Assembly: GCA_013388425.1 (NCBI GenBank) | Contig: JACADV010000035.1 | Location: forward strand, 1-64,000 | DNA length: 64,000 nucleotides | Source of the DNA: Thermoanaerobaculaceae bacterium | GTDB lineage: Bacteria; Acidobacteriota; Thermoanaerobaculia; Thermoanaerobaculales; Thermoanaerobaculaceae | Reading direction: 5' to 3' | Part shown: piece by piece, positions 1-64,000 of the stretch | How the letters are laid out: every line of letters begins with the position of its first letter | Numbering within the stretch: the stretch's first letter is position 1 | Program-made: the position numbers and the translations under genes | Notes under the pieces: generated by a model | The model's input: only the letters and a program-made list of their open reading frames with translations | Database searches by the model: none | What the model was told of the DNA's origin: nothing

Positions 1-16
1 CCCCCCCCCCCCCCCC
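1..16. repeat. poly-C run at window edge
   Basis: Sixteen consecutive C residues open the sequence, with no similar run elsewhere in the window. A homopolymer exactly at the edge is more likely an assembly or sequencing end artefact than biology. Confidence 0.8.
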
Positions 17-224
17 ACGAGATGTGGCGAGGGACGGCCCGAAGCAGAGCGGCCGCGCGCAGCGCGGACCGCGACGCGGAGGGGAAAATCCCCGTGTCGG
101 CGGACTTTCGTCTCGGGGGGTCCCGCGCACGGTCCGCCCATCCACCCGTGCGCTCCAGACCCCCGAACGCCCTCCAGGGCGTTGGTGTTTCTTGGAGACT
201 GAGAGAGCCTTAGCTTGTTGGCCC
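17..224. other. non-coding stretch downstream of protease gene
   Basis: About 200 bases between the window edge and the end of the metzincin gene. The open frames here are very GC-rich and show no recognisable protein, so I see no gene. It holds one perfect short hairpin at 166-183 and a smaller GGGGA/TCCCC hairpin near 82-94. Confidence 0.5.
166..183. terminator. possible hairpin terminator after protease gene
   Basis: An 8-bp perfect inverted repeat, AACGCCCT and AGGGCGTT with a CC loop, lies about 40 bases beyond the stop codon of the minus-strand protease gene. Read on the minus strand it has no T tract after it, so it is at best a weak or factor-dependent terminator. Confidence 0.3.
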
Positions 225-2090
225 TCAGGCGGGGGGGACGAGGGTGCTGTCGGTGCCCACCGTGAGGCCGGCGCCAGTGCCAATGGAGAAGCCGTTGCGG
301 AGCACGACCTGCGTTCCAGCTCGCAAGGTGGCATGGCCGGGCGAGATCACGCGGAATGGCTGGGTTGGATCCCCGGCCGTGATGGCGTGACAGGCCTCCC
401 AGGTGGTGGGGGCGGTCACCGTCTGGTTCGTGAGGCCAAGGTCGCACACAAAACCGGCACGCACCTCGAAGGTGTCGGCGTCGGCAACCGTGGTCTGGTT
501 GGCGTTGCTCGAGGCGTCCACGGCCTCTATGTCCACCGTGTAGACCTGGGATATGGCGCCGGTGGAGTCCCAGGTGGCACGGTAGGTGTTGCCGGAGATG
601 TGGCTCATGGGGAGGGTGGCGATGAGGCTATGGGCAGGGTCGCGCACGTAGGCAGTGACGCTTGCAATGCCGCTGGCATCGGTGGCGTCGGCACTGATCT
701 GGAAACCCTGGCCGGGGGCAGCGAGGCGGGGCAGCACCGAAACGTTGGTGACCTCGGGCGGCGTGGTGTCCGGCTGGGTCAGGGGAAAGATGCAGACACC
801 AATGTTCGCAGTGGTGCGGGTGTCGATGAGGGCCTCGACCGTGGGGTGGAAGACCGAGGAACTGCTGCAGCCACTGAGGAGGTGGCAGTAGCTCATGATG
901 GTGCCACGTACGTTAGGGACGCCGTTGATGGTCTGGGAGGGGGGGCAGGAGGTGGGCCCGCTATAACAGTCCTGTTCCTGGTTGTAGCACTGGTCGATCG
1001 GGGGGTTGTAGCAGTGGGTATGGGGGGAGGCAAAGTTGTGGCCGAGCTCGTGGCCGACCACCGGAGCGTCGTTGGAAGCGGTCTGCTGGGCGTACCGGAA
1101 GACCTGGATCACGCTGTACCCGTAGCTCTTGTTGCAGAGGACATCGACCCAAGCGATGCCAACCGTGGAATAGGGGTTGGACGACTTGCCCGAGAGCAGC
1201 GTGGCGAGAGCCCTGTCCACGCTGCCGTAGTTGCTCGCCCAGTAAGCGGTGAACTCGTCCAGTTGCTGGTCCGGGGCGAAGTTGACGTAGGGATCGGGCT
1301 GGGAGCTCACGCGCAGGTAGGTGGTGCCTTGCAAGAGGCGAATATTGAGGTCGCGCTCGTAGAACACATTCATGGCGGCGAAGAGGTTCGCGAGGTAGGT
1401 CGTGGCCGCGCCCGTGTCATCGCCAAACTTCTGACTCATGAACTCGTTGTCCGTGTCCACGGCAACGGTGGCAGTGTGGGTAGACGGGAGCGAGAACTCG
1501 GGTCCGAGGGCCTCGGCAAAAGCCGCTTCGATGGGGAGTCTCTGCGGAAGGTCGTCAGCGGCACAACTGGTGGCGAGCTCGATCCCCCGTTGGCGGAGGT
1601 CCGTGGTTAGGTCCACCACCCGCAGGCGCCCGGGGTGGGGTGCCACGCTTTCCACGTGGATGGGCCCCGCCGGTCCCAGCACCTCGCCAGCAACGAGCCC
1701 CGTGACAGGATCCACGGACACCACAACTCCCGTGCCGGATTCACCTTCCGCGGTGCCCCAGAAGTAGCGACGAGGCGAACGGGGAGCCTCAGTGACGCCG
1801 CCTGGCGTCACCACGAAAATGCGAGCGTCGGGTGCGTAGATGTCGTGTCTCTGGACGACAACCCGGGCGCGGCGACCGAGACCAACGGGCCACGCGGGGA
1901 GGGAGACGCGGCCCTCCAGCGGCACGTGGAGAAGCTGCTGGTACACCCCATCGGGGAGCACGACTTCTTCTTCCGATGCGCGATGGGCAGGAGGAGAGAG
2001 CGATTCCTGGGGCACCGAACCCATCTCTGCCGTGCCCCAAGCGGCGGCAGCCAGCGCAATGGTTGCCACGGCGGGCCAGGCACCTCTCAC
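225..2090 (-). CDS. secreted reprolysin-like zinc metalloprotease (metzincin)
   Basis: A 621-residue exported protease. The first ~20 residues form a signal peptide (charged start, then an Ala-rich hydrophobic run). The catalytic zinc site HELGHNFASPH lies near residue 348 and matches HExxHxxxxxH; a Met-turn (IMSYC) follows about 50 residues later, which together define a metzincin of the reprolysin/M12B type. The region between is Cys-rich. Residues ~440-540 look like an immunoglobulin-like domain. The last ~75 residues, with alternating short strands and AGTQVVLRNGFSI-type repeats, resemble the stacked beta domain found at the end of many secreted bacterial proteases. The start is a GTG. 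Substrate is unknown. The gene stands alone and diverges from the sigma-factor gene. Confidence 0.88.
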   Translation of the reverse strand: MRGAWPAVATIALAAAAWGTAEMGSVPQESLSPPAHRASEEEVVLPDGVYQQLLHVPLEGRVSLPAWPVGLGRRARVVVQRHDIYAPDARIFVVTPGGVTEAPRSPRRYFWGTAEGESGTGVVVSVDPVTGLVAGEVLGPAGPIHVESVAPHPGRLRVVDLTTDLRQRGIELATSCAADDLPQRLPIEAAFAEALGPEFSLPSTHTATVAVDTDNEFMSQKFGDDTGAATTYLANLFAAMNVFYERDLNIRLLQGTTYLRVSSQPDPYVNFAPDQQLDEFTAYWASNYGSVDRALATLLSGKSSNPYSTVGIAWVDVLCNKSYGYSVIQVFRYAQQTASNDAPVVGHELGHNFASPHTHCYNPPIDQCYNQEQDCYSGPTSCPPSQTINGVPNVRGTIMSYCHLLSGCSSSSVFHPTVEALIDTRTTANIGVCIFPLTQPDTTPPEVTNVSVLPRLAAPGQGFQISADATDASGIASVTAYVRDPAHSLIATLPMSHISGNTYRATWDSTGAISQVYTVDIEAVDASSNANQTTVADADTFEVRAGFVCDLGLTNQTVTAPTTWEACHAITAGDPTQPFRVISPGHATLRAGTQVVLRNGFSIGTGAGLTVGTDSTLVPPA

Positions 2091-2150
2091 GCAATCAATA
2101 TAGCCCGTGGCAGGGCGCGCTGGTGTGATGCCGGTGACAATTCTTTCCCG

Positions 2151-2178
2151 GGAACCCCCGCATCTTCCCCTGGTCTCA
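2151..2178 (+). promoter_or_regulatory. candidate ECF-type promoter of the sigma/anti-sigma operon
   Basis: GGAACC at 2151-2156 and GTCTCA at 2173-2178 are separated by 16 bases. GGAAC plus GTCT with a 16-17 base spacer is a common form of ECF-sigma promoter, and ECF genes are often self-activated. Start of transcription would fall near 2185, just before the sigma gene. Inferred from pattern only. Confidence 0.45.
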
Positions 2179-2206
2179 TGGAGAAAGGGGGAAAGGGGCC
2201 AGGTGT

Positions 2207-2827
2207 GTGGTCTATCCTTGTGGCGTGGCGATGGAAGCAGGCGAGGCTGCGGCAGCCGAGGCTCTGGAGGTGGAACGGGCCAAAGCGGGCGACGAGGCCG
2301 CCCTGGAAGCGTTGGTGCGCCGCCACGAGGGCGACACCTACAGGCTGTGCCGCCGCATGCTAGGCGACCCGGAGGAAGCCATGGAGGCCACGCAGGACAC
2401 CTTCCTGCGCGTGGTGCGAGCTCTCCCCGCTTTCCGGGGGGAGGCCAGCTTCCGCACGTGGGTGTTGGGGATCGCCATCAACGTGTGCCGGACCCGCCTC
2501 ACGAGCCGGGCGTGGCGGGATCGCCAACGCTGGGTGAGTCTGTCCCCGGCAGAGGCGGAGCGTAGCGAGGAGGTGGTGCCGGAGCCCAGCGACCCGAGGC
2601 CGGATCCCGAGCGGCGGGCCTGGGCTGCGGAGCTGCGGCGCGCCCTCGGCACGGCGTTGGGAAAGCTTACCCGCGAGCACCGGGAGGTCCTGCTCCTGCA
2701 CGAGATGACGCAGCTCGATTACGAGGAGCTGGCCCGCGTGCTGGGGGTGCGGGTGGGCACGGTCAAGTCGCGGATGGCACGGGCCCGAGCGGCGCTGCGG
2801 GTCGCCCTCCGGGAGGTGTGGCCATGA
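2207..2827 (+). CDS. ECF-family RNA polymerase sigma factor
   Basis: A 206-residue sigma-70-family protein with only regions 2 and 4, the ECF layout. Region 2 occupies residues ~28-95 (the DTYRLCRRMLGD and EATQDTFLRVVRALPAFRG segments are typical), and region 4 residues ~145-200 ending in a helix-turn-helix (YEELARVLGVRVGTVKSRMARA). The linker is long and acidic. A GTG at 2207 with a purine-rich stretch upstream is used here; an ATG at 2231 is an alternative. The gene overlaps the next one by ATGA at 2824-2827, so sigma factor and anti-sigma factor are translationally coupled. The signal it answers to is not visible. Confidence 0.92.
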   Translation: MVYPCGVAMEAGEAAAAEALEVERAKAGDEAALEALVRRHEGDTYRLCRRMLGDPEEAMEATQDTFLRVVRALPAFRGEASFRTWVLGIAINVCRTRLTSRAWRDRQRWVSLSPAEAERSEEVVPEPSDPRPDPERRAWAAELRRALGTALGKLTREHREVLLLHEMTQLDYEELARVLGVRVGTVKSRMARARAALRVALREVWP

Positions 2828-3819
2828 CCTGCGAGGAGTTTCGCGCGCTCCTGGAGCGCGAGGGCACGGCGGCCGCCCAGGCAGGGGCCGAGCACCTGCG
2901 CCACTGCCCGGCTTGCGAGGGGGAACTGGCCCGCTGGCAAGAGGTGGAGGCGCAGCTTGCAGCCATGGGAGAGGAGCCGGTGCCGGCGTTCCTCCACGCT
3001 CGGATCATGGCTCACCTGCGCGCCTCGGCAGCCAGCGCGCAGCGAGTGCCCCTCAAGGTACTGCGGCCGGTGTGGGCAGCCCCGCTGCTCCTGGCGGTGG
3101 TGCTCCTGGCTTTGGGTGGCGTGGGTGTGTGGCACCTGGTGCAGCGGCCCACGGCGGTGCCGGCGGGAGAGGCACAGTCAGCGGTGACGGCGGAAGCTCC
3201 CCCGCCGGCGCTGCTCGGGAAGGGTGCGCCGGTGCCGGTAATGGCCCAGAAGGTCGTGGCGCCGAAACAGGCCGATCGCCCGCTGGAGGTCAAGCGCTCC
3301 GAGTCGCCGGTTCCCCGTGCCGATTCGCGCGCCCAGGGGGAGCAGGCCAAAGCGGTGGCAAGAGGTCTTGCGGTGAATCAAGCCCCCGAAGAGCAAGCCG
3401 AGGTTGCAGCGCTAGCCGCCCCTGCGGCGGGTGAGGAGCTTCTGCGGAGCGGCGGAAAACCGACCGGCGGGACGGACACGAGGAGCTGGGGCAGCGCCAA
3501 GCAGCAGGTGGCCTCGGAGGAAGCACCCCGGGCGGCGCAGCTCTCCCGGCCACCCGCCGGGCCGGGGCCGGTGCAGGTGCGCTGCCAGCTCCTGGACGGG
3601 GAAGATTTCCCCCGGGCCACGGTCTGGCTGCCCGAAGATCGGGTTCCCGGGATCGCCACCGTGTGGGAGGTGGTGGTGGGGGAGGGGGGCGAGGTGGAAG
3701 TGGTGGACACCACCGGCACCCCGCGACCCGAGGTGGCCAGCGCCATTGCACAGCGGCTTCCAGCGTTGCCGCCCCCCGGGCGGTACCGGCTCACCCAAGC
3801 ACCCCTCCCCGACTACTGA
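2824..3819 (+). CDS. membrane anti-sigma factor with zinc-finger N-terminus
   Basis: A 331-residue protein directly coupled to the ECF sigma gene. Residues ~1-35 contain the zinc-binding anti-sigma pattern: an early Cys, then HLRHCPACEGEL with H-x3-C-x2-C. A single membrane helix lies near residues 80-103 ([18 protein letters not shown]), followed by a long Ala/Pro/Glu-rich, low-complexity periplasmic segment and a compact C-terminal region of ~90 residues without a recognised fold. The natural reading is a one-pass membrane protein that holds the sigma factor at the membrane and releases it on an envelope signal. Identity as anti-sigma rests on the zinc motif and position. Confidence 0.85.
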   Translation: MTCEEFRALLEREGTAAAQAGAEHLRHCPACEGELARWQEVEAQLAAMGEEPVPAFLHARIMAHLRASAASAQRVPLKVLRPVWAAPLLLAVVLLALGGVGVWHLVQRPTAVPAGEAQSAVTAEAPPPALLGKGAPVPVMAQKVVAPKQADRPLEVKRSESPVPRADSRAQGEQAKAVARGLAVNQAPEEQAEVAALAAPAAGEELLRSGGKPTGGTDTRSWGSAKQQVASEEAPRAAQLSRPPAGPGPVQVRCQLLDGEDFPRATVWLPEDRVPGIATVWEVVVGEGGEVEVVDTTGTPRPEVASAIAQRLPALPPPGRYRLTQAPLPDY

Positions 3820-3885
3820 CAGTCGGCATCCCCGACGGGAACCGCACGCCCCCCGCGGGGTCTCACCCCCCAGAAGGGAGGCGAT

Positions 3886-4683
3886 ATGGGCACGCTGGGA
3901 CGGAGCACGGTGGTCGGGGCGCTGGCCCTGGTGGTGGCGGGGGCAGCCGGGGCCGTCGCCAACCGGGGGTTTGGTGTGGCGGTGCTGGTGGACGGTGTGG
4001 CCAGGCCCGAGTACTGGCACCAGGGAACGGTCTACGTGGAGGCGGTGAAAGGGGAGGAGTACACGATCCGCCTCACCAACCCGCTGGGGCGGCGGGTGGC
4101 GGTGGCCCTTTCGGTCGACGGACTCAACACCATCGACGCGCGCCACACCGACGCACGCCGGGCCGCCAAGTGGGTGATGGAGCCGTGGGGCCGGCTGGAG
4201 ATTTCCGGCTGGCAGGTGAGCGGCCGGGAAGCACGACGCTTCTTCTTCACCACTGAGCGCGCCTCCTACGGCGCCTGGCTGGGGGAGACCGCCAATTTGG
4301 GGGTGATCGAGGCGGTGTTCTTTGCCGAGCGCGAGCGGGAGGTGTGCCAGCAACTCCCCCGCCCGGTGCAGGAGCGCCAAGTGGGCAAGGTGCGGCAGCG
4401 GGCGCCGACAGAGGAACCGGCGGCACGGGGAGAAGAGCAGCAGAAATTGCTGCAGGACTACGCTGCCACCGGCGTCGGCGAGCGGCTGGAGCACCGCGTG
4501 GAGCGGGTGTGGCTGGATCTGGAGCAGGAGCCGGTGGCGGTCGTGCGTATCCGCTACGAGTTCCGACCCCAGTTGGAGGCACTGGGCGTGGTGCCGTCGG
4601 CCGACTCCCAGGGAGCGCTGGGGCGGCGGGAGCGGGCCCGGGGCTTCGAGGGGTGGTACTGCCCCGATCCAGGAAGACCCTGA
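3886..4683 (+). CDS. secreted protein of unknown function
   Basis: A 265-residue protein with a signal peptide (residues ~1-24, ending AGAAGAVA). Residues ~30-145 form a compact region containing TIRLTNPLGRRVAVALSVDG, DARHTDAR and a GWQVSGREARRFFFT segment followed by YGAWLGETANLGVIE. The second half is charged and likely helical. No enzyme motif is seen. It lies 66 bases after the anti-sigma gene with a good ribosome site (GGGAGG), so it may belong to the ECF regulon. Function unknown. Confidence 0.7.
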   Translation: MGTLGRSTVVGALALVVAGAAGAVANRGFGVAVLVDGVARPEYWHQGTVYVEAVKGEEYTIRLTNPLGRRVAVALSVDGLNTIDARHTDARRAAKWVMEPWGRLEISGWQVSGREARRFFFTTERASYGAWLGETANLGVIEAVFFAEREREVCQQLPRPVQERQVGKVRQRAPTEEPAARGEEQQKLLQDYAATGVGERLEHRVERVWLDLEQEPVAVVRIRYEFRPQLEALGVVPSADSQGALGRRERARGFEGWYCPDPGRP

Positions 4684-4711
4684 GCCGCGGCGCGACCAAG
4701 GGGGAGGGGGC

Positions 4712-6154
4712 TCACCCCTTCACCACGCCCAGGGGGCGCAGGCGGACCACGGGGCGGGCGATGCCTGCAGCCGCGAGGGATTCCACCACCTGGGCGGCGT
4801 CCTTGTAGGCCTCGGGCATCTCCTCGGCCAGGGTCTTGCGGGAGCGGGCCGCCACGAGGATGCCGCGGCGCCCCAGCTCATCGTCGATCTTCCTGCTGCC
4901 GGCCACCTTGCGGGCAGCGGTGCGGGAGAGACGGCGCCCCGCGCCGTGGGCGGCGGAGCCAAAGGTCTCGCTCATGGCCTCAGGCGTACCCACGCACACG
5001 TAGGAGAAGCGCCCCATGTCCCCGGGGATGAGCACCGGCTGGCCCACGGCGGCGTAGCGGGCCGGGACTTCCCCATGCCCCGCCGGGAACGCCCGCGTGG
5101 CTCCCTTGCGGTGGACCAGCAGGCGCCGGCGCTTCCCCTCCACCTGGTGTTCCTCCACCTTGGCGATGTTGTGGGCCACATCGTAGACGAGGCGAAACCC
5201 CAAGCTCTGGCGGTTCCCCCCCAGCACCCGCACCAGGGCCCGCTCGATGAGCGCCATCATCACTTGCCGGTTGGCCCAGGCAAAGTTGGCCGCCGCGCGC
5301 ATGGCGGCGAGGTACGCCTGGCCGTCGGGGGAGGCAATGGGGACCGCCACCAGCTGCGGGTCGGGGATGACGATGCGGTGGCGGGCGGTGGCGTGGCGCA
5401 TGGTGTGGAGGGCGTCCTCGCACACCTGGTAGCCGAGCCCCCGCGACCCCGAGTGGAGGAGGATGGCCAGCGTGCCCTCCTCTAGGCCAAAGGCAGCGGC
5501 GGCCTCGGGGTCCAAGATCGCGTCCACCGTCTGCAGCTCCACGAAGTGGTTGCCGGAGCCCAAGGTACCCATCTGGGGCGCGCCCCGCTCCCGTGCGCGG
5601 GGGGAGAGGGCGCGGGGGTCAGCACCCGCCAGGCACCCGCGGGCTTCGGTGAATTCCAGGTCCTGGGGTTGGCCGAAGCCCTGCCGCACCGCCCAGGCTG
5701 CCCCTTCGGCCAATGCCTGGTCCAGGTCCCCCCTGCTCAAGGCGGGGATGGCCCCCTCGCTGCCCACCCCTGCGGGCACCGCGCCTTGCACCTCCTGCAC
5801 GATCCGGGCGAGCCGCTCGCCCAGTTCGGCAGTGCGCAGGGAGGTGGCCATGAGCCGGACGCCACAGTTGATGTCGTACCCCACCCCCCCTGGCGAGACG
5901 ATCCCCTCCTCGAGGTCAAACGCCGCCACGCCGCCAATGGGGAAGCCGTACCCCTCGTGCATGTCGGGCATGGCCAGGGAGGCCGCCACGATCCCGGGCA
6001 GGTGGGCGACGTTGGCGGCCTGGTCCAGCGAGGCGTCGTGCTCGAGGTCCCGCACCAGTTCGTGGCTGGCGTAAATGCGCACCGGCACCCGCATCCCCCC
6101 GGTGGGTTCGAGCTGCCAGACGGCTGGCCCCAGAGGCTGCAGGAATCGCTTCAC
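4712..6154 (-). CDS. rtcB: RNA-splicing ligase RtcB
   Basis: A 480-residue protein of normal RtcB length. RtcB joins RNA 2',3'-cyclic phosphate or 3'-phosphate ends to 5'-hydroxyl ends using GTP and Mn2+. Visible family signatures are MPDMHEGYGFPIGG and GGVGYDINCGVR (metal site) in the first 110 residues, GTLGSGNHFVEL in the middle, LLHSGSRGLG, and AAHGAGRRLSR near residue 400, which carries the histidine that becomes guanylylated. The frame stays open well upstream, but homology begins only after the GTG at 6154, which has a TATACT box six bases before it, so that start is preferred. No archease or RtcA gene lies beside it. Confidence 0.93.
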   Translation of the reverse strand: MKRFLQPLGPAVWQLEPTGGMRVPVRIYASHELVRDLEHDASLDQAANVAHLPGIVAASLAMPDMHEGYGFPIGGVAAFDLEEGIVSPGGVGYDINCGVRLMATSLRTAELGERLARIVQEVQGAVPAGVGSEGAIPALSRGDLDQALAEGAAWAVRQGFGQPQDLEFTEARGCLAGADPRALSPRARERGAPQMGTLGSGNHFVELQTVDAILDPEAAAAFGLEEGTLAILLHSGSRGLGYQVCEDALHTMRHATARHRIVIPDPQLVAVPIASPDGQAYLAAMRAAANFAWANRQVMMALIERALVRVLGGNRQSLGFRLVYDVAHNIAKVEEHQVEGKRRRLLVHRKGATRAFPAGHGEVPARYAAVGQPVLIPGDMGRFSYVCVGTPEAMSETFGSAAHGAGRRLSRTAARKVAGSRKIDDELGRRGILVAARSRKTLAEEMPEAYKDAAQVVESLAAAGIARPVVRLRPLGVVKG

Positions 6155-6160
6155 GAGACC

Positions 6161-6166
6161 AGTATA
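6161..6166 (-). promoter_or_regulatory. -10 box of rtcB, leaderless spacing
   Basis: TATACT on the minus strand ends six bases before the rtcB GTG. Transcription would start at or next to the start codon. No good -35 hexamer is visible at 17 bases. Confidence 0.4.
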
Positions 6167-6183
6167 GGTCGTGGCGCCGGGAG

Positions 6184-6789
6184 TCAGCGGCGGGGTGCCT
6201 TGGGGCGGGGACGGCGCGCCGCCGGCGGCCGCTCCACCTCGGCAACGCTGGCACCCCACACCTGGAGGACAGAGGCCCAGCGCCCCTGGGCCCGCAGGAC
6301 CGTCTCGATCACTTCCCGCACGGCGCCGTTGCCACCACTGGCGCGGCACACCAGATGGCAGACACGGCGCACCTCCGGGACGGCGTCGGCGGGGCAGGCG
6401 GCGAGCCCGGCGCGCCGCAGCGCCGGCAGGTCGGGAATGTCGTCGCCCACCACTGCCATCTCTTCGGGATCGAGACCGAGGGTGGCGGCGAGGCGGTCCA
6501 GATCGGCGGACTTGTCGCGGCTCCCCTGGATCACCAGCTCGGGCTCGACCCCCAGGTCGGCCAGGCGCGAAGCCAGGGGGGCCGCCACCCGCCCCGAGAG
6601 CACGGCCACGTGCAGACCCTGCGCCTGGGCGGCCTTGATCCCGAAACCGTCCCGGGCCGCAAACCGTTTGAGCGATTCGCCGCGGGTCCCGTAGTAGAGG
6701 GATCCGTCGGTGAGCACCCCGTCCACGTCCAGCACCACAGCACGAACCCGCCGGGCGCGGGTCAGAACATCGCACGAGCGAGGGGACAC
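6184..6789 (-). CDS. kdsC: KDO-8-phosphate phosphatase (KdsC-type HAD)
   Basis: A 201-residue HAD-superfamily phosphatase of the small, capless KdsC class. It releases phosphate from 3-deoxy-D-manno-octulosonate 8-phosphate, giving KDO for lipid A-core synthesis in the cytoplasm. Motif I is VLDVDGVLTDG (residues ~18-28, the nucleophile is the first Asp), motif II is VLSGR, motif III is the lysine of SRDKSADL and motif IV is VGDDIPDLP. The KdsC hallmarks RDGFGIKAAQ and the VQGSRDK-like segment are present. The GTG start has a GGGAGG ribosome site; the gene diverges from the methyltransferase gene over 49 bases. Confidence 0.87.
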   Translation of the reverse strand: MSPRSCDVLTRARRVRAVVLDVDGVLTDGSLYYGTRGESLKRFAARDGFGIKAAQAQGLHVAVLSGRVAAPLASRLADLGVEPELVIQGSRDKSADLDRLAATLGLDPEEMAVVGDDIPDLPALRRAGLAACPADAVPEVRRVCHLVCRASGGNGAVREVIETVLRAQGRWASVLQVWGASVAEVERPPAARRPRPKAPRR

Positions 6790-6838
6790 CGGCGCCTCCC
6801 GGGACTATCCTAGCGGCCCACGAGGGAGGGGGGAAGGG

Positions 6839-7444
6839 ATGGACGAGCGGTTCAAGTGGGAACAGCGCTACAGCCAAGCAAAGGAGCCCTTCTACGGACA
6901 CGAACCGTCGCCGTTCTTGCTACGTTCCTTGCCGCTGCTGCCCCCGCGTGGCCGGTGTCTCGACGCCGGTGGTGGGGAGGGGCGCAACGCCATGTTCCTG
7001 GCCGCGCGGGGGTGGGAGGTGCTGCTGGTGGACCTGGCGCTGGCAGGGGTGGCGAGGGCGCGGCGCCACGCAGCAGCGCAAGGGTGGCCGTTGCGCCTGG
7101 TGGTGGCCGATCTGGAGTCGAACCCCCTGGCCCTGGGGGAGGGGGCCTTGGACCTGGTGTTGGCCATCAACTTTCATAGCCGGCGCGTGGTCGAGGGGGC
7201 CATGCGGTGGCTGCGACCCGGCGGTGCCCTGGTGGTGGAGGGGTTTACCCAGGAACAGTTGGGCCGCTCCTCGGGAGGGCCCCAGGACCCGGCTGTCCTC
7301 TGGCACCCCAACGAGCTGCCACGCCTGGTCACACCGGGGCTGCGCCTGGTGTGGTACGAGGATCGGCTGGTAGAGGACGACGACAACCCACGGCACCGCG
7401 GGCCCAAGTGGGTGGTGCGGTTGGTGGCGGTGCGGCCAGCGTAG
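6839..7444 (+). CDS. class I SAM-dependent methyltransferase
   Basis: A 201-residue methyltransferase with the Rossmann motif CLDAGGGEGRNAMFLAARGW (SAM binding, residues ~43-62), an acidic end of strand 2 (LLVDLA), motif II (VVADLES) and motif IV/V (LDLVLAINF). It resembles the TehB/thiopurine type of small methyltransferase, so the acceptor may be a small molecule, but the substrate cannot be read from the sequence. The ATG at 6839 is chosen because of the strong purine tract GGGAGGGGGGAAGGG just before it. Confidence 0.8.
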   Translation: MDERFKWEQRYSQAKEPFYGHEPSPFLLRSLPLLPPRGRCLDAGGGEGRNAMFLAARGWEVLLVDLALAGVARARRHAAAQGWPLRLVVADLESNPLALGEGALDLVLAINFHSRRVVEGAMRWLRPGGALVVEGFTQEQLGRSSGGPQDPAVLWHPNELPRLVTPGLRLVWYEDRLVEDDDNPRHRGPKWVVRLVAVRPA

Positions 7445-7447
7445 AAT
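7442..7447 (+). promoter_or_regulatory. -10 box of ABC ATPase gene, leaderless spacing
   Basis: TAGAAT spans the end of the methyltransferase gene and lies six bases before the GTG of the next gene, with no ribosome site between them. This suggests a leaderless transcript for the ABC ATPase pair. Confidence 0.4.
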
Positions 7448-7453
7448 CCCCCC

Positions 7454-8440
7454 GTGCAAGCGTTCCTTTCCGTGGACGACCTGGCCATTGCCTTCCCCCG
7501 TCCCGACGGGGAGCGGGAAACGGTGGTGGACGGCGTGTCGTTCTCGGTAAGCGAAGGGGAAGCGGTGGGGGTGGTGGGGGAGTCGGGGTCGGGGAAGACG
7601 CTCTCCGCCCTGGCTGCCATTGGCCTGCTGCCGGTGTCGGGGCGGGTGGTGGGCGGGCGCATCCGTCTGGCCGGCCAGGATGTGCTGGCGGCCAGCGAGG
7701 AGACCATGTGCTCCCTGCGGGGGCGGGCGGTGGGGTACCTGTCCCAGGAAACTGGCGGGGCCCTCAACCCGGTGCGGACGGTGGGGTTCCAGGTGGGAGA
7801 GGCGGCCCGACTGCACCTGGGCCTGACGCGGCGCGCCGCGCAGGAGCGCGTGGTGGCGCTGCTTTCTGAGGTGGGGCTGGAGGAACCGCTGCGGGTGGCT
7901 CGCTCCTACCCGCACCAGCTCTCGGGCGGGCAGCGGCAGCGGGCGCTGCTGGCTGCAGCGCTGGCCGCCGATCCCCAGCTCCTCATTGCCGACGAACCCA
8001 CCTCTGCCCTGGACACCATCACCCAGGCGAGGCTCTTGGGCCTGCTCGCCGAGCTGCGCGCTCGCCGCAAGCTGGGGCTGCTGCTGATCAGCCACGACCT
8101 AGGCCTGGTGGCGCGCATGGTGGAGCGGGTGGTGGTGCTCCACGCTGGCGAAACGGTGGAGGAAGCACCAGTGGCCGCCCTCCTGGCCAAGCCCGCCCAC
8201 CCCTTCACCCGCCAGCTCTTGACGGCAGCCCACACCGGCGAGGAGTCGGGCGGCACGAGGGGCTGGGGTGGTGAGGGGCGGAGGGGGGGTGCGCTGGAGT
8301 GGGGGGCGTGTCGGTTCGCCCCCCGGTGCCCCGAGGCCATGGCCGTGTGCTGGCGGGCGCGGCCGGCTCTCGAGGCGGTGGGAGCGCAGCACGCGGTGCG
8401 CTGCTTCCTGCACCACTCGGCGGAGGAGCCGCATGCGTGA
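7454..8440 (+). CDS. oligopeptide-type ABC transporter ATPase (DppD/OppD-like)
   Basis: A 328-residue ATPase of the DppD/OppD family that powers peptide or nickel import. Walker A is VGESGSGKT (~residue 38), Q-loop VGYLSQETGGALNP, signature [11 protein letters not shown], Walker B LLIADEPTSALD, H-loop LLLISHDL. The C-terminal extension contains CRFAPRCPEAMAVC, the Cys motif typical of this subfamily. It overlaps the next ATPase gene by eight bases. No permease or substrate-binding gene is adjacent on either side, so its membrane partner must be elsewhere or missing. Confidence 0.88.
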   Translation: MQAFLSVDDLAIAFPRPDGERETVVDGVSFSVSEGEAVGVVGESGSGKTLSALAAIGLLPVSGRVVGGRIRLAGQDVLAASEETMCSLRGRAVGYLSQETGGALNPVRTVGFQVGEAARLHLGLTRRAAQERVVALLSEVGLEEPLRVARSYPHQLSGGQRQRALLAAALAADPQLLIADEPTSALDTITQARLLGLLAELRARRKLGLLLISHDLGLVARMVERVVVLHAGETVEEAPVAALLAKPAHPFTRQLLTAAHTGEESGGTRGWGGEGRRGGALEWGACRFAPRCPEAMAVCWRARPALEAVGAQHAVRCFLHHSAEEPHA

Positions 8441-9395
8441 GGGTGGGGCGGCGCCCGCCCTGGTGGCGGAGGGGCTGGTGCGCCACTTCGGGGGGCGCAG
8501 GGGGGAGCGCGGCGGTGGCGGGCAGGGTGTGAAGGCCGTGGACGGCGTCAGCCTCCAGGTGGCGGCGGGGGAAACGTACGGCCTGTTGGGGCGTTCCGGG
8601 GCGGGGAAGAGCACGCTGGCTCGACTGCTGTGCGGGCTGGAGCGACCCGATGCGGGGCGCGTGCTGGTGGGGGGGAAATGCCTGGCCGATGCGTCCGGGT
8701 ACGTGGACGGGCAACTGCGGCGGCGGGTACAGCTGGTGTTCCAGGACGCGTTCGCCTCCCTGGACCCGGTGCACACGGTGCGGTGGCTGGTGGCCGAGCC
8801 ACTGGCCGTCGCCGGGGTCTTGCCACGCATCCAACGGCGTGCCCGCGTGGCGGAGCTCCTCGCCGCGGTGGAGCTTCCCACCGACGAGGCGTTCCTCGCC
8901 CGCAAACCCCGCGAGCTTTCGGGCGGGGAGCGGCAGCGGGTGGCCATGGCCCGCGCCCTAGCCTGCGACCCGCTGGTGCTGGTGCTGGACGAGCCGGTCT
9001 CGGCCCTGGATGCAGCCATCCGCGGACAGGTGCTGGCGCTCCTCACGCGGCTGGCCGAGCGGCTGCGCCTCGCTGTGGTGCTCATCGCCCACGACGTGGG
9101 AGTGGTGCAGCGGATCGCCGCGCGGGTCGGTGTTATGCTTGCGGGCCGCGTGGTGGAGGAGGGGCCTGCAGTGGATGTGTTGGGTTCGCCGCGGCACCCC
9201 TACACCGCCGCCCTGGGGGCGGCGGGCAGGGGGCGGGCCGAGGTGGCGAGGGAGGGTGGGGCGTGGCAGGTCAGCGGCGGGTGCGCCTACGCGGTCGCCT
9301 GCAGTCGGAGGCAGGCGGTGTGTGCCGGCGAACCGGAGCTTTTGGCCACGCCGGGCGGGAGGAGGGTGGCGTGCCACTTTCCCCTGGAGCCGTGA
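8433..9395 (+). CDS. oligopeptide-type ABC transporter ATPase (DppF/OppF-like)
   Basis: A 320-residue ATPase, partner of the preceding DppD-like protein; the two probably form the heterodimeric motor. Walker A LGRSGAGKS, Q-loop VQLVFQDAFASLDP, signature LSGGERQRVAMARAL, Walker B LVLVLDEPVSALD, H-loop VVLIAHDVG, and a C-terminal Cys segment (YAVACSRRQAVC) that is close to the usual OppF form. Start is the ATG at 8433 inside the end of the upstream gene. It ends only about 50 bases before the TolC-family gene, so it may be cotranscribed with the export operon that follows. Confidence 0.88.
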   Translation: MREGGAAPALVAEGLVRHFGGRRGERGGGGQGVKAVDGVSLQVAAGETYGLLGRSGAGKSTLARLLCGLERPDAGRVLVGGKCLADASGYVDGQLRRRVQLVFQDAFASLDPVHTVRWLVAEPLAVAGVLPRIQRRARVAELLAAVELPTDEAFLARKPRELSGGERQRVAMARALACDPLVLVLDEPVSALDAAIRGQVLALLTRLAERLRLAVVLIAHDVGVVQRIAARVGVMLAGRVVEEGPAVDVLGSPRHPYTAALGAAGRGRAEVAREGGAWQVSGGCAYAVACSRRQAVCAGEPELLATPGGRRVACHFPLEP

Positions 9396-9447
9396 AACCT
9401 GGGCGGGAGGGTTTTCGTAGGTGCGGAAAGAAGGGACGGAGGTGCAC

Positions 9448-11166
9448 GTGGTCAAGGGAATGTCCAGTCTGCTCGTAGGGGTAGTGCTTCTTGCCGGCAG
9501 CGTCACGGCCCAGGAGGCGAAGCCTCCCGTGGCGGTGGGAACAGTGCCCGGGCAACAGATCCGCGGGGAGCGGCTCGGCGCCAAGGTGTTGCCTCTTTCC
9601 CTTGCCGACGCGGTGGCGATGGCGTTGCAGCACAACATCAACCTGGAAATCTCGCGTTTGGGGCTGGCGGTGGCCCGGGAGGGGGTGCTGGCCGCCGCGG
9701 GGGTCTTTGACGCGTTTACCGACCTGAGCTTCACCAGCTCCTCCAGTTCCACGCCCGCCACCAACGTGCTCCAGGGTGCGCGGGTGTCCGAGAGCAAGCG
9801 GCGCACCCTGGGCCTGTCCTTGGGCACGCTCCTACCCACCGGCGGCCAGGCCAGTGTTGGCTTTGACACCTCTCGCGCCGAAACCAACTCCCAGTACTAC
9901 TTCCTCAACCCGTACTGGAACACAGGCTTGAGTTTTAGCTTCTCGCAGCCGCTCCTCAAAGGTTTCGGGACCGACGTGAACCGCGCGGCCATTGAGGTGG
10001 CGCGGCGCAGCCGTGACATCAGCGCCCTCGCCTTCGAGCAGATCGTCATCGCCACCGTGCAGCAGGTGGAGGTGGCCTACTGGAACCTCATCTACCAGCG
10101 GGAGAATCTCGCCGTCAAACGCCAGTCGCTGGCCCTCGCCCAGGACCTGCTGGAGCAGACCAAGACCCGCGTGCGGATCGGCACCTCGGCCCCCATCGAC
10201 ATTGTGCAGTCCGAGGCCACGGTGGCGGCGCGCGAGCAGGACATCATCGTTGCCGAGAATCAGGTCCAGGAGGCGGCGGATGTACTCAAGCAGCTGCTGG
10301 GCTTCGAGAGCCCCGAGGACTGGGCGAGCGAAATCCTCCCCACCGATTCCCTGAAGCAAAACGCCATGCCGACAAATCTCGAGGCCTCCATCGCCACCGC
10401 CCTGGAACGGCGCGTGGAACTCAAGCAGCGAGCCCTGGACAGCGAGATTCGCGCCATCAACCTCGTAAGCGCAGAGAACGCCACCAAACCGCGCCTCGAC
10501 CTCTCCCTGGGGTACGGGTGGACGGGCGTCAACGCGGTGTACGCCATGGATGCAAACGGTCAGCTGCGGGTACTGCGGGGCGATCTGGGCGACGCGCTGG
10601 ACCAGCTGGCGGAGCGGGACTACCGCCAGTGGTCGGCGGGGCTGACCTTCCACTACGTGCTGGGGAACCATACGGCCAAGGCCGCCCTGGCCCAGCGGCG
10701 GTACGAAGTGGAGAGCGCCCGCCAGGATCTCGCTTCGGCCCGGCAACTGGTGATCATGGAGGTGCGTCGCGCGGTGCGGGCGCTGGAGGACAGCGCCAAG
10801 TCCATTGCAGCCGCGGAGAAGGCGCGGGAGCTCGCGGAGCGTAACCTGGACGCCGAACAGAAGAAGTTCGCCAACGGCATGTCCACCAACTACCAGGTGC
10901 TGAAGATCCAGGAAGACCTGGCGGCGGCCCAGGCTGCGGAGCTGCGCGCCCGCGTCACCTACCGGCAGGCGGAAGCGGCCTACCACGTGGCGGTGGGCGA
11001 CCTGCTGGCCACCGCGGGCGTGCGGATTGCCGAAGAGGAACCGCTGCCCGAGCCGCACCGTTACCTTTCGGGCGTGAAGTGGCTCCAGTACGGCCACTGG
11101 GCCGGAGAAGGGAACGACACGGCCGCTCCGAAGGCTCCCGCAGCCACAGGGGAGGAACAGCAATGA
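9448..11166 (+). CDS. TolC-family outer-membrane efflux channel
   Basis: About 572 residues. TolC proteins are outer-membrane barrels with a long periplasmic helical tunnel that complete tripartite export pumps. An N-terminal signal peptide (MSSLLVGVVLLAGSVTAQ) is followed by two repeats rich in long amphipathic helices with QLRR/ALEDSAKSI-type heptads and the usual conserved stretch around residues 200-230 (VEVAYWNLIYQRENLAV). GTG at 9448 sits five bases after GGACGGAGG; GTGs at 9421 and 9442 and an ATG at 9460 are in-frame alternatives. It is the first gene of a five-gene export operon with ATGA/GTGA overlaps. Confidence 0.88.
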   Translation: MVKGMSSLLVGVVLLAGSVTAQEAKPPVAVGTVPGQQIRGERLGAKVLPLSLADAVAMALQHNINLEISRLGLAVAREGVLAAAGVFDAFTDLSFTSSSSSTPATNVLQGARVSESKRRTLGLSLGTLLPTGGQASVGFDTSRAETNSQYYFLNPYWNTGLSFSFSQPLLKGFGTDVNRAAIEVARRSRDISALAFEQIVIATVQQVEVAYWNLIYQRENLAVKRQSLALAQDLLEQTKTRVRIGTSAPIDIVQSEATVAAREQDIIVAENQVQEAADVLKQLLGFESPEDWASEILPTDSLKQNAMPTNLEASIATALERRVELKQRALDSEIRAINLVSAENATKPRLDLSLGYGWTGVNAVYAMDANGQLRVLRGDLGDALDQLAERDYRQWSAGLTFHYVLGNHTAKAALAQRRYEVESARQDLASARQLVIMEVRRAVRALEDSAKSIAAAEKARELAERNLDAEQKKFANGMSTNYQVLKIQEDLAAAQAAELRARVTYRQAEAAYHVAVGDLLATAGVRIAEEEPLPEPHRYLSGVKWLQYGHWAGEGNDTAAPKAPAATGEEQQ

Positions 11167-11912
11167 GCGAGGTCCACGGAGCTGGCGAGCTGCCCCCCGA
11201 GAGCGCCGGGACGGGGCAGTCCAGCCAACTGTCAAGGGTGCTGCGCACCTTCACCGAGCCGGCGGCGGTGTTTCGCGAGTTGGCCCAGAAACCAAGCTGG
11301 GTGGTGGCCCTCCTGGTGCTGGTGGGGGCCTCGATTGTGGTGCAGGCGGTGATCGTGCCGCGGCTGGACATGGAGGCGACGATCCGGCAGACCCTCCAGG
11401 AGCGCCAGCACGGCACGGTCAACGAGCAAGAGGTGGAGAAGACAGCACGGACAGCGGGGAGGGTGGGCAAGATCACCATGTTGCTCTCGCCGCTGCTGGT
11501 TCCCGTGGCCTTCCTGCTGGTGGCGGGCGTCTACTCGCTGGGGCTGCGGGTGCTGGGCTCGGAGACACCGTACGTTGCCGTCTACTCCACCTGCCTGCAC
11601 GCGGCCCTGCCGGCGTCGGTGGTGTCGAACCTGCTGCTCGCGGTCATCGCCCTCCAGCGCGACAGTTTTGCCGCCCAGGAGCTGGAGTCGCTCCTAAAGT
11701 CCAACCTGGCAGCGTGGCTCCCCCCGGACACCGCCAAGCCCCTCCTGGCGCTGGCTGGCGCTCTGGACGTGTTCACCGTCTGGCAGTGGGTGCTGCTGGT
11801 GTTGGGGCTGGAAATCGTGGGCCGGGTGAGTCGGGGGAAGGCCGTGGCGCTGGTGGCGGTGGTATGGGGTGGCTGGATCGGCATCAAGGTGCTGGCAGCG
11901 GCGGTGTCGTGA
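11163..11912 (+). CDS. Yip1-domain integral membrane protein
   Basis: A 249-residue membrane protein with about five hydrophobic segments (near residues 50-70, 105-130, 145-170, 195-220 and 228-247) and an N-terminal cytoplasmic stretch containing the RVLRTFTEPAAVFRELAQKP pattern seen at the start of bacterial Yip1 proteins. Function is unknown. It overlaps tolC by ATGA and the adaptor gene by GTGA, so it is tightly built into the export operon, and may help assemble or regulate the transporter. Confidence 0.75.
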   Translation: MSEVHGAGELPPESAGTGQSSQLSRVLRTFTEPAAVFRELAQKPSWVVALLVLVGASIVVQAVIVPRLDMEATIRQTLQERQHGTVNEQEVEKTARTAGRVGKITMLLSPLLVPVAFLLVAGVYSLGLRVLGSETPYVAVYSTCLHAALPASVVSNLLLAVIALQRDSFAAQELESLLKSNLAAWLPPDTAKPLLALAGALDVFTVWQWVLLVLGLEIVGRVSRGKAVALVAVVWGGWIGIKVLAAAVS

Positions 11913-13180
11913 AGCGTCTCGGCGGCTCCATGTGGAAACGGTTTGGGGTAGCGGCGGCCATCGTGGCGGTGGGGGGAGCGTTGGTGTGGGCCTCGTTGGC
12001 CTCCTCCCAGGGGCGCGGCAAGCTCGTGGAGGTGGAGGCGGCCGGGCGCCGCACGGTGGTGGCCAAGGTGAAAGCCAGCGGCACGATCAACCCCAAGGTG
12101 AAGGTGGAGATCCAGTCCAAGGTGATGGGCGAGATCATCTCCCTGCCCGTGCAGGAGGGGGACCGCGTCGCCGCTGGGCAGGTGGTGGCGGAGATTGAAA
12201 AGGCGTTGTACGTGGCCGCTCGCGACCAGGCCAAGGCGGCGCTGGACCAGGCCACGGTGAATCTGGAACGCACCCGCGCCGAGGCGGCCAACGCCACCCT
12301 CACCTTCGAGCGGATGCAACGCCTGCACGCCGAAGGCGTGGCGTCCCAGGAGCAGCTGGACGCGGCCCGGTTGGCGCGGGAGAGCGCCCTCGTGGCGGTG
12401 CGGGCGCAGGAAGAGACGATCCGCCAGGCCCGCTCAGCGCTGCAGCGGGCGGTGGAGGACCTGGAGCGCACCACGATTCGCTCCCCCATTGACGGGGTGG
12501 TGATTGCCCTGAACGTGGAGAAGGGTGAGACGGCCATCGTTGGCACCATGAACTTTGCCGGTTCCGTGCTCATGACCATTGGCGACCTCTCGGCCATGGT
12601 GGCGGAGATCGACGTGGCGGAGAGCGAGGTGGTGTCGCTGTCGGTGGGCCAGGAGGCGACGGTGCGCCTGGACGCCATGCCGGAGGTGGCGCTGGCCGGA
12701 CGGGTGATCGAGATTGGTTCTTCGGGGATGCGCCAGGGGGATGTGGTGAAGTTCCGGGTGAAGGTAGCCCTGGACAACCCGGGCAAGGACGTGCGACCGG
12801 GGATGACGGCGCGAGTGGAGGTGACGACGGCGGTGGCTGCCAACGTGGTGGCGGTGCCGCAGCAGGCGGTGCAGACCCGTTGGCTGGGCACCCAGGGGCG
12901 GGAGGTGGAGTTCCGGGAGGGGGATGCCTCCCAGCGCGAGGTGAAGGTGGTGTACACCGTGGCCGCTGGGAAGGCGGTGCGCCGAGAGGTGACGGTGGGG
13001 GTGCACGATGAGCTGTGGGTGGAAGTGCGGGAAGGGCTGCCCGAGGGGAGCGAGGTGATCGTGGGCCCGTACCGGGTGCTGCGCCAGCTCAAGGAGGGCG
13101 ATCTGGTGAAGGTGGCAAAGGGCACCGAGAAGGGGGCGAGCAGCCGCCGGGGGGAGGGAGAAGAAGCTCGTGCTCATTGA
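11909..13180 (+). CDS. MacA/HlyD-type periplasmic adaptor
   Basis: A 423-residue membrane-fusion protein that links an inner-membrane ABC exporter to TolC. One N-terminal membrane anchor ([19 protein letters not shown]), then a split lipoyl domain ([19 protein letters not shown] ... [18 protein letters not shown]), a long helical hairpin between (~residues 105-195), a beta-barrel domain and a membrane-proximal domain at the C-terminus. GTG at 11909 overlaps the preceding stop; ATG at 11930 is possible. The following two genes are the MacB-like ATPase and permease. Cargo is unknown. Confidence 0.9.
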
Positions 13181-13853
13181 GATTCGCAACCTGACTAAGG
13201 TTTACGACATGGGCAGCGAGGACGTCCGCGCCCTGGATGGCATCGACTTGGACGTGGAGCGGGGGGAGTATCTGGCCATTATGGGGCCTTCGGGCTCCGG
13301 AAAGTCCACGCTCATGAATCTCATCGGCTGCCTGGATACGCCCACATCGGGGGTGTACAAGCTCAACGGGCAGGAGGTGTCGGAGTTCGACGACGACGAG
13401 CTGGCCAGGATTCGCAACCGAGAGATTGGTTTCGTCTTCCAAACCTTCAACCTCCTGGCGCGCACCTCGGCTCTGGAGAACGTGGAGGTCCCGCTCATCT
13501 ACGCGGGGGTCCCGCGGGCGGAGCGACGCCAGCGGGCCAGGGAGATGCTGGAAGCGGTGGGTCTCGGTGACCGCCTGTGGCACGAACCCAGCGAACTCTC
13601 GGGGGGCCAGCGCCAGCGCGTGGCCATCGCCCGTGCCCTGGTGAACCGGCCCTCGCTGCTGTTGGCTGACGAGCCCACCGGCAATTTGGATTCCCGCACC
13701 GGCGACGAGATCATGGCCCTCTTCGACCGCCTCAACGAGGGGGGCAACACCATCGTTCTCGTGACCCACGAGGAGAGCATCGCGGCCCACGCACGGCGGG
13801 TGGTTCGCCTGCGCGACGGCCATATCCTGGAGGACACGGGGCGGCGCCACTGA
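13170..13853 (+). CDS. MacB/LolD-type ABC exporter ATPase
   Basis: A 227-residue stand-alone nucleotide-binding domain. Walker [11 protein letters not shown] (~residue 39), Q-loop FVFQTFNLL, signature [15 protein letters not shown], Walker [14 protein letters not shown]-loop IVLVTHE. The TGNLD ending is typical of the MacB/LolD/FtsE class, which drives lipoprotein extraction or mechanotransmission rather than classical transport. The GTG start lies inside the end of the adaptor gene, and the stop overlaps the permease ATG (TGATG). Confidence 0.92.
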
Positions 13854-15067
13854 TGCTCCTGGAGAACCTGCGCATCGCCCTCCGCTCGATCTTCGCCAAC
13901 AAGATGCGGTCGATCCTCACCACCCTGGGGATCATCATTGGCGTGGCGGCGGTGATTGCCGTGGTCTCCATCGTCCAGGGGCTGTCCTTCTGGATCTCCG
14001 ACCAGCTGCAGGGGGTAGGGGCCACCTACATCCTGGTGATGGCCGAGCAGGACCCCAACAACCCCGACGTGGCGGGACGAGATGTGCGCGTGACCTACGA
14101 GGACGGGGTGGCCATCCTGGAGCGGGTGCCAGAGCTGGCCGCCTTCACGCCACTGTTCTACCGCGGGGAGCGAGTGCGCAGTGGGGACCGGAAGGCAACG
14201 GCGTTCCTCCTGGGGGTGGGGAACGCCTACCAGGAGGTGGTGAACCACTGGGTGGAACGGGGCCGCTTCTTCTCCGACCTGGACCAGGCGGCGCGGGCCC
14301 GGGTGTGCGTGGTAGGGCGCGAGGTAGTGGAGGATCTCCGCCTCGGCGAGGAGCCTTTGGGCAAGGACATCATCATTGGCAGCAGCCCGTTCACGGTGGT
14401 GGGCGTGATGGAGAAGAAGGGGGAGTTCCTGGGGCAGAACCGCGACGAGGTGCTCATCGTCCCCTTCGCCACTGCCCGGGAAATCTACGGGGACGAGGCC
14501 ATGCGCCAGATCCGCCTGGACTTCAAGGCCCGCTCCCCCGAGGACGTGGACCGGGCGCGCGACCTCATGACCGCCATCCTGCGGGAGCGGCACCACCTGA
14601 AGGCGGGGGAAGCCAACGACTTTCGGATCATCCTTCAGGAGGAGATCCTGAAGACCACCTCCTCGATCCTGGGAACCGTCACCCGGGTGGTGGGTGCCGT
14701 GGTGGGGATCGCGTTGCTGGTGGGCGGGATCGGCATCATGAACATCATGCTGGTGACGGTGAAGGAGCGCACGCGGGAGATTGGCGTCCGCAAGGCGGTG
14801 GGGGCCCGGCGGGTGGACATCCTCGTGCAGTTCCTCATCGAGGCCGTGACCCTCTCGGGCATCGGTGGGGCGATCGGCATCGTGCTCGGGTGGGGCTTGG
14901 GCGTACTGGGTGCCAAAGCCATCCCCGGTTTCCCCTCGGCCCACGTGCCGCTGTGGGCGGTCGCGCTGGGCTTCTTCTTCGCCTACACGGTGGGGATCTT
15001 CTTCGGCATCTATCCGGCCGCCAAGGCTGCAGCCCTGGATCCCATCGAGTCGCTCCGTTACGAGTGA
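13853..15067 (+). CDS. MacB-type ABC exporter permease
   Basis: A 404-residue permease with the MacB topology: one membrane helix near residues 20-45 (ILTTLGIIIGVAAVIAVVSIVQG), a ~220-residue periplasmic MacB core domain, and three C-terminal helices forming the FtsX domain (VVGIALLVGGIGIMNIMLV, then RTREIGVRKAVGAR, the usual cytoplasmic coupling loop). With the ATPase, adaptor and TolC genes it forms a complete tripartite export system; substrates of such systems include peptides, toxins, macrolides and lipids. Confidence 0.92.
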   Translation: MLLENLRIALRSIFANKMRSILTTLGIIIGVAAVIAVVSIVQGLSFWISDQLQGVGATYILVMAEQDPNNPDVAGRDVRVTYEDGVAILERVPELAAFTPLFYRGERVRSGDRKATAFLLGVGNAYQEVVNHWVERGRFFSDLDQAARARVCVVGREVVEDLRLGEEPLGKDIIIGSSPFTVVGVMEKKGEFLGQNRDEVLIVPFATAREIYGDEAMRQIRLDFKARSPEDVDRARDLMTAILRERHHLKAGEANDFRIILQEEILKTTSSILGTVTRVVGAVVGIALLVGGIGIMNIMLVTVKERTREIGVRKAVGARRVDILVQFLIEAVTLSGIGGAIGIVLGWGLGVLGAKAIPGFPSAHVPLWAVALGFFFAYTVGIFFGIYPAAKAAALDPIESLRYE

Positions 15068-15116
15068 GCTCTGCCCGCAGCGCAGCGCTGGCCGGCCGGT
15101 GTGGCACACTGGCAGC

Positions 15117-16556
15117 GTGCACGGCGAAGCGCGCCATGTCGTGGTGGTGGGTAGCGGTCTTGCAGGGCTCTCCTGCGCGCTGGAGCTGGCCAGGAGAGAG
15201 GTGCGGGTGCTGGTGGTGACCGCCGGTCAGGCGGGGCGGGATGGGTGCTCCCACCGCGTGCACGCCCTCGCCCCGGCAATCCTCCTCACCGCTCCCCGCC
15301 TGCGCGGCGACAGCCCCGACCTCTTCTACGCCGACCTGGTGCGAAAAGGGCAGGGGAGGTTGCGGGAGGAGACCACGCGGGTGTTCGCCCAGGGGGCCCG
15401 GCGCGCCGCCGACGAAATCGTGGAGCTTCTGGACCTGGAGCCCCTGGACCGCGAGGTCCTGCTCCTCCCGGGTGACAGCTACCCCCGCGGCTTGCGGTGC
15501 CGTCCGCGCCGTGGCCGCATGGTGCTGGCGCCGCTGGTGTCGGCGTGCCGACAGGCAGGTGTGGAGTTTGCCGAGGGGACCCTCGCCGTTGGGGTGGTCG
15601 TGACGGAAACGGGGGCGGTGGGGGGGGTGGTGGTCGCACCCCGGGGGGGTGGGGCGCCGGTGGCGCTGTTCGCCCAGGCGGTGGTGCTGGCGTGCGGTGG
15701 GCCGGCTGCGGTCTTCCCCCGCTCCACCTCGCCCCGCTGGTGTCGCGGCAGCGGCCTAGCGCTGGGCAAGCTGGCGGGGGCGCTGCTGCACGATCCGCAC
15801 CGCTTCCAGGCACTGCCGGTGACCGCCACCTCGCCCTGCACCTTCCCGGGTACGGCGCCCCTCCTCGCGGGCCGGATTGCCGTGGATGGCCGGGCGGCGG
15901 CGTGGCCGGGGGAGGGTGTGGAGGACCTGGCGCAGTTCGTGGCCGCAGCCGAGCTGGCGGGAAAGCGCGTGGAGCTCCTGACCGAGGGCAGGCTACCTGG
16001 CCCGCTGCCGGCGCGGCTTGGGCCAGGTGAGGAGGGTGGGCAGGTGGGGGGGATCGGGCTCACCGCTGCCGTCCACCACGGCATCGGCGGGGTGGCCATC
16101 GACGCCTGGGGACGCTCCTCGGTGAGCGGTCTGTACGCCTGCGGCGAGGCGGCCGGGGGGGTGCAGGGAGCGCGTCGGACCATGGGGACGGGGTTGATCG
16201 AGGCCCGGCTGTTTGGGGTGCGGGCCGCCCGCGCGGTGCTGGGGGACCGCGGCCGGCTTGCAGGCTCGGTGGGCGCCCCACGGACCATCACCTGCCCTTG
16301 CCCGGGGCGGAGCGAGGCGTTGGAGAGGTGGTTGGACACGTTCATGGCTCTTTTCGTGGCGCAAGCAAACGGGTGGGATCCCGTGGCGGCACTGGGGACT
16401 TTGCAGCAGTGGCCGGAGGAACCGGCGCGAAATCGGCGGGCCTGGCTCGCCGGAATCCGATGGGCAGCCGCTCGTGCCATGCTGGAGTCGCTGGTGGGGG
16501 GTGGTGCTGGCGGGAACAGTGGCGAAGGGTGTACGGTTTGGGGAGCCAGGGGGTGA
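15117..16556 (+). CDS. FAD-dependent oxidoreductase, FrdA/NadB family
   Basis: A 479-residue flavoprotein with an N-terminal dinucleotide-binding motif (VVVGSGLAGLSCALEL) and a C-terminal FAD-contact segment (HHGIGGVAIDAWGRSSVSGL followed by YACGEAAGGVQGARR). These are marks of the fumarate reductase/succinate dehydrogenase/L-aspartate oxidase family. At this length, without partner subunits nearby, L-aspartate oxidase (NAD synthesis) is one possible role, but the active-site region is divergent and no other NAD gene is present. Start is the GTG at 15117. It runs directly into the small Cys-containing gene, three bases apart. Confidence 0.7.
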   Translation: MHGEARHVVVVGSGLAGLSCALELARREVRVLVVTAGQAGRDGCSHRVHALAPAILLTAPRLRGDSPDLFYADLVRKGQGRLREETTRVFAQGARRAADEIVELLDLEPLDREVLLLPGDSYPRGLRCRPRRGRMVLAPLVSACRQAGVEFAEGTLAVGVVVTETGAVGGVVVAPRGGGAPVALFAQAVVLACGGPAAVFPRSTSPRWCRGSGLALGKLAGALLHDPHRFQALPVTATSPCTFPGTAPLLAGRIAVDGRAAAWPGEGVEDLAQFVAAAELAGKRVELLTEGRLPGPLPARLGPGEEGGQVGGIGLTAAVHHGIGGVAIDAWGRSSVSGLYACGEAAGGVQGARRTMGTGLIEARLFGVRAARAVLGDRGRLAGSVGAPRTITCPCPGRSEALERWLDTFMALFVAQANGWDPVAALGTLQQWPEEPARNRRAWLAGIRWAAARAMLESLVGGGAGGNSGEGCTVWGARG

Positions 16557-16559
16557 AGC

Positions 16560-16826
16560 GTGGCGGCAGACACGGTTCGAGTGGTGCTCAGCAGGCAGGA
16601 GTGGGAGTTGGTTTCGAGTCTGCGCGACGTACCGGCAGGGCGCCTGCGCGACCTCCTGGAGGAAACGGTGGCAACTCTGGTAGCGGCGGTTCGTCACCCC
16701 GGCTGCCCGGAGATGCAGGCCGACGGCGTGCCGTGCGACCAGCCCGATGCCGACTGCGAGGTGTGCCGAGGCCTGGAGCAGCTCCTGGCAACGGTACGGA
16801 CTCGCCTGGCAGCTGCTGCGCGCTGA
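16560..16826 (+). CDS. small Cys-containing protein of unknown function
   Basis: An 88-residue soluble protein starting with a GTG three bases after the flavoprotein gene. The first half is helical; the second half holds four cysteines with a histidine (HPGCPEMQADGVPC and CEVCRG), a possible metal or Fe-S site. No family is recognised. Being directly downstream of the flavoprotein, it may be its small partner or electron-transfer companion; this is inference from position. Confidence 0.65.
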   Translation: MAADTVRVVLSRQEWELVSSLRDVPAGRLRDLLEETVATLVAAVRHPGCPEMQADGVPCDQPDADCEVCRGLEQLLATVRTRLAAAAR

Positions 16827-16840
16827 CTCCGGCCCCGGGC

Positions 16841-18361
16841 TCACGGCATGGGGAAGGTGACCCCCTGGGCCAGCGGGAGTTCCTCTGACCAGTTGATGGT
16901 GCAGGTCTGGCGACGCATGTACTGTTTCCAGGCGTCGGATCCTGCTTCCCGCCCGCCGCCCGTCTCCTTTTCCCCTCCGAACGCCCCGCCAATCTCGGCC
17001 CCGGAGGTGCCGGTGTTCACGTTGGCAATGCCGCAGTCAGAGCCCTCCGCGGAGAGGAAGGTTTCCGCAGCCAGCAGGTTGGTGGTGAAGATGGAGGAGG
17101 AGAGCCCCTGCCGTACCGAGTTGTTGAGCTGGATCGCCTCCGCCAAGGAATCCACCCGAAAGACGTAGAGGATGGGCGCAAAGGTCTCCTCCTCGGCAAT
17201 GCGCAGCCCCTTGGGCGCGAGGACGATGGCGGGCTCGACGAAGAAACCGGGGCGATCCAGACGGGCACCGCCGCACACCACCTGGGCCCCTTCCGCTCTG
17301 GCCTGTTCCAGGGCGGCCAGCATGTCGTGGACCGCCGCCTCGTTCACCAGCGGGCCCATGAGGACCCCAGGGGCAAGCGGATCACCGATGGAAATTGAGG
17401 CGTAAGCCTTGACCAACCGCTCCAGGAGTGCATCGTGGATATCCCGGTGGAGGATCAAGCGGCGCAGGGTGGTGCAGCGCTGGCCGGCGGTCCCCACGGC
17501 AGCAAAGAGGATCGCGCGGAGGGCCAGGTCGAGGTTGGCGTCCGGCATGACCGTGACGGCGTTGTTACCGCCCAGCTCCAGAATGGAGCGGCCGAAGCGA
17601 CGGGCCACCGCTTCGCCCACCCGTCGCCCCTGCTCGGTGGAGCCGGTGAAGGAGATCAAGGGAACGCGGGGATCCTCCAGCAAGCGTTGCCCCACCTCGC
17701 GGCCGGGGCCGATGACCAGGTTGAATACGCCGGGCGCCTCGAAGCGGCGCATTACCGTGCTGGCCAGGCGCTGTACGGCGAGAGCGGTCAAGGGGGTGTG
17801 GGAGGAAGGCTTCCAGATCACGGTGTCGCCGCACACGGCGGCGAGGGTGGCGTTCCAGGCCCACACCGCCACAGGGAAGTTGAAGGAGGTGATCACTCCC
17901 ACCGGCCCCAGGGGGTGCCACTGCTCGAACAGGCGGTGGCGGGCCCGCTCCGAGTGCATGGAGAGGCCGTAGAGCATGCGCGACTGCCCGACCGCAAAGT
18001 CGCACATGTCGATCATCTCCTGCACCTCGCCCCTGGCCTCGGAGAGAATCTTGCCCATCTCCAGCGCCACCAGGCGCGCCAGCGGTTCCTTGTGGGCGCG
18101 TAGCTCGTCCCCCAGGGCGCGCACCAGCTCGCCGCGCCGGGGGGCAGGCACCTGCCGCCAGGAGGTAAAGGCCTGGGCAGCAGTGCGGGCCACCTGCTCG
18201 TAGGTGCCGGCGCTGGCCTGCTCCACTGCCGCCAGCGGCTCGCCGGTGGCCGGGTTTTCCGATACCAGCCAGGTGCCGCTACCGGCCAGCCAGTCCAGGG
18301 CAAAGGTGCCAGGGTTTTTGGGTTCGATCCCGAAGACCTGGAAGATGTCACGCTGCTGCAT
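16841..18361 (-). CDS. NAD(P)-dependent aldehyde dehydrogenase, ALDH7-like
   Basis: A 506-residue aldehyde dehydrogenase oxidising an aldehyde to its acid. NAD-binding motif SFTGSTEQGRRVG (~residue 240), general-base glutamate in LELGGNNAV, catalytic Cys in GTAGQRCTTLRRL (~residue 300), and EEETFAPILYVF near 395. The GGNNA form and FGGEKETGGGREAGSDAWKQYMRR near the C-terminus point to the ALDH7 / piperideine-6-carboxylate (alpha-aminoadipic semialdehyde) dehydrogenase branch of lysine breakdown. ATG with GGGGAGG ribosome site. It diverges from the AOR operon across 220 bases, so two aldehyde-oxidising systems share a regulatory region. Confidence 0.88.
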   Translation of the reverse strand: MQQRDIFQVFGIEPKNPGTFALDWLAGSGTWLVSENPATGEPLAAVEQASAGTYEQVARTAAQAFTSWRQVPAPRRGELVRALGDELRAHKEPLARLVALEMGKILSEARGEVQEMIDMCDFAVGQSRMLYGLSMHSERARHRLFEQWHPLGPVGVITSFNFPVAVWAWNATLAAVCGDTVIWKPSSHTPLTALAVQRLASTVMRRFEAPGVFNLVIGPGREVGQRLLEDPRVPLISFTGSTEQGRRVGEAVARRFGRSILELGGNNAVTVMPDANLDLALRAILFAAVGTAGQRCTTLRRLILHRDIHDALLERLVKAYASISIGDPLAPGVLMGPLVNEAAVHDMLAALEQARAEGAQVVCGGARLDRPGFFVEPAIVLAPKGLRIAEEETFAPILYVFRVDSLAEAIQLNNSVRQGLSSSIFTTNLLAAETFLSAEGSDCGIANVNTGTSGAEIGGAFGGEKETGGGREAGSDAWKQYMRRQTCTINWSEELPLAQGVTFPMP

Positions 18362-18462
18362 ACGAGCCTCCCCGTGCTACCACACGCAAAAACAAGAGTC
18401 CTTGGAGAAGCGGCGAATTCCCGCGTTCCGACGGAGCGTGCCGGCACCGTGGGCAGCGAGCC

Positions 18463-18476
18463 TTGACGAATATCAA
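18463..18476. promoter_or_regulatory. FNR/CRP-type palindrome upstream of AOR operon
   Basis: TTGAC-GAAT-ATCAA matches nine of ten conserved bases of the FNR consensus TTGAT-N4-ATCAA. Its centre (18469.5) lies about 60 bases before the transcription start predicted from the promoter at 18494-18522, the classic position for activation by a CRP/FNR-family regulator. No regulator gene of this family is in the window. Confidence 0.6.
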
Positions 18477-18493
18477 GCGAGTAGCTGGGGCGC

Positions 18494-18522
18494 TTGCCGT
18501 TCTTCTCGGTGGGTGCTAGCTT
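18494..18522 (+). promoter_or_regulatory. sigma70-type promoter of AOR operon
   Basis: TTGCCG at 18494-18499 and TAGCTT at 18517-18522 are exactly 17 bases apart, and the -10 has an upstream TGC (extended -10 form). The predicted start near 18529 gives a leader of ~53 bases that contains GAGGTGGGG before the ferredoxin ATG. Confidence 0.6.
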
Positions 18523-18581
18523 TTCGCTGCTGGGAGTCGCAACCGCCTAGGAGTTGCGGCGGTCGAGCCGAGGAGGTGGGG

Positions 18582-18965
18582 ATGCGGATCCAGGTCACGG
18601 CCGAGGCGTGCAGCGGCTGCCGTCTGTGTCGGCAAGTCTGTGTGGTGGAGAAGTTTGGCGAGGTCAATCCGCGAAAGGCGCGGTTGCGCATCGAGGCGCG
18701 CTTTCCCGTCCCCGGCAGGTACGTGCCGCACGTGTGCGATCAGTGCGGGGACTGCGCCGAGGCCTGCCCCACCGAGGCCATCGTCCAGCGGGCCGACGGG
18801 GTGTACGAGGTGCAGCCGGAGCTGTGCACCGCCTGCGGCGTGTGCATTGACGTGTGCCCCGAAGGGGTAATGGTCAAGGGCCCGGACGACATCCCCTTCA
18901 AGTGCGACTTTTGCTGGCGCTGCACCGAGGTATGTAACACCGGCGCTCTCGTCCGGGTGGAATAG
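18582..18965 (+). CDS. four-cluster ferredoxin, AOR partner
   Basis: A 127-residue iron-sulfur protein with sixteen cysteines in four CxxCxxCxxxC groups (CSGCRLCRQVC, CDQCGDCAEAC, CTACGVCIDVC and CDFCWRCTEVC), so it should carry four [4Fe-4S] clusters. Proteins of this type act as the electron-transfer subunit next to tungsten aldehyde oxidoreductases. Nine bases separate it from the AOR gene. The ATG has a strong ribosome site (GAGGTGGGG). No flavin/NAD-linked third subunit is present in the operon, so electrons probably leave through ferredoxins. Confidence 0.88.
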   Translation: MRIQVTAEACSGCRLCRQVCVVEKFGEVNPRKARLRIEARFPVPGRYVPHVCDQCGDCAEACPTEAIVQRADGVYEVQPELCTACGVCIDVCPEGVMVKGPDDIPFKCDFCWRCTEVCNTGALVRVE

Positions 18966-18974
18966 GAGGGGACC

Positions 18975-20894
18975 ATGCTCAAGGGCTTCGGTGGCAGGCA
19001 GCTACGCATCAATCTCAGCACGGGGGAAATCCGCACCTCGCCCCTGGACCCGACGTTTGCGCGGAAGTGGTTGGGAGGGCGCGGCTTTGTCGCCAAGATC
19101 CTCTACGACGAGGTGCCCCGCAACGCCGACCCCTTTGGACCGGAGAACCGGCTCGTGGTGACCCCCGGTGTTTTCTCGGGCAACTTCGGCCCCTCGGGAT
19201 CCAAGTGCAGTTTTGGAGCGGTAAGCCCGCTCTCCAACGGCGAGGGCGACTCCACGGTGGGCGGGCACTTTGGCCCGGAGCTGAAGTTTGCCGGCTACGA
19301 CCTGATCGTTTTCCAGGGGATTTCGCCAAAACCGGTGTACCTGTTCATCGATGACGACCGCGTCGAACTGCGGGACGCCTCCGCCTACTGGGGCCAGGGC
19401 ACCATGGAAACGGAGGCAGCGCTCAAGCGGGATCTGGGCGAGGATTTCGAGATTGCTGCTGTGGGCCCGGCGGCCGAGAACCGCGTGGTGTTTGCCTGCA
19501 TTGGCCACGACTATGGGCGCCAGGCGGGGCGTTGCGGGGTGGGAGCCGTGATGGGGGGCAAACGCCTCAAGGCCATTGCCGTGCGGGGCACGCGCTCGAC
19601 ACCCCTCCACGACCTCCCTACCCTGAAGGAGCTGACGCTCCGGATCATCAAGCGCACGGCCCAGCACCCGAACATGGCCCCGTGGCAAAAGTACGGCACC
19701 GCTATGTTCGTGGGCTGGTCCAACGAGCACGGGGTCTACCCCACCCACAACTTCCAGACCACCTACTTCGACCGCTACGCGGGGATCGACGGCGGTCCGC
19801 TGGTGGAGCGCATCCTGGTCACCAATAAGGCGTGCTTTGGTTGCTGGATGAACTGCGGCAAGTACTCGAAGGTGCAGATCGAGGGGAAGGACACGGTGTA
19901 CGTGGAGGGCCCCGAGTACGAGACGGGTTCGCTGTGCGGGGGCAACTGCGGCTTCGACCAGATCGAACAGGTGGCCTACGTGAACTGGCTGTGCGATACC
20001 GTCGGTATCGACACCATGACCGGCGGCAACATCATTGCCTTTGCCATGGAGTGCTACGAGAAGGGGCTCATCACCCGCAAGCAACTGGAAGGGCACGAGC
20101 TGCGCTGGGGCAACCTGGAGGATGTGGAGCACTTTATCCGCATGGTAGTGGAACGGCGCGGGATTGGCGAGTACTTTGCCCGCGGCTACCAGGCAGCGGC
20201 CGCGTACATCGGTGGGGGGGCCGAGCGCTACACCTGCCAGGTGAAGGGGCAGGGGATGAGCGGCTACGACGGGCGCGGCGCCCCGGCGATGCTCCTGGCG
20301 TACATGACGGCGGACATTGGCGCGCACCACAACCGGGCGTGGACCATCACCATGGACGAGGATCTGGGCAAGGACGTGATCCGCGGCAAGGCCAAAGTCG
20401 TGGTGCACCTGCAGCATATCCGCCCGCTCTTCGACACCATCTCCTCCTGCCGGCTCTTCTGGGGGGAGATCGACGTCACCGACCAGGAACACATCGACGC
20501 CATCAAGCTGATGACGGGGTGGGACGACTTCACCCTGGAGGAGGCGATGCGGCTCTCGGAGCGCATCTGGAACCTGAACCGCGCCCACTTCTTGGAGCGC
20601 AACGGCGGACCGGGGCGAAAGTTCGACTACCCCAACGCCCGCTTCTACGAGGAGGCCGTGCCCAGCGGTCCGGCAAAGGGGGCGCGGCTCACCCTGGCCG
20701 ATCTGGACGTGATGCTGGACGAGTACTACGCCGCGCGCGGCTGGGGGCTGGACGGCAACCCCTCGCGGGAGGTCCTGGAAGATCTCGGGCTCGAGGACGT
20801 GGCGACCAACCTGGAGCGCGCGGGCCTGTTGGGGCAGCTCTCGGCCCCGCTGCCGCCGGTGCGGGGCGAGAAGTACAAGCCAAAGGCGTTCTGA
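18975..20894 (+). CDS. aor: aldehyde ferredoxin oxidoreductase (tungsten-pterin)
   Basis: A 639-residue member of the AOR family, which oxidises aldehydes to acids (or reduces acids) with a tungsten bis-pterin centre and one [4Fe-4S] cluster; oxygen-sensitive, cytoplasmic. The N-terminus (LRINLSTGEIRT) is typical. The pterin region has GGRGFVAKILYDEVP and GPENRLVVTPG; the cluster cysteines are in CFGCWMNC (~residues 290-297), with the fourth likely in ISSCRLFW (~residue 495). Length and motif order are normal. It overlaps the MoaD-like gene by one or more bases (TGATG). The upstream FNR-type site fits control by low oxygen. Confidence 0.93.
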   Translation: MLKGFGGRQLRINLSTGEIRTSPLDPTFARKWLGGRGFVAKILYDEVPRNADPFGPENRLVVTPGVFSGNFGPSGSKCSFGAVSPLSNGEGDSTVGGHFGPELKFAGYDLIVFQGISPKPVYLFIDDDRVELRDASAYWGQGTMETEAALKRDLGEDFEIAAVGPAAENRVVFACIGHDYGRQAGRCGVGAVMGGKRLKAIAVRGTRSTPLHDLPTLKELTLRIIKRTAQHPNMAPWQKYGTAMFVGWSNEHGVYPTHNFQTTYFDRYAGIDGGPLVERILVTNKACFGCWMNCGKYSKVQIEGKDTVYVEGPEYETGSLCGGNCGFDQIEQVAYVNWLCDTVGIDTMTGGNIIAFAMECYEKGLITRKQLEGHELRWGNLEDVEHFIRMVVERRGIGEYFARGYQAAAAYIGGGAERYTCQVKGQGMSGYDGRGAPAMLLAYMTADIGAHHNRAWTITMDEDLGKDVIRGKAKVVVHLQHIRPLFDTISSCRLFWGEIDVTDQEHIDAIKLMTGWDDFTLEEAMRLSERIWNLNRAHFLERNGGPGRKFDYPNARFYEEAVPSGPAKGARLTLADLDVMLDEYYAARGWGLDGNPSREVLEDLGLEDVATNLERAGLLGQLSAPLPPVRGEKYKPKAF

Positions 20895-21136
20895 TGATGA
20901 CCGTCTACCTCAAGGGCGGGGGGCTGTTGCGCGAGTACCTCCAGCCGGATGTCGACGAGTACACCCGGCGGGTGGAGGTAGCGGAGGGGCGTACGCTGCG
21001 GCAGATCCTGGAGGCCATTGGCATCCGCCCGGTGCACGTGGCCATGGCGTTCGTGGGCAATCGTCTCGTCAACCTCGCCTACGTCCCCAGCGACGGCGAG
21101 ACGATCACCCTGCGGCCACCGGTGCAAGGGGGCTAG
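20894..21136 (+). CDS. MoaD/ThiS-family sulfur carrier
   Basis: An 80-residue ubiquitin-like protein ending in Gly-Gly (RPPVQGG), the tail that is adenylated and thiocarboxylated to donate sulfur in pterin-dithiolene synthesis. It sits between AOR and a MoeB-like E1 and so probably supplies sulfur for the tungsten cofactor. Two consecutive ATGs (20894, 20897) overlap the AOR stop. No MoaE is adjacent, so it may use the cell's general MoaE or have a dedicated role. Confidence 0.85.
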   Translation: MMTVYLKGGGLLREYLQPDVDEYTRRVEVAEGRTLRQILEAIGIRPVHVAMAFVGNRLVNLAYVPSDGETITLRPPVQGG

Positions 21137-21937
21137 GTGGCGGCGTCGGGTGGCGGCCGCCGTGGCGGGGCGGGCGGGCGGGGGCGAAGCGGAGTGGCCG
21201 GGGAGGAGCGGTACGCCCGCCAGCTGGCCCTGCCGGGCCTGGGGGTGATCGGGCAGGAACGGCTGGCGCAGACCCACGTGGTGGTGCTCGGGGCCGGCGG
21301 GTTGGGTTTCCCAGTCCTCACCTACCTGGGCGCTGCTGGCGTGGGGCGCATCAGCTTCATCGATGCGGACGCGGTGGAGCTTTCGAACCTCAACCGCCAG
21401 GCCCTGTACACACCGGCCGAGGTGGGGCAGCGGAAGGTTTCGGTGGCGCTCGAGCGCCTGCGGAACTTTGCTCCCGAGGTGAACTGGGCAGGGACCGACG
21501 CGGCCATTACCCTCGAGCGTGCCCGTGGGTTGCTGGCGAACGCCCAACTGGCGGTGGATTGCGCCGACAACTTCTCGGCCCGCCGCATCCTGGCCGAGGC
21601 GGCCCGCCAGGCCCGCGTTCCCCTGGTGCACGGCGCCGTTGCCGGCTTTGAAGGGCAAGTGGCAGTGTTGCCGGGGGAAGGGCCGCCTTGTCTCCTCTGC
21701 CTGTATCCCGAGGGCCAGGGGAGCCAGGTGCCACCGCCGGTGCTCGGCGCAGTCGCTGGGGTGGTGGGATCGCTCATGGCCTGCGAGGCGATCCGTCTCC
21801 TCCTCGCCCTGGGTCCGCGGCGCACGGGTTCGGTGCTCCTGGTGGATGTGGAGCGGGGAACGTTCGATTGGCTGGCTATTCCAGCTCGGTCCGATTGCCC
21901 CTGGTGCAGCCCGGCGGTAGCTCGACCCCGGAGCTAA
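21137..21937 (+). CDS. MoeB/ThiF-family adenylyltransferase
   Basis: An E1-like enzyme (266 residues from the GTG at 21137) that activates the Gly-Gly tail of a MoaD/ThiS carrier with ATP. Nucleotide motif VVLGAGGLGFPVLTYLGAAG, then DADAVELSNLNRQ (Asp/Arg ATP contacts), CADNFSARR, and a structural zinc site made of CLLC (~residue 193) and CPWC (~residue 255). The rhodanese domain of longer homologues is absent. The first ~20 residues are Gly/Arg-rich and may not be translated; a later GTG before AGEERYARQ is plausible. It ends 62 bases inside the convergent transporter gene. Confidence 0.87.
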   Translation: MAASGGGRRGGAGGRGRSGVAGEERYARQLALPGLGVIGQERLAQTHVVVLGAGGLGFPVLTYLGAAGVGRISFIDADAVELSNLNRQALYTPAEVGQRKVSVALERLRNFAPEVNWAGTDAAITLERARGLLANAQLAVDCADNFSARRILAEAARQARVPLVHGAVAGFEGQVAVLPGEGPPCLLCLYPEGQGSQVPPPVLGAVAGVVGSLMACEAIRLLLALGPRRTGSVLLVDVERGTFDWLAIPARSDCPWCSPAVARPRS

Positions 21938-23048
21938 AGGCGGCGGTCACCGCCTGGAGTACCGCCGCTTCGGCTGCGTCGCCCATCCCCACGTCAACCA
22001 CGGTCACCGCCTCCGCTCCCAGCTCTGCCAGGAAGGCGGCCAGGAGGTGGCGGCGCAGCCCAATGACCACGACCGCCGGGGTACGGCGGGAGAGGGCGCG
22101 GTGCACCGCTGGCCAGTGCCCCCCGCCCCGCAGCTCCACCGGACCCAGCTCGTCGACCACCAACAGGCCGCGGGGCGGCCCAGCCTCCACCGCAGCGCGA
22201 GCCAGGGCGAAGCCTTCCCTTTCGAACTGGAACTGGGTTCCGTGCTGGCCGTGTTCGAGACCCACCCGACGGGCTAGCAGCGCGCGGCGACCGGTGCGGA
22301 GGTCCAGCACCTCAAAGCCGACCTTCTGGCCGTTTTCGCTGAGGGCCGGCTGCACGAACCCGTAGAGCGGGTAGCCGCGTTCCGCGAGCACCGTGGCGCA
22401 GCGCAGCAACAGCGGTGTCTTGCCTGTGCCCGACCGGCCCACGACCGCCACCACTGGCGGCACCGGGGTTGCGCCCAGGAGGGGGCGGAAGAGCTGGGAG
22501 TGGCCGCGCAGGGCAGCAGCGGCGGTGGCCTCCTCGGCAATGCGGGCCGTGTGGGCGAGCAACACCTCGGCAAGCCGCGGCAGGTGGCGCAGGCGGGGGC
22601 GACGCCGCCGGGAACGAACGGCCAGGGCAATCCAGGCGTCGCGCCCCGCCTCGGCCAGGTGCGGCAGGGAGTTGAGGGCCAACCCCAGGGCGAGGCCGAG
22701 GCGCGGCAAGTGCAGGCGAGCTGCCAGGAGGTGGAGATCGTCAGCGTCCAGGCGACGGGAGGCCACGGTGGTGACCAGGAGCAGCGCCAGGAGCCGAAGG
22801 AAGACCGTCAAGCCCACGTAGGCGCCCCGTTGCAGGCCCATGCTCCAGGCTACGGCCAGGGCGGTGGCGCCGGCGGCAGTGGCCGCCAAGAGCACGGAGT
22901 GCAAGACGGCGCGGGTGGGGAAGGAGCGGGGTTCGGCCAGGAGCACGGTGGCCCCGGCCAGGGCAAGGCCAAGAAGCTGCGCTGGAAGAGAGGGGAGAAG
23001 CGCGGCCACCAGTGCCACGACAGCGGTGAGCAGTGGGAGCCGCTTCAC
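21876..23048 (-). CDS. ECF transporter T component fused to THEP1-type NTPase
   Basis: A 390-residue two-part protein. Residues ~1-195 resemble the EcfT/CbiQ transmembrane coupling protein: several hydrophobic helices (LTAVVALVAALLPSLPAQLL and others) and a cytoplasmic Arg-rich region with two coupling-helix-like segments (DAWIALAVRSRRRRPRL, ATAAAALRGH). Residues ~215-385 form a P-loop NTPase of the THEP1/NTPase_1 type: Walker A VVGRSGTGKT, a GFVQPALSENGQKVGF segment, and Walker-B-like LLVVDELGPVEL. Start is the GTG at 23048. I do not know this fusion as a standard architecture. It ends tail-to-tail with the AOR operon. Confidence 0.78.
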   Translation of the reverse strand: MKRLPLLTAVVALVAALLPSLPAQLLGLALAGATVLLAEPRSFPTRAVLHSVLLAATAAGATALAVAWSMGLQRGAYVGLTVFLRLLALLLVTTVASRRLDADDLHLLAARLHLPRLGLALGLALNSLPHLAEAGRDAWIALAVRSRRRRPRLRHLPRLAEVLLAHTARIAEEATAAAALRGHSQLFRPLLGATPVPPVVAVVGRSGTGKTPLLLRCATVLAERGYPLYGFVQPALSENGQKVGFEVLDLRTGRRALLARRVGLEHGQHGTQFQFEREGFALARAAVEAGPPRGLLVVDELGPVELRGGGHWPAVHRALSRRTPAVVVIGLRRHLLAAFLAELGAEAVTVVDVGMGDAAEAAVLQAVTAAFSSGVELPPGCTRGNRTELE

Positions 23049-23629
23049 GTCCCCCCCCGCAACCGACGCGTCACCCTCCCCGCCACCCGCCAGGAGAAGG
23101 CGCCCGCCACTGCACCTGCAAGCGCCGCGGCGCCGGTAAAGGCGAGTACGAGCTGGAGGGTGGCCGAACCGCGCCAGCCAAACAGAGCGGCAACGCGGGA
23201 GAGGGCCCGCGCCCATCCGGCTGCCCCCTCCCCTCCCACCACCACCAGTACCCACAGCAGCTGCTGCAACGGCGCCGTGGCCAACGCGAGAGCGCCGCCT
23301 GTGATCGCACCGGCGGCGGTGGAGCCGGTGGCGGTCATGGCTAGCTCCACCACCGTTGCCTCGGCCAGGATGCCGGTCATCGGGCCGATCACGAAGCCAC
23401 CCAGGGAAAAGACCTTGAGGAAGGCAGCCACCACCCCCATGAGCAGGCTCATGCCCACCGCCGGGTAGAGGCGTCGGGCGGTGACGAGGCAGAGCACGCC
23501 CACCGCCGCCATGAGGAGACCGGCAAAGGGGATGCGGGCGGCGCTCAGGACGGTGCCCAGGGAGAGCTCCACCGCCCCCCACAAGCTGCCAAAGAGGGCA
23601 GCGTAGGTCCAGGGGCGGATGTCCCTCAC
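23045..23629 (-). CDS. ECF transporter substrate-binding (S) component-like membrane protein
   Basis: A 194-residue protein with about six hydrophobic segments and the small-residue-rich pattern of ECF S components (ALFGSLWGAVELSLG at the start, then FKVFSLGGFVIGPMTGILAEA, like the conserved L1/TM3 area). Its GTG overlaps the stop of the ATPase (GTGA), and its stop overlaps the T-component GTG. Substrate not determinable: no riboswitch or biosynthetic partner is seen. S component call rests on topology plus position between ATPase and T component. Confidence 0.7.
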   Translation of the reverse strand: MRDIRPWTYAALFGSLWGAVELSLGTVLSAARIPFAGLLMAAVGVLCLVTARRLYPAVGMSLLMGVVAAFLKVFSLGGFVIGPMTGILAEATVVELAMTATGSTAAGAITGGALALATAPLQQLLWVLVVVGGEGAAGWARALSRVAALFGWRGSATLQLVLAFTGAAALAGAVAGAFSWRVAGRVTRRLRGGT

Positions 23630-23856
23630 GGCCCCTCCACCACCCTGCCCCGCTCCAGGCGCAGGCGCCGGTGGGCGAGCGTGGCCAGCTCGTACCGGTG
23701 CGAGAGCAGCAGGTACGATCGGCCGGCCGCCGCCTGCTCCAGGACCGAGGTGGCAAACTCCTCCAGGTCGCCCGGGTCCAGCCCCTGAGCCGGTTCGTCC
23801 ACCACCACCACCGCCGGCTCCAGCGCGTCCAGCACGGCGTGGAGGAGGCGGCAACG
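23626..23856 (-). pseudogene. 3' remnant of the double ECF ATPase after an in-frame amber codon
   Basis: Continues the reading frame of the upstream ATPase without any shift. The stretch after the TAG at 23857-23859 reads RCRLLHAVLDA and then carries Walker B and D-loop (AVVVVDEPAQGLDP) and the H-loop (YLLLSHRYELA), which are exactly the parts missing from the second nucleotide-binding domain. The stop codon therefore splits one gene. Either a single-base nonsense change (GAG or CAG to TAG), a sequencing error, or read-through would explain it. Confidence 0.7.
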
Positions 23857-24942
23857 CTACCCCCGCGACAGCGTCCAGGGGGCCCGCGCCGCCAGCGTCT
23901 CCAGCCGGTGCCGCCGCAGCAGCTCCCCCGCGTGGGCGAGGGGGAGGCCGGCCAAGGCCAGCTCCTGCGCCACGGTGGGGGCGAAGAGCTGCAGCTCCGC
24001 CGCCGGCATGGCGAGGGCTGTAAACGGCGGTCGGCACAGGAAGCGGGTGTCCCTGGAGAGCTTGATACCGGCCGACGCAGCGTGCCCAACCAGGACGCGG
24101 GCCAGGGAGGACTTGCCGGAGCCGTTGGGCCCGGAGAGGGTGACGATCTCCCCCTCCCGCAGGTGGAGCTCGGCACCGCCCAGCAGCTCCTGCCCGCCCC
24201 GGGAGAAACCCAAGGCGCGCACGGCCAGCACCGGTGCGCCCGGCGCGTGGGTGGGGGAGGGGAGGGAGGGAGGTGCGGGGGTGGGGATGGGCGCGAGGGT
24301 GCCGTCGCGGAGCTCCAACCAGCGGTTCACCACCGCGCCGAGCCGCCAGGGCGCCTGCTCGGCGAGCACGACACTGCTGCCGGCAGCCCGGGCAGCCGCG
24401 AGGGCGGCACGCAACCCCTCGATACCTTGGGGGTCCAGGTGGGTGCACGGCTCGTCCAGCAGGGCGAGGGAAGGAGCCTGGGCCAGGCAGGTGGCCAGCC
24501 CCACCCGTTGTCGCTCGCCGGAGGAAAGCTCCACGCTGCGACGCTCCAGCAAACGGGTAACGCCCAGCGCCTCCACCACCGCAGGGAGGGGTGGGCGGCC
24601 GTGCCGCCTGGCAGCGGCCGCAAGTTCCTGGGCGGGGGTGGCGAGGAAGAGCTGAGCCTCGGGCCGATCCAGGCAGGTGCTGACGTGCGGGGCGCGCTGG
24701 GCCGGGTCGAGGTCGGCCACCTCGTCGCCGTCCAGCAGGATGGCGCCCCGGACCTGCCCACCTCGGACCCAGGGGAGGAGGCCTGCAATGGCAGCCAGGA
24801 GCGACGTCTTGCCACACCCCGAGCGGCCGCAGATGCCCACCACCTCGCCGGGGGCCACCGCAAGCTCTAGCCCGGCCAGCAGGGGCGGGGCACCGGCCGC
24901 CAGGCGCACCGTGAGGTCGTGCAGGTACAGACGGGGTTTCAT
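23857..24942 (-). CDS. ECF-type double ABC ATPase, truncated by amber codon
   Basis: A 361-residue product before the stop. The first nucleotide-binding domain is complete: Walker A ICGRSGCGKT, Q-loop DRPEAQLFL, signature LSSGERQR, Walker B SLALLDEPCTHLD. Its usual switch histidine is missing (VVLAEQAPWRL instead of an EH/SH form). The second has Walker A LSGPNGSGKSS but ends at the signature motif (TLSRG then TAG). Adjacent S and T components and a downstream frame with Walker B make this the energy-coupling EcfA1-EcfA2 fusion, normally ~435 residues. If the stop is real, this ATPase cannot work normally. Confidence 0.8.
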   Translation of the reverse strand: MKPRLYLHDLTVRLAAGAPPLLAGLELAVAPGEVVGICGRSGCGKTSLLAAIAGLLPWVRGGQVRGAILLDGDEVADLDPAQRAPHVSTCLDRPEAQLFLATPAQELAAAARRHGRPPLPAVVEALGVTRLLERRSVELSSGERQRVGLATCLAQAPSLALLDEPCTHLDPQGIEGLRAALAAARAAGSSVVLAEQAPWRLGAVVNRWLELRDGTLAPIPTPAPPSLPSPTHAPGAPVLAVRALGFSRGGQELLGGAELHLREGEIVTLSGPNGSGKSSLARVLVGHAASAGIKLSRDTRFLCRPPFTALAMPAAELQLFAPTVAQELALAGLPLAHAGELLRRHRLETLAARAPWTLSRG

Positions 24943-25436
24943 GGACCCTTGCCACCTCCAGCAAAGGGGTCCACGTCACCAGGGTGGAAGCGCAGGGCGC
25001 AGCGGAGCTGGAGCGACTCGTTCCGGTCCAGGGCAGCGTAAGTGCCAGTGGCGGTGGCCAGGAGCGCGCCATCAGCCGAGAGGGCCTGGCCCTGCGCGCG
25101 CACGTACCGACCGCGAGCGGTCACCACCCAGGCCGCAAGCTCCATGGCCGAGCCCAGCCGGCTCGCCCGGTGGAAGCGTACCGTGAGCTCGCCGGTGTAG
25201 CAGAAGGAGCCCCGCTCCATGGCGCAGGCCCAGGCCAGGGCCTCGTCGAAGAGGGCGAGGAGGATGCCGCCGTGGAGGCGGTCCGAGTACCCCGCATGGC
25301 CCGCGCCAGGCACGAAGCGCCCGCCCACTTGCCGCGTTTCCTCCTCCCACCACCAGCGCATGCCAAGGGTGGCGTGGTTGACAGCAGGGTCGCCGCAGAT
25401 GGGACAGGGCGGGTAGGTGGGGAAGGGGCGCCGCAC
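24939..25436 (-). CDS. PaaI-like hotdog-fold thioesterase
   Basis: A 165-residue protein with a hotdog domain: GGRFVPGAGHAGYSDRLHGG and ILLALFDEALAW form the central-helix catalytic pattern (HGGxxxALFDEA) of PaaI-type acyl-CoA thioesterases. Before it, PCPICGDPAVN contains a Cys pair often found in this subgroup. It is first in the operon, overlapping the ATPase ATG by ATGA. How a thioesterase relates to the transporter is not known. The GTG start lies six bases from a TAGCAT box. Confidence 0.8.
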   Translation of the reverse strand: MRRPFPTYPPCPICGDPAVNHATLGMRWWWEEETRQVGGRFVPGAGHAGYSDRLHGGILLALFDEALAWACAMERGSFCYTGELTVRFHRASRLGSAMELAAWVVTARGRYVRAQGQALSADGALLATATGTYAALDRNESLQLRCALRFHPGDVDPFAGGGKGP

Positions 25437-25442
25437 CGGCGT

Positions 25443-25471
25443 ATGCTAGCAACTCCCTGCCAACTTGCCAG
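25443..25471 (-). promoter_or_regulatory. promoter of thioesterase-ECF operon, leaderless spacing
   Basis: On the minus strand CTGGCA (25466-25471), 17 bases, TAGCAT (25443-25448), then six bases to the GTG. Transcription would begin at or next to the start codon. Confidence 0.45.
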
Positions 25472-25515
25472 AAGGCGCTGGGGAGGGGTCGCGCTACAAT
25501 GAAGGCGGAGGTTGC

Positions 25516-25968
25516 GTGCATCCCTTCCTCGTCCCTGGCGCCTGGTTGCTGGAAGGAAACTACTTCCCGACGGGCAAGACCCCGCAACGGGTGAGCGGGG
25601 TGACGCAGACACGGGCCTCCGAGGCGTTCCCGGAGACCATCGAGGTGCAGGGGGAAATCCGCGATGCGGACGATCCTACCTCCAAGCCGGTGCTCAGCAC
25701 CTTCCACCTGGACGTGGTGGGCCGCCAGCAGGTGCGCTTCCGCATGGACTCGATCCCGCTGGGGACCGTGCTTTTGGGTCGAGGGTTCTACGATGATGCG
25801 GCCATGGCGCTCCAGTACGCCTCCCCGGACCGGCGAATCCTCGGCTTTGAGAGCTACACCAGTTGCGGCGAGGGAGTGCTGCGTACCACCGGCGTGCTGC
25901 TGGCGGACGGGGCACTGGTCACCTCGTGGCTGGCCAAGCTGGAGCGCATCGCGGCCGGTACCCGCTAG
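25516..25968 (+). CDS. conserved-looking hypothetical protein
   Basis: A 150-residue soluble protein, no signal peptide or membrane segment. The pattern of short beta-strands (HPFLVPGAWLLEGNYFP, TIEVQGEIRD, STFHLDVVGRQQVRFRMDS) and a conserved-looking ILGFESYTSCGEG suggest a small beta-barrel or lipocalin-like fold, but no family is recognised. The GTG at 25516 is preferred over upstream frames because GGCGGAGG lies five bases before it; a TACAAT box is at 25495-25500. Function unknown. Confidence 0.6.
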   Translation: MHPFLVPGAWLLEGNYFPTGKTPQRVSGVTQTRASEAFPETIEVQGEIRDADDPTSKPVLSTFHLDVVGRQQVRFRMDSIPLGTVLLGRGFYDDAAMALQYASPDRRILGFESYTSCGEGVLRTTGVLLADGALVTSWLAKLERIAAGTR

Positions 25969-25991
25969 CCGCTGGCTGGGCCCGTTGGCAG

Positions 25992-26020
25992 GGGACAGGG
26001 GAGGAGGGGCGGACTAGAAT
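25992..26020 (+). promoter_or_regulatory. promoter of dnaE, leaderless spacing
   Basis: GGGACA (25992-25997), 17 bases, TAGAAT (26015-26020), then eight bases to the dnaE ATG with no ribosome site between. Confidence 0.5.
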
Positions 26021-26028
26021 AGCGCGCC

Positions 26029-29000
26029 ATGGCCGAGCCGTTCGTTCACCTCCACCTGCACTCCCACTACTCGCTCCTGGACTGCACCATCCGGCTGGAG
26101 GAACTGGTGCGGCAGGTGGCAGCCTTGGGGATGCCGGCAGTGGCCCTCACCGACCACGGCAACCTCTTCGGTGCCTTCGAGTTCTACAAGGCGGCCAAGA
26201 GCTGCGGGGTGCGGCCGGTGGTGGGGTCGGAGGTGTACGTGGCGCCGGGCAGCCGCACCGACCGGTCGCCAGCCCTGGGGAGTGGCCGCAAGCCATACTA
26301 CCATTTGGTCTTGCTCGCCGAGAACGAGACTGGATGGAAGAACCTGTCGCGGCTCGTCACCCGCGCCTACCTCGAGGGGTTCTACCACCGACCCCGCATC
26401 GACAAGGAGCTCCTGGCGGCCCACAGTACGGGTCTCATTGGCCTCTCTGGGTGCCTGTCAGGGGAGGTGGCGGCCAAGCTCCTCACCGGCGAGCGCGACG
26501 CGGCGGTCCGGGCGGCGGAGGAGTACCGCGAGATCCTGGGAAAGGACAACTTCTTCCTGGAGATCCAGGATCACACGTTGCCGGAGGAGGCGGTGGTGCG
26601 GGAGGGGGCCCAGGCCGTGTCCGCCGCCACCGGGATCCCGCTGGTGGCCACCAACGACTGCCACTTCCACCACCGCGAGGACGTGGAGGCGCACCGGGTG
26701 CTCATCGCCATCGGCCAGAACAAGGTGCTCTCCGAGCTGGCCCGCGACTACGCTTACAACGACGAGTTCTACGTCAAGTCCCCACAGGAAATGGGGCAGC
26801 TCTTTGCCGATTTCCCTGGCGCGCTCGCCCGCACCGCGGAGATTGCTTCGCGCTGCCAGATCCAGTTTCCCCAGGGCACCTTCCACCTGCCGTCCTACCC
26901 CCTGGGCCCTGGGGAAACCCCCGCCGAGCGCCTGCGCAAACTGGCGCGGGAGGGGCTCCAGCGCCGGCTCGCCGACGGCCGGCGGCGCCGTCACGCTGAA
27001 GGGGAGTACTGGGAGCGACTGGAGCACGAGCTGGCCGTCATCAGCCACATGCAGTTCGAAGGCTACTTCCTGGTGGTCTGGGACTTCATTGCCTTCGCGC
27101 GTCGGCGCGGCATCCCCGTGGGACCGGGGCGGGGCAGCGCCGCCGGGTCGGTGGTGGCGTACGCTTTGGAGATCACCGACATCGATCCCTTGGAGTACGA
27201 CCTGCTCTTCGAGCGGTTCCTCAACCCGGACCGTATCTCGATGCCAGACATTGACATCGACTTTTGCCAGCGACGGCGGGACGAAGTCATCGCCCACGTG
27301 CGCGAGGTGTACGGCGCGGAGAACGTGTGCCAGATCGCCACCTTCAACATCCTCCAGGCGCGCTCGGTGATCCGCGATGTGGGGCGGGTGATGGGCATGT
27401 CGTTTGCGGAAACCGACCGCATTGCCAAGCTCGTGCCGGAAAGTCTCGGGGTGACCCTGGAGGAGGCGCTGCGCGACTCGCCGCGCCTGGCCGAGGCCGT
27501 GGCCCAGGATGCGGACGTGGCGCGGCTCGTCGAGATTGGCAAGCGCCTGGAGGGCCTGGCGCGGCACTGTGGAGTGCACGCCGCCGGGGTGGTCATTGCC
27601 CCCTGTCCCGTGGGCGAGATCGTGCCCCTCTACCAGACGTCCCGGGGCGAGGTGGTGACCCAGTTCGACAAGGACGCCATCGAGCAGTTGGGGCTGCTGA
27701 AGATGGATTTCTTGGGCCTGCGCACCCTCACGGTCATCTCCGACTGCCTGGAGAGCCTGCGCAGCAGTGGCATCGAGCCCCCCGATCTGGGTCGCCTGAC
27801 CCTGGACGATGCGGCCGTGTACGAGCTGTTCTGCGCCGGGGACACGGATGGCGTCTTCCAGTTTGAATCCAGCGGCATGCGCGACCTCCTGCGCAGCGTC
27901 CAGCCACACCGCTTCGAAGAACTGGCCGCCTTGAACGCCCTGTTCCGGCCCGGTCCCATGCAGTGGGCGGCAGATTACAGCGAACGCAAGCACGGGCGCG
28001 CCAAGATTGCCTACATCTTCCCGGAGCTCGCAGAGATCCTGGCCGAGACCTACGGCGTCATCGTCTACCAGGAACAGGTGATGCAAATTGCCGTGCGGAT
28101 TGCCGGTTTCTCCCTGGCCCAGGCCGACACGCTGCGCAAGGCCATGGGGAAGAAGATCAAGGCGTTGATTGCCGAGCAGGGCCAGCACTTCATCGAGGGG
28201 GCGGTGGCCAAGGGGTACCCCCGGGGCAAGGTGGAGGCGCTGTGGAACCAGATCGTCCCCTTTGCCCAGTACGGCTTCAACAAGTCGCACTCGGTGGCCT
28301 ACGCCTTCGTGGCCTACCAGACCGCTTACCTCAAGGCACACTACCCGTTGCACTTCTGGGCAGCCCTCCTGTCCAGCGAGGTGAGCAACACCGACAAGCT
28401 CGCGAGCTACCTGGCCCTCCTGGCGCCGCGGGGGATCCCCATCCTCCCTCCCGACGTGAACGCCTCGCAGCTCCCCTTCACCGTGGAGGGGGAGGCGATC
28501 CGGGTCGGGCTTTCCGCAGTCAAGGGGGTGGGGGAGGGGGCGGTGGAGGCCATCCTCCAGGCGCGCCAGCAGGGCGGTCCCTTCCGCAGCCTCTTGGATT
28601 TCGTGCGCCGCTGTGGGGAACGGGCCATCAACCGCAAGGTGATCGAGTGTCTGGTGCGGGCGGGAGCCTTCGATTCCCTCCACCCCGAGCGGGCGCGGCT
28701 CCTGGCCGAGCTGGGGCAGGTGGTGGAGGTGGCGCTGCGCCAACGGCAGTCGCTGGAGGCCGGGCAGGGCTTCTTGTTCGAGCTGGACGCGCCGCTGGAG
28801 GCGCCTGCCGCCTCGGTGCCGCCGCTGTCGCAGGAGGAGCTCTTGCGCGGCGAGCGGGAGACCTTGGGTTTCTACCTCTCCGGCCACCCGCTGGACCGCT
28901 GGTCGGCCATCCTGCAGCAACTGCGGGCGAACCGTATCGCTGAGCTTGCTGAGCTGCGGGGGGAGGGGGCCACCAAGGTGACGGTGGCCGGACTGGTGAC

Positions 29001-29499
29001 CGGGCTCAAGGTGCGACCGGTGAAGGACGGTCGCCATCAGGGGCGGCGGATGGCCTCCTTCTTCCTGGAGGATCAGACGGGCTCGGTGCGCGTGGTGGCG
29101 TTCGCCGACACCTTTGCCAAGTTCGAGAAGCTCCTGGAGAACGGTACGCCCCTGCTGGTGGAGGCGTCGCTGCGGTCAGCCGACGCCGAGCAGGTGGAGC
29201 TCTCCCTGGACGCGGCCACCCGCCTGGAGGGGATCGAGCACCAACGGGCCCGCGCGGTGCTGGTCGAGCTGGACCTGGCACGGTTCGGGGATCGGGAGAG
29301 CCTGGAGCGGCTGCACGAGATCATCCTCCAGCACGAGGGGAGAACGCCCGTGCGCCTCAAGCTTGTGGGGGAAACCTTCACCGCACGCCTCCTCCCCAGT
29401 CGGGTGGTGGGGGTGGACCCGGGCACCCTCCTCCCCGCCCTTTCGACGCTCTTGGGTCCCGGTCGCGTGCGGCTGCTGTTCAGCGAGAACGGCACCTAG
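26029..29499 (+). CDS. dnaE: DNA polymerase III alpha subunit
   Basis: The 1156-residue replicative polymerase. An N-terminal PHP domain (HLHLHSHYSLLD, LTDHGNLFG) with its metal-ligand histidines kept is followed by the polymerase domain: GPGRGSAAGSVVAYAL, the catalytic aspartates in MPDIDIDF (~residue 406), and FGFNKSHSVAYAFVAYQTAY in its normal version as QYGFNKSHSVAYA. A helix-hairpin-helix region lies near 820-870 and an OB-fold near 980-1060 (KVTVAGLVTGLKVR). Length is normal for DnaE1. It has a single clean start. Monocistronic between a hypothetical gene and rocD. Confidence 0.96.
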   Translation: MAEPFVHLHLHSHYSLLDCTIRLEELVRQVAALGMPAVALTDHGNLFGAFEFYKAAKSCGVRPVVGSEVYVAPGSRTDRSPALGSGRKPYYHLVLLAENETGWKNLSRLVTRAYLEGFYHRPRIDKELLAAHSTGLIGLSGCLSGEVAAKLLTGERDAAVRAAEEYREILGKDNFFLEIQDHTLPEEAVVREGAQAVSAATGIPLVATNDCHFHHREDVEAHRVLIAIGQNKVLSELARDYAYNDEFYVKSPQEMGQLFADFPGALARTAEIASRCQIQFPQGTFHLPSYPLGPGETPAERLRKLAREGLQRRLADGRRRRHAEGEYWERLEHELAVISHMQFEGYFLVVWDFIAFARRRGIPVGPGRGSAAGSVVAYALEITDIDPLEYDLLFERFLNPDRISMPDIDIDFCQRRRDEVIAHVREVYGAENVCQIATFNILQARSVIRDVGRVMGMSFAETDRIAKLVPESLGVTLEEALRDSPRLAEAVAQDADVARLVEIGKRLEGLARHCGVHAAGVVIAPCPVGEIVPLYQTSRGEVVTQFDKDAIEQLGLLKMDFLGLRTLTVISDCLESLRSSGIEPPDLGRLTLDDAAVYELFCAGDTDGVFQFESSGMRDLLRSVQPHRFEELAALNALFRPGPMQWAADYSERKHGRAKIAYIFPELAEILAETYGVIVYQEQVMQIAVRIAGFSLAQADTLRKAMGKKIKALIAEQGQHFIEGAVAKGYPRGKVEALWNQIVPFAQYGFNKSHSVAYAFVAYQTAYLKAHYPLHFWAALLSSEVSNTDKLASYLALLAPRGIPILPPDVNASQLPFTVEGEAIRVGLSAVKGVGEGAVEAILQARQQGGPFRSLLDFVRRCGERAINRKVIECLVRAGAFDSLHPERARLLAELGQVVEVALRQRQSLEAGQGFLFELDAPLEAPAASVPPLSQEELLRGERETLGFYLSGHPLDRWSAILQQLRANRIAELAELRGEGATKVTVAGLVTGLKVRPVKDGRHQGRRMASFFLEDQTGSVRVVAFADTFAKFEKLLENGTPLLVEASLRSADAEQVELSLDAATRLEGIEHQRARAVLVELDLARFGDRESLERLHEIILQHEGRTPVRLKLVGETFTARLLPSRVVGVDPGTLLPALSTLLGPGRVRLLFSENGT

Positions 29500-29584
29500 C
29501 GCCGCGGTGCGGGGTTGCGCCCCGCCTGCCAATGGCGTAGCCTAGGCGCGTCTGCGGCACTCCCGCGGATATTCGGAGGACAGC

Positions 29585-30793
29585 ATGACGACAACCTATT
29601 CGGCTGCCGACTTGATTCGGCTGGAGGAGGCGTACGGCGCCCACAACTACCACCCCCTGGACGTGGTGATCTCGCGCGCGAGAGGGGTGTGGGTGTGGGA
29701 CGTAGAGGGCAAGAAGTACCTAGACTTCCTGGCCGCCTACTCGGCGGTGAACCAGGGGCACTGCCACCCCCGCATCGTGGCGGCCCTCAAGGAGCAGGCG
29801 GACCGGGTCACCCTCACGTCCCGCGCCTTCCGCAACGACCAGCTGGGCCCCTTCTGCCAGCAGATCTGCCAGCTCGCCTCCTACGCCCGCTTTCTCCCCA
29901 TGAACACGGGCGCCGAGGCGGTGGAAACGGCCATCAAGGCGGCGCGGAAGTGGGGGACGACGGTGAAGGGGGTGGAGGAGGACCGCGGCGAGATCCTGGT
30001 CTTCGCGGGGAACTTCCACGGGCGCACCACCACGATCGTGGGGTTTTCCACCGAGGCCCAGTACCGGCAAGGGTTTGGACCGTTCACGCCGGGCTTCAAG
30101 ATCCTCCCCTACGGGGACGCGGCCGCGGTGGAGGCGGCCATCACGCCCAATACTGTTGGGATTCTCGTGGAGCCGATCCAAGGGGAAGGGGGGATCATCG
30201 TCCCGCCCGAGGGGTACCTGCGGCGGCTGCGGGAGCTGGCCACGGCGCGGCGCGTGCTGCTCATCGTGGACGAGATCCAGTCGGGTCTCGGCCGGACCGG
30301 CAAGCTCTTTGCCTTCCAGCACGAGGGGATTCGACCCGACGTGGTGATCGTGGGGAAGGCACTGGGCGGTGGGTGCGTGCCCATCTCGGGGATCCTGGCG
30401 GACGACGAGGTGATGGGGGTGTTCCACCCCGGCGACCACGGCTCCACCTTTGGCGGCAACCCGCTGGCCTGCGCAGTGGCCCGGGCAGCGCTCCAGGTAC
30501 TCGTGGAAGAGGGGATGGTGGAGAACTCGGCCCGACTGGGCGAGTACTTCATGGAACGTCTGCGCCAGTTGCGCTCGCCCCACGTGCGGGAAATTCGCGG
30601 CAAGGGGTTGTGGATTGGCGTGGAGCTGCACCCTGAAGCCGGTGGGGCACGCCGCTTCTGCGAGGCGCTGCAGCAGGAAGGGCTGCTGTGCAAGGAAACG
30701 CACGTGAACACAATCCGACTGGCGCCGCCCCTGGTGATCACCCGCGAGGAGATCGACTGGGCGCTGGAACGCATCGCCAAGGTCCTGGCCTGA
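29585..30793 (+). CDS. rocD: ornithine aminotransferase
   Basis: A 402-residue class III PLP-dependent aminotransferase. It moves the delta-amino group of ornithine to 2-oxoglutarate, giving glutamate semialdehyde (proline/glutamate pathway). Visible marks: [14 protein letters not shown] at the N-terminus, [13 protein letters not shown] (phosphate cup), FHGRTTT, the PLP aspartate in [14 protein letters not shown], the lysine in [10 protein letters not shown], and [21 protein letters not shown] and the arrangement fit ornithine rather than acetylornithine aminotransferase. ATG preceded by GGAGG. Confidence 0.9.
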
Positions 30794-30819
30794 GGGCGCG
30801 GCTGCCGCCACACTGTGGG

Positions 30820-30844
30820 CACGCCCCGGCCCTGCCGGGGCGTG
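30820..30844. terminator. hairpin terminator between convergent rocD and lptFG
   Basis: An 11-bp perfect stem (CACGCCCCGGC / GCCGGGGCGTG) with a CCT loop stands between the two convergent genes. It could end transcription from both sides, although the following T content is modest. Confidence 0.65.
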
Positions 30845-30876
30845 TTGCTGTCTGGCCGCGAGCGGCCCCTAGAAAA

Positions 30877-33219
30877 TCAGGTGCGCAGAGTAGTATGACG
30901 GTTCGCCGCCAGGAGGGTAAACACCACTGTGGGTGTCCACGCCGCCAGCGCGGGGTGGAGCAGCGAGACTTCCCCCAGCTTGGTGAACAGCGCCGTGGCT
31001 CCAAAGTACGCCATGCCCAGGGTGAGGGCAACGGCCAGACCGCGCACCGTGCCGCGGTGGGCGCCACTGCCGAAGGCGAAGGGGAGGGCGAGCCAGGAGA
31101 GCAGGAAGAGGCTCGCCGGGTAGGCCAGCTTGAGGTGGAGCTGCACGACCTGGCGATCCACCCGGTACCCCGCCGTGCGCAGCAGCAGCACGTAGTCGCG
31201 CAGCTCGCGGAAGCTCATCTGCGAGGGGCGGCGGTACTCGCGCCCAAAGTAACTCGGTTCCACGGGCAGCGGGAGGGTCGTGAGCTTGGGGTCGTAGTCG
31301 GAGGAGCCGTCCGCCAGCCAGCGGCGAACCCACCCGCCCTCGGCTCGCCACTCACCATCCACGTAGGCGGCGCGCTGGGCTCCGTAGTGGGCGCGGAGGT
31401 TGAGGCGGGTGCCGAAGACGTAGACCGAGGGGCGCAGCAAGGTGTTGGTGTCGGGGTCGTACTGGATGAAATTCACGAGCGTACGCCCGTCGGGGAGGAA
31501 CAACCACGGTCGGTCGGTGGCCCGGTAGGAGCGAGCCACGCGGCGGCCGCGGATGATGTCCTCCAGGCGCTGGGCATCGCGGTTGCTGCGCTGCACGACT
31601 GAATCGCTCAGGAGGAAGAGGCCAACCCCCAGCAGGGCTGCGAGGAGGAGGAGGGGGGCGGCCACACGGGTGAGGGGCACGCCGGCAGCCTTGAGGGCGG
31701 TGGCCTCGTTGTGCCGGTCCAGGAGGGTCGCGGTGCCAAGGAAGGCGACGAGGAAGGAGATGGGCACGATGTCGTGGAGGATCTGGGGGAGCGAGAGGAG
31801 GTAGTAGGAGACCACCGTGACCAGGGGTACTGAGTTCTTCTGGATCTCGTCCAGCTGCTCGGAAAACTTCACCGTGATGGCGATGCCCACCACCGCCAGG
31901 AGTACCGCGAAGAAGAAGGCCAGGCACTGCCGCAACAGATAGGCGTCCAGGATGCCCAGGAACTGGGGGAAGGGTGCTGTCCCCCGCGCGGCAGGGTCGG
32001 AGTTGGCCCAGCGAAACTTGTCAGTGTGTTGCCGCGCCGCAGCGCGGGCACGCACGAGACCGGCGCGCACCGCAGCCACCAGCGGCGCGAGGGGGGATCG
32101 AGTGGAGGGAGCTGCCGAAGCGCGGCGGAGCAGCAGCAGTCCCAGGGCGGAGAGGGCCAGGTCGGCAAGCCATACACCCACGACAACGGGCAGCTTGCCG
32201 GTACGGGCCAGGAGCGTGCCGTTGTTGAGGAGCACGTAGTACGCCAGCACCAGCATCACCGAGGCCGTGAGCCCGAACCCTCGGCCGCCCCGACGGTTGC
32301 GCAATCCCAGCGGGAACGCTACGAGGCAGAACGCGACGCTCGCCAGGGGGATGGCTACCCGCTTGTGCAGCTCCACCAAAGCATCGCGTCGTGCCTGGGG
32401 TTCCCGCTCCGGGTCCCTCGCCCGGGCCACAAGCGCCCGCCAGTTGCTGGCGCGCACGCCCAGGTCCCTCTGGACCGCAGCCCCCGCTGGCGGGGACAGG
32501 CGGATGCTCAGCTCTCGGTTGGAGGTGCGTTGCGCGGCCTCGGGGCGGGACGGCTTCAAGACGTAGGTGGCCGTGTCCGCCAGGTTGAGCCAGGTGGCAC
32601 CATCGCGGGGATCCTCGGCCACCACGCCGGTCTCGGCGGTGATGAGTCGCTCCTCGGTGGGGCTGCTGAGATCGAAGAGCAGCACCCCGTTCCAGCGGCT
32701 GCCGTCCTTGTCCAGCTGCTCCACATAGAGGAGGTAGCCGGGAAAGCTCTCGGTGAAGGCGCGGGGCTCCACCGTTGCCGAAGCCCCCGACAACGCCACC
32801 CGCGCCGTCCGCTCCACGATACCGCGGTTGCCGATGGGCACCAGCACCACCGTCACCCACGCGTCCACCAGGGCCAGCGCGAGCGCCAGCACCAGCAGCG
32901 GGCGCAGGATCTGCCCCGGCCGCACCCCACAGGCCTGCAGTGCCACCACCTCCGAGTCGGCGGCGAGGCGCCCAGCCGTGGTGACCACCGCAAAGAGCAG
33001 CGCCATGGGCACGGTGAGTGCCAGCACGTGGGGCACCGCCAGGAGCAGAAGTGCCAGCACGTCCCCAGCCGCCACGTCCCGCGCCGTGAGCAGGTCCGCC
33101 AGGGTGAAGAGCGAGCGGATGAGGAGCAGAAACGTGGTGGTGGCGAGGGCTAGAAGGAAGTTGGGCAGCGCCTCGAGCACCACCGAGCGGAAGAGAATGG
33201 CGCGGTTGCCCAGTCCCAT
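30877..33219 (-). CDS. single-chain LptF-LptG lipopolysaccharide export permease
   Basis: A 780-residue protein made of two LptF/G-family halves. In LPS export, LptF and LptG form the inner-membrane permease above the LptB ATPase. Half 1 (~1-370) starts NRAILFRSVVLEALPNFLLAL and contains DSEVVALQACGVRPGQILRP; half 2 (~410-780) starts ILDAYLLRQCLAFFFAVLL and contains DRHNEATALKAAGVPLTRVA. These are the paired conserved cytoplasmic loop motifs. Each half has about six membrane helices around a periplasmic beta-jellyroll. In most bacteria these are separate genes. LptB and LptC/A are encoded at 45-48 kb. Confidence 0.9.
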   Translation of the reverse strand: MGLGNRAILFRSVVLEALPNFLLALATTTFLLLIRSLFTLADLLTARDVAAGDVLALLLLAVPHVLALTVPMALLFAVVTTAGRLAADSEVVALQACGVRPGQILRPLLVLALALALVDAWVTVVLVPIGNRGIVERTARVALSGASATVEPRAFTESFPGYLLYVEQLDKDGSRWNGVLLFDLSSPTEERLITAETGVVAEDPRDGATWLNLADTATYVLKPSRPEAAQRTSNRELSIRLSPPAGAAVQRDLGVRASNWRALVARARDPEREPQARRDALVELHKRVAIPLASVAFCLVAFPLGLRNRRGGRGFGLTASVMLVLAYYVLLNNGTLLARTGKLPVVVGVWLADLALSALGLLLLRRASAAPSTRSPLAPLVAAVRAGLVRARAAARQHTDKFRWANSDPAARGTAPFPQFLGILDAYLLRQCLAFFFAVLLAVVGIAITVKFSEQLDEIQKNSVPLVTVVSYYLLSLPQILHDIVPISFLVAFLGTATLLDRHNEATALKAAGVPLTRVAAPLLLLAALLGVGLFLLSDSVVQRSNRDAQRLEDIIRGRRVARSYRATDRPWLFLPDGRTLVNFIQYDPDTNTLLRPSVYVFGTRLNLRAHYGAQRAAYVDGEWRAEGGWVRRWLADGSSDYDPKLTTLPLPVEPSYFGREYRRPSQMSFRELRDYVLLLRTAGYRVDRQVVQLHLKLAYPASLFLLSWLALPFAFGSGAHRGTVRGLAVALTLGMAYFGATALFTKLGEVSLLHPALAAWTPTVVFTLLAANRHTTLRT

Positions 33220-33227
33220 GGGGCGCC

Positions 33228-33256
33228 ATCTTACGCCATGCCGGGCGTGCTGTCGA
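33228..33256 (-). promoter_or_regulatory. promoter of lptFG, leaderless spacing
   Basis: On the minus strand TCGACA (33251-33256, five of six consensus bases), 17 bases, TAAGAT (33228-33233), then eight bases to the ATG. Confidence 0.6.
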
Positions 33257-33506
33257 AAGGCGCCCTGGCGGTTGCCGGGCGGGCTTGTGGGATCCTAGCG
33301 CGAGTTGCAAGGTCCGATAAGAAATATTATGTCACATTCAACCCACGAAAAAGCCCCAACGCCCCAGATGGCGCTTGCAATCACCCTGCTCCCCTGCCAC
33401 TGACGTTCGACCCAGTGCAACGCGCGGCACTCTGGCGCGCTGGGAAAGTTCGGCCAGGTTGGCGCGGGGTCGTTGGGCTGCCGGCGACTTGGTGCGGCCC
33501 GGAAAA
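33257..33506. other. intergenic region with AT-rich island
   Basis: About 250 bases between the lptFG promoter and the end of parB. Bases 33311-33360 are only ~42% GC in a ~70% GC setting and contain AAATATTATG; the minus strand reads CATAAT at 33326-33331, a good -10 match without a clear -35. No open frame, tRNA or parS-like palindrome was found. Confidence 0.4.
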
Positions 33507-34439
33507 CTAGCTCGAGGGTTTGCTGGCGAGCTGATTCAGTCGCTCGTCCAGTTCGCCGGCGCGCAGACGCCGCAGCAGCTCCTCCAGCGTCTGGATGACC
33601 TCGTCCCGGCTCACATTCGGGCGGCGAATGGAAAGGGACAGGTGGATGGGCGCGTCGGGAGCTGGCTTGAAGCGCAGGCTCAACGGGCGAAAACCGGAAC
33701 GCGAGGCGGTGGGGTCCTGCCCTCCTCCGGCCTCTGCCGCCTCGTCGATGGGGGTGGCCGCCGAAGGCGCCCGCAGCGCCGCGCGGGCGCCTTCGCGATC
33801 CAGGTTCCCCTCCACGATCTCCTGGATGAGGCGCTCCATCTCGGGGATGGAACCAGCCCTTGCCACGAGCAGCAGCACGCTCTTGGCGGTGATGTCGGCA
33901 TGCCGACACAGGTCGCGGAGTGCCGGCGGGATGTGGAGGAGTTGCAGCGTCTCGGTGACCGACGTGCGCGAGCGGCCCACGGCGTGCGCCACCTGCTCGT
34001 GGGTGTAGCCGTACTTCTCCACCAGCGCCCGGTACCCCTCCGCCTCTTCGAAGGGCGTGAGGTCCTTGCGCTGGAGGTTTTCCACCAGGGCCAGCTCTAG
34101 CGCTTGCTGATCGGTGGCGGTGACCTCGATGCAGGGGACCTCACGCAGGCCTGCGGCCAGGGCTGCGCGGAAGCGGCGCTCTCCGGCCACGAGCTGGTAG
34201 CCGCGGCCGCTGGGGTGACGCCGCACCAGGAGTGGTTCCAGGACGCCGCGGGCCCGGATGGACTCGGCCAACTCGCCAATGTCCCCCAGGGCCGAGCGCG
34301 GCTGCTCGCGGTTGGCCTCGATCTCCTCTACCGACAGCATCATCCCCACTCCGGTGACGGAGTGGTTGGTGATCTCGTCAACGAAGTGGCGATCGTGGCG
34401 CATCTTGCGAAAATCGGGCAGGCCGCGGCGGCTAGACAC
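33507..34439 (-). CDS. parB: chromosome-partitioning protein ParB
   Basis: A 310-residue centromere-binding CTPase. The N-terminal CTP-binding region holds IRARGVLEPLLVRRHPSGRGYQLVAGERRFRAA in two motif pieces (GVLEPLLVR and GERRFRAA), then ENLQRKDLTPFEEAEGY, and a helix-turn-helix (YTHEQVAHAVGRSRTSVTETLQLL). The last ~60 residues form the dimerisation region after a poorly conserved linker. GTG at 34439 overlaps the end of parA. No parS site (TGTTTCACGTGAAACA-like) was seen nearby. Confidence 0.93.
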   Translation of the reverse strand: MSSRRGLPDFRKMRHDRHFVDEITNHSVTGVGMMLSVEEIEANREQPRSALGDIGELAESIRARGVLEPLLVRRHPSGRGYQLVAGERRFRAALAAGLREVPCIEVTATDQQALELALVENLQRKDLTPFEEAEGYRALVEKYGYTHEQVAHAVGRSRTSVTETLQLLHIPPALRDLCRHADITAKSVLLLVARAGSIPEMERLIQEIVEGNLDREGARAALRAPSAATPIDEAAEAGGGQDPTASRSGFRPLSLRFKPAPDAPIHLSLSIRRPNVSRDEVIQTLEELLRRLRAGELDERLNQLASKPSS

Positions 34440-35184
34440 GAGCCAACACCTCCTCGCAGAGGGCGTAGTACTCCAGGGCACCGGAAGACTCGGGCGCGTG
34501 TTCGAAAATGGAGGCTCGGTACGCTGGGCTTTCCTCCAGACGCACGGAGCGGCTGATGACGGTCTTGAAGAGCTTGGGGCCGAAGACCTGGGCAATTTGC
34601 TCCAGGGTGTCCCGGGCCAGGAGGGTGCGACGGTCGTGGAGAGTGATGAGCACGCCCAGGATCTGCAGGTCGGGGTTGGCGCGGGACTTGACCTTTTCCA
34701 CGGTTTCCAGAAGGTCGTCGGTCCCCTCCAGGGCAAAGTACGAGGACTGGATGGGGATCAGCAGGTGCGAGGCGGCGACCATGGCGTTGACCGTGGCCAG
34801 TCCCAGGGTGGGCGGGGTGTCGATGATGATGTAGTCGAAGGGGATCTCCAGCTTGGCAAGCCGGTCCTTGAGCCGGAAGGGGGCGTCCAGCTCCCCCACC
34901 AGGGCAGTTTCCAGCTTGGCCAGAGCAATGCGCGCAGGGGCCAGATGCAGCCCCGGGACGCTCGTGGGCAGGATCACCTCGCCCAGCGGCAAGCCGTCCA
35001 CCAGCACGTCGAACATGGAGGCGTGCAGTTCCCGGGGATCGGCAAAGGAAATCGTGGTGTTGGCCTGGGGGTCCAGGTCCACCAGGAGCGTCTTGAACCC
35101 CTTGTGTGCCATTCCGGCAGCCAGGTTGATGGCCGTGGTCGTCTTCCCCACCCCACCCTTTTGATTGGCAATGGCGATGATCAT
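34432..35184 (-). CDS. parA: chromosome-partitioning ATPase ParA
   Basis: A 250-residue Walker-type ATPase that works with ParB to separate replicated chromosomes. The deviant Walker A is NQKGGVGKTTTA starting at residue 8, preceded by MIIAIA, and Walker A' and B are LLVDLDPQAN and YIIIDTPPTLGLATVNAM. Short ParA proteins like this lack an N-terminal DNA-binding domain and belong to chromosomal systems. The ATG at 35184 is chosen since homology begins there; an upstream start would add ten residues. Confidence 0.93.
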   Translation of the reverse strand: MIIAIANQKGGVGKTTTAINLAAGMAHKGFKTLLVDLDPQANTTISFADPRELHASMFDVLVDGLPLGEVILPTSVPGLHLAPARIALAKLETALVGELDAPFRLKDRLAKLEIPFDYIIIDTPPTLGLATVNAMVAASHLLIPIQSSYFALEGTDDLLETVEKVKSRANPDLQILGVLITLHDRRTLLARDTLEQIAQVFGPKLFKTVISRSVRLEESPAYRASIFEHAPESSGALEYYALCEEVLARV

Positions 35185-35261
35185 GGTACGCGAAGGCCCT
35201 CGATCCAGGCGCAACGATAGCGAGGCGGTGGAAGGGTGTCAATCCAGCCGGACAAGCGGCG

Positions 35262-35777
35262 CTACATCTTGTACTTGCCCAGCTCCTCGGGGGTGAGCGA
35301 CTCGAGCCACTCGCGGATCTGCGATTCGCTGGCCTCGTGGTTGCTGAAGTCCACGGCGTGCGCATCGCGAAACACCGACTCGGCCACGCGGATGGCGGCA
35401 CCGCACCGGAGCGCCAGGGCAATGGCATCGGAGGGGCGGGCATCCACGTCCACCTTCCGCCCCTCCTGCGTACGCAGCGCCACCGTGGCGTGGAAGGTGT
35501 TCTCGATGAGCGAGTGCACCGTCACGCTCTCCACCACCGCCCCCAGCCGCTCGATGACGCTGCGCAGCAGGTCGTGGGTCATGGGGCGGGGCGTCTGGAT
35601 CCCCTCCAACTGCAGGGCAATGGCGTTGGCTTCGAAAACCCCGATCCAGATGGGGAGGTAGACGTTCTCGGCGGGCTTCTTCAAGATGACGATGGGCGTG
35701 TTGGACACGGGGTCCAGGATCAACCCACGAATCTCCACCTCCGAGAGGGTGCGTGCGTCGAGGGGTTCGTCACTCAC
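35262..35777 (-). CDS. bifunctional nuclease family protein (DUF151)
   Basis: About 171 residues. The family is named after a plant protein with RNase and DNase activity; bacterial function is unproven. The core is RGLILDPVSNTPIVILK, YLPIWIGVFEANAIALQLEG, MTHDLLRSVIERLGA, FHATVAL and RPSDAIALALRCGAAI, all typical of DUF151. A GTG at 35777 with an upstream TTGACA promoter is preferred over a TTG further out. It is followed by parA and preceded by miaB. Confidence 0.88.
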   Translation of the reverse strand: MSDEPLDARTLSEVEIRGLILDPVSNTPIVILKKPAENVYLPIWIGVFEANAIALQLEGIQTPRPMTHDLLRSVIERLGAVVESVTVHSLIENTFHATVALRTQEGRKVDVDARPSDAIALALRCGAAIRVAESVFRDAHAVDFSNHEASESQIREWLESLTPEELGKYKM

Positions 35778-35783
35778 ACCCCC

Positions 35784-35812
35784 AATGTCAGGCCGCAATG
35801 GCGATATGTCAA
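35784..35812 (-). promoter_or_regulatory. promoter of DUF151 gene, leaderless spacing
   Basis: On the minus strand a perfect TTGACA (35807-35812), 17 bases, GACATT (35784-35789), then six bases to the GTG. The -35 covers the last codons of miaB. Confidence 0.5.
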
Positions 35813-37167
35813 GTGCCGCTTAAGGCCTCGGCGGCGCAGGCCGGTTGCTGCACCGGCTCGCCCAGGAGTGCGTGGGCAGTGGCATCGGTGATGCGCATGG
35901 GCACCAGCGAGCCAGCCTGGATCCCCGGCCAGGCGGCAAAGTTCACCACGCGGTTGTCGTCTCCCCTCCCCTGCCACACCCCCTCACCACGACGAGCTGG
36001 CCCGTCCACCAGCACCTCCACCGTGCTGCCCACCAGGGCGCGGTTGAGTTGGCGCTGGATCTCGCCCTGGAGGGCAAAGAGCTGCTCGATACGGCGGCTC
36101 GCCACGGCGCGGCTGACACGGTCCGGGTAGCGGGCAGCAGGGGTACGGGGGCGGGGGGAATAGACGAAGGCGTAGAGCTGGCCGAAGCGCACCGCCTCCA
36201 CGGCAGTCAGCGTCTCGGCAAAATCCGCCTCGCTCTCTCCTGGAAAGCCGACGATAATGTCGGTGGAGAGCGTCACATCCGGCAGGGCCGTGCGAATGCG
36301 GCTCACCAGCTCCAGGTACTCCTCGCGGGTGTACCCGCGCCGCATGCGTCGGAGGATGGCGCTGGAGCCCGACTGGAGCGGCAGGTGCAGGTAGCGACCC
36401 CGCCTCGGGATCCGGGAAAGTATGCGTATCAGTTTGTCAGTAAAGAACTTAGGATGCGACGTGAGGAACTGGAGGCGCCAGAACCCGCTCCCCTCGGCAA
36501 GCTTCTCCAAAAGGTCGGCAAAGTCTGCGCCGGTTTCGGGGCATCGGTAGGCGTTAACCGTCTGGCCCAGCAGGGTGATCTCGCTGCCTGGCTGAACCGT
36601 GCCGATGTGCTCCACCTCCCGGACAATGGCCTCGAGGGGTCGTGACTGCTCGTGGCCACGCGTGTACGGCACCACGCAGAAGGTGCAGTGCTGGCTGCAG
36701 CCACGCACGGCGGTGACGAAGTGGCGGTGCGAGCCGGTCCGGTCGATGGGCAAGGCATCGGGATCCTGCTGGGGGGCAAAGCCGGTCCACTCGCGCTGCT
36801 GCGAGCTCACCGCCGCCCGGATGGCTGCCCGGAGGTCGCCGATCCGCCCCGGCCCGAGCACGAAGGCAAGATCAGCGTGGGAGGCCAGCAGGCGGGCGCC
36901 CTCCTGCTCGGCCACGCAGCCGCACAGGCCGGTGAGCTGCGGGCGTCCCGCCTCGCGCCGGGCGCGACGCAGCTCCCCCAGACGGGTCAACACCTTCTGG
37001 ACCGCCTTGTCGCGCACGGAACAGGTGTTGAGGAGCACCACGTCGGCCTCCTCCGCCCTGGCCGCCGTCACCAGCCCGAGAGTGCGCAGCTCCCCCTCCA
37101 GGCGCTGGCTGTCCAGCACGTTCATCTGACAACCCCAGGTCTCCACACAGTACGTGCGCAGCTGCAA
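35809..37167 (-). CDS. miaB: tRNA-2-methylthio-N6-dimethylallyladenosine synthase MiaB
   Basis: A 452-residue radical-SAM methylthiotransferase that adds a methylthio group to i6A37 of tRNAs reading UNN codons. The N-terminal UPF0004 domain has three cluster cysteines (TWGCQMN, LNTCSVRD, GLCGCVAEQ). The radical-SAM motif is RGCSQHCTFCVVPYTRG (~residue 153), followed by LLGQTVNAY and LHLPLQSGSS. A TRAM domain closes the protein (SLVPMRITDA). Start is a TTG preceded by GGGGAAGGG; no ATG or GTG fits the family N-terminus. Confidence 0.94.
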   Translation of the reverse strand: MQLRTYCVETWGCQMNVLDSQRLEGELRTLGLVTAARAEEADVVLLNTCSVRDKAVQKVLTRLGELRRARREAGRPQLTGLCGCVAEQEGARLLASHADLAFVLGPGRIGDLRAAIRAAVSSQQREWTGFAPQQDPDALPIDRTGSHRHFVTAVRGCSQHCTFCVVPYTRGHEQSRPLEAIVREVEHIGTVQPGSEITLLGQTVNAYRCPETGADFADLLEKLAEGSGFWRLQFLTSHPKFFTDKLIRILSRIPRRGRYLHLPLQSGSSAILRRMRRGYTREEYLELVSRIRTALPDVTLSTDIIVGFPGESEADFAETLTAVEAVRFGQLYAFVYSPRPRTPAARYPDRVSRAVASRRIEQLFALQGEIQRQLNRALVGSTVEVLVDGPARRGEGVWQGRGDDNRVVNFAAWPGIQAGSLVPMRITDATAHALLGEPVQQPACAAEALSGT

Positions 37168-37224
37168 CCCTTCCCCGTCCTTTCTCCACGGCTGCCGCGA
37201 GCCCCTTCCCAGCGACGTGGGTGC

Positions 37225-37854
37225 CTACTCCTGCACAGCTCCCCCGGTCGTGGGGCGGCGGGGGGCGGTGCCCCGGAACCAGCCGGGGAGGGCGCCGTTT
37301 CGCAGCGCCTCGTCGCGCACCTTGTCGGGGGCGGTGCGGGCCTGCTCCAAGCGCTCTCGCGCCGCCTGCAGGTCTGCCAGCGCCTGATCCCAGGCGGGCT
37401 TCACCACCCCGTCGCGCAGAGCGGGATCGTCGGTACTGTAGAACTCGTTCTGGAGCCGGGCGGTTTCCGCCTCCAGCCGGCGAACCTCCGCCTCCGCCTG
37501 CTCCAGTTCGGCCTGGGCCTCCCAGTAGCGCTCCTGCCAGTAAGCCTGTTTCTGCTCGGCCTCGGCATCGGCCTGCTCCGCGCCCTCCGTGTCCACGGGG
37601 GGCCCGGCCTTCGCGATGGTGAGCTCCACCCCCGTCGCCAGCGTCTTCAACGACTCGTTGGTGATCGTCCGCCCCTCGCTCCCTTCCGGGAGTCGCAACT
37701 TAATGCGGCGCGCCAACTCGGCCAAGGAACCGGGGCGCGAGGACGTGCCGGCGCTGGAGGGGGCCAAGAGCGAGATGGGGGTTGGGGTTGGCGTTGGTGT
37801 TGGCGCCGGTGGCGTCTCGGCGGCGGCGAGCAAGGCGGCAAAAATCATCCACAT
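37225..37854 (-). CDS. exported coiled-coil protein of unknown function
   Basis: A 209-residue protein with a short signal peptide (MWMIFAALLAAAE), a Thr-Pro repeat directly after it (APTPTPTPTPIS), and a long coiled coil at ~95-180 (QAYWQERYWEAQAELEQAEAEVRRLEAE and similar heptads, rich in E, A, Q and R). A conserved-looking stretch LAELARRIKLRLP lies before it. Probably periplasmic. It is placed between the cupin gene and miaB in the long minus-strand series. Function unknown. Confidence 0.65.
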   Translation of the reverse strand: MWMIFAALLAAAETPPAPTPTPTPTPISLLAPSSAGTSSRPGSLAELARRIKLRLPEGSEGRTITNESLKTLATGVELTIAKAGPPVDTEGAEQADAEAEQKQAYWQERYWEAQAELEQAEAEVRRLEAETARLQNEFYSTDDPALRDGVVKPAWDQALADLQAARERLEQARTAPDKVRDEALRNGALPGWFRGTAPRRPTTGGAVQE

Positions 37855-37872
37855 AACGACCTCCCGAGAGAG

Positions 37873-38238
37873 CTACGGAGCGCTCGTACCGCTGCGGCCG
37901 TACCGATCCTCGAGGCGGACCACATCCCCCAGTTCGGGGGTGGAAACCTCCACCAGGCGAACGTCGGTGAGGGCAATGAGCCGGTGGAGCACGCCGGGGG
38001 CAATGTGGCAGGTGTCGCCCGGCCCCAGGAGGCGGCTCTCCAGTTGCCGTTCCCCTGCGTGCGCCCCGATCTGCAGCTCGCAACGCCCCTCGAGCACCCG
38101 CATCGTCTCGTCCTTCACCTCATGATACTGCAGGGAGAGGGCGTGTCCAGCGCGAACCGTGAGGATCTTGCCCACGTAGCGATCCGTCTCGGCAAAGATC
38201 TCTTCCCCACCCCACGGTTTCTCCACGAATCGGCTCAC
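37873..38238 (-). CDS. mannose-6-phosphate isomerase-type cupin
   Basis: A 121-residue single-domain cupin of the type found at the C-terminus of GDP-mannose pyrophosphorylase/phosphomannose isomerase. Starts VEKPWGGEEIFAET; metal-binding histidines occur in LSLQYHEVKDETMRVLEG and CHIAPGVLHRL. It may isomerise or bind a phosphorylated sugar. It overlaps ptsI by four bases; a phosphohexomutase gene is present at 60-62 kb. The exact reaction is not proven. Confidence 0.8.
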   Translation of the reverse strand: MSRFVEKPWGGEEIFAETDRYVGKILTVRAGHALSLQYHEVKDETMRVLEGRCELQIGAHAGERQLESRLLGPGDTCHIAPGVLHRLIALTDVRLVEVSTPELGDVVRLEDRYGRSGTSAP

Positions 38239-40007
38239 GGCTGAATCCTCACTTTCAGGTGCGACAACAACCCCGACAGTTGCTCCAGGAGGAATTCCTC
38301 CACCGCCTTGGCCGACGCCAGCTGCAGGGCGCGCTGGGCGATCCGCCGCGCTTCGCGGTACTGCAGGGCACGGATCAGACCCCGCACCACGGGCAACGCG
38401 GCAGGGTGCATGGACAGCTCCTGGATCCCAAGCCCCACCAGGACTGGAACCGCCAGGGGATCTCCAGCCATTTCACCGCACAGAGAAACGGGGATGCGCG
38501 CCGCACCCGCTGCCTCCACCACCCGCCGCAGCAGGTGCAGCACGGCCGGGTGGAACGGCCGGTAGAGGGCGGCCACCTGCTCGTTGCCCCGGTCCACCGC
38601 CAGCGTGTACTGGGTGAGGTCGTTGGTCCCCACGGCAAAGAAATCCACCTCAGGGGCGAGCCGGTCGGCCACGATGGCAGCCGCGGGCACTTCGATCATC
38701 ACCCCAAACTCGAACCTCTCGGGAACGGCGTAGCCCTCCTGCACCAACTCCCTGCGCACCCGCTGGAAGAAGATCCGCACCGTCCGCACTTCCTCCAGGC
38801 TGCTGACCATGGGCACGAGGACGCGCAGCCGCTGGGGAGCCGCCGCACCGGCGCGCAGGAGGGCCCGGATCTGGGTGCGGAAGAACTCTGGCTTCTGCAG
38901 GCACAGGCGCACGCCGCGCAACCCCAGTACCGGGTTGGTCTCGGGGGAGCCCAGCAGCTCCCTGGCCAGCTTCTTCCCCCCGAGATCGAAGGTGCGGATG
39001 GTCACGGGGGATTCGGGGAAGGCTTCCAGCAACTCCCGGTAGGTGCGCAGCTGCTCCTCCTCGTCGGGGAGCTGGGGGCTGGAGCGGATGAACAGAAATT
39101 CGCTGCGGAACAGGCCGATCCCCTCGGCGCCGGCCTCCCGGGCCGCGGCCAGTTCCCCCGTCAGGTCGATGTTGGCAGCCAGGCGGATCCGCCGGCCATC
39201 GCTGGTCACTGCGGGCAGTTTCGCCAATTGGAGGAGTTCGCGACGCCGCTGCTGGTGTTCCTCGGCGCGCAGTCGGTACACCTGGACCAGGGCCGGGTCC
39301 GGGTCCACCAGCACGTGTCCCTCGAAACCGTCCACGATCACCAGGGTGGCGTCACGCGCACCAGCCACCAGCCCCTCCACCCCCACCACGGCCGGGATCC
39401 CCAACGACCGGGCGATGATCGTGGTGTGGGAGGTGGTGCCCCCCGTCTCCGAGGCAAAGCCGCAGATGTGCTTGGAGGTCATCTGGAGCGCCTGGGACGG
39501 CGGCACGTCGTCGGCAATGACGATGGTGTCCTCGCCGTTGGTACGCCAGCTGGGAGCGAGGCGCCCCTGCAGGGCGCGCTGCAGCTCGGCGGCCACGTCC
39601 AGGAGGTCGGTGCGGCGCTCGCGCAGGTACACGTCGGCCAACTGGTCGAAGCGCGCCAAAAGCTCCCGCACCACGATCTCCAGAGCCGCCTCGGCGTTGA
39701 CGCGGCGGCTGGCAATGGTCTTTTCGATGTCACCCAAGAGGGTGGGATCCTCGAACATGAGGCGGTGGGCGTCGAGAATGGCTGCGTACTCCGGCCCCAC
39801 CTGCCGACGGGTCTCGTCCACCAGTTCGGCAATGTGCCGGGCCGCGCGCCGGGCCGCTTCCCGCAAACGGGCCACCTCGCCTGCCACTTCCTCCAGGCCG
39901 ATGGACTGCTGGCGCACGGCGGCCGGACGGTTCTCGATCACCACCGGGCGGCCGATGGCAATGCCGGGCGAGATCCCCAGCCCCGCGAAGCTGCGCAGCG
40001 TACTCAC
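38235..40007 (-). CDS. ptsI: phosphoenolpyruvate-protein phosphotransferase (Enzyme I)
   Basis: A 590-residue Enzyme I that takes phosphate from PEP and gives it to HPr. N-terminal HPr-binding/phosphohistidine domain with GLGISPGIAIG and the active histidine in TGGTTSHTTIIARSLGIPA (~residue 196). The C-terminal PEP-binding barrel has GIGLFRSEFLFI, GLRGVRLCL, GVMIEVPAA, and the catalytic Cys in PVSLCGEMAGDP. GTG start overlapping HPr. No membrane EIIB/EIIC genes are near, so the relay looks regulatory. Confidence 0.93.
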   Translation of the reverse strand: MSTLRSFAGLGISPGIAIGRPVVIENRPAAVRQQSIGLEEVAGEVARLREAARRAARHIAELVDETRRQVGPEYAAILDAHRLMFEDPTLLGDIEKTIASRRVNAEAALEIVVRELLARFDQLADVYLRERRTDLLDVAAELQRALQGRLAPSWRTNGEDTIVIADDVPPSQALQMTSKHICGFASETGGTTSHTTIIARSLGIPAVVGVEGLVAGARDATLVIVDGFEGHVLVDPDPALVQVYRLRAEEHQQRRRELLQLAKLPAVTSDGRRIRLAANIDLTGELAAAREAGAEGIGLFRSEFLFIRSSPQLPDEEEQLRTYRELLEAFPESPVTIRTFDLGGKKLARELLGSPETNPVLGLRGVRLCLQKPEFFRTQIRALLRAGAAAPQRLRVLVPMVSSLEEVRTVRIFFQRVRRELVQEGYAVPERFEFGVMIEVPAAAIVADRLAPEVDFFAVGTNDLTQYTLAVDRGNEQVAALYRPFHPAVLHLLRRVVEAAGAARIPVSLCGEMAGDPLAVPVLVGLGIQELSMHPAALPVVRGLIRALQYREARRIAQRALQLASAKAVEEFLLEQLSGLLSHLKVRIQP

Positions 40008-40273
40008 TCCTCCTCTCCAAACCGCTGGGCGATGAGGGCCTCCAGGGCGTCGAGGGCCTCTTGCTCGTCCTGGCCTCTGGCGCAGATGGTGAGGCGGGTG
40101 CCGCAGGGCGCAGCCAGGAGCAGCAAACCGAGGATGGACTTGCCGTTCACCTCCTCGTGGTCGTTGCGCACCAACACCTCGGAAGAAAAGCGCGAGGCCA
40201 CGTGCACGAACTTGGCCGCGGCGCGGGCGTGCAACCCCAGGCGGTTGACGAGCTCAACTGTGCGACGCACCAT
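40004..40273 (-). CDS. ptsH: phosphocarrier protein HPr
   Basis: An 89-residue HPr. The phosphorylated histidine is in RLGLHARAAAKFV (His15) and the regulatory serine in NGKSILGLLLLAA (Ser46), which is the target of HPr kinase, also encoded here at 41.6-42.6 kb. Both sites being intact indicates that a PEP-dependent relay and an ATP-dependent Ser switch operate together. It overlaps the EIIA(Man) gene by 20 bases and ptsI by four. Confidence 0.92.
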   Translation of the reverse strand: MVRRTVELVNRLGLHARAAAKFVHVASRFSSEVLVRNDHEEVNGKSILGLLLLAAPCGTRLTICARGQDEQEALDALEALIAQRFGEEE

Positions 40274-40697
40274 CGGGGTTGCTCGCGGGGCGACGCGCTA
40301 GGATCTCGCTGACCACGTAAATGCTCTTCTGCCCCTTCTCGGCCACGGCCCTGGCTAGCTGGCGCAGATCCTGGCCCTCCTGGCGACGGGTCGAGGCCAG
40401 CTTGATGAGCATGGGCAGGTTCACGCCGGTGACCACCTCCGACCGCGCCGGGTCTAAAAACCCCAGCGACAGGTTGGTGGGGGTGCCGCCAAACATGTCG
40501 GTGAGGACGATCACTCCCTGGCCGGTGTCGAGCTCCTTGATGGCCCTGCCAATCTCCCGTCGCGCCGCATCCGGGTCGATGTTCCACTCCAACGTGATGG
40601 CGCGGGCCTGCTCGGCCAGAGCCGGTTCGATGGTTCGGGCTGCGGCGAGGAGTTCCGTGGCCAGACGGCCGTGCGAGATCACCAGGATTCCCGTCAT
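40254..40697 (-). CDS. PTS EIIA component, mannose family
   Basis: A 147-residue EIIA(Man)-type protein; the phosphorylated histidine is near residue 9 (ILVISHGRLATELL) and VLTDMFGGTPTN is the family signature. No EIIB, EIIC or EIID is present, so it likely receives phosphate from HPr for signalling instead of sugar uptake. ATG six bases downstream of an AATAAT box. Confidence 0.88.
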   Translation of the reverse strand: MTGILVISHGRLATELLAAARTIEPALAEQARAITLEWNIDPDAARREIGRAIKELDTGQGVIVLTDMFGGTPTNLSLGFLDPARSEVVTGVNLPMLIKLASTRRQEGQDLRQLARAVAEKGQKSIYVVSEILARRPASNPDGASHS

Positions 40698-40703
40698 GCG
40701 CGG

Positions 40704-40732
40704 ATTATTCCAGGGCAACGCACCCCTCGCAA
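40704..40732 (-). promoter_or_regulatory. internal promoter before EIIA(Man) gene, leaderless spacing
   Basis: On the minus strand TTGCGA (40727-40732), 17 bases, AATAAT (40704-40709), then six bases to the ATG. It lies in the 51-base gap after rapZ and would separately drive EIIA-HPr-EI. Confidence 0.45.
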
Positions 40733-40748
40733 GGGAGGGCAGGATCCC

Positions 40749-41615
40749 TCACGGTTCGCGATCCCGATCGCGGTGCTCCACCGAGGCCACCCAGCCGGTG
40801 TGCTGCAGGTGCCTGCCCAGGCGATCCGCCAGGTACACGGAACGGTGCCGCCCGCCCGTGCAACCAAAGGCAATGACCACCAGGCTCTTCTGCTCGCGGC
40901 GGTAGGCTGGAAGGAGGGTGTCGCAGAGGTTCCTGAACAGCTCGAAGGCGGTGTTTACCTCCTCGTGGGCGTCCAACCAGCTACTCACCGCCGGATGGTC
41001 GCCGGGGAGGGGTTGCAACTCGGCCACAAAGTGCGGGTTGGGCAGGAAGCGGACGTCGAACACCAGGTTGGCGTCGGCGGGGACCCCGTAGCGAAAGCCA
41101 AAGCTCACGCACCGCACCACCATGGGCAGGGCGTGTTCCGTGGATCCGAACCGCACCGCCACGGCGGCCCGCAAGTCGTGGGGGGAGAGGCCGGTGGTGT
41201 CCAGCACCTCGTCCGCCATGGCGCGCACGGCCGCCATGTCCTCCCGTTCGCGGTGCACCGCCTCGGTGAGCGGCAGGTGCCGATACGGGTGGGGGCGGCG
41301 AGTTTCCGAAAAGCGCCTGACGATGGCTGGCGTACTGGCTTCCACGAAAAGCACCCGCAACCCGGGGTGCCGCGCCTTGAGCCGCGCCAGCATCTCCGGG
41401 AACACCTGGGCAAACCCCTCGGCCCGCACGTCGCTCACCACCACCCAGGACGGGCCGGTCGTGGCAAAGACGTGGGCAAAGAGAGGTTCGATGAGCTCCA
41501 GGGGCAGGTTGTCCACGCACCGGTACCCCAGGTCTTCGAAACAGCGCGTGACCACGCTCTTGCCCGCCCCGGAAAGGCCGGTCACCACCAGGGCGCGGGG
41601 CACGGTACGGTTCAT
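40749..41615 (-). CDS. rapZ: RNase adapter protein RapZ
   Basis: A 288-residue nucleotide-binding protein. In E. coli RapZ senses glucosamine-6-phosphate and guides RNase E to the sRNA GlmZ; in other phyla its role is less clear. Walker A VTGLSGAGKS near residue 12, then LGYRCVDNLPLELI, and the C-terminal domain with SFGFRYGVPADANLVFDVRF and AFGCTGGRHRSVYLA. It overlaps hprK by four bases, as in many rpoN clusters. Confidence 0.93.
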   Translation of the reverse strand: MNRTVPRALVVTGLSGAGKSVVTRCFEDLGYRCVDNLPLELIEPLFAHVFATTGPSWVVVSDVRAEGFAQVFPEMLARLKARHPGLRVLFVEASTPAIVRRFSETRRPHPYRHLPLTEAVHREREDMAAVRAMADEVLDTTGLSPHDLRAAVAVRFGSTEHALPMVVRCVSFGFRYGVPADANLVFDVRFLPNPHFVAELQPLPGDHPAVSSWLDAHEEVNTAFELFRNLCDTLLPAYRREQKSLVVIAFGCTGGRHRSVYLADRLGRHLQHTGWVASVEHRDRDREP

Positions 41616-42556
41616 CGTTCGAGGAGGGCGCGGTCGTGGCGTTCCAAATACTCCCGCGCTTTGTCCAGGACCTTGCGCTGGGCCAGGAGGTGCTTGCGCG
41701 CCGCGCACTCCACCAGGAGGGCCAAGCTGCGGCCAGGAGCCACCGGTACCGTGAGGCGGGGGCGCTTCAGCCCCAGCAGCTCCTCGCTATCCTCCACCAG
41801 TCCTACCCGCTCCAGCCGCTCCGTGGTCTCGGGGACGAGCCTGATGACCATGTCGATGGGCTTGCTGTCGCGCACCACCACCACGCCAAAGAGTTGCTCG
41901 ATGGAGATGATCCCCAGGCCGCGTACCTCCATGAGCCCCCGCAGGCTTTCCGGCGCCTGCCCAACAAGCTCTTCGCCGCGCACGCGGAAGATCTCCACCA
42001 CGTCGTCGGCCACCAGTCGGTGCCCCCTGTGCACCAACTCCAGCGCGCACTCGCTCTTGCCGGAGCCGGAATCCCCCAGGATCAGCACCCCAATGGCAAA
42101 GATGTCCAACAGATCCCCGTGTCGCGTCTCCCGCGGGGCGAGCAGGTACTCCAGGGCCGTGGACAGGGCGCCAATCACCACGGAGGTGGATTCCGCACTC
42201 ACCAGGAGCGGCACGTTCTGCCGCTCGCAGCTGGCCACGAAGTGGGCCACCGCCGAGTCGATCCCCTTTGCCACCACGATGGCGGGGGGCTCGAGGGCCA
42301 CTAGGGCCGCCACCCGCTCGGCGACCACCGCCGGCGAGAGCGTCTCGAGGAACTCCGCCTCGCTCTGGCCGATCACCTGCACGCGCCCCGGCTTCACGTA
42401 GGCCAGGTAGCCGGCCAGCGCCAGTCCAGGCTTCTGCAGGCGCGGGTTGCCGATGCGCCGGCCCAGCCCCCCCTCCCCCGCCACCACCCGCAGGTTCAGG
42501 CCCGCCAGGCGCGGATCGGCGAGAAGTACGGCCACGGCCACATCGTTGGCGCTCAC
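41612..42556 (-). CDS. hprK: HPr kinase/phosphorylase
   Basis: A 314-residue bifunctional enzyme that phosphorylates HPr on Ser46 with ATP and removes the phosphate. The P-loop is LGDSGSGKSECALEL (~residue 150), followed by the HprK signature LVADDVVEI, and LMEVRGLGIISIEQLFG. The N-terminal domain is less conserved. The GTG at 42556 overlaps the ptsN stop and gives the normal length; the frame is open further upstream but without homology. Confidence 0.93.
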   Translation of the reverse strand: MSANDVAVAVLLADPRLAGLNLRVVAGEGGLGRRIGNPRLQKPGLALAGYLAYVKPGRVQVIGQSEAEFLETLSPAVVAERVAALVALEPPAIVVAKGIDSAVAHFVASCERQNVPLLVSAESTSVVIGALSTALEYLLAPRETRHGDLLDIFAIGVLILGDSGSGKSECALELVHRGHRLVADDVVEIFRVRGEELVGQAPESLRGLMEVRGLGIISIEQLFGVVVVRDSKPIDMVIRLVPETTERLERVGLVEDSEELLGLKRPRLTVPVAPGRSLALLVECAARKHLLAQRKVLDKAREYLERHDRALLER

Positions 42557-43011
42557 GAGGAGTTCCCCGGATCCAGGCGGGTGAGAGCAGCGAGGAGGTC
42601 TTCGCCACTTTCGGCCTGGCGGCACGCCTCACGCGCCTGGGGGTTGCGCAGGAGGCGGGCAATGCCAGCCAGCACCTGCAGGTGCGCCGCAGGTTGCTCC
42701 CGCGGCGACAGCACGAAGAAGAAGAGGCGGGCGCTCGCCTCGCCAAACGGCACCGGCGTCGCGGTGCGGGCAAACGCTGCAACGATACTCTTCAACCCCG
42801 GCACCTTGCAGTGCGGTATTGCGGCCTCCTCGTCCACCACCGTGGAGCCTAGGCGCTCGCGATCCAGGAGCAGCTCGGCCACCGTTTCCGGGTGGCGGAT
42901 CGTCCCCACACTCCCCAGCCGCTGGGTCACCTGGGACATGAGGTCGTCGCGGGAGACCACCTCGAGGTTCAAGAAGACGTGTTCCGGCTTGAGGAAGTTG
43001 GAGAGCCGCAC
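42553..43011 (-). CDS. ptsN: PTS EIIA component, nitrogen/fructose family
   Basis: A 152-residue EIIA(Ntr) protein. The active histidine is in EEAAIPHCKVPGL (~residue 67) and the helix around TVVDEEAAIPH is typical; SARLFFFVLSPREQ follows. In rpoN clusters EIIA(Ntr) is a regulatory end point of the phosphorelay (potassium, carbon, stress). Start GTG/ATG at the family N-terminus (MRLSNFLKPEHVFLNL). Confidence 0.9.
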   Translation of the reverse strand: MRLSNFLKPEHVFLNLEVVSRDDLMSQVTQRLGSVGTIRHPETVAELLLDRERLGSTVVDEEAAIPHCKVPGLKSIVAAFARTATPVPFGEASARLFFFVLSPREQPAAHLQVLAGIARLLRNPQAREACRQAESGEDLLAALTRLDPGNSS

Positions 43012-43038
43012 AGGGTTTGCCTCGGTGGCGCGGACGCC

Positions 43039-43578
43039 CTAGAACTCCGGCGTGACGAGGCCGTAGGTCCCGTCGCGGCGACGGTAGAGGACGTTGATGG
43101 TGTCCGAGGAGGCTTCGCGAAACACGATGAAGTCCTCCTTGGTGCCCTCCAACTGCAGGGAGGCTTCGTCCACGGTCATGGGCAGCACCGGCACGTGGCG
43201 CGTTTCCACCACCTGCGGTGTGCCAGCGCGCAGGGAGGTAGCCTCCACCACCGCCACCTGCCAGGCGGGCTCCTTGCTCCGCGTCGACCGCTTCCTGCCA
43301 ATGAGCTTCTGCTTCAAGCGGCGCGCCTGTTGCTCCAGCTTGCCCACCACTTCCTGCAGCGAGGTGGACCAGTCGCTGGTCTCGGCCGATGCGGCAATCT
43401 CGAAGTCCTTTCCCCTAACGTGGGCTTCCACCAACACCCGGTGCTTCTCCTGGGCCACCGTCAGGCGCGCTTCGTGCACCGAGTTGAAATACTTGGAGAG
43501 CCGCGCCATCTTCTTGCGGGCAAGGTTGCGCTGCTCGTCGGTAATCTCCACGTTGCGGCCGATGAACTCTAGCTCCAT
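43039..43578 (-). CDS. hpf: ribosome hibernation-promoting factor, long form
   Basis: A 179-residue HPF. It binds the 30S decoding site and makes inactive 100S ribosome dimers in stationary cells. Residues 1-100 form the HPF/RaiA fold (FIGRNVEITDEQRNLARKKM, VHEARLTVAQEKHRVLVEAH); residues ~125-179 are the C-terminal dimerisation domain (VPVLPMTVDEASLQLEG, FIVFREASSDTINVLYRRRDG). Having both makes it the long type, which dimerises ribosomes without RMF. ATG with GGAGGGAGGA ribosome site. Confidence 0.92.
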   Translation of the reverse strand: MELEFIGRNVEITDEQRNLARKKMARLSKYFNSVHEARLTVAQEKHRVLVEAHVRGKDFEIAASAETSDWSTSLQEVVGKLEQQARRLKQKLIGRKRSTRSKEPAWQVAVVEATSLRAGTPQVVETRHVPVLPMTVDEASLQLEGTKEDFIVFREASSDTINVLYRRRDGTYGLVTPEF

Positions 43579-43620
43579 CGCTCTCCTCCCTCCGGCGGGC
43601 CACCGCACCGCTCCGCCCAT

Positions 43621-43649
43621 ATTGTACGTGGCTCGCGGCGGTCCGTCAC
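43621..43649 (-). promoter_or_regulatory. candidate promoter of hpf
   Basis: On the minus strand GTGACG (43644-43649), 17 bases, TACAAT (43621-43626). The predicted start is ~35 bases before the ATG, so this one leaves room for a ribosome site. Confidence 0.45.
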
Positions 43650-45127
43650 TTGAGCAGGCGACCGCGCTGTTCGGATGAAGGGATCCCTAGCTCTTCCCTG
43701 TACTTGGCCACGGTCCTGCGGGCAATCCTGATCCCCTGCCGGTTGAGCTGCCGCGCCACCCGGGCGTCGGAGAGGGGGTGCTCGGGATCCTCCGTCTGGA
43801 TGAGTTCGCGGATCCGCTCCTTGACCGCCACCGAGGAGATGTCCCCCTCCAGGGCGTGCGAGATCGAGGAGTGGAAGAAGAACTTCAACGGGTACACACC
43901 CCGCGGTGTGGCGATGAACTTGTTGGCCACCACGCGGCTGACGGTGGACTCGTGAATCCCTACGTCGTCGGCAATGTCGCGCAGCACCAGCGGCCGCAGC
44001 CCCGCCACCCCCACCTCGAAGAACTGCTGCTGCCGCCGCACCAGCGCCTCGGCCACCTTGAGGATGGTGCTCTGCCGTTGCTCCACCGAGCGCAGGAACC
44101 ACAGCGCCGCGCGCATGCGCTCGCGCAGGTACGAGGCTGTGGGCCCGTCCACCGAACGCTCCTGCAGCAGCTTCACGTAGCGCGGCGACAGGCGCAGGCG
44201 CGGCAAACCGTCGTCGTTGAGGATAACCCGCCACTCCCCGTCCACCTTGCGCACCTCCAGGTCGGGGACCACGGTGGTGGTGTCCATGGGCCCCAGCTGG
44301 TTGCCAGGCCGCGGGTCGAGCCGGCGGATGAGATCCAGCACGGCGCGCAGCTCGTCGCTCGTGATGTCGAACCGCTTGAGGAGGCGGGGCCACCGCTGGT
44401 GGAGCAGATCGTCGAACCCCTCCTTGACGATCCGCTTCGCGAGGTCGAGAAGCTGCGGCGAGTCGGCGGTGGGGATGCGCTCCAGTTGCAGGGTGAAGCA
44501 CTCTTGGAGCGAGCGCGCCGCGATCCCCGGTGGATCCAGCGCCTGCACGGTAGCCAGGGCCGCGCCCACCTCCTCCGCCGAAACGCCGAGCTGCTCGGCG
44601 AGCTCCGCCTCCCCGGTCCGCAGGTAGCCGTCGGAATCCAGGTTGCCAACGATGAACTCGCACACGCGCCGCCGCTGCTCGTCCAGCTCCAGCAGTCCCA
44701 GCTGGGCGGTCAGCGCTGCAAACAGGCTCTGCTCCGGGGCTGGCGTGTTGGCCAGCGGGGCCTCCTCCTCGTCCTCCCAGGTGGCGGCCACGCTGGGCGA
44801 GTCCTGGAGGTAGTTGGCAAACAGGGCCTCCAGCTCCATCTCCCGGTACGATTCCGGCGCCGGTTCCCCCTCCTCCACCGCGCCGACCCCCTCGCTCCCC
44901 ACCTCTCCGTCCGCCCCCTTCCCCTCGCCCGTTTGCGCGGCTACCAGCTCCTGCTCCGCCGATTGCTCCTCCACCAGTTCCAGCAGGGGGTTGGTCTGCA
45001 CCTCCTGGGTCAGGGCCTGCTCCAGCTCCAGCCGCGACACCTGCAGCAGCTTGATGGCCTGCTGCAGCGTTGGCGTCATCACCAGCTTCTGGGCGAGACG
45101 CAGCTGGAGTCGTTGTTCGAGGCCCAT
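43646..45127 (-). CDS. rpoN: RNA polymerase sigma-54 factor
   Basis: A 493-residue sigma-54. Region I at the N-terminus is Gln/Leu-rich (LVMTPTLQQAIKLLQVSRLEL), region II is acidic, the core-binding domain lies at ~120-330 (GYLRTGEAELAEQLGVS, LDPPGIAARSLQECF), and the C-terminal DNA-binding domain has an HTH (IHESTVSRVVANKF) and the RpoN box in full form RRTVAKYREELGIPSS. Start is ATG at 45127, four bases after lptB. No enhancer-binding protein gene is present in the window. Confidence 0.95.
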   Translation of the reverse strand: MGLEQRLQLRLAQKLVMTPTLQQAIKLLQVSRLELEQALTQEVQTNPLLELVEEQSAEQELVAAQTGEGKGADGEVGSEGVGAVEEGEPAPESYREMELEALFANYLQDSPSVAATWEDEEEAPLANTPAPEQSLFAALTAQLGLLELDEQRRRVCEFIVGNLDSDGYLRTGEAELAEQLGVSAEEVGAALATVQALDPPGIAARSLQECFTLQLERIPTADSPQLLDLAKRIVKEGFDDLLHQRWPRLLKRFDITSDELRAVLDLIRRLDPRPGNQLGPMDTTTVVPDLEVRKVDGEWRVILNDDGLPRLRLSPRYVKLLQERSVDGPTASYLRERMRAALWFLRSVEQRQSTILKVAEALVRRQQQFFEVGVAGLRPLVLRDIADDVGIHESTVSRVVANKFIATPRGVYPLKFFFHSSISHALEGDISSVAVKERIRELIQTEDPEHPLSDARVARQLNRQGIRIARRTVAKYREELGIPSSEQRGRLLK

Positions 45128-45131
45128 GGCG

Positions 45132-45866
45132 CTAGAGCTGAAACTCCTCTCCCAGATAAACTTCGCGAACCAGCGGGTCGGCTGCCAGAGTTGCCGGGCC
45201 CCCGCTTGCAAAAACCTTGCCGTCTTTGATGATAGAGGCCCGGTCGGTGATTTTCAAGGTGTCGCGCACGTTGTGGTCGGTGATGAGGATCCCCAACCCA
45301 CGGTGCTTGAGGTGCTTGATGAGCCGCTGCAGCTCCAGCACCGTGATCGGGTCGATGCCGGCGAACGGCTCGTCCAGGAGCAGAAAGCGGGGCTCCGTGA
45401 CCAGGGCCCGAGCGATCTCCACCCGCCGGCGCTCGCCCCCCGACAGGGTGTCGGCGCGCTGGCGGCGTAGGTGGTCCAGCCCGAAGTCCAGGAGTAACCG
45501 CTCCGTACGGGCGTGCGCCTCGCCCCACGGTACACGCAAGAGCTCCAGCACGCCCAGGAGGTTCTCCTCCACCGACAGGCGGCGGAATACCGAGGCTTCC
45601 TGGGGCAGGTAGGAAACTCCCATGCGCGCCCGCTGGTACATGGGCAGACCGGTCACCTCCCGGCCACCGATGAACACCCCCCCCTCGTCGGGGCGGACAA
45701 GCCCCACGAGCATGTAGAAGGTGGTGGTTTTCCCGGCCCCGTTGGGCCCCAAAAGCCCCACGATTTCTCCGGGGTGCAGATCCAAAGAGATCCCGTCCAC
45801 CACCGGGCGTCGGCGGTAGCGTTTCACCAGTTCCCGGGCCTCGAGACGCAGGGCTGCGCTGGCTAT
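45132..45866 (-). CDS. lptB: LPS export ATPase LptB
   Basis: About 244 residues. LptB drives LPS extraction with LptF/G. Walker [18 protein letters not shown]-loop [13 protein letters not shown], signature [15 protein letters not shown], Walker [15 protein letters not shown]-loop [12 protein letters not shown]. The start is odd: no ATG, GTG or TTG lies near the family N-terminus ([12 protein letters not shown]). Candidates are an ATA at 45866, preceded by GAGGAGGAGG and overlapping the upstream stop as ATAG, a CTG at 45851, or a GTG at 45998 that would add 44 unrelated residues inside the lptCA gene. Confidence 0.92.
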
Positions 45867-47845
45867 GGCCTCCTCCTCTGGGGCGCCGGCGTCTGCACGA
45901 CCGGTAGCTCGCGCCCGCCACCGGGGGCATGGTAGAGCGCTTCGGTGGGATTGTCTTCCTCGCCCACCACCACGAACGTCCCGGTTGCGCGGTACCACCG
46001 GAAGTGGCTAGCCTTGAGCTGGTTGCCAGCAGACTCGCGGACTAGCACCGGCATCCCCCAAATGTCGAGCACGTCCGCCGCCGGATCGAACTCCGCCCGC
46101 TGCCCCTCCACCGCCCGGCCGGTGGCGGTGTCCACGATCCGCACGCCACCCGACAGTACCGCGTGGGTGATGGTGCCGGCCCCGTCCATGCGCGCCACCA
46201 GCCGCTGGCAGTCGATGGTGGCTTGCGGGTTTACCAGCTGGACGTCGCCCTCGTAGCTCACTTCGCCCGCCGGCTGCTCGTAGGTGACGGCGCGGGCCCG
46301 CACCGTGGCCTCCTCCACCCCTTCGCTCCCGCGGTCGAAGGTGGCCACGGTAATGACCTGCCCCGAACCCCGCAGCGCCCCGTTGCGCCGCCGGTACTCC
46401 AGCCGTTCGGCCCGGATTAGCCGCTCCCCCTGCCAGAGGCGAGCGTCCCCCTCCAGGATAATGGGGTCCTCCCCCTGGCGCGCCGTGCTCACCCGGTCGC
46501 TGGCAAAGTTGACGGGGGGGGCTTTGGGATCCGCTGGGGAGCTGCGCTCCACCCGCCCCACCACGCGACCGCGCGCCACGATGCTGCCGTCCCGCCCCCC
46601 CTCCACTGCATCGCAGGTGGCGGTAAACGCGGCGCCCCCCAGGCGAACCCGCGACTTTCCACCCCCAAGCGTGTAACTGTCCGTCTGCCGCGCGTACTGG
46701 AAGGTGTCACCCTCGGCCCAGTTGCTGCCGTCCGCCAGGCGCACCTCGTCCGAGGCGATGGCGCCTGCCGGCCGCCCGTCCACCAGCTCCACCCGCAGGT
46801 CGTGGGCCTCCACGCGGCGAGCCAAGGGGCCAGCCCCCGCTTGGCTCAGACACGCGAGCCCCTGCCCCTCCACCCAGCTCGCCCCCCGCTTTTCCACCTC
46901 GCCGGTGAGCCGGTAGGCGGCTAGCTCCCAGAGCGTGCCTACCGCGTCCTGCCAGTGCAGGCTCGCCCAACCGGAGGGAGCTGCCTCGGCCACGAACCGC
47001 AGGCGCTCAGGACCCAGTCCCGAAAGCTCCACCCGACCGGAGGAGAAGGAAAGCTCCGTACCGTCTCCCAGGCGACCGGCCACGCTCACCGGTTCCTCCA
47101 GCAGCAGGCGGCGCACCTCCCCCTCCGGTGCGGCCAAGAGCAGCGAGGCCCGCGGGGCTCGGGCCAGGAGATCGCCCCAGAGCAGGTCGAGCCCCTGGGG
47201 TAGCTCCAGCGTGGCGCGTCGGCGGTCGTAGTGGGCGGTGGGCGCCAGCAGCACGGTTGGTGCCTCCCCGCGTCGGAACACCACCGAGACCCCGCCATCC
47301 AAGGTGATGGTGTTGTCCGCCAGAGAACCCCTGGCCACGCTCGCAGTGCCGCCCCAGCCCCGACCGGCAAAGGCAACCTGCCCGGTGCTCTCGAAGAGGC
47401 GGGCCGCCCCCTTGAGGACGAAACCGTTGGCCCGGGCAGCAATGCCGCCACCCAGGGAGAGCTGGGCGTTGCCCAGGGCTTCGGCCTCGCGCCGGGAAGG
47501 GTAGAGCCGGGCAGTTTCTGCCACCATGCCGTAGGCCACCTCCCCCCGGTCGTACAGTGTCACCTCCACGTCGTGCAGTTCCAGGCGCCCGGAGGCGAAC
47601 TCGAAGGTCTCGCGGGCAGCGATACGAAAGTTGGGTTCGATCCCCACCGTATCGCTGTAGACGAACCCCTTATGCACGCGGAGGGCGGGCTCCTGGCCCT
47701 GGGCGGCGTCGGAGCCCACCTCCGGGAGGGGTTGCGGGGTAGGTCGCCGCCACTGCCGGATGGCAAAACTTACCACCAGCACGCCGAGCCACAGCACGAG
47801 GAGGGACGCCGAGGCGCGGCGAATCACATCCGGCGTGCGCGTCAC
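45863..47845 (-). CDS. fused LptC-LptA/OstA-like LPS transport protein
   Basis: A 660-residue protein, far longer than LptC (~190) or LptA (~180). One N-terminal membrane anchor ([20 protein letters not shown]), an LptC-like region (~55-220: [40 protein letters not shown]), a middle region of similar beta repeats, and an LptA/OstA-like C-terminal part (~470-600: [38 protein letters not shown]). It probably forms a long periplasmic beta-jellyroll bridge. Position between accA and lptB supports the role. GTG overlaps the accA stop. Confidence 0.85.
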
Positions 47846-48792
47846 CGTTCGACGAACTGCCCCATGGCGCGGAACTTGGCGTAGCGCCGGGCCGGCAACT
47901 CGGTGCGTCGCCACCGCCGCAGCTCTCCCAGCGCCCGCCGCAACGCCGAGCCCACGCTGCGAATGGCCAGGGCGGGGTCCATGTGGGCGCCCCCCAGCGG
48001 TTCGGGGACGATCTCGTCGATGACCCCCAGCTTGAGCAGATCGCGGGCGGTGAGCCGCAGCGCCGAAGCAGCACGCTGCACCTCGGACTGGTCCTTCCAG
48101 AGGATGGCGGCGCACCCCTCGGGGGAGATCACCGAGTACACCGCGTGTTCGAGCATAAGGATGCGGTCCCCCACGCCAATCGCGAGAGCGCCCCCCGACC
48201 CCCCCTCGCCGGTCACGCACACCACGATGGGCGTGGTGAGGGCTGCCATTTCCCGCAGGTTGCGGGCAATGGCTTCCGCCTGCCCCCGCTCCTCTGCGTC
48301 CAGACCGGGGTAGGCTCCCGGCGTATCGACAAAGGAAATTACGGGCCGTCGGAACTTTTCCGCCAGCTTCATGACGCGCAGGGCCTTGCGGTACCCGTCG
48401 GGGCGCGGCTGGCCAAAGTTCCGGTACAGGCGGTCCCGGGTATCCCGCCCCTTCTGGTGCCCCACGATGGCCACCGCTTCCCCGTCGAAGCTCGCGAAGC
48501 CAGCTACGATGGCCGGGTCGTCGGAAAAGGCCCGGTCTCCGTGCAGCTCCACCCAGTCGGTGAACAGGCCCCGCACGTAGTCCAGGGTGTGGGGGCGGTC
48601 CGCGTGCCGGGCGAGCAGGCACTGCTGCCACGGGGTCAGGGTGGCGGTGACCCGCTTCGCCTCCTCCTCCAACTCCATCCGCACCTGCACTAGCTCCGCT
48701 CGCCCTTCCGGGCCGTTGCGCTCCAGCTCGGCGAGCCGCTGCCGCAGCTCCTCCAGGCGTGCTAAGAACGGTGGCGCCGGCACCCCTGCCAT
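47842..48792 (-). CDS. accA: acetyl-CoA carboxylase carboxyltransferase subunit alpha
   Basis: A 316-residue protein that, with AccD, moves carboxyl from carboxybiotin to acetyl-CoA, the first step of fatty acid synthesis. Family markers: [58 protein letters not shown] (oxyanion region), [16 protein letters not shown]. Length is normal. ATG eight bases from a TAGAGT box. The gene is often near dnaE; here it leads the lpt-rpoN series. Confidence 0.94.
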
Positions 48793-48800
48793 GAACCTGG

Positions 48801-48829
48801 ACTCTAGTGGGGTTCGCCGCTTTTGACAA
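48801..48829 (-). promoter_or_regulatory. promoter of accA, leaderless spacing
   Basis: On the minus strand TTGTCA (48824-48829, five of six consensus bases), 17 bases, TAGAGT (48801-48806), then eight bases to the ATG. It lies in the end of mtgA. Confidence 0.55.
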
Positions 48830-49559
48830 GTCGGCCAGCGCCCTTGGCGGCGAGAAGCTCCCACAGCCAAGCCACTCGCGTCATGCGGCCAGCGATGATC
48901 TCCTCTCGTGCCCGCCAGCGCGGCGAGCGGGTGGCCGGGTTGTCCACCGCCGGCGAAGGGATGGCGGCGGCCAGTCCCGCTGCCCGGGTGGCGTCGAGTT
49001 GGTGCGCGCCACAGCCGTAGTAACGGCGTGCCGCCGCCTCGGCGCCGTACACGCCAGGGCCGAACTCCACCACGTTGAGGTAGAGCTCCAGCACCCGACG
49101 CTTGCCCAGCTCCCGGTCCAACCACCACGCCAGACGAGCTTCCCGCACCTTGCGTGCCAGGGTCCGGTCGTTGGAGAGGAAGAGGATGCGGGCCAGCTGC
49201 TGGCTCAAGGTGGAGGCGCCCCGCAGGCGCCGCCCTCCGAACCACTGCCGCACCGCCTCCCAGATGGCGCGAGGATCCACCCCCGAGTGCGAGAAGAACC
49301 CCAGGTCCTCCCCCACCACCACAGCCACCGCCAACTCGCGGGAGATCTCTTCCAGGGGCCGGTACGCATAGGCGATGCCGGGTCCCCCCGTCTGCGCCCA
49401 CACTCGCTCCTGCCGTTGCCAGGCGGCCCAGGGGTGCGGCGGCGGCCCTGTAGCCCAGTCCCCCGTAGCCAGGGGCGGGTGCCTCCACCACAAGATGGCA
49501 CCTGCGCTCCCCGCCAGGAGGAGCGCTGCCACCGACCAGAGGGGGTGGCGAAGGTTCAC
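48804..49559 (-). CDS. mtgA: monofunctional peptidoglycan glycosyltransferase
   Basis: A 251-residue GT51 enzyme without a transpeptidase domain; it polymerises lipid II glycan strands at the membrane. One N-terminal anchor ([19 protein letters not shown]). Catalytic glutamate in [17 protein letters not shown], then [19 protein letters not shown] (second active-site region) and [23 protein letters not shown] start six bases from TACAAT. It diverges from the GT83 gene by 27 bases. Confidence 0.92.
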
Positions 49560-49565
49560 GCTAGC

Positions 49566-49571
49566 ATTGTA
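49566..49571 (-). promoter_or_regulatory. -10 box of mtgA, leaderless spacing
   Basis: TACAAT on the minus strand is six bases from the mtgA GTG. No clear -35 was found. It overlaps the upstream region of the divergent GT83-type gene. Confidence 0.4.
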
Positions 49572-49586
49572 CGGGGAGGGACGCAG

Positions 49587-51167
49587 GTGAGGGGCTTGGC
49601 GTGGTGGGTTGGCCTAGCGGTGGGTGGTGTCCTCGTGGGTGCGCTGGCCAGCGTGCCCGTGCGTCACCTCACGGAACCCGACGAGGCGCGGTACGCCGAG
49701 GTGGCGCGGGAGATGATCGTGTCGGGGGACTGGCTCGTCCCCCACCTGGGCGGGGTCCCGTACCCGCACAAGCCCCCCCTCTACCTGTGGCTCGTAGCCC
49801 TGCTGCGCACGGTTGGTTGCCACTGGACCGCCGCTGCGATACTGCCTGTGCTCCTCGCCTTCCTCCTCACCCTCGTCCTCTCCATCCCCCTCGGGCGCCG
49901 CCTCGGGCTCTCCCGGGAGGAGTGCCTCCTGGCCGTGCTCATCCTCGCCTCCACGCCGTTCTTCTCCGCCTTTGCCCTCATTGCCCGCATGGACATGCTG
50001 CTGGTGCTGTCCCACGCTGCAGCGCTCCTGGCCCTGGCCTCGCTGCTCTCCGAAACCTCCGATGCCCGCTTCCTGCGTCACCACCACCTGCTCTTCTGGG
50101 TTGCCGTGGCGGTGGGAATCCTCATCAAGGGCCCGGTAGCACTGGCCCTGGCTGGCCTCACGGCCCTGCTCTGGGGCGGGTTGGAACGTGGCCGCGGCTT
50201 CTTGGGCCGCGTCTTCCGAGGGTGGGGACCGCTGCTGGCCGTGGCCATCGTTCTCGCGTGGTTGCTTCCCGCCGCCCTGGCGAGCGGCGGCGCGTACCTG
50301 GAGGAAGTGGTGCTGCGCCAGTCGGTGGGACGGCTCTCCCAGTCGTTTGCCCACCGCCAGCCGTTCTTCTACCACCTGGTCACCTACCCCTTCACCGGGC
50401 TGCCGTGGACGCCGGTGATCCTTCTGGGGCTGTACCTGGCGGCGCGCCGGCGCTCCGACCGGGCTGTACGCCTGCTAGCGGGTGCGGTGGCGGTGGTGCT
50501 CATCTTCTTCTCGCTGGTTTCGGGGAAGATCGTGATCTACCTCCTCCCGCTCTTCCCCCCCGCTGCCCTCTTGGCCGCCCGGCTCATCGCCCAGGGCACC
50601 GCGCGCGCCCGCTGGGTGGGGGTCCTGGCAGCGGCTGGCCTGGTCCTCTTCGGTGTGGGGACGGCCGTTGTCCCGCACGTGCGCCAGGAGCTTGCCGGGG
50701 GTGCTGCCGATTTGCTGCTGGTGGGGGTGCTCGTGAGCTTGGTCGGGGTGCTTGCTGGCGTCCAGGTCCTCCGCCGCTCCTCGGCGTGGCCGCTGGTGGC
50801 CATGGGAGGGGCCCTGTTCCCCGCCCTGGCCCTGCCGGTCCTCACCTTTCACGCCGACCCGGCCCTCTCGGCCTACGCGGTGAGCGCGCAGCTCGTGCAG
50901 TTGGAGCCCGAGGCGGAGGACGTGCTGACGGTGGACGTGGATCTGTTCGGACTCCCCCTCTACACCAACCGCCCCTTGCGGGCGTTGGCAGGTGGCGAGG
51001 AGGTGCGGGGATCCCTGGCGGCGGGACGGGTGGTGGTGCTGCGGCGCTCCTCGCGACGTGTCGTGGACGCGGCCCTTGCCGGCCTGAGCGTGGCAGAGGT
51101 GCCGTGCCGTTTTGCCCGACCGCCACTCCTCATCCTCCGCCCCACAACCACCGTTCAGGGGCGGTAA
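49587..51167 (+). CDS. ArnT/PMT-type membrane glycosyltransferase (GT83)
   Basis: A 526-residue protein with about eleven membrane helices. Members move sugars from polyprenyl-phosphate donors to lipid A or proteins on the periplasmic side. The first periplasmic loop carries the family signature LTEPDEARYAEVAREMI with the catalytic Asp, followed by GDWLVPHLGGVPYPHKPPL. A hydrophilic C-terminal domain begins near residue 430 and is shorter than in E. coli ArnT. No aminoarabinose genes are nearby. GTG with GGGGAGGGA upstream. Confidence 0.87.
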   Translation: MRGLAWWVGLAVGGVLVGALASVPVRHLTEPDEARYAEVAREMIVSGDWLVPHLGGVPYPHKPPLYLWLVALLRTVGCHWTAAAILPVLLAFLLTLVLSIPLGRRLGLSREECLLAVLILASTPFFSAFALIARMDMLLVLSHAAALLALASLLSETSDARFLRHHHLLFWVAVAVGILIKGPVALALAGLTALLWGGLERGRGFLGRVFRGWGPLLAVAIVLAWLLPAALASGGAYLEEVVLRQSVGRLSQSFAHRQPFFYHLVTYPFTGLPWTPVILLGLYLAARRRSDRAVRLLAGAVAVVLIFFSLVSGKIVIYLLPLFPPAALLAARLIAQGTARARWVGVLAAAGLVLFGVGTAVVPHVRQELAGGAADLLLVGVLVSLVGVLAGVQVLRRSSAWPLVAMGGALFPALALPVLTFHADPALSAYAVSAQLVQLEPEAEDVLTVDVDLFGLPLYTNRPLRALAGGEEVRGSLAAGRVVVLRRSSRRVVDAALAGLSVAEVPCRFARPPLLILRPTTTVQGR

Positions 51168-53191
51168 GCGGGGGGGATCCGCTCGTCAATCTCGCGCCAC
51201 ACCTCCAGCGCACCGGTGGCCCCGAAGAGCCCCGTTTCTCGGTTGTCGTCGAACCCCACCCACACCGCCACCACAAAACCCCGCCGCAGCCCCACGAACC
51301 AGGAGTCGCGCCGGTCGTCGCTCGTCCCGGTCTTGGCGGCCAGCCACCCCTCCACCCGGGGGGCGAGGGAGGCGGCGGTCCCTCGCCGCGGGACTTCCGT
51401 GAGCGCCTCCACCACCGCCTGGGCTACCCACGGGGAAAGCGCGCCGCTGCCCCGCCGTGGCGAGGTGGCGAGGAAGGCCAGCTCGGGGCGGACCCCACCG
51501 TTGAGGAGGGGGGCGTAGGCACGAGCCACCTCCAGCGGAGAGGCTTCAAACGCGCCCAGGAGCACGGCCGGCCTGGCGGGAGGGGGGGCGAACCCCACGG
51601 CGTGCAGCGTGGCTTCCACGCGGGGAAGCGACACGTCCATGCCCAGGCGGACGATAGGGACGTTGAGCGACTGGACCAGCGCCTCGCGCACGGAAACCTG
51701 GCCGCGGTAGGTGCCGTCGCTGTTGCGCGGCGACCACTCCCCTCCCGGCGTGGGGACACGCAGCGGCGTGTCCTCCAGCGGATCCTCGAGCGTTCGCCCC
51801 GCATGAAGCGCTGCTGCCACCACGAACGGTTTGACCAGACTGCCCACGGGCCTGCGGGCCGCCGCCGCGCGGTTGAACTCCCCCGGGTGGGGATCGCGCC
51901 CCCCCGTGACGGCGAGCACGCGACCGTCGGCGGCCACCACCGCCACGGCCACCTCCAGCGGTTCTCCCCGGCCCACGAGGTGCGGATACCTCTGCTCGAT
52001 CCGCCGCAGGCCGGCGACGCACCCCTCGGCCACAGCAGCCTGGAAGGAGGGCTCCAGGTGCGTACCCACCTCCCCCACGGCCCCCGCAGCTTCGGACAGG
52101 GCCAGGTCCACGAAGCTCACGGCTGCCGGCCAGCGCAGGCGGTGCGGCACGGTGGGCAGGGGGGCAGCCTCGGCCTCCGTGCGGTCGGCGGGGGCCAGGT
52201 GCCCTGCCCGCACCATGGCCTCCAGCACCGCGGCGCGGCGCCGCCGGGCCTCGCCGGGCGAGGTGAACGGGTCGAAGCGGTTGGGGGCGGCGATCATCCC
52301 TGCCACCAGTGCCGCCTCCTCCAGGTTCAGAGCTGCCGCGCGCTTGCCAAAGAGTCTCTGGGAGGCCGCCTCGACCCCGTGGAGCTGGAGACCCCCGTCC
52401 TGTCCCAAGTAGACGCGGTCCAGGTAGGCCTGGAGAATGCGCCGCTTGTCGTAGCGGTAGTCGATGAGGGCGGCAAGCCACGCCTCCAGGAGCTTGCGGG
52501 GGAGGGTGCGCACCGGTCGCAGCAGCACGTTCTTGGCAAGCTGCTGCGTGATGGTGGAGCCCCCCTCGCGCACGCTGCCACTTGCCAGGTTGTGCCAGGC
52601 GGCCCGCAGCATGCCGCGCAACGACAACCCCGGGTGGGAGAGGAAGGTACGGTCCTCGACGTCCACCACGGCGGTGAGCAGCGCTGGCGCCACCTGAGCG
52701 ATGGACACGGGCCAGCGCACCACTCCAGCTGCATCGGTGGTGCCCACCGTCACCGGCGGCAGCCGCAGCAGCTGGAGCGGCCGACCCGCCGGATCCTCCA
52801 GCCACACCCCAGTGGCCCGCCAGCGCACGATCACCGCCCCGGGAGGCTCCGCCCCCGGTCCCCCCACCACCACCAGCGCCTGGCCCAGGCGGGAGAACTC
52901 CCCCACGCGCGGTGCCGCGGGGGTCACCTCCCGCAGCCCGTGGAGTTGCAGCACCCGGCCCAGCCATTCGGGCGACCACGCTTCGCCGCTGCGCAGGGTC
53001 CACGGGGCACTGGTCACGCGCAGACACGGAGGTCGGCCCGATCCACCCAGGGCCCCATCCACCAGCGATACCCCGTAGAGCACCAGGAGCGCACCGCTGG
53101 CCAGCGCCAGGCCGCCCAGGAGGGCGGTCCAGCGAAGGGCAATTCGCCGCGCCCGCCGGCGCCTCGCCCGGCTCGCCGGGGGAGTCGTCAA
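51155..53191 (-). CDS. class A penicillin-binding protein (PBP1-type)
   Basis: A 678-residue bifunctional enzyme. N-terminal anchor (TALLGGLALASGALLVLYGV), then GT51 with VVDVEDRTFLSHPGLSL and GSTITQQLAKNVLLRP, then a transpeptidase domain: active serine in PVGSLVKPFVV (SxxK), SLN in VQSLNVP, and KTGT in AAKTGTSDD. A small domain between anchor and GT51 (~75-150) matches the UB2H-like place but is not identified. TTG start overlaps the phosphatase stop (TTGA), coupling it with the PP2C gene. Confidence 0.92.
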   Translation of the reverse strand: MTTPPASRARRRRARRIALRWTALLGGLALASGALLVLYGVSLVDGALGGSGRPPCLRVTSAPWTLRSGEAWSPEWLGRVLQLHGLREVTPAAPRVGEFSRLGQALVVVGGPGAEPPGAVIVRWRATGVWLEDPAGRPLQLLRLPPVTVGTTDAAGVVRWPVSIAQVAPALLTAVVDVEDRTFLSHPGLSLRGMLRAAWHNLASGSVREGGSTITQQLAKNVLLRPVRTLPRKLLEAWLAALIDYRYDKRRILQAYLDRVYLGQDGGLQLHGVEAASQRLFGKRAAALNLEEAALVAGMIAAPNRFDPFTSPGEARRRRAAVLEAMVRAGHLAPADRTEAEAAPLPTVPHRLRWPAAVSFVDLALSEAAGAVGEVGTHLEPSFQAAVAEGCVAGLRRIEQRYPHLVGRGEPLEVAVAVVAADGRVLAVTGGRDPHPGEFNRAAAARRPVGSLVKPFVVAAALHAGRTLEDPLEDTPLRVPTPGGEWSPRNSDGTYRGQVSVREALVQSLNVPIVRLGMDVSLPRVEATLHAVGFAPPPARPAVLLGAFEASPLEVARAYAPLLNGGVRPELAFLATSPRRGSGALSPWVAQAVVEALTEVPRRGTAASLAPRVEGWLAAKTGTSDDRRDSWFVGLRRGFVVAVWVGFDDNRETGLFGATGALEVWREIDERIPPAYRP

Positions 53192-53955
53192 GGCAGGCCG
53201 CGGGCCAGCACCACCGTGATGTTGTCGATGCCGCCCTTGCGATTCGCCTCGCTCACCAGCTCGCGTGCCGCCGTCGCCAGGTCCTGCCGGCGCGCCAGAA
53301 TGCGGGCGATCTCGGCGTTCTCCAGCATGGTGTTGAGCCCGTCCGAGCACAGGAGCAGGATGTCGTTGACGGCAAACTCCCGCTCCTGAATATCGACCTC
53401 GGGTTCCTGCACGCCGCCCAGGGCGCGGGTCACCACGTTCTTGAGCGGGTGGTTGCGGGCCGCCTCTTCGCTCAGGAGCCCCGCCACCACCTGCTCGTGC
53501 ACCCAGGAGTGGTCGGCCGTGAGCAACGACAGATTCCCGTTGCTGAACAGGTACGCCCGGCTGTCGCCCACGTGGGCAACGGCAGCTCGCATCCCCTCCC
53601 AGTCGATGAGGGCGGCCACGATGGTAGCCCCCATCCCTCTCAGCCCAGCATCTCCGGCCACCGCCGCCGTCACCCGTCGGTGCGCGGCCAGGAGGGCGTG
53701 GCCGATGCGGTTGGCCGCCAGGGAGCGGGTGGGATCCCAATCGTTGGGCCAGGTGTCTTCGGCGAACTTGCCGGTCGTCTCGATCACCGCTTCCACTTCG
53801 CGTACCGCCAGATCCGACGCGACCTCGCCCGCAGCGTGGCCGCCCATCCCATCGGCAACCACGTAGAGGCCCAGATCGTCCCGGATGAGAAACGCATCCT
53901 CGTTGTGGTAGCGCCGCAACCCGCGGTCCGTCAGCCCGAACGATTCATGTCTCAC
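53188..53955 (-). CDS. PP2C-type serine/threonine protein phosphatase
   Basis: A 255-residue Stp/PrpC-like phosphatase. Metal-binding motifs: RYHNEDAFLI, LYVVADGMGGHAAGEVAS, AHVGDSRAYLF, DILLLCSDGLNTML and GGIDNITVVLA. It removes phosphate from Ser/Thr in proteins; its usual partner, a PASTA or other Ser/Thr kinase, is not in the window. GTG start. It lies between the J-domain gene and the PBP gene. Confidence 0.93.
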   Translation of the reverse strand: MRHESFGLTDRGLRRYHNEDAFLIRDDLGLYVVADGMGGHAAGEVASDLAVREVEAVIETTGKFAEDTWPNDWDPTRSLAANRIGHALLAAHRRVTAAVAGDAGLRGMGATIVAALIDWEGMRAAVAHVGDSRAYLFSNGNLSLLTADHSWVHEQVVAGLLSEEAARNHPLKNVVTRALGGVQEPEVDIQEREFAVNDILLLCSDGLNTMLENAEIARILARRQDLATAARELVSEANRKGGIDNITVVLARGLP

Positions 53956-53976
53956 GAGTCTCCTGCCTCCGCCCGG

Positions 53977-54615
53977 CTACCCTCTGGGAACGTCCCCACG
54001 CCTGGCTCCCTCCTCAACCTGCAGCAGCCATGATTCCACCGTCGGGTCGTCCGGCGCAAGCTCTGCGGCCATCCTGGCAAAACGGGTGGCCCGAGCGAAC
54101 ATCCTGGCCTTGGCGAAAAGCCGGGAAGCGTCCATGAGGAGCTTCACGTTCATGCTGTCCAGCTTTACCGCCTGGTCCAGTTGCCGCAACCCCTCCTCCA
54201 GACGCCCCCCGTGCTGGGCCAGAAACAGGCCGTACAGGTGTCGCGCCTTGGCGTTTTCCGGATCGTGGGCCACAGCTTGCGCCAAGAGCTCCCCCGCTTG
54301 CTGGGTTTCCCCGTTCTTCATGGCCACGATGGCCCGGGCAACCATGGCCTTGGCCAGCTCCCGGGGGTTGCTGCGGGCGGTCGCCGTGGTTCCTGACAAG
54401 CTCTGGTCGTAACGCACCCGCGCCTGGGGATCCACGAGCACGTTGTAGGCCTCGGAGATGGCCTGGAACTCCAACTCTGCCTCGCGCCGTGCGCTGCCGC
54501 TGAAGCGGTCCGGGTGCCGCTCCCTGGCGAGCTGTCGGAACGCTGCACGGATCTCTGCTACCGATGCGTCCGGCGCCACACCGAGAATCTCGTAGTAGGT
54601 CCTTCGCTCCACCAC
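53977..54615 (-). CDS. J-domain protein with TPR repeats
   Basis: A 212-residue protein. An N-terminal J-domain (residues ~5-70: YYEILGVAPDASVAEIRAAF with the HPD motif in RERHPDRFSG) that would stimulate a DnaK-type chaperone, then two or three TPR-like helical pairs (~95-205: AGELLAQAVAHDPENAKARH, DQAVKLDSMNVKLLMDASRL). No Gly/Phe or zinc region, so not a full DnaJ. It may recruit Hsp70 to a partner encoded in the same cluster. Confidence 0.85.
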   Translation of the reverse strand: MVERRTYYEILGVAPDASVAEIRAAFRQLARERHPDRFSGSARREAELEFQAISEAYNVLVDPQARVRYDQSLSGTTATARSNPRELAKAMVARAIVAMKNGETQQAGELLAQAVAHDPENAKARHLYGLFLAQHGGRLEEGLRQLDQAVKLDSMNVKLLMDASRLFAKARMFARATRFARMAAELAPDDPTVESWLLQVEEGARRGDVPRG

Positions 54616-54652
54616 GCCCCCTCACCTCGCCTCCCGAGATTCTAGCGCGCTA

Positions 54653-55735
54653 TCACACGTGCCGGGATTCGCGCAACTGGCGAGCCGCCCTGCGCACGGC
54701 CTCGCTCACGTTGTGGTCGCGGCAGAGCATGCCCAGATCCCGTACGCTCAGCCGGCTCAAGTGCGGGATCACCACGCCGGGGGGCGTCTTGGGGTTGAAC
54801 GCCAAATTGCGTACCACCCGGTACCGCCTGAGCCAGCGACCGCGCGCCGCGATGAGGCGGAGCGCTTCCTCGTTGACCGAGCGCATGCCGGCAATCTCCT
54901 CCACATCCGCCTCCTGGAGCTGGGGGCTCATGATCACCGCCCGCACCACCAGGAGACTGCGGTCCCGCACGAGGATCAGGCGCTCCTGACGGGTTCCTTT
55001 GAGCGCCTGCATGATCCTCTCGTACGTGTTCATCATTGCCAGGCGCAGGAACGTGTCGCGCTGCTCCCGCGCTTCTCCCGGCTCTGGCTCGGGCAACCGC
55101 TCGGCCGGGGGCTCGCCGCCGGGGAGGTTCATGCCGATGGCCTTGAGGGCGGCCAGCGCCTCCTCGATGGAAGGTGCCGTGGCGTGGGGCAACTCGCTGA
55201 TCTCACCCGCCGCCCACTGGCACGCCTTCTCCAGGAACTCCTCTTCGAACTCCCGCACCCGCCGCAACACATCCTGGGACACTTGCGGGTTGGCCCGCAG
55301 GTCAGCCAGGAGCTCGAGGCAGCCCAAGAGCCTGGTCTGATTGGTGACGATGGCGTCCTGGACCGAGGGGGGGCCGGAGAGTGCCAGCCACCGCAGCGTC
55401 TCGTTGGCCACTCGCGGATCCCGGGCGACGGCGGCGCGGAACGTTTCGTCCTGGCAAGAGCGGGCCAACAGATCCAGGTCCAGAGGTTCCAGATCCTCCT
55501 GGCTCAGCACGGTCAGGAAGTGCTCGGGGGTGAAGGCGGCCAGGGTTTGCCGTGCCAGTCCTGCAATCTCGCTGTCGCCCTCGGCAGCCAACAGGGCCAG
55601 GAGCCGGATCAGCTCCTCGCGGGTGACCGGCAGGAGCCCCTGGGCCGCAAACAGGCGCACCGCCCGGGGGACCAGGCCGGAGCGGATCCCCTGTACCAGC
55701 TCGGCAACCGTCCCAAAACTCGCGCCTGCGCTCAC
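54653..55735 (-). CDS. helical-repeat protein of unknown function, copy 1
   Basis: A 360-residue soluble protein made nearly entirely of short helices. The C-terminal ~45 residues (around NPKTPPGVVIPHLSRLSVRDL and AVRRAARQL) fit the pattern [N/H]P-x-[T/C/V]-P-x-x-(V/F)...L-x-x-L-x-x-(R/A)-(D/E)-L...(V)RR-x-A-x-x-L that is found twice in the protein encoded at 56609-57352. Other segments (DPRVANETLRWLALSGPP, TNQTRLLGCLELLADL) are weaker copies. A HEAT/Leu-rich-variant type scaffold is likely. GTG overlaps the RodZ-like stop. Confidence 0.65.
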   Translation of the reverse strand: MSAGASFGTVAELVQGIRSGLVPRAVRLFAAQGLLPVTREELIRLLALLAAEGDSEIAGLARQTLAAFTPEHFLTVLSQEDLEPLDLDLLARSCQDETFRAAVARDPRVANETLRWLALSGPPSVQDAIVTNQTRLLGCLELLADLRANPQVSQDVLRRVREFEEEFLEKACQWAAGEISELPHATAPSIEEALAALKAIGMNLPGGEPPAERLPEPEPGEAREQRDTFLRLAMMNTYERIMQALKGTRQERLILVRDRSLLVVRAVIMSPQLQEADVEEIAGMRSVNEEALRLIAARGRWLRRYRVVRNLAFNPKTPPGVVIPHLSRLSVRDLGMLCRDHNVSEAVRRAARQLRESRHV

Positions 55736-56499
55736 TCCGGCTCCGCCTGGCCGTCGAGGTGCACGCGCACCACTTCCCCCGCCCGGCCCAACGCGCTCCT
55801 CACCTCGCCCAGATAGGCAACCTCCACACCGCCCGCGTCCCCCAGCAGCAGGTCCACCGCCCGGCCACCGGCCTCGATCTCCCACGACGAGTTGGGGGGG
55901 AGCAACCGCTGCTGCCGTTCCCCCCCGGCCACTCGGACCTCCACCCAGCACGCGGTTCCGGCGGTACGAACCACCAGCACCGTGGAGGGGGGGGATGGCG
56001 AGGGCGTCGATGCTGGGGTGGCGGCCACCAGCAGCGAGGGGGTGGCAGCTGGCTCGCGCAACAGCACCTCCGGTGTTGGAGGCACCGCCCTGCTGCCCTC
56101 TCGCGCCAGCGGACGACCCAGGAGGAAGAGGAGGGCGAGCCCGCCCGCCAGGAGGGAGACGGCCACGAGCCACGGCCACACCCGCTGCCGTCGCGGAGGG
56201 GGCGCTGGCACGACGGGGAACGACTGGCTGGAGTCCTCGAAACGGGTGAACGCGGCGTCAAACGCCTGCAACCACGCCTCGGCGGGCTCCTTCATGGTGG
56301 CGAGGATCTGGCGGAGAAACATGCGGGCAAAGACCCGATCCGGGAGCGCCGCGAACTTCCCCGCCTCCAGGGCTTCCAGCACACGGCGGGAGATCTTGGT
56401 GCGCTGGATGATCTCTTCCAGTGTCACGCCCCGCTCGCTGCGGAGCTGGGCGAGCGCTTGGCCGAACTGCTTGGGTGTGGGCGAGCCTTCCAGCACCAT
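55732..56499 (-). CDS. RodZ-like membrane protein with HTH
   Basis: A 255-residue protein with RodZ layout: a Cro/C1-type helix-turn-helix (residues ~12-75: FGQALAQLRSERGVTLEEI, ALEAGKFAALPDRVFARMFL), one membrane helix (~113-132: WPWLVAVSLLAGGLALLFLL), a Thr/Pro/Ser-rich linker, and a periplasmic beta domain (DUF4115-like; CWVEVRVAGGERQQRLLPPN). RodZ links MreB to the wall machinery in rods. Its placement with a PBP gene fits a cell-shape role. ATG at 56499. Confidence 0.85.
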   Translation of the reverse strand: MVLEGSPTPKQFGQALAQLRSERGVTLEEIIQRTKISRRVLEALEAGKFAALPDRVFARMFLRQILATMKEPAEAWLQAFDAAFTRFEDSSQSFPVVPAPPPRRQRVWPWLVAVSLLAGGLALLFLLGRPLAREGSRAVPPTPEVLLREPAATPSLLVAATPASTPSPSPPSTVLVVRTAGTACWVEVRVAGGERQQRLLPPNSSWEIEAGGRAVDLLLGDAGGVEVAYLGEVRSALGRAGEVVRVHLDGQAEPE

Positions 56500-56608
56500 T
56501 GACGCGGAGTTTAGATGCTGTTCTCCAAAGTGCAAGAGGGTGCAACCCCACCCGCCAGGTGCCGGCGGGGTCGTACCCCACCCGCACCCCGGCAGCATCT
56601 GGAGTTCG

Positions 56609-57352
56609 TCAGTTGCTGTTGCCAGGGCGGCGGAGCCGCTCCTCCACGAGCCGGGCGATGGAATGGCGCAGTTCTACCGCCACGTCGGCGTCGCTACCGA
56701 GGCGACGCAGCTCCGCCAGGGGCAGGGAAGCGACCAGCCCCAGCGCCACCCCCAGGGGGACCGCCGCGCTGTGCAGGGCAGCCTGCACCACTCCCGGCAG
56801 GCGGCCCCAGCGGGGGTGGTGGAGGAGCTCCAGGCACGCTCCCGGATCGGGGTTGGTGGCCATGAGCCGCACGGCATCCTCTTCGGTGAAGTGCGGGTTC
56901 TCCAGGAGCGCCGCCACGCAGCGGGGCTCCGCGTCGGCGAGGAGGACGGGGAGCAGCCCGCGCGGTGCCAGCCGCGCCAAGGACACCCGCTCGCCCAGCG
57001 TCAGGTGCCGCACCTTCTCGGCCAGCTTCCGCTCCGCCTGGCGGCGCACCTGGGGCAGGGCCCGCTGGTCCGACGCCACCGTGAGGAGGTCACGCCACCC
57101 CAGGGTGGCCAGGGTTTCCCAGGCAAAGGGGCGCGGACAGGCGGGGTGGCGGACCAAGAGCGTCGCCACTGTCCGGGACCGCCTCACCAGCGGCTGCACG
57201 AGCAGCAGCTCCACGGCTCTGGCGGTGCAGTGAGGAGAGCGCAGGAGACGGAGGGCGGCCCCCTCCTCGATCTCCACCCCCTCCTCGAGGGCGAGGATCA
57301 CGGCCGCCGCATCGAACGTCACCCGCGCGCCCACGATGGAATGGTAAAGCAC
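56609..57352 (-). CDS. helical-repeat protein of unknown function, copy 2
   Basis: About 247 residues, all helical. It contains two copies of the repeat that is also at the end of the protein at 54653-55735: HPACPRPFAWETLATLGWRD...VRRQAERKL (~69-110) and AAVPLGVALGLVASLPLAEL...LRHSIARL (~195-234). No enzyme motif, signal peptide or membrane helix. The frame is open far upstream; the GTG at 57352 is a tentative start (57334 or 57322 also possible). First gene of the RodZ/J-domain/PP2C/PBP cluster. Confidence 0.6.
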   Translation of the reverse strand: MLYHSIVGARVTFDAAAVILALEEGVEIEEGAALRLLRSPHCTARAVELLLVQPLVRRSRTVATLLVRHPACPRPFAWETLATLGWRDLLTVASDQRALPQVRRQAERKLAEKVRHLTLGERVSLARLAPRGLLPVLLADAEPRCVAALLENPHFTEEDAVRLMATNPDPGACLELLHHPRWGRLPGVVQAALHSAAVPLGVALGLVASLPLAELRRLGSDADVAVELRHSIARLVEERLRRPGNSN

Positions 57353-57436
57353 GGCTCTGCTATTCTCGCCAGTGAGGTGGAAACGGGGCGAGACCGGCAG
57401 GGATTTTCGATCCGGGAACGGGGCGCGCGCCCAGGC

Positions 57437-58612
57437 TTGAAGTGGGGCCACCGTAGTGCGCGCCCCCCCGCGCGCCCGGCGTGGCCCCGGTGTGTGCTTG
57501 CCGCCGTACTGCTGGCGGGTGCGCTCGGGTGTGGCTCGCCGACGCCGAACCGCGCCCACCTCACCGTCGCCACCTCCTGGGGACCGCTGGCCGCCGCCAG
57601 TCTGCATCAGGAACTCCTCCTCATCGCCAACGAGCTGGGAGCGGTGGATCTGGACCTCAAGGTCTACAGCCCCTCGGTGCTACGGGAACTGCTGTCGCGA
57701 CAGCTCGCGGCTGCCGAGGAGAGCTGGGTGGATCTGGCGGTGGTGCCCAACGACTGGCTGACTCCCCTGGCACAGCGCGGTCTGTTGGCCGAGCTACCGG
57801 CCAGCCGCGTGGCCACCCTGCAGGAAAGGCTGGTGGGACAGGCGCTCTTGGCCGTCACCGAAGGTGATCGCGTGCTGGCTTACCCCTTGAGCGCTGAAGT
57901 GGTGGCCTTCATCTACAACCCGCACTTTTTCCCGGTTCCCCCCCGCAACCTCGAGGAAGTGGTATCGGCTACCTCCTTGCCCCCAGGGGTCGTACCCTTT
58001 GCCTTCGACCTGACCGACCCCAGTCACGTGGCGCCGCTGGCCACCAGTCTGGAGGGGGGAAGGGTGGACGAGGCCGGGCTGCCACGGATCGACACGCCGC
58101 TCCTCCTGGCGCTGTTCGGCCGCTTGGCGCCGTTGTGGAGCTGCCCGGATTGCTGGCGCCTCTTCCACGGGGAGGACCTGGAGTCGCTGCACGTGCAGCT
58201 CTTTGCCGAGGGACGCCTGGCGTCGTTCCTGGGCGGCCCGTGGCTACTGGAAGCCCTGGAACCCGCCGGCCAGCCGTTCGTGGTGGTGCCGGTTCCGCCC
58301 TTTTTGGCGGGCAGCGAAGCAGGAGGGGCCTTCGTGGGGTACCAGTGCGTGGTCGTCCGCGAGCACACGCCGTGGCTCGACCTGGCGTTGGAGGTGGGGG
58401 CACGCCTGGCCACCAGCGAGGTGAACGATCGCCTCAATGGCGTCATCCGGCGCTTGCCCGTGCGCGCCGAAGCCTACCGCTCCCGCCGCTCCCTGGAAAC
58501 CTCAGGAATCCTCGGCTTCCTGCGGGCACTGGAAACGGGCCGCTACCTCCCACCGGGCGAGCCAGGGTTGGCACGCCTGGAGCAACTGCGCCAGACGCTG
58601 CTGCGCCTGTAG
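57437..58612 (+). CDS. solute-binding lipoprotein (family 1-like)
   Basis: About 391 residues. A lipoprotein signal (VLAAVLLAGALGCGS with lipobox LxGC) is followed by a two-lobed periplasmic binding protein: LTVATSWGPLAAASLHQELL at the start, WVDLAVVPNDWLTPLAQRG, LAYPLSAEVVAFIYNPHFF, and a C-terminal FLGGPWLLEAL. These are typical of carbohydrate-type extracellular binding proteins. TTG at 57437 is the likeliest start. No ABC permease or ATPase of the matching type is near; the next gene is an HD-GYP protein 62 bases away. Confidence 0.78.
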   Translation: MKWGHRSARPPARPAWPRCVLAAVLLAGALGCGSPTPNRAHLTVATSWGPLAAASLHQELLLIANELGAVDLDLKVYSPSVLRELLSRQLAAAEESWVDLAVVPNDWLTPLAQRGLLAELPASRVATLQERLVGQALLAVTEGDRVLAYPLSAEVVAFIYNPHFFPVPPRNLEEVVSATSLPPGVVPFAFDLTDPSHVAPLATSLEGGRVDEAGLPRIDTPLLLALFGRLAPLWSCPDCWRLFHGEDLESLHVQLFAEGRLASFLGGPWLLEALEPAGQPFVVVPVPPFLAGSEAGGAFVGYQCVVVREHTPWLDLALEVGARLATSEVNDRLNGVIRRLPVRAEAYRSRRSLETSGILGFLRALETGRYLPPGEPGLARLEQLRQTLLRL

Positions 58613-58674
58613 CCCCACGAGACACCTCCCTCCCTCCCTGAGCTCCAGCGGCTTCTGGCCGCAGAGGAGGTGCT

Positions 58675-60384
58675 GTGAAGCTGCGCGGCCTCCTCGTCTT
58701 TTCGCACCTGGCCTCCATCGTTGCCGTGGTGCTGGTCATTGGCGTGCTGGCCCTGGCAATCCTGCTGCGCGGCACGGCGGATGTGGAACGGCGCAGTATG
58801 GAGAACGCCCTCGCCAGTGTGGACCACCTCTTCGACCAGCGCTTCGACGAACTCGTGTATGCCCGCAACGAGATCACGTCCCGGCTCGCGTTCCGCGCTC
58901 CCTTGGGCTCTGACCTGGCGAGCCTCGGCCTGCTGCACGACCTGTTGGAGCTGTACCGGGTGGAGCGGATCGAGGTGTTTCGCGGCCTCTTGAGGGAAGC
59001 GGAAGCCTACCGGTGGGGGCGCGGCTCCCACCCCGATTTGCGCACCGAGTGGTTCCCCCCCAACCCGTCCGTTGCCGCCCAGGTCACGGGTGGACGGCCG
59101 GTCGCCTGGGTGCAGTTGGCGAGAAGCGGCCCTGCCTCCTTGAAACTGTGCGCGGCCATCCCCTCGGGTGGGCCGCAGCCGGCGCGCTGGGTGGTGGTGA
59201 CCGAGCCCATCGATCGGCCGCTCCTCAGCCGGCTCCTCCCCCGCGGGGGAGTTGGCGCCATCTTCGCAGGGCGAGACCTCCTCGCGGCCTGGCCGCGCCA
59301 CCCCCAGGAGGGTGGTGGGCAGAGCCGCGATCTGGAGTCGCTCCTGCCCCCCGTGCCCTTCGCCGGCCTCATTCCCCCGCTATCCGTCCGCCACCCCCTG
59401 CTGCAGCTCGACGACGGGGGATCCCTCGACATCCTGCTCCTCGCCCCGCGCCAGGCGTCGGCCGAGATGCTTTTGGTTGGCTTGCGCACCGGATTCCTGG
59501 TGCTGGTGGGCGGGGTGCTCATGGCGGTGGCGCTGGGCAGCGGCGTGGCAGCCCAGTTGCTGGCGCCACTGCAGTCGTTGCTGGAAGGCACGGCGGCCAT
59601 GGCGCGGGGCCATCTCATGGTCCGCCTGCCCACCACCCGCTCCGACGAGCTGGGCGCCCTCACCAAGGAGTTCAACCGCATGGCGGACGAGATCCGCAAC
59701 ACCTACGTGGGCGTGATCTCGACGCTAGCGGAGGTGGTGGAAGCAAAATCTCACTACACCCGGCAGCACATCGATCGCGTGGAACGCCTCACCCGCCTCA
59801 CCGCCGAGGTCTTGGAGCAGCGGGGTTGGGTTCGCTTCTCCAGCCACCAGCGTTTCATCCTCTCGGTGGCCGCCATCCTCCACGATGTGGGGAAGATTGC
59901 CATTGCCAACGAGATCCTGAACAAGTCGGGTCCCCTCTCGGTGGCCGAACGCTCGCAGATGCTCACCCACCCCGAGGTGGGGGCCGTGATCGTGGAACGC
60001 ATGGGCAAGCTGGAGCGGGCCGCCGAGATCATCCGCTGCGCCCACGAACACTTCGACGGCTCCGGGTACCCCCGCGGCCTCAAGGGCGAGGAGATCCCCA
60101 TCGAGTCGCGGATCATCCTGGTGGTGGACGCCTACGACGCCATGACCATGGAGCGCCCCTACTCGGTGGTGCGGCCCCAGGAGGAGGCAATTGCCGAGCT
60201 GCGGCAGGAGGCGGGGCGCCAGTTCGACCCAGTGGTCGTGGAAGCCTTCATCGAGGCCATCACTGGCTTGGAGAAAGAAACCTCCGGGGGGCCCGTGGCT
60301 GTTGATTCCGGCCTCTACCGCATCCTGCACGCGGGAGGGCCTGGCACCTTTACCGCTCCCCGCCCTCCGGCTTCCCCAGAATAG
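58675..60384 (+). CDS. membrane HD-GYP cyclic-di-GMP phosphodiesterase with HAMP domain
   Basis: A 569-residue receptor. Helix near 10-32 (LASIVAVVLVIGVLALAILL), periplasmic sensor region (~35-265), second helix near 268-292 (LLVGLRTGFLVLVGGVLMAV), HAMP (~293-345: LLAPLQSLLEGTAAMARGHL), then HD-GYP (~350-535) with HD in AAILHDVGKIAIAN, HEHFDGSGYPRGL and VVDAYDAMTMERPYS. Catalytic residues are intact, so it should hydrolyse c-di-GMP. GTG/ATG start with GGAGG. It overlaps the convergent phosphohexomutase gene by 35 bases. Confidence 0.9.
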   Translation: MKLRGLLVFSHLASIVAVVLVIGVLALAILLRGTADVERRSMENALASVDHLFDQRFDELVYARNEITSRLAFRAPLGSDLASLGLLHDLLELYRVERIEVFRGLLREAEAYRWGRGSHPDLRTEWFPPNPSVAAQVTGGRPVAWVQLARSGPASLKLCAAIPSGGPQPARWVVVTEPIDRPLLSRLLPRGGVGAIFAGRDLLAAWPRHPQEGGGQSRDLESLLPPVPFAGLIPPLSVRHPLLQLDDGGSLDILLLAPRQASAEMLLVGLRTGFLVLVGGVLMAVALGSGVAAQLLAPLQSLLEGTAAMARGHLMVRLPTTRSDELGALTKEFNRMADEIRNTYVGVISTLAEVVEAKSHYTRQHIDRVERLTRLTAEVLEQRGWVRFSSHQRFILSVAAILHDVGKIAIANEILNKSGPLSVAERSQMLTHPEVGAVIVERMGKLERAAEIIRCAHEHFDGSGYPRGLKGEEIPIESRIILVVDAYDAMTMERPYSVVRPQEEAIAELRQEAGRQFDPVVVEAFIEAITGLEKETSGGPVAVDSGLYRILHAGGPGTFTAPRPPASPE

Positions 60385-61711
60385 CCAGCAACCTCCCCTT
60401 GGCCTGCTGGAGCGTGCCCTCCTCCTTGGCCTCGAGCACGAGGCGCAGCAGCGGCTCGGTGTTGGAGGGGCGGACGTTGAACCACCAGTCCGGGTACTCC
60501 ACGGTGATGCCGTCCAGGTAATCGATGCGGCCGTCGGCAAACTCGTGCGCCAGGCGGCGGATCATCCCCTCCTTGTCCTCGACGTGGAAGTTGATCTCCG
60601 GGGTCTTGGGGTAGCGGCGTAGGGGTGCCAGCAGCTCGCTCAAGGGGCGACCCGCCTGCCGTAGCACGTTCAGGACCTCCACCACGGTGATCAGAGACGA
60701 GTCGGCGAAGTAGTTCTCCCGGTAGTAGAAGTGCCCTGCCAGCTCCCCCCCGAAGGGGCTGCCAATGGCGCGCATGGTGGCCTTCATGAAGGAGTGGCCG
60801 ACCCGCTCGCGCACCGGCTGGCCGCCCGCCGCGGCAATGGCCTCGCGCGTGGCCCAGGAGGAGCGGATGTCGTACACGATGGGCGCGCCCGGGAAACGCG
60901 CAAGGATCGCCGGGGCCAGCAGCGCCGTCACCAGGTCCGCTCCCACCACCGCGCCCCGGTCGTCCACGAAGATGGCACGGTCGGCATCGCCATCGAAGGC
61001 CACCCCCAGCGCACACCCCCCCTCCTCAACCGCCCGCTGGAGGTCGCGGAGGTTTTCCGGTTTCAAGGGGTTTGCCTCGTGGTTGGGAAAGCTCCCGTCG
61101 AGTCCGAAGAAGAGCGGCACCAGCTCAAGGTTGAAGGCCTCCAGGAGCTCGCGGTAGAGGGTGGCCATGCCGTTGGCCACGTCCACCGCCACTTTAAGGC
61201 GCGGCTCGCGGTCACGGAGGAAGGCAAGGATGTGCTCGCGGTAGGCGGCGCTCACGTCCGCGTGGGCGATGGGGGCCTGGGGCTCCGGATCCGGCGGAGG
61301 CGTGCTCGCAACCAGCGCCTCGATGCGGCCGATCCCCGTCTCGTTGGACACCGGGATGGCGTCGCGGCGGGACAGCTTGAAGCCGTTGTAGGCTGCTGGG
61401 TTGTGGCTGGCCGTGGTCTGGATCCCCCCCGAGCACCCCAGATGACCGATGGCGAAGTAGTTCATGGGTGTGGTGGCAAGGCCAATGTGGACCACGCCCA
61501 GTCCGGCGGTCAGCAACCCGTCGGAGAGCGCCGCCGCAAGGCGCGGCGAGGACGCCCGCATGTCATGGCTGACCACCACGCGCCCACCGCGGGCGAGATC
61601 TTCTTCGTCAAGAATCGCCCGGAAGTGGTAGCCAACGGCGTAGGCGGTCTTCTCGTCCAGTTCGCTGGGGTACAGCCCGCGGATGTCGTACGCCTTGAAT
61701 ATCCCCGCCAT
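60350..61711 (-). CDS. phosphomannomutase/phosphoglucomutase
   Basis: A 453-residue alpha-D-phosphohexomutase that interconverts sugar 6- and 1-phosphates for LPS and other glycans. Active serine in TASHNPAAYNGFKL (~residue 100), metal loop FDGDADRAIFVD (~245), sugar-binding GGELAGHFYYRENYFAD (~325), and phosphate-binding RPSNTEPLLRLVLEA near the end. The mixed PMM/PGM (AlgC-like) type fits best. ATG with GGGAGGGA ribosome site. Confidence 0.92.
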   Translation of the reverse strand: MAGIFKAYDIRGLYPSELDEKTAYAVGYHFRAILDEEDLARGGRVVVSHDMRASSPRLAAALSDGLLTAGLGVVHIGLATTPMNYFAIGHLGCSGGIQTTASHNPAAYNGFKLSRRDAIPVSNETGIGRIEALVASTPPPDPEPQAPIAHADVSAAYREHILAFLRDREPRLKVAVDVANGMATLYRELLEAFNLELVPLFFGLDGSFPNHEANPLKPENLRDLQRAVEEGGCALGVAFDGDADRAIFVDDRGAVVGADLVTALLAPAILARFPGAPIVYDIRSSWATREAIAAAGGQPVRERVGHSFMKATMRAIGSPFGGELAGHFYYRENYFADSSLITVVEVLNVLRQAGRPLSELLAPLRRYPKTPEINFHVEDKEGMIRRLAHEFADGRIDYLDGITVEYPDWWFNVRPSNTEPLLRLVLEAKEEGTLQQAKGRLLAILGKPEGGER

Positions 61712-61804
61712 CACGTCCCTCCCTGCCAAGAGTAGCGCACCCGACCGGTCTTGCCGCGTCACCAAGCCGTCGCCGGCGCCTGCTTCATTGCCGAAACGCT
61801 GGAC

Positions 61805-62530
61805 CTACGCGACGAGCCCACCGTCCATGCGGATGGTGGCGCCGGTCACGTAGCTGGCCGCCGAAGACAGCAGGAAGCGCACCGCCAAGGCCACCTCTTG
61901 CGGCGTGCCAAACCTTCCCAGGGGGATCGAGTGCAGCGCTTCCTGCTGTCGCGCCTGGGGCAACGCGCGCAGCAGTTCGGTGTCGATCCAGCCCGGGACC
62001 AGCGTGTTGACGGTAATTCCGTAGCGCCCCACCTCCCGCGCCAGTGCCTTGCCGAAGGCGGCAAGCCCCCCCTTGGCAGCCGCGTAGTTGGCCTGACCGC
62101 GGTGTCCCACCACGCCACTGAGCGAGCCAATGTTGACGATACGGCCGTGTCGGGCTGCCAGCATGGGCCGCAGGAACCCCCGGGTGAGGCGGTACGCGCC
62201 CTTCACCACCGTGTCCATCACCGCGTCCCACCGCTCCTCGTCCATGAGCAGGAAATGCCCGTCCCGCAGGGTAGCGGCGTTATTGACGAGGGCGTAGACA
62301 TCGCTCTCCCCCACCTCCGCCACCAGGCGCTCCACCGCAGCCGCGTCGCGCACGTCGCAACAGTGGGCCACCACGTGCTGGTTCCGCGCGGCGGCCGCTG
62401 CCACCACCTCCTGCGCCGCCTCGTGTCGCTCCCGGTAGAGAAAGTGCACGGCGTAGCCGGCCTCGGCCAACTCGTGCACGATGGCCCGGCCGATCCCCCG
62501 CGATCCCCCACTGACAATGGCCTTCAGCAT
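61805..62530 (-). CDS. short-chain dehydrogenase/reductase, FabG-like
   Basis: A 241-residue SDR. Cofactor motif [20 protein letters not shown] (TGxxxGIG form), NNAA-type motif [12 protein letters not shown], catalytic Ser in [15 protein letters not shown] and YxxxK in [15 protein letters not shown], followed by [14 protein letters not shown]. Sequence is close to 3-oxoacyl-ACP reductases, with NADPH the likely cofactor, but no acyl-carrier or fatty acid genes are adjacent. The true substrate is uncertain. Confidence 0.85.
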
Positions 62531-62592
62531 CCTCCCCCACCACCCCCGTGCAGCCGTCGAACCCCGCCGGCCGCCCGTTTACTCTAGCGCAA

Positions 62593-63357
62593 CTAGGCTG
62601 GAGGCTTCGACTCGTCGGCGGGGGGGAGCGGGGGCAGCACCGGGGGGGCGGTGACCATCCGCCGCCACAACTCCGGCCCAGGGTCGTGCCGCAGGTCCCC
62701 CTCGTCCACCTTGAAACGCACCGAGGAAAAGACGATGTGGAGGGTGTCCCGCACCGCCAGGAAGTGGGAGGGGCTGCCGTCGTAGATGACCTGCACCGGC
62801 ACGTGGGCGAACCGTGCCCGGAGCTTGCCGGCCCGCACGAGAATCTCGGTATCGATGGCGTAGCGGCGCCCCACCAACCCCATGCGGCGCAACAGCCCCG
62901 CACGCACCAGCCGGAAGCCGCACTGGGAGTCCTCGAGCGGAAAGCCGCTCATGAGTTCCAAGGCGCGCGTGCCAATGTAGTTCGTCCAGAACCGCTTGGG
63001 GGGAATGGCCTCGCGGCGCCACAGTCGGTTGCCGAGGAGAAAATCCGCCTCCTCCGCCAGGGCGAGAAACTTGGGGATGTCCTCGGGGTCGTGCTGGCCG
63101 TCGCCATCCATCATCAAGATGTGGGTGTGTGGCTCGCCCAGCAGCACCGCCAGGCCGCTGCGCGTGGCGTCGCCTTTGCCGCCGTTCTGGCTCCTGCGCA
63201 CCACCCGCGCGCCCGCACGGCGTGCCGCCCCCGTGGTGTCGTCCTGCGAGCCGTCGTCCACCACCAGCACCTCCAACCCAAAGCGCGCCACCCCGGCCAC
63301 CACGCCGCCGATGCGGTCTTCGCAGTTGAAGGCAGGGATGAGGGCGGCAACCATCAT
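62593..63357 (-). CDS. family 2 glycosyltransferase, dolichol-phosphate mannosyltransferase-like
   Basis: A 254-residue GT2 enzyme. VAALIPAFNCEDRIGGV, LVVDDGSQDDTTG (nucleotide-sugar binding) and MMDGDGQHDPEDIPK (DxD-type metal site) are clear. The central GNRLWRREAIPP and SQCGFRLVR resemble polyprenyl-phosphate sugar transferases. No C-terminal membrane helices. It could make the lipid-linked donor for the GT83-type enzyme at 49.6 kb; this is inference. First Met of a MetMet pair is used as start. Confidence 0.87.
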   Translation of the reverse strand: MMVAALIPAFNCEDRIGGVVAGVARFGLEVLVVDDGSQDDTTGAARRAGARVVRRSQNGGKGDATRSGLAVLLGEPHTHILMMDGDGQHDPEDIPKFLALAEEADFLLGNRLWRREAIPPKRFWTNYIGTRALELMSGFPLEDSQCGFRLVRAGLLRRMGLVGRRYAIDTEILVRAGKLRARFAHVPVQVIYDGSPSHFLAVRDTLHIVFSSVRFKVDEGDLRHDPGPELWRRMVTAPPVLPPLPPADESKPPA

Positions 63358-63391
63358 GGCCGTTCGGCCGGAGAATAGCATCCTGCCCAGC

Positions 63392-64000
63392 TCACGGGCA
63401 GCCACCCCCGCCACCCCGGCGCGGCGCGGGACCGGCAAAGAGGTCGAAGCGCAGCAACCGACACTCGATGGGCCCGTTGAAGAGGGGGATCCGCCGGCTC
63501 GCCCGCAGCCCCACCTCCTTGGCAAGCTCCCGATCCCCCACCAAGAGCCAGGCGGTGGCACCCGCGGCCCGAGTTTTCAGTGCATCGCCCAGCTCCCGGT
63601 AGAAGGGCCGCAGCCGGTCCCGCTCGCCCAGGCGTTCCCCGTAGGGGGGGTTGGTGAGGATCACGGTACCGGGGCCGGGGAGGCTGAGCTGTCGCGCGTC
63701 ACGGCGCTGCACCTCGATCCACTCCCCCACCCCGGCCCGGCGGGCGTGGCGCCCGGTGGCGCGCACCGCCGCCTCGTCCACGTCGCTGGCGTGAATGGGT
63801 GCGGGGGCGCGCCGGCTCAAAGCCCGTGCCCCTTCAACGAGGTCGGCCCACAGGACCGGGTCGTGGAACCACCAGCGCTGGAAGGCAAAGCCGCGCTGCA
63901 ACCCTGGCGCTGTCCCCGTGGCGATGAGGGCCGCTTCGATGGCAATGGTGCCGCTGCCGCACATGGGGTCGAGAAACGGTGCGGTGCCATCGTAACCTGC
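63392..64000 (-). CDS. class I rRNA methyltransferase, RlmL/Trm14-like (5' end outside window)
   Basis: The C-terminal ~200 residues of a THUMP-type N2-guanine RNA methyltransferase; the gene continues past the window edge. SAM motif LDPMCGSGTIAIEAAL lies at the start of the visible part, and the catalytic motif ILTNPPYGERLGERD follows at ~135 residues before the end. The sequence FFHDP-like WWFHDPVLWADL and FNGPIECRLLRFDL at the C-terminus are typical for the RlmK/RlmL group. Residues are counted only within the window. Confidence 0.87.
   Translation of the reverse strand, partial: AGYDGTAPFLDPMCGSGTIAIEAALIATGTAPGLQRGFAFQRWWFHDPVLWADLVEGARALSRRAPAPIHASDVDEAAVRATGRHARRAGVGEWIEVQRRDARQLSLPGPGTVILTNPPYGERLGERDRLRPFYRELGDALKTRAAGATAWLLVGDRELAKEVGLRASRRIPLFNGPIECRLLRFDLFAGPAPRRGGGGGCP

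Follow-up and report, generated by a model that had tools for sequence, protein, structure and literature searches.

A THEP1-type NTPase joined to a predicted EcfT subunit in a vitamin-type ECF system tied to molybdenum and tungsten cofactor enzymes in Thermoanaerobaculia

An open reading frame on a contig of a Thermoanaerobaculaceae bacterium (JACADV010000035.1; the stretch analyzed, 64,000 nucleotides long, is called the window below) would encode a T (coupling) subunit, for an ECF-type ABC importer, that carries a THEP1-family NTPase at its cytoplasmic C-terminus. Besides this T-NTPase fusion, the predicted importer has a double ABC ATPase and an S component whose family is unrecognized. 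It belongs to an undescribed vitamin-type ECF system tied to enzymes of molybdenum and tungsten (Mo/W) cofactors; we found no description of it in the literature searched, with most subscription literature lying outside the scope of that search. At the level of sequence we observed the parts, their fusion, the operons, riboswitches in some relatives and gaps in cofactor biosynthesis. We infer that the cargo is most likely the molybdenum cofactor (Moco) or its molybdopterin core, which the cell would scavenge from its surroundings.

The frame is a single uninterrupted one of 390 residues on the minus strand (21876–23048, reading from 23048 to 21876), and its GTG start overlaps the stop of the S gene (GTGA). 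Its 3' end has a 62-base overlap (21876–21937) with a convergent MoeB/ThiF-type gene. The first-pass annotation had proposed that an EcfT-like half and a THEP1-type NTPase are fused here, with the motifs GRSGTGKT and LVVDELGP, and this was borne out. For the C-terminal half (residues 198–372; 21933–22457, minus strand) domain searches gave a strong match to NTPase_1 (PF03266; E = 1e-19, 71 bits against a cut-off of 23.9, residues 200–346) and a second one to DUF2478 (E = 1.6e-8). Both motifs are present on the minus strand as Walker A (22416–22439) and Walker B (22140–22163), and NTPase_1 was matched by 17/17 members of the family. The best matches by both sequence and fold were 2I3B and 1YE8/THEP1 (fold match to 2I3B E = 2e-7, TM 0.71 over the target), so that Walker A, a DExGP Walker B and the fold are all shared with THEP1; unlike THEP1, the NTPase here is attached to the T subunit of an ECF system or, in some relatives, shares a single chain with S and T.

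The N-terminal half (residues 1–185; 22494–23048, minus strand) matched CbiQ (PF02361) over residues 6–185 with E = 6e-4 and 20 bits, under the 25-bit cut-off. The same profile was matched by seven of the 17 T-NTPase family members (best E = 2e-6), and one relative (G396) passed the cut-off with 26.0 bits. When a profile of the T half was aligned with genuine CbiQ proteins of related genomes, hhalign gave 82% (E = 1e-5), with both Arg coupling motifs inside the alignment; the second, ALRG, lies at residues 179–182 by alignment (22503–22514, minus strand). These matches in relatives and the alignment over the Arg motifs uphold the weak call, and we take the T half to be a genuine EcfT relative. 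An AlphaFold2 model of the fusion averaged a pLDDT of 80, with its least confident stretches in the linker and the C-terminal tail; it placed helices at residues 3–180 and, beyond residue 198, an alpha/beta domain. Fold searches with the fusion returned mainly NTPase matches and no EcfT match, so the EcfT assignment rests on the profiles.

The border between the two halves is read through in all 17 aligned sequences, where no internal start or stop is conserved; one relative (L142) has no start codon there at all. Searching genome contigs for close relatives with the whole fusion as query gave no match, and an alignment of the S component did find relatives, in Acidobacteriota including Thermoanaerobaculia and Holophagae. 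T-NTPase fusions were found in 19 genomes of the class, the window's own included, most of them full length and 43–51% identical to the window's, so the fusion cannot be put down to misassembly of a single metagenome-assembled genome. Three further genomes of the class carry S, T and NTPase in one chain, giving 22 carriers in total.

In the window the operon runs from a thioesterase through the double ABC ATPase and the S component to the T-NTPase gene, which is last, with 4-base overlaps in the sequence. The thioesterase (hotdog, 4HBT, by profile; 24939–25436, minus strand) is first in this coupled cluster and also lies upstream of the ABC gene in two relatives (L141, L084). Both of these also keep the arrangement of the thioesterase gene with a divergent gene at 25465–25968. 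Two ABC ATPase domains of the EcfA-A' type are encoded in one gene of about 438 codons (23626–24942, minus strand), which is intact in relatives but broken in the window by an in-frame TAG (23857–23859, minus strand) that takes the place of the Glu in the second ABC signature: the window reads LSRG and then stop, and 15 relatives read LSRGE. The TAG could be either a sequencing error or decay. That the window operon is decaying, with the fusion a remnant behind a broken ABC gene, is unlikely: the nonsense codon does fall on the Glu of the GE kept in those 15 relatives, but it takes only a single base change, as expected of an error in sequencing or assembly, and the S and T-NTPase genes of the window are unbroken and well conserved. 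With this codon in the ABC gene, it is uncertain whether the window's own importer works.

The S gene (23045–23629, minus strand; 194 aa, with a GTG start overlapping the ABC stop as GTGA) matched no Pfam or NCBIfam family, and Trep_Strep was touched by only 5/38 members of its family (best E = 1e-4). Its model has seven helices (pLDDT 93.5). The best solved match was the ECF S component 5EDL, which we take to be YkoE (probability 1.00, TM 0.54, E = 0.14), followed by TmRibU (probability 0.93). On the strength of the model, the gene is predicted to encode an ECF S component of an unrecognized family. YkoEDC exemplifies those Group I ECF transporters whose two ATPases are fused. The window system resembles this type in its operon, which holds one gene each for a double ABC protein, S and T, in an S fold nearest to 5EDL and in a T with Arg coupling motifs; it differs in the C-terminal THEP1 NTPase of T, in an S without a sequence-family match and in its Mo/W-cofactor context.

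That context begins in the window itself. Genes for a 4Fe-4S ferredoxin (18504–18965, by profile), its partner aldehyde:ferredoxin oxidoreductase (AOR, a W/Mo-pterin enzyme; 18975–20894, by profile), a MoaD/ThiS-like sulfur carrier (20894–21136, translation read by eye) and a MoeB/ThiF-type adenylyltransferase (21137–21937, by profile) all lie on the plus strand, convergent with the transporter operon. Across the family, a Mo/W-enzyme or cofactor gene was found within about 6.5 kb at 33 of 56 S loci, a count in which several Bacteroidales loci are closely related and hence not independent. AOR recurs beside the distant S homologs L091 and L098, xanthine dehydrogenase lies immediately 3' of T-NTPase in L140 and also, together with MocA and XdhC, in L143, and a Nap-like enzyme lies upstream in L144 and L145. 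MocA was found at L018 and MobB at L086. Formate dehydrogenase with MobA occurs in Ignavibacteriales (L056, L057), and a DMSO-reductase-type enzyme with MobA at L058–L063, L071 and L078; many Bacteroidales have the DMSO-reductase-type catalytic subunit, FeS and membrane subunits, S-T-NTPase and MobA.

Four loci carry the Moco riboswitch RF01055, with 57–76 bits against a cut-off of 36. It lies upstream of CMD-MobA-S-T(-NTPase) in L065, L069 and L070, and L086 has the order riboswitch, TonB receptor, MobB, S. In L070 (5959–6985) the S-T frame is broken and the NTPase truncated. Rfam scans that took in the window and many of the A/S/T-NTPase loci, though not L141, L143, L146 and L150, found no Moco riboswitch there. 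TonB-dependent receptors flank S in six genomes (G381, G093, G048, G035, G475, G407; loci L086, L098, L151, L069, L046, L049), and are candidate outer-membrane receptors for Moco or Mo/W. Taken as a whole, the link of the importer family to Mo/W cofactors is strong. The first-pass annotation had guessed at processing of an incoming vitamin or cofactor; context, riboswitches and pathway gaps give this guess a direction, the Mo/W cofactor.

The NTPase is found in other arrangements as well. The S-T-NTPase triple fusion also occurs in Bacteroidales, Ignavibacteriales and other Acidobacteriota. Loci with it are L054, L056–L069, L071, L078, L019/L053, L079–L081 and L152. In hhalign its middle domain still matches the T halves of the window group at 95%; it has no CbiQ match and no second Arg motif, and no ABC gene of the operon's type was found in the examined flanks of these loci. 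S and NTPase are adjoining separate genes in L036/L087, L039, L040/L090 and L043/L093, and the NTPase also adjoins AOR genes (L020, L096). The stand-alone THEP1-type NTPases at L020 (9633–10502, minus strand) and L096 (7404–7976, minus strand) are on the same strand as the adjoining AOR. As separate NTPase genes lie beside both S and AOR, the NTPase tracks the S component or the cofactor and not the coupling subunit alone. MobB (PF03205), the GTP-binding adaptor of MobA, is a point of comparison, being likewise a P-loop NTPase of MobA/Moco operons, and the S-T-NTPase gene lies beside MobA at many loci. However, the match of the NTPase to PF03205 was weak (E = 0.008) and covered the Walker A region only, and L086 holds a true MobB in addition to S and a separate NTPase; with the whole domain unmatched, an identity with MobB was rejected.

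Cofactor biosynthesis was then compared across the class, in which MoaC occurs in 117 of 149 genomes and MoeA_N in 112; the window genome itself is only 83% complete. MoaC was absent from 19/22 carriers against 13/127 non-carriers (Fisher's exact test 8e-13), it was present inside the two carrier families in 3/22 carriers against 9/15 others (p = 0.005), and the association held among genomes at least 90% complete (p = 0.004), all p-values that ignore shared ancestry. Only G374, G486 and G474 among the 22 carriers have MoaC. The MoaA C-terminal domain was absent from 13/15 tested T-NTPase carriers and 3/3 triple-fusion carriers of the class. MoeA parallels MoaC in being mostly absent, except in G356, and the gap in MoaA and MoeA includes G144 (100% complete), G380 (99%) and G294 (96%). 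Carriers nevertheless keep Moco enzymes: as PF00384 alone overcounts (NuoG and ActB-like proteins), selected proteins were examined for Moco-binding domains, which gave PF01568 proteins in G144, G482, G475, G494 and G473, MoCoBD proteins in G488 and G494, and AOR in the window.

We expected that the Bacteroidales carriers of the triple fusion would also be without biosynthesis, and this was refuted: most have MoaC, which lies beside a MoaA-like gene where inspected (L189, L190). Loss of the pathway is therefore confined to Thermoanaerobaculia. In at least four fairly complete MoaC-less genomes (G489, G491, G471, G078) the system was not found; its absence from G471 may reflect a contig break (L196), only NuoG was seen in G078, and MoaC is absent from G489 and G491 without explanation. 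MoaE (PF02391) was not found in the two carrier families (37 genomes) or in the Bacteroidales G401, G403, G404, G406 and G408, even where MoaC, and often also MoaA and MoeA, occur. As it is missing in MoaA-containing relatives too, MoaE was uninformative as a discriminator of substrates; its distribution suggests a non-standard dithiolene-forming step in these groups.

The lost biosynthesis, the kept enzymes, the riboswitches of some lineages and the TonB receptors make import of Moco or molybdopterin the best reading, and on balance we think it probable, by a modest degree, that this is an ECF importer of such cargo with a tethered NTPase that helps to receive or process it. Several observations fit it poorly: three carriers (G374, G486, G474) have the importer and yet keep MoaC, as do most Bacteroidales carriers of the triple fusion, two genomes (G489, G491) lack MoaC and were not found to have the importer, and the TonB receptors could instead serve a metal chelate.

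An alternative is an ECF-type importer of molybdate or tungstate, perhaps chelated, that would substitute for ModABC, TupABC or WtpABC. Those importers likewise serve Mo/W enzymes, but they are conventional ABC importers of oxyanions without an S component or a tethered NTPase. The Moco riboswitches and all of the Mo/W contexts would fit any gene of Mo/W supply, and in most carriers ModA-like proteins match weakly or are missing; strong matches (E < 1e-20) were found in none of the tested class carriers but one, with PF13531 a noisy marker that other binding proteins match too. In several MoaA-containing relatives a ModA-like protein adjoins moaC/moaA, and this, with the lack of strong ModA-like matches in the tested carriers, also counts in favor of Moco import. 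Import of a finished cofactor would explain the joint loss of MoaA, MoaC and MoeA, which molybdate import would leave unexplained in carriers that keep Moco enzymes, and a TonB receptor is unexpected for a small oxyanion, although a molybdophore is possible. We regard an oxyanion cargo as distinctly improbable.

That the cargo is a precursor from early in the pathway (cPMP) or some other pterin, the later steps being left to enzymes that we did not recognize, is more doubtful still. The MoaD-like and MoeB genes that adjoin the AOR of the window would suit it, and the lack of MoaE even in MoaA-containing relatives and the tested Bacteroidales implies a non-standard step somewhere, but most carriers lack MoeA, the protein of metal insertion, as well. 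An unrelated vitamin (a thiamine precursor, cobalamin or riboflavin) placed near Mo enzymes by chance is very improbable, for although the nearest solved S folds are 5EDL and the riboflavin-binding RibU and cobalamin is likewise served by TonB receptors, the Mo/W context is seen repeatedly in Acidobacteriota, Bacteroidales and Ignavibacteriales, and Moco riboswitches precede four of the loci.

Import of Moco or molybdopterin would proceed as follows. In some relatives a TonB receptor would carry the cargo through the outer membrane, the S component would bind it, and the ABC pair, acting through the Arg motifs of T, would drive its release into the cytoplasm. There the NTPase, with MobA, MocA or MobB where present, may receive or process the cargo, which would be destined for AOR, xanthine dehydrogenase, formate dehydrogenase or DMSO-reductase-type enzymes. 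Hand-over, trapping, gating and a second energy-coupling step are guesses at the role of the tethered NTPase, as is that of a motor in the triple fusions; that the NTPase there stands in place of the ABC motor is, on its own, much less likely.

For those Thermoanaerobaculia that lack MoaA, MoaC and MoeA, Moco may be a true vitamin, imported finished or as molybdopterin by an ECF transporter with an NTPase-bearing T, an idea that we put forward tentatively and would rate a little below an even call. In one account (PMC9793310), uptake of exogenous Moco is described as yet to be examined or observed in organisms beyond C. elegans. The class carriers may take up Moco ready-made, which is not known from bacteria so far, and the gene set, the pathway gap, the riboswitch of some relatives and the outer-membrane receptors make bacterial Moco salvage directly testable. 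The importer bears on the movement of this cofactor between organisms, and it places the THEP1 NTPase family in a concrete context.
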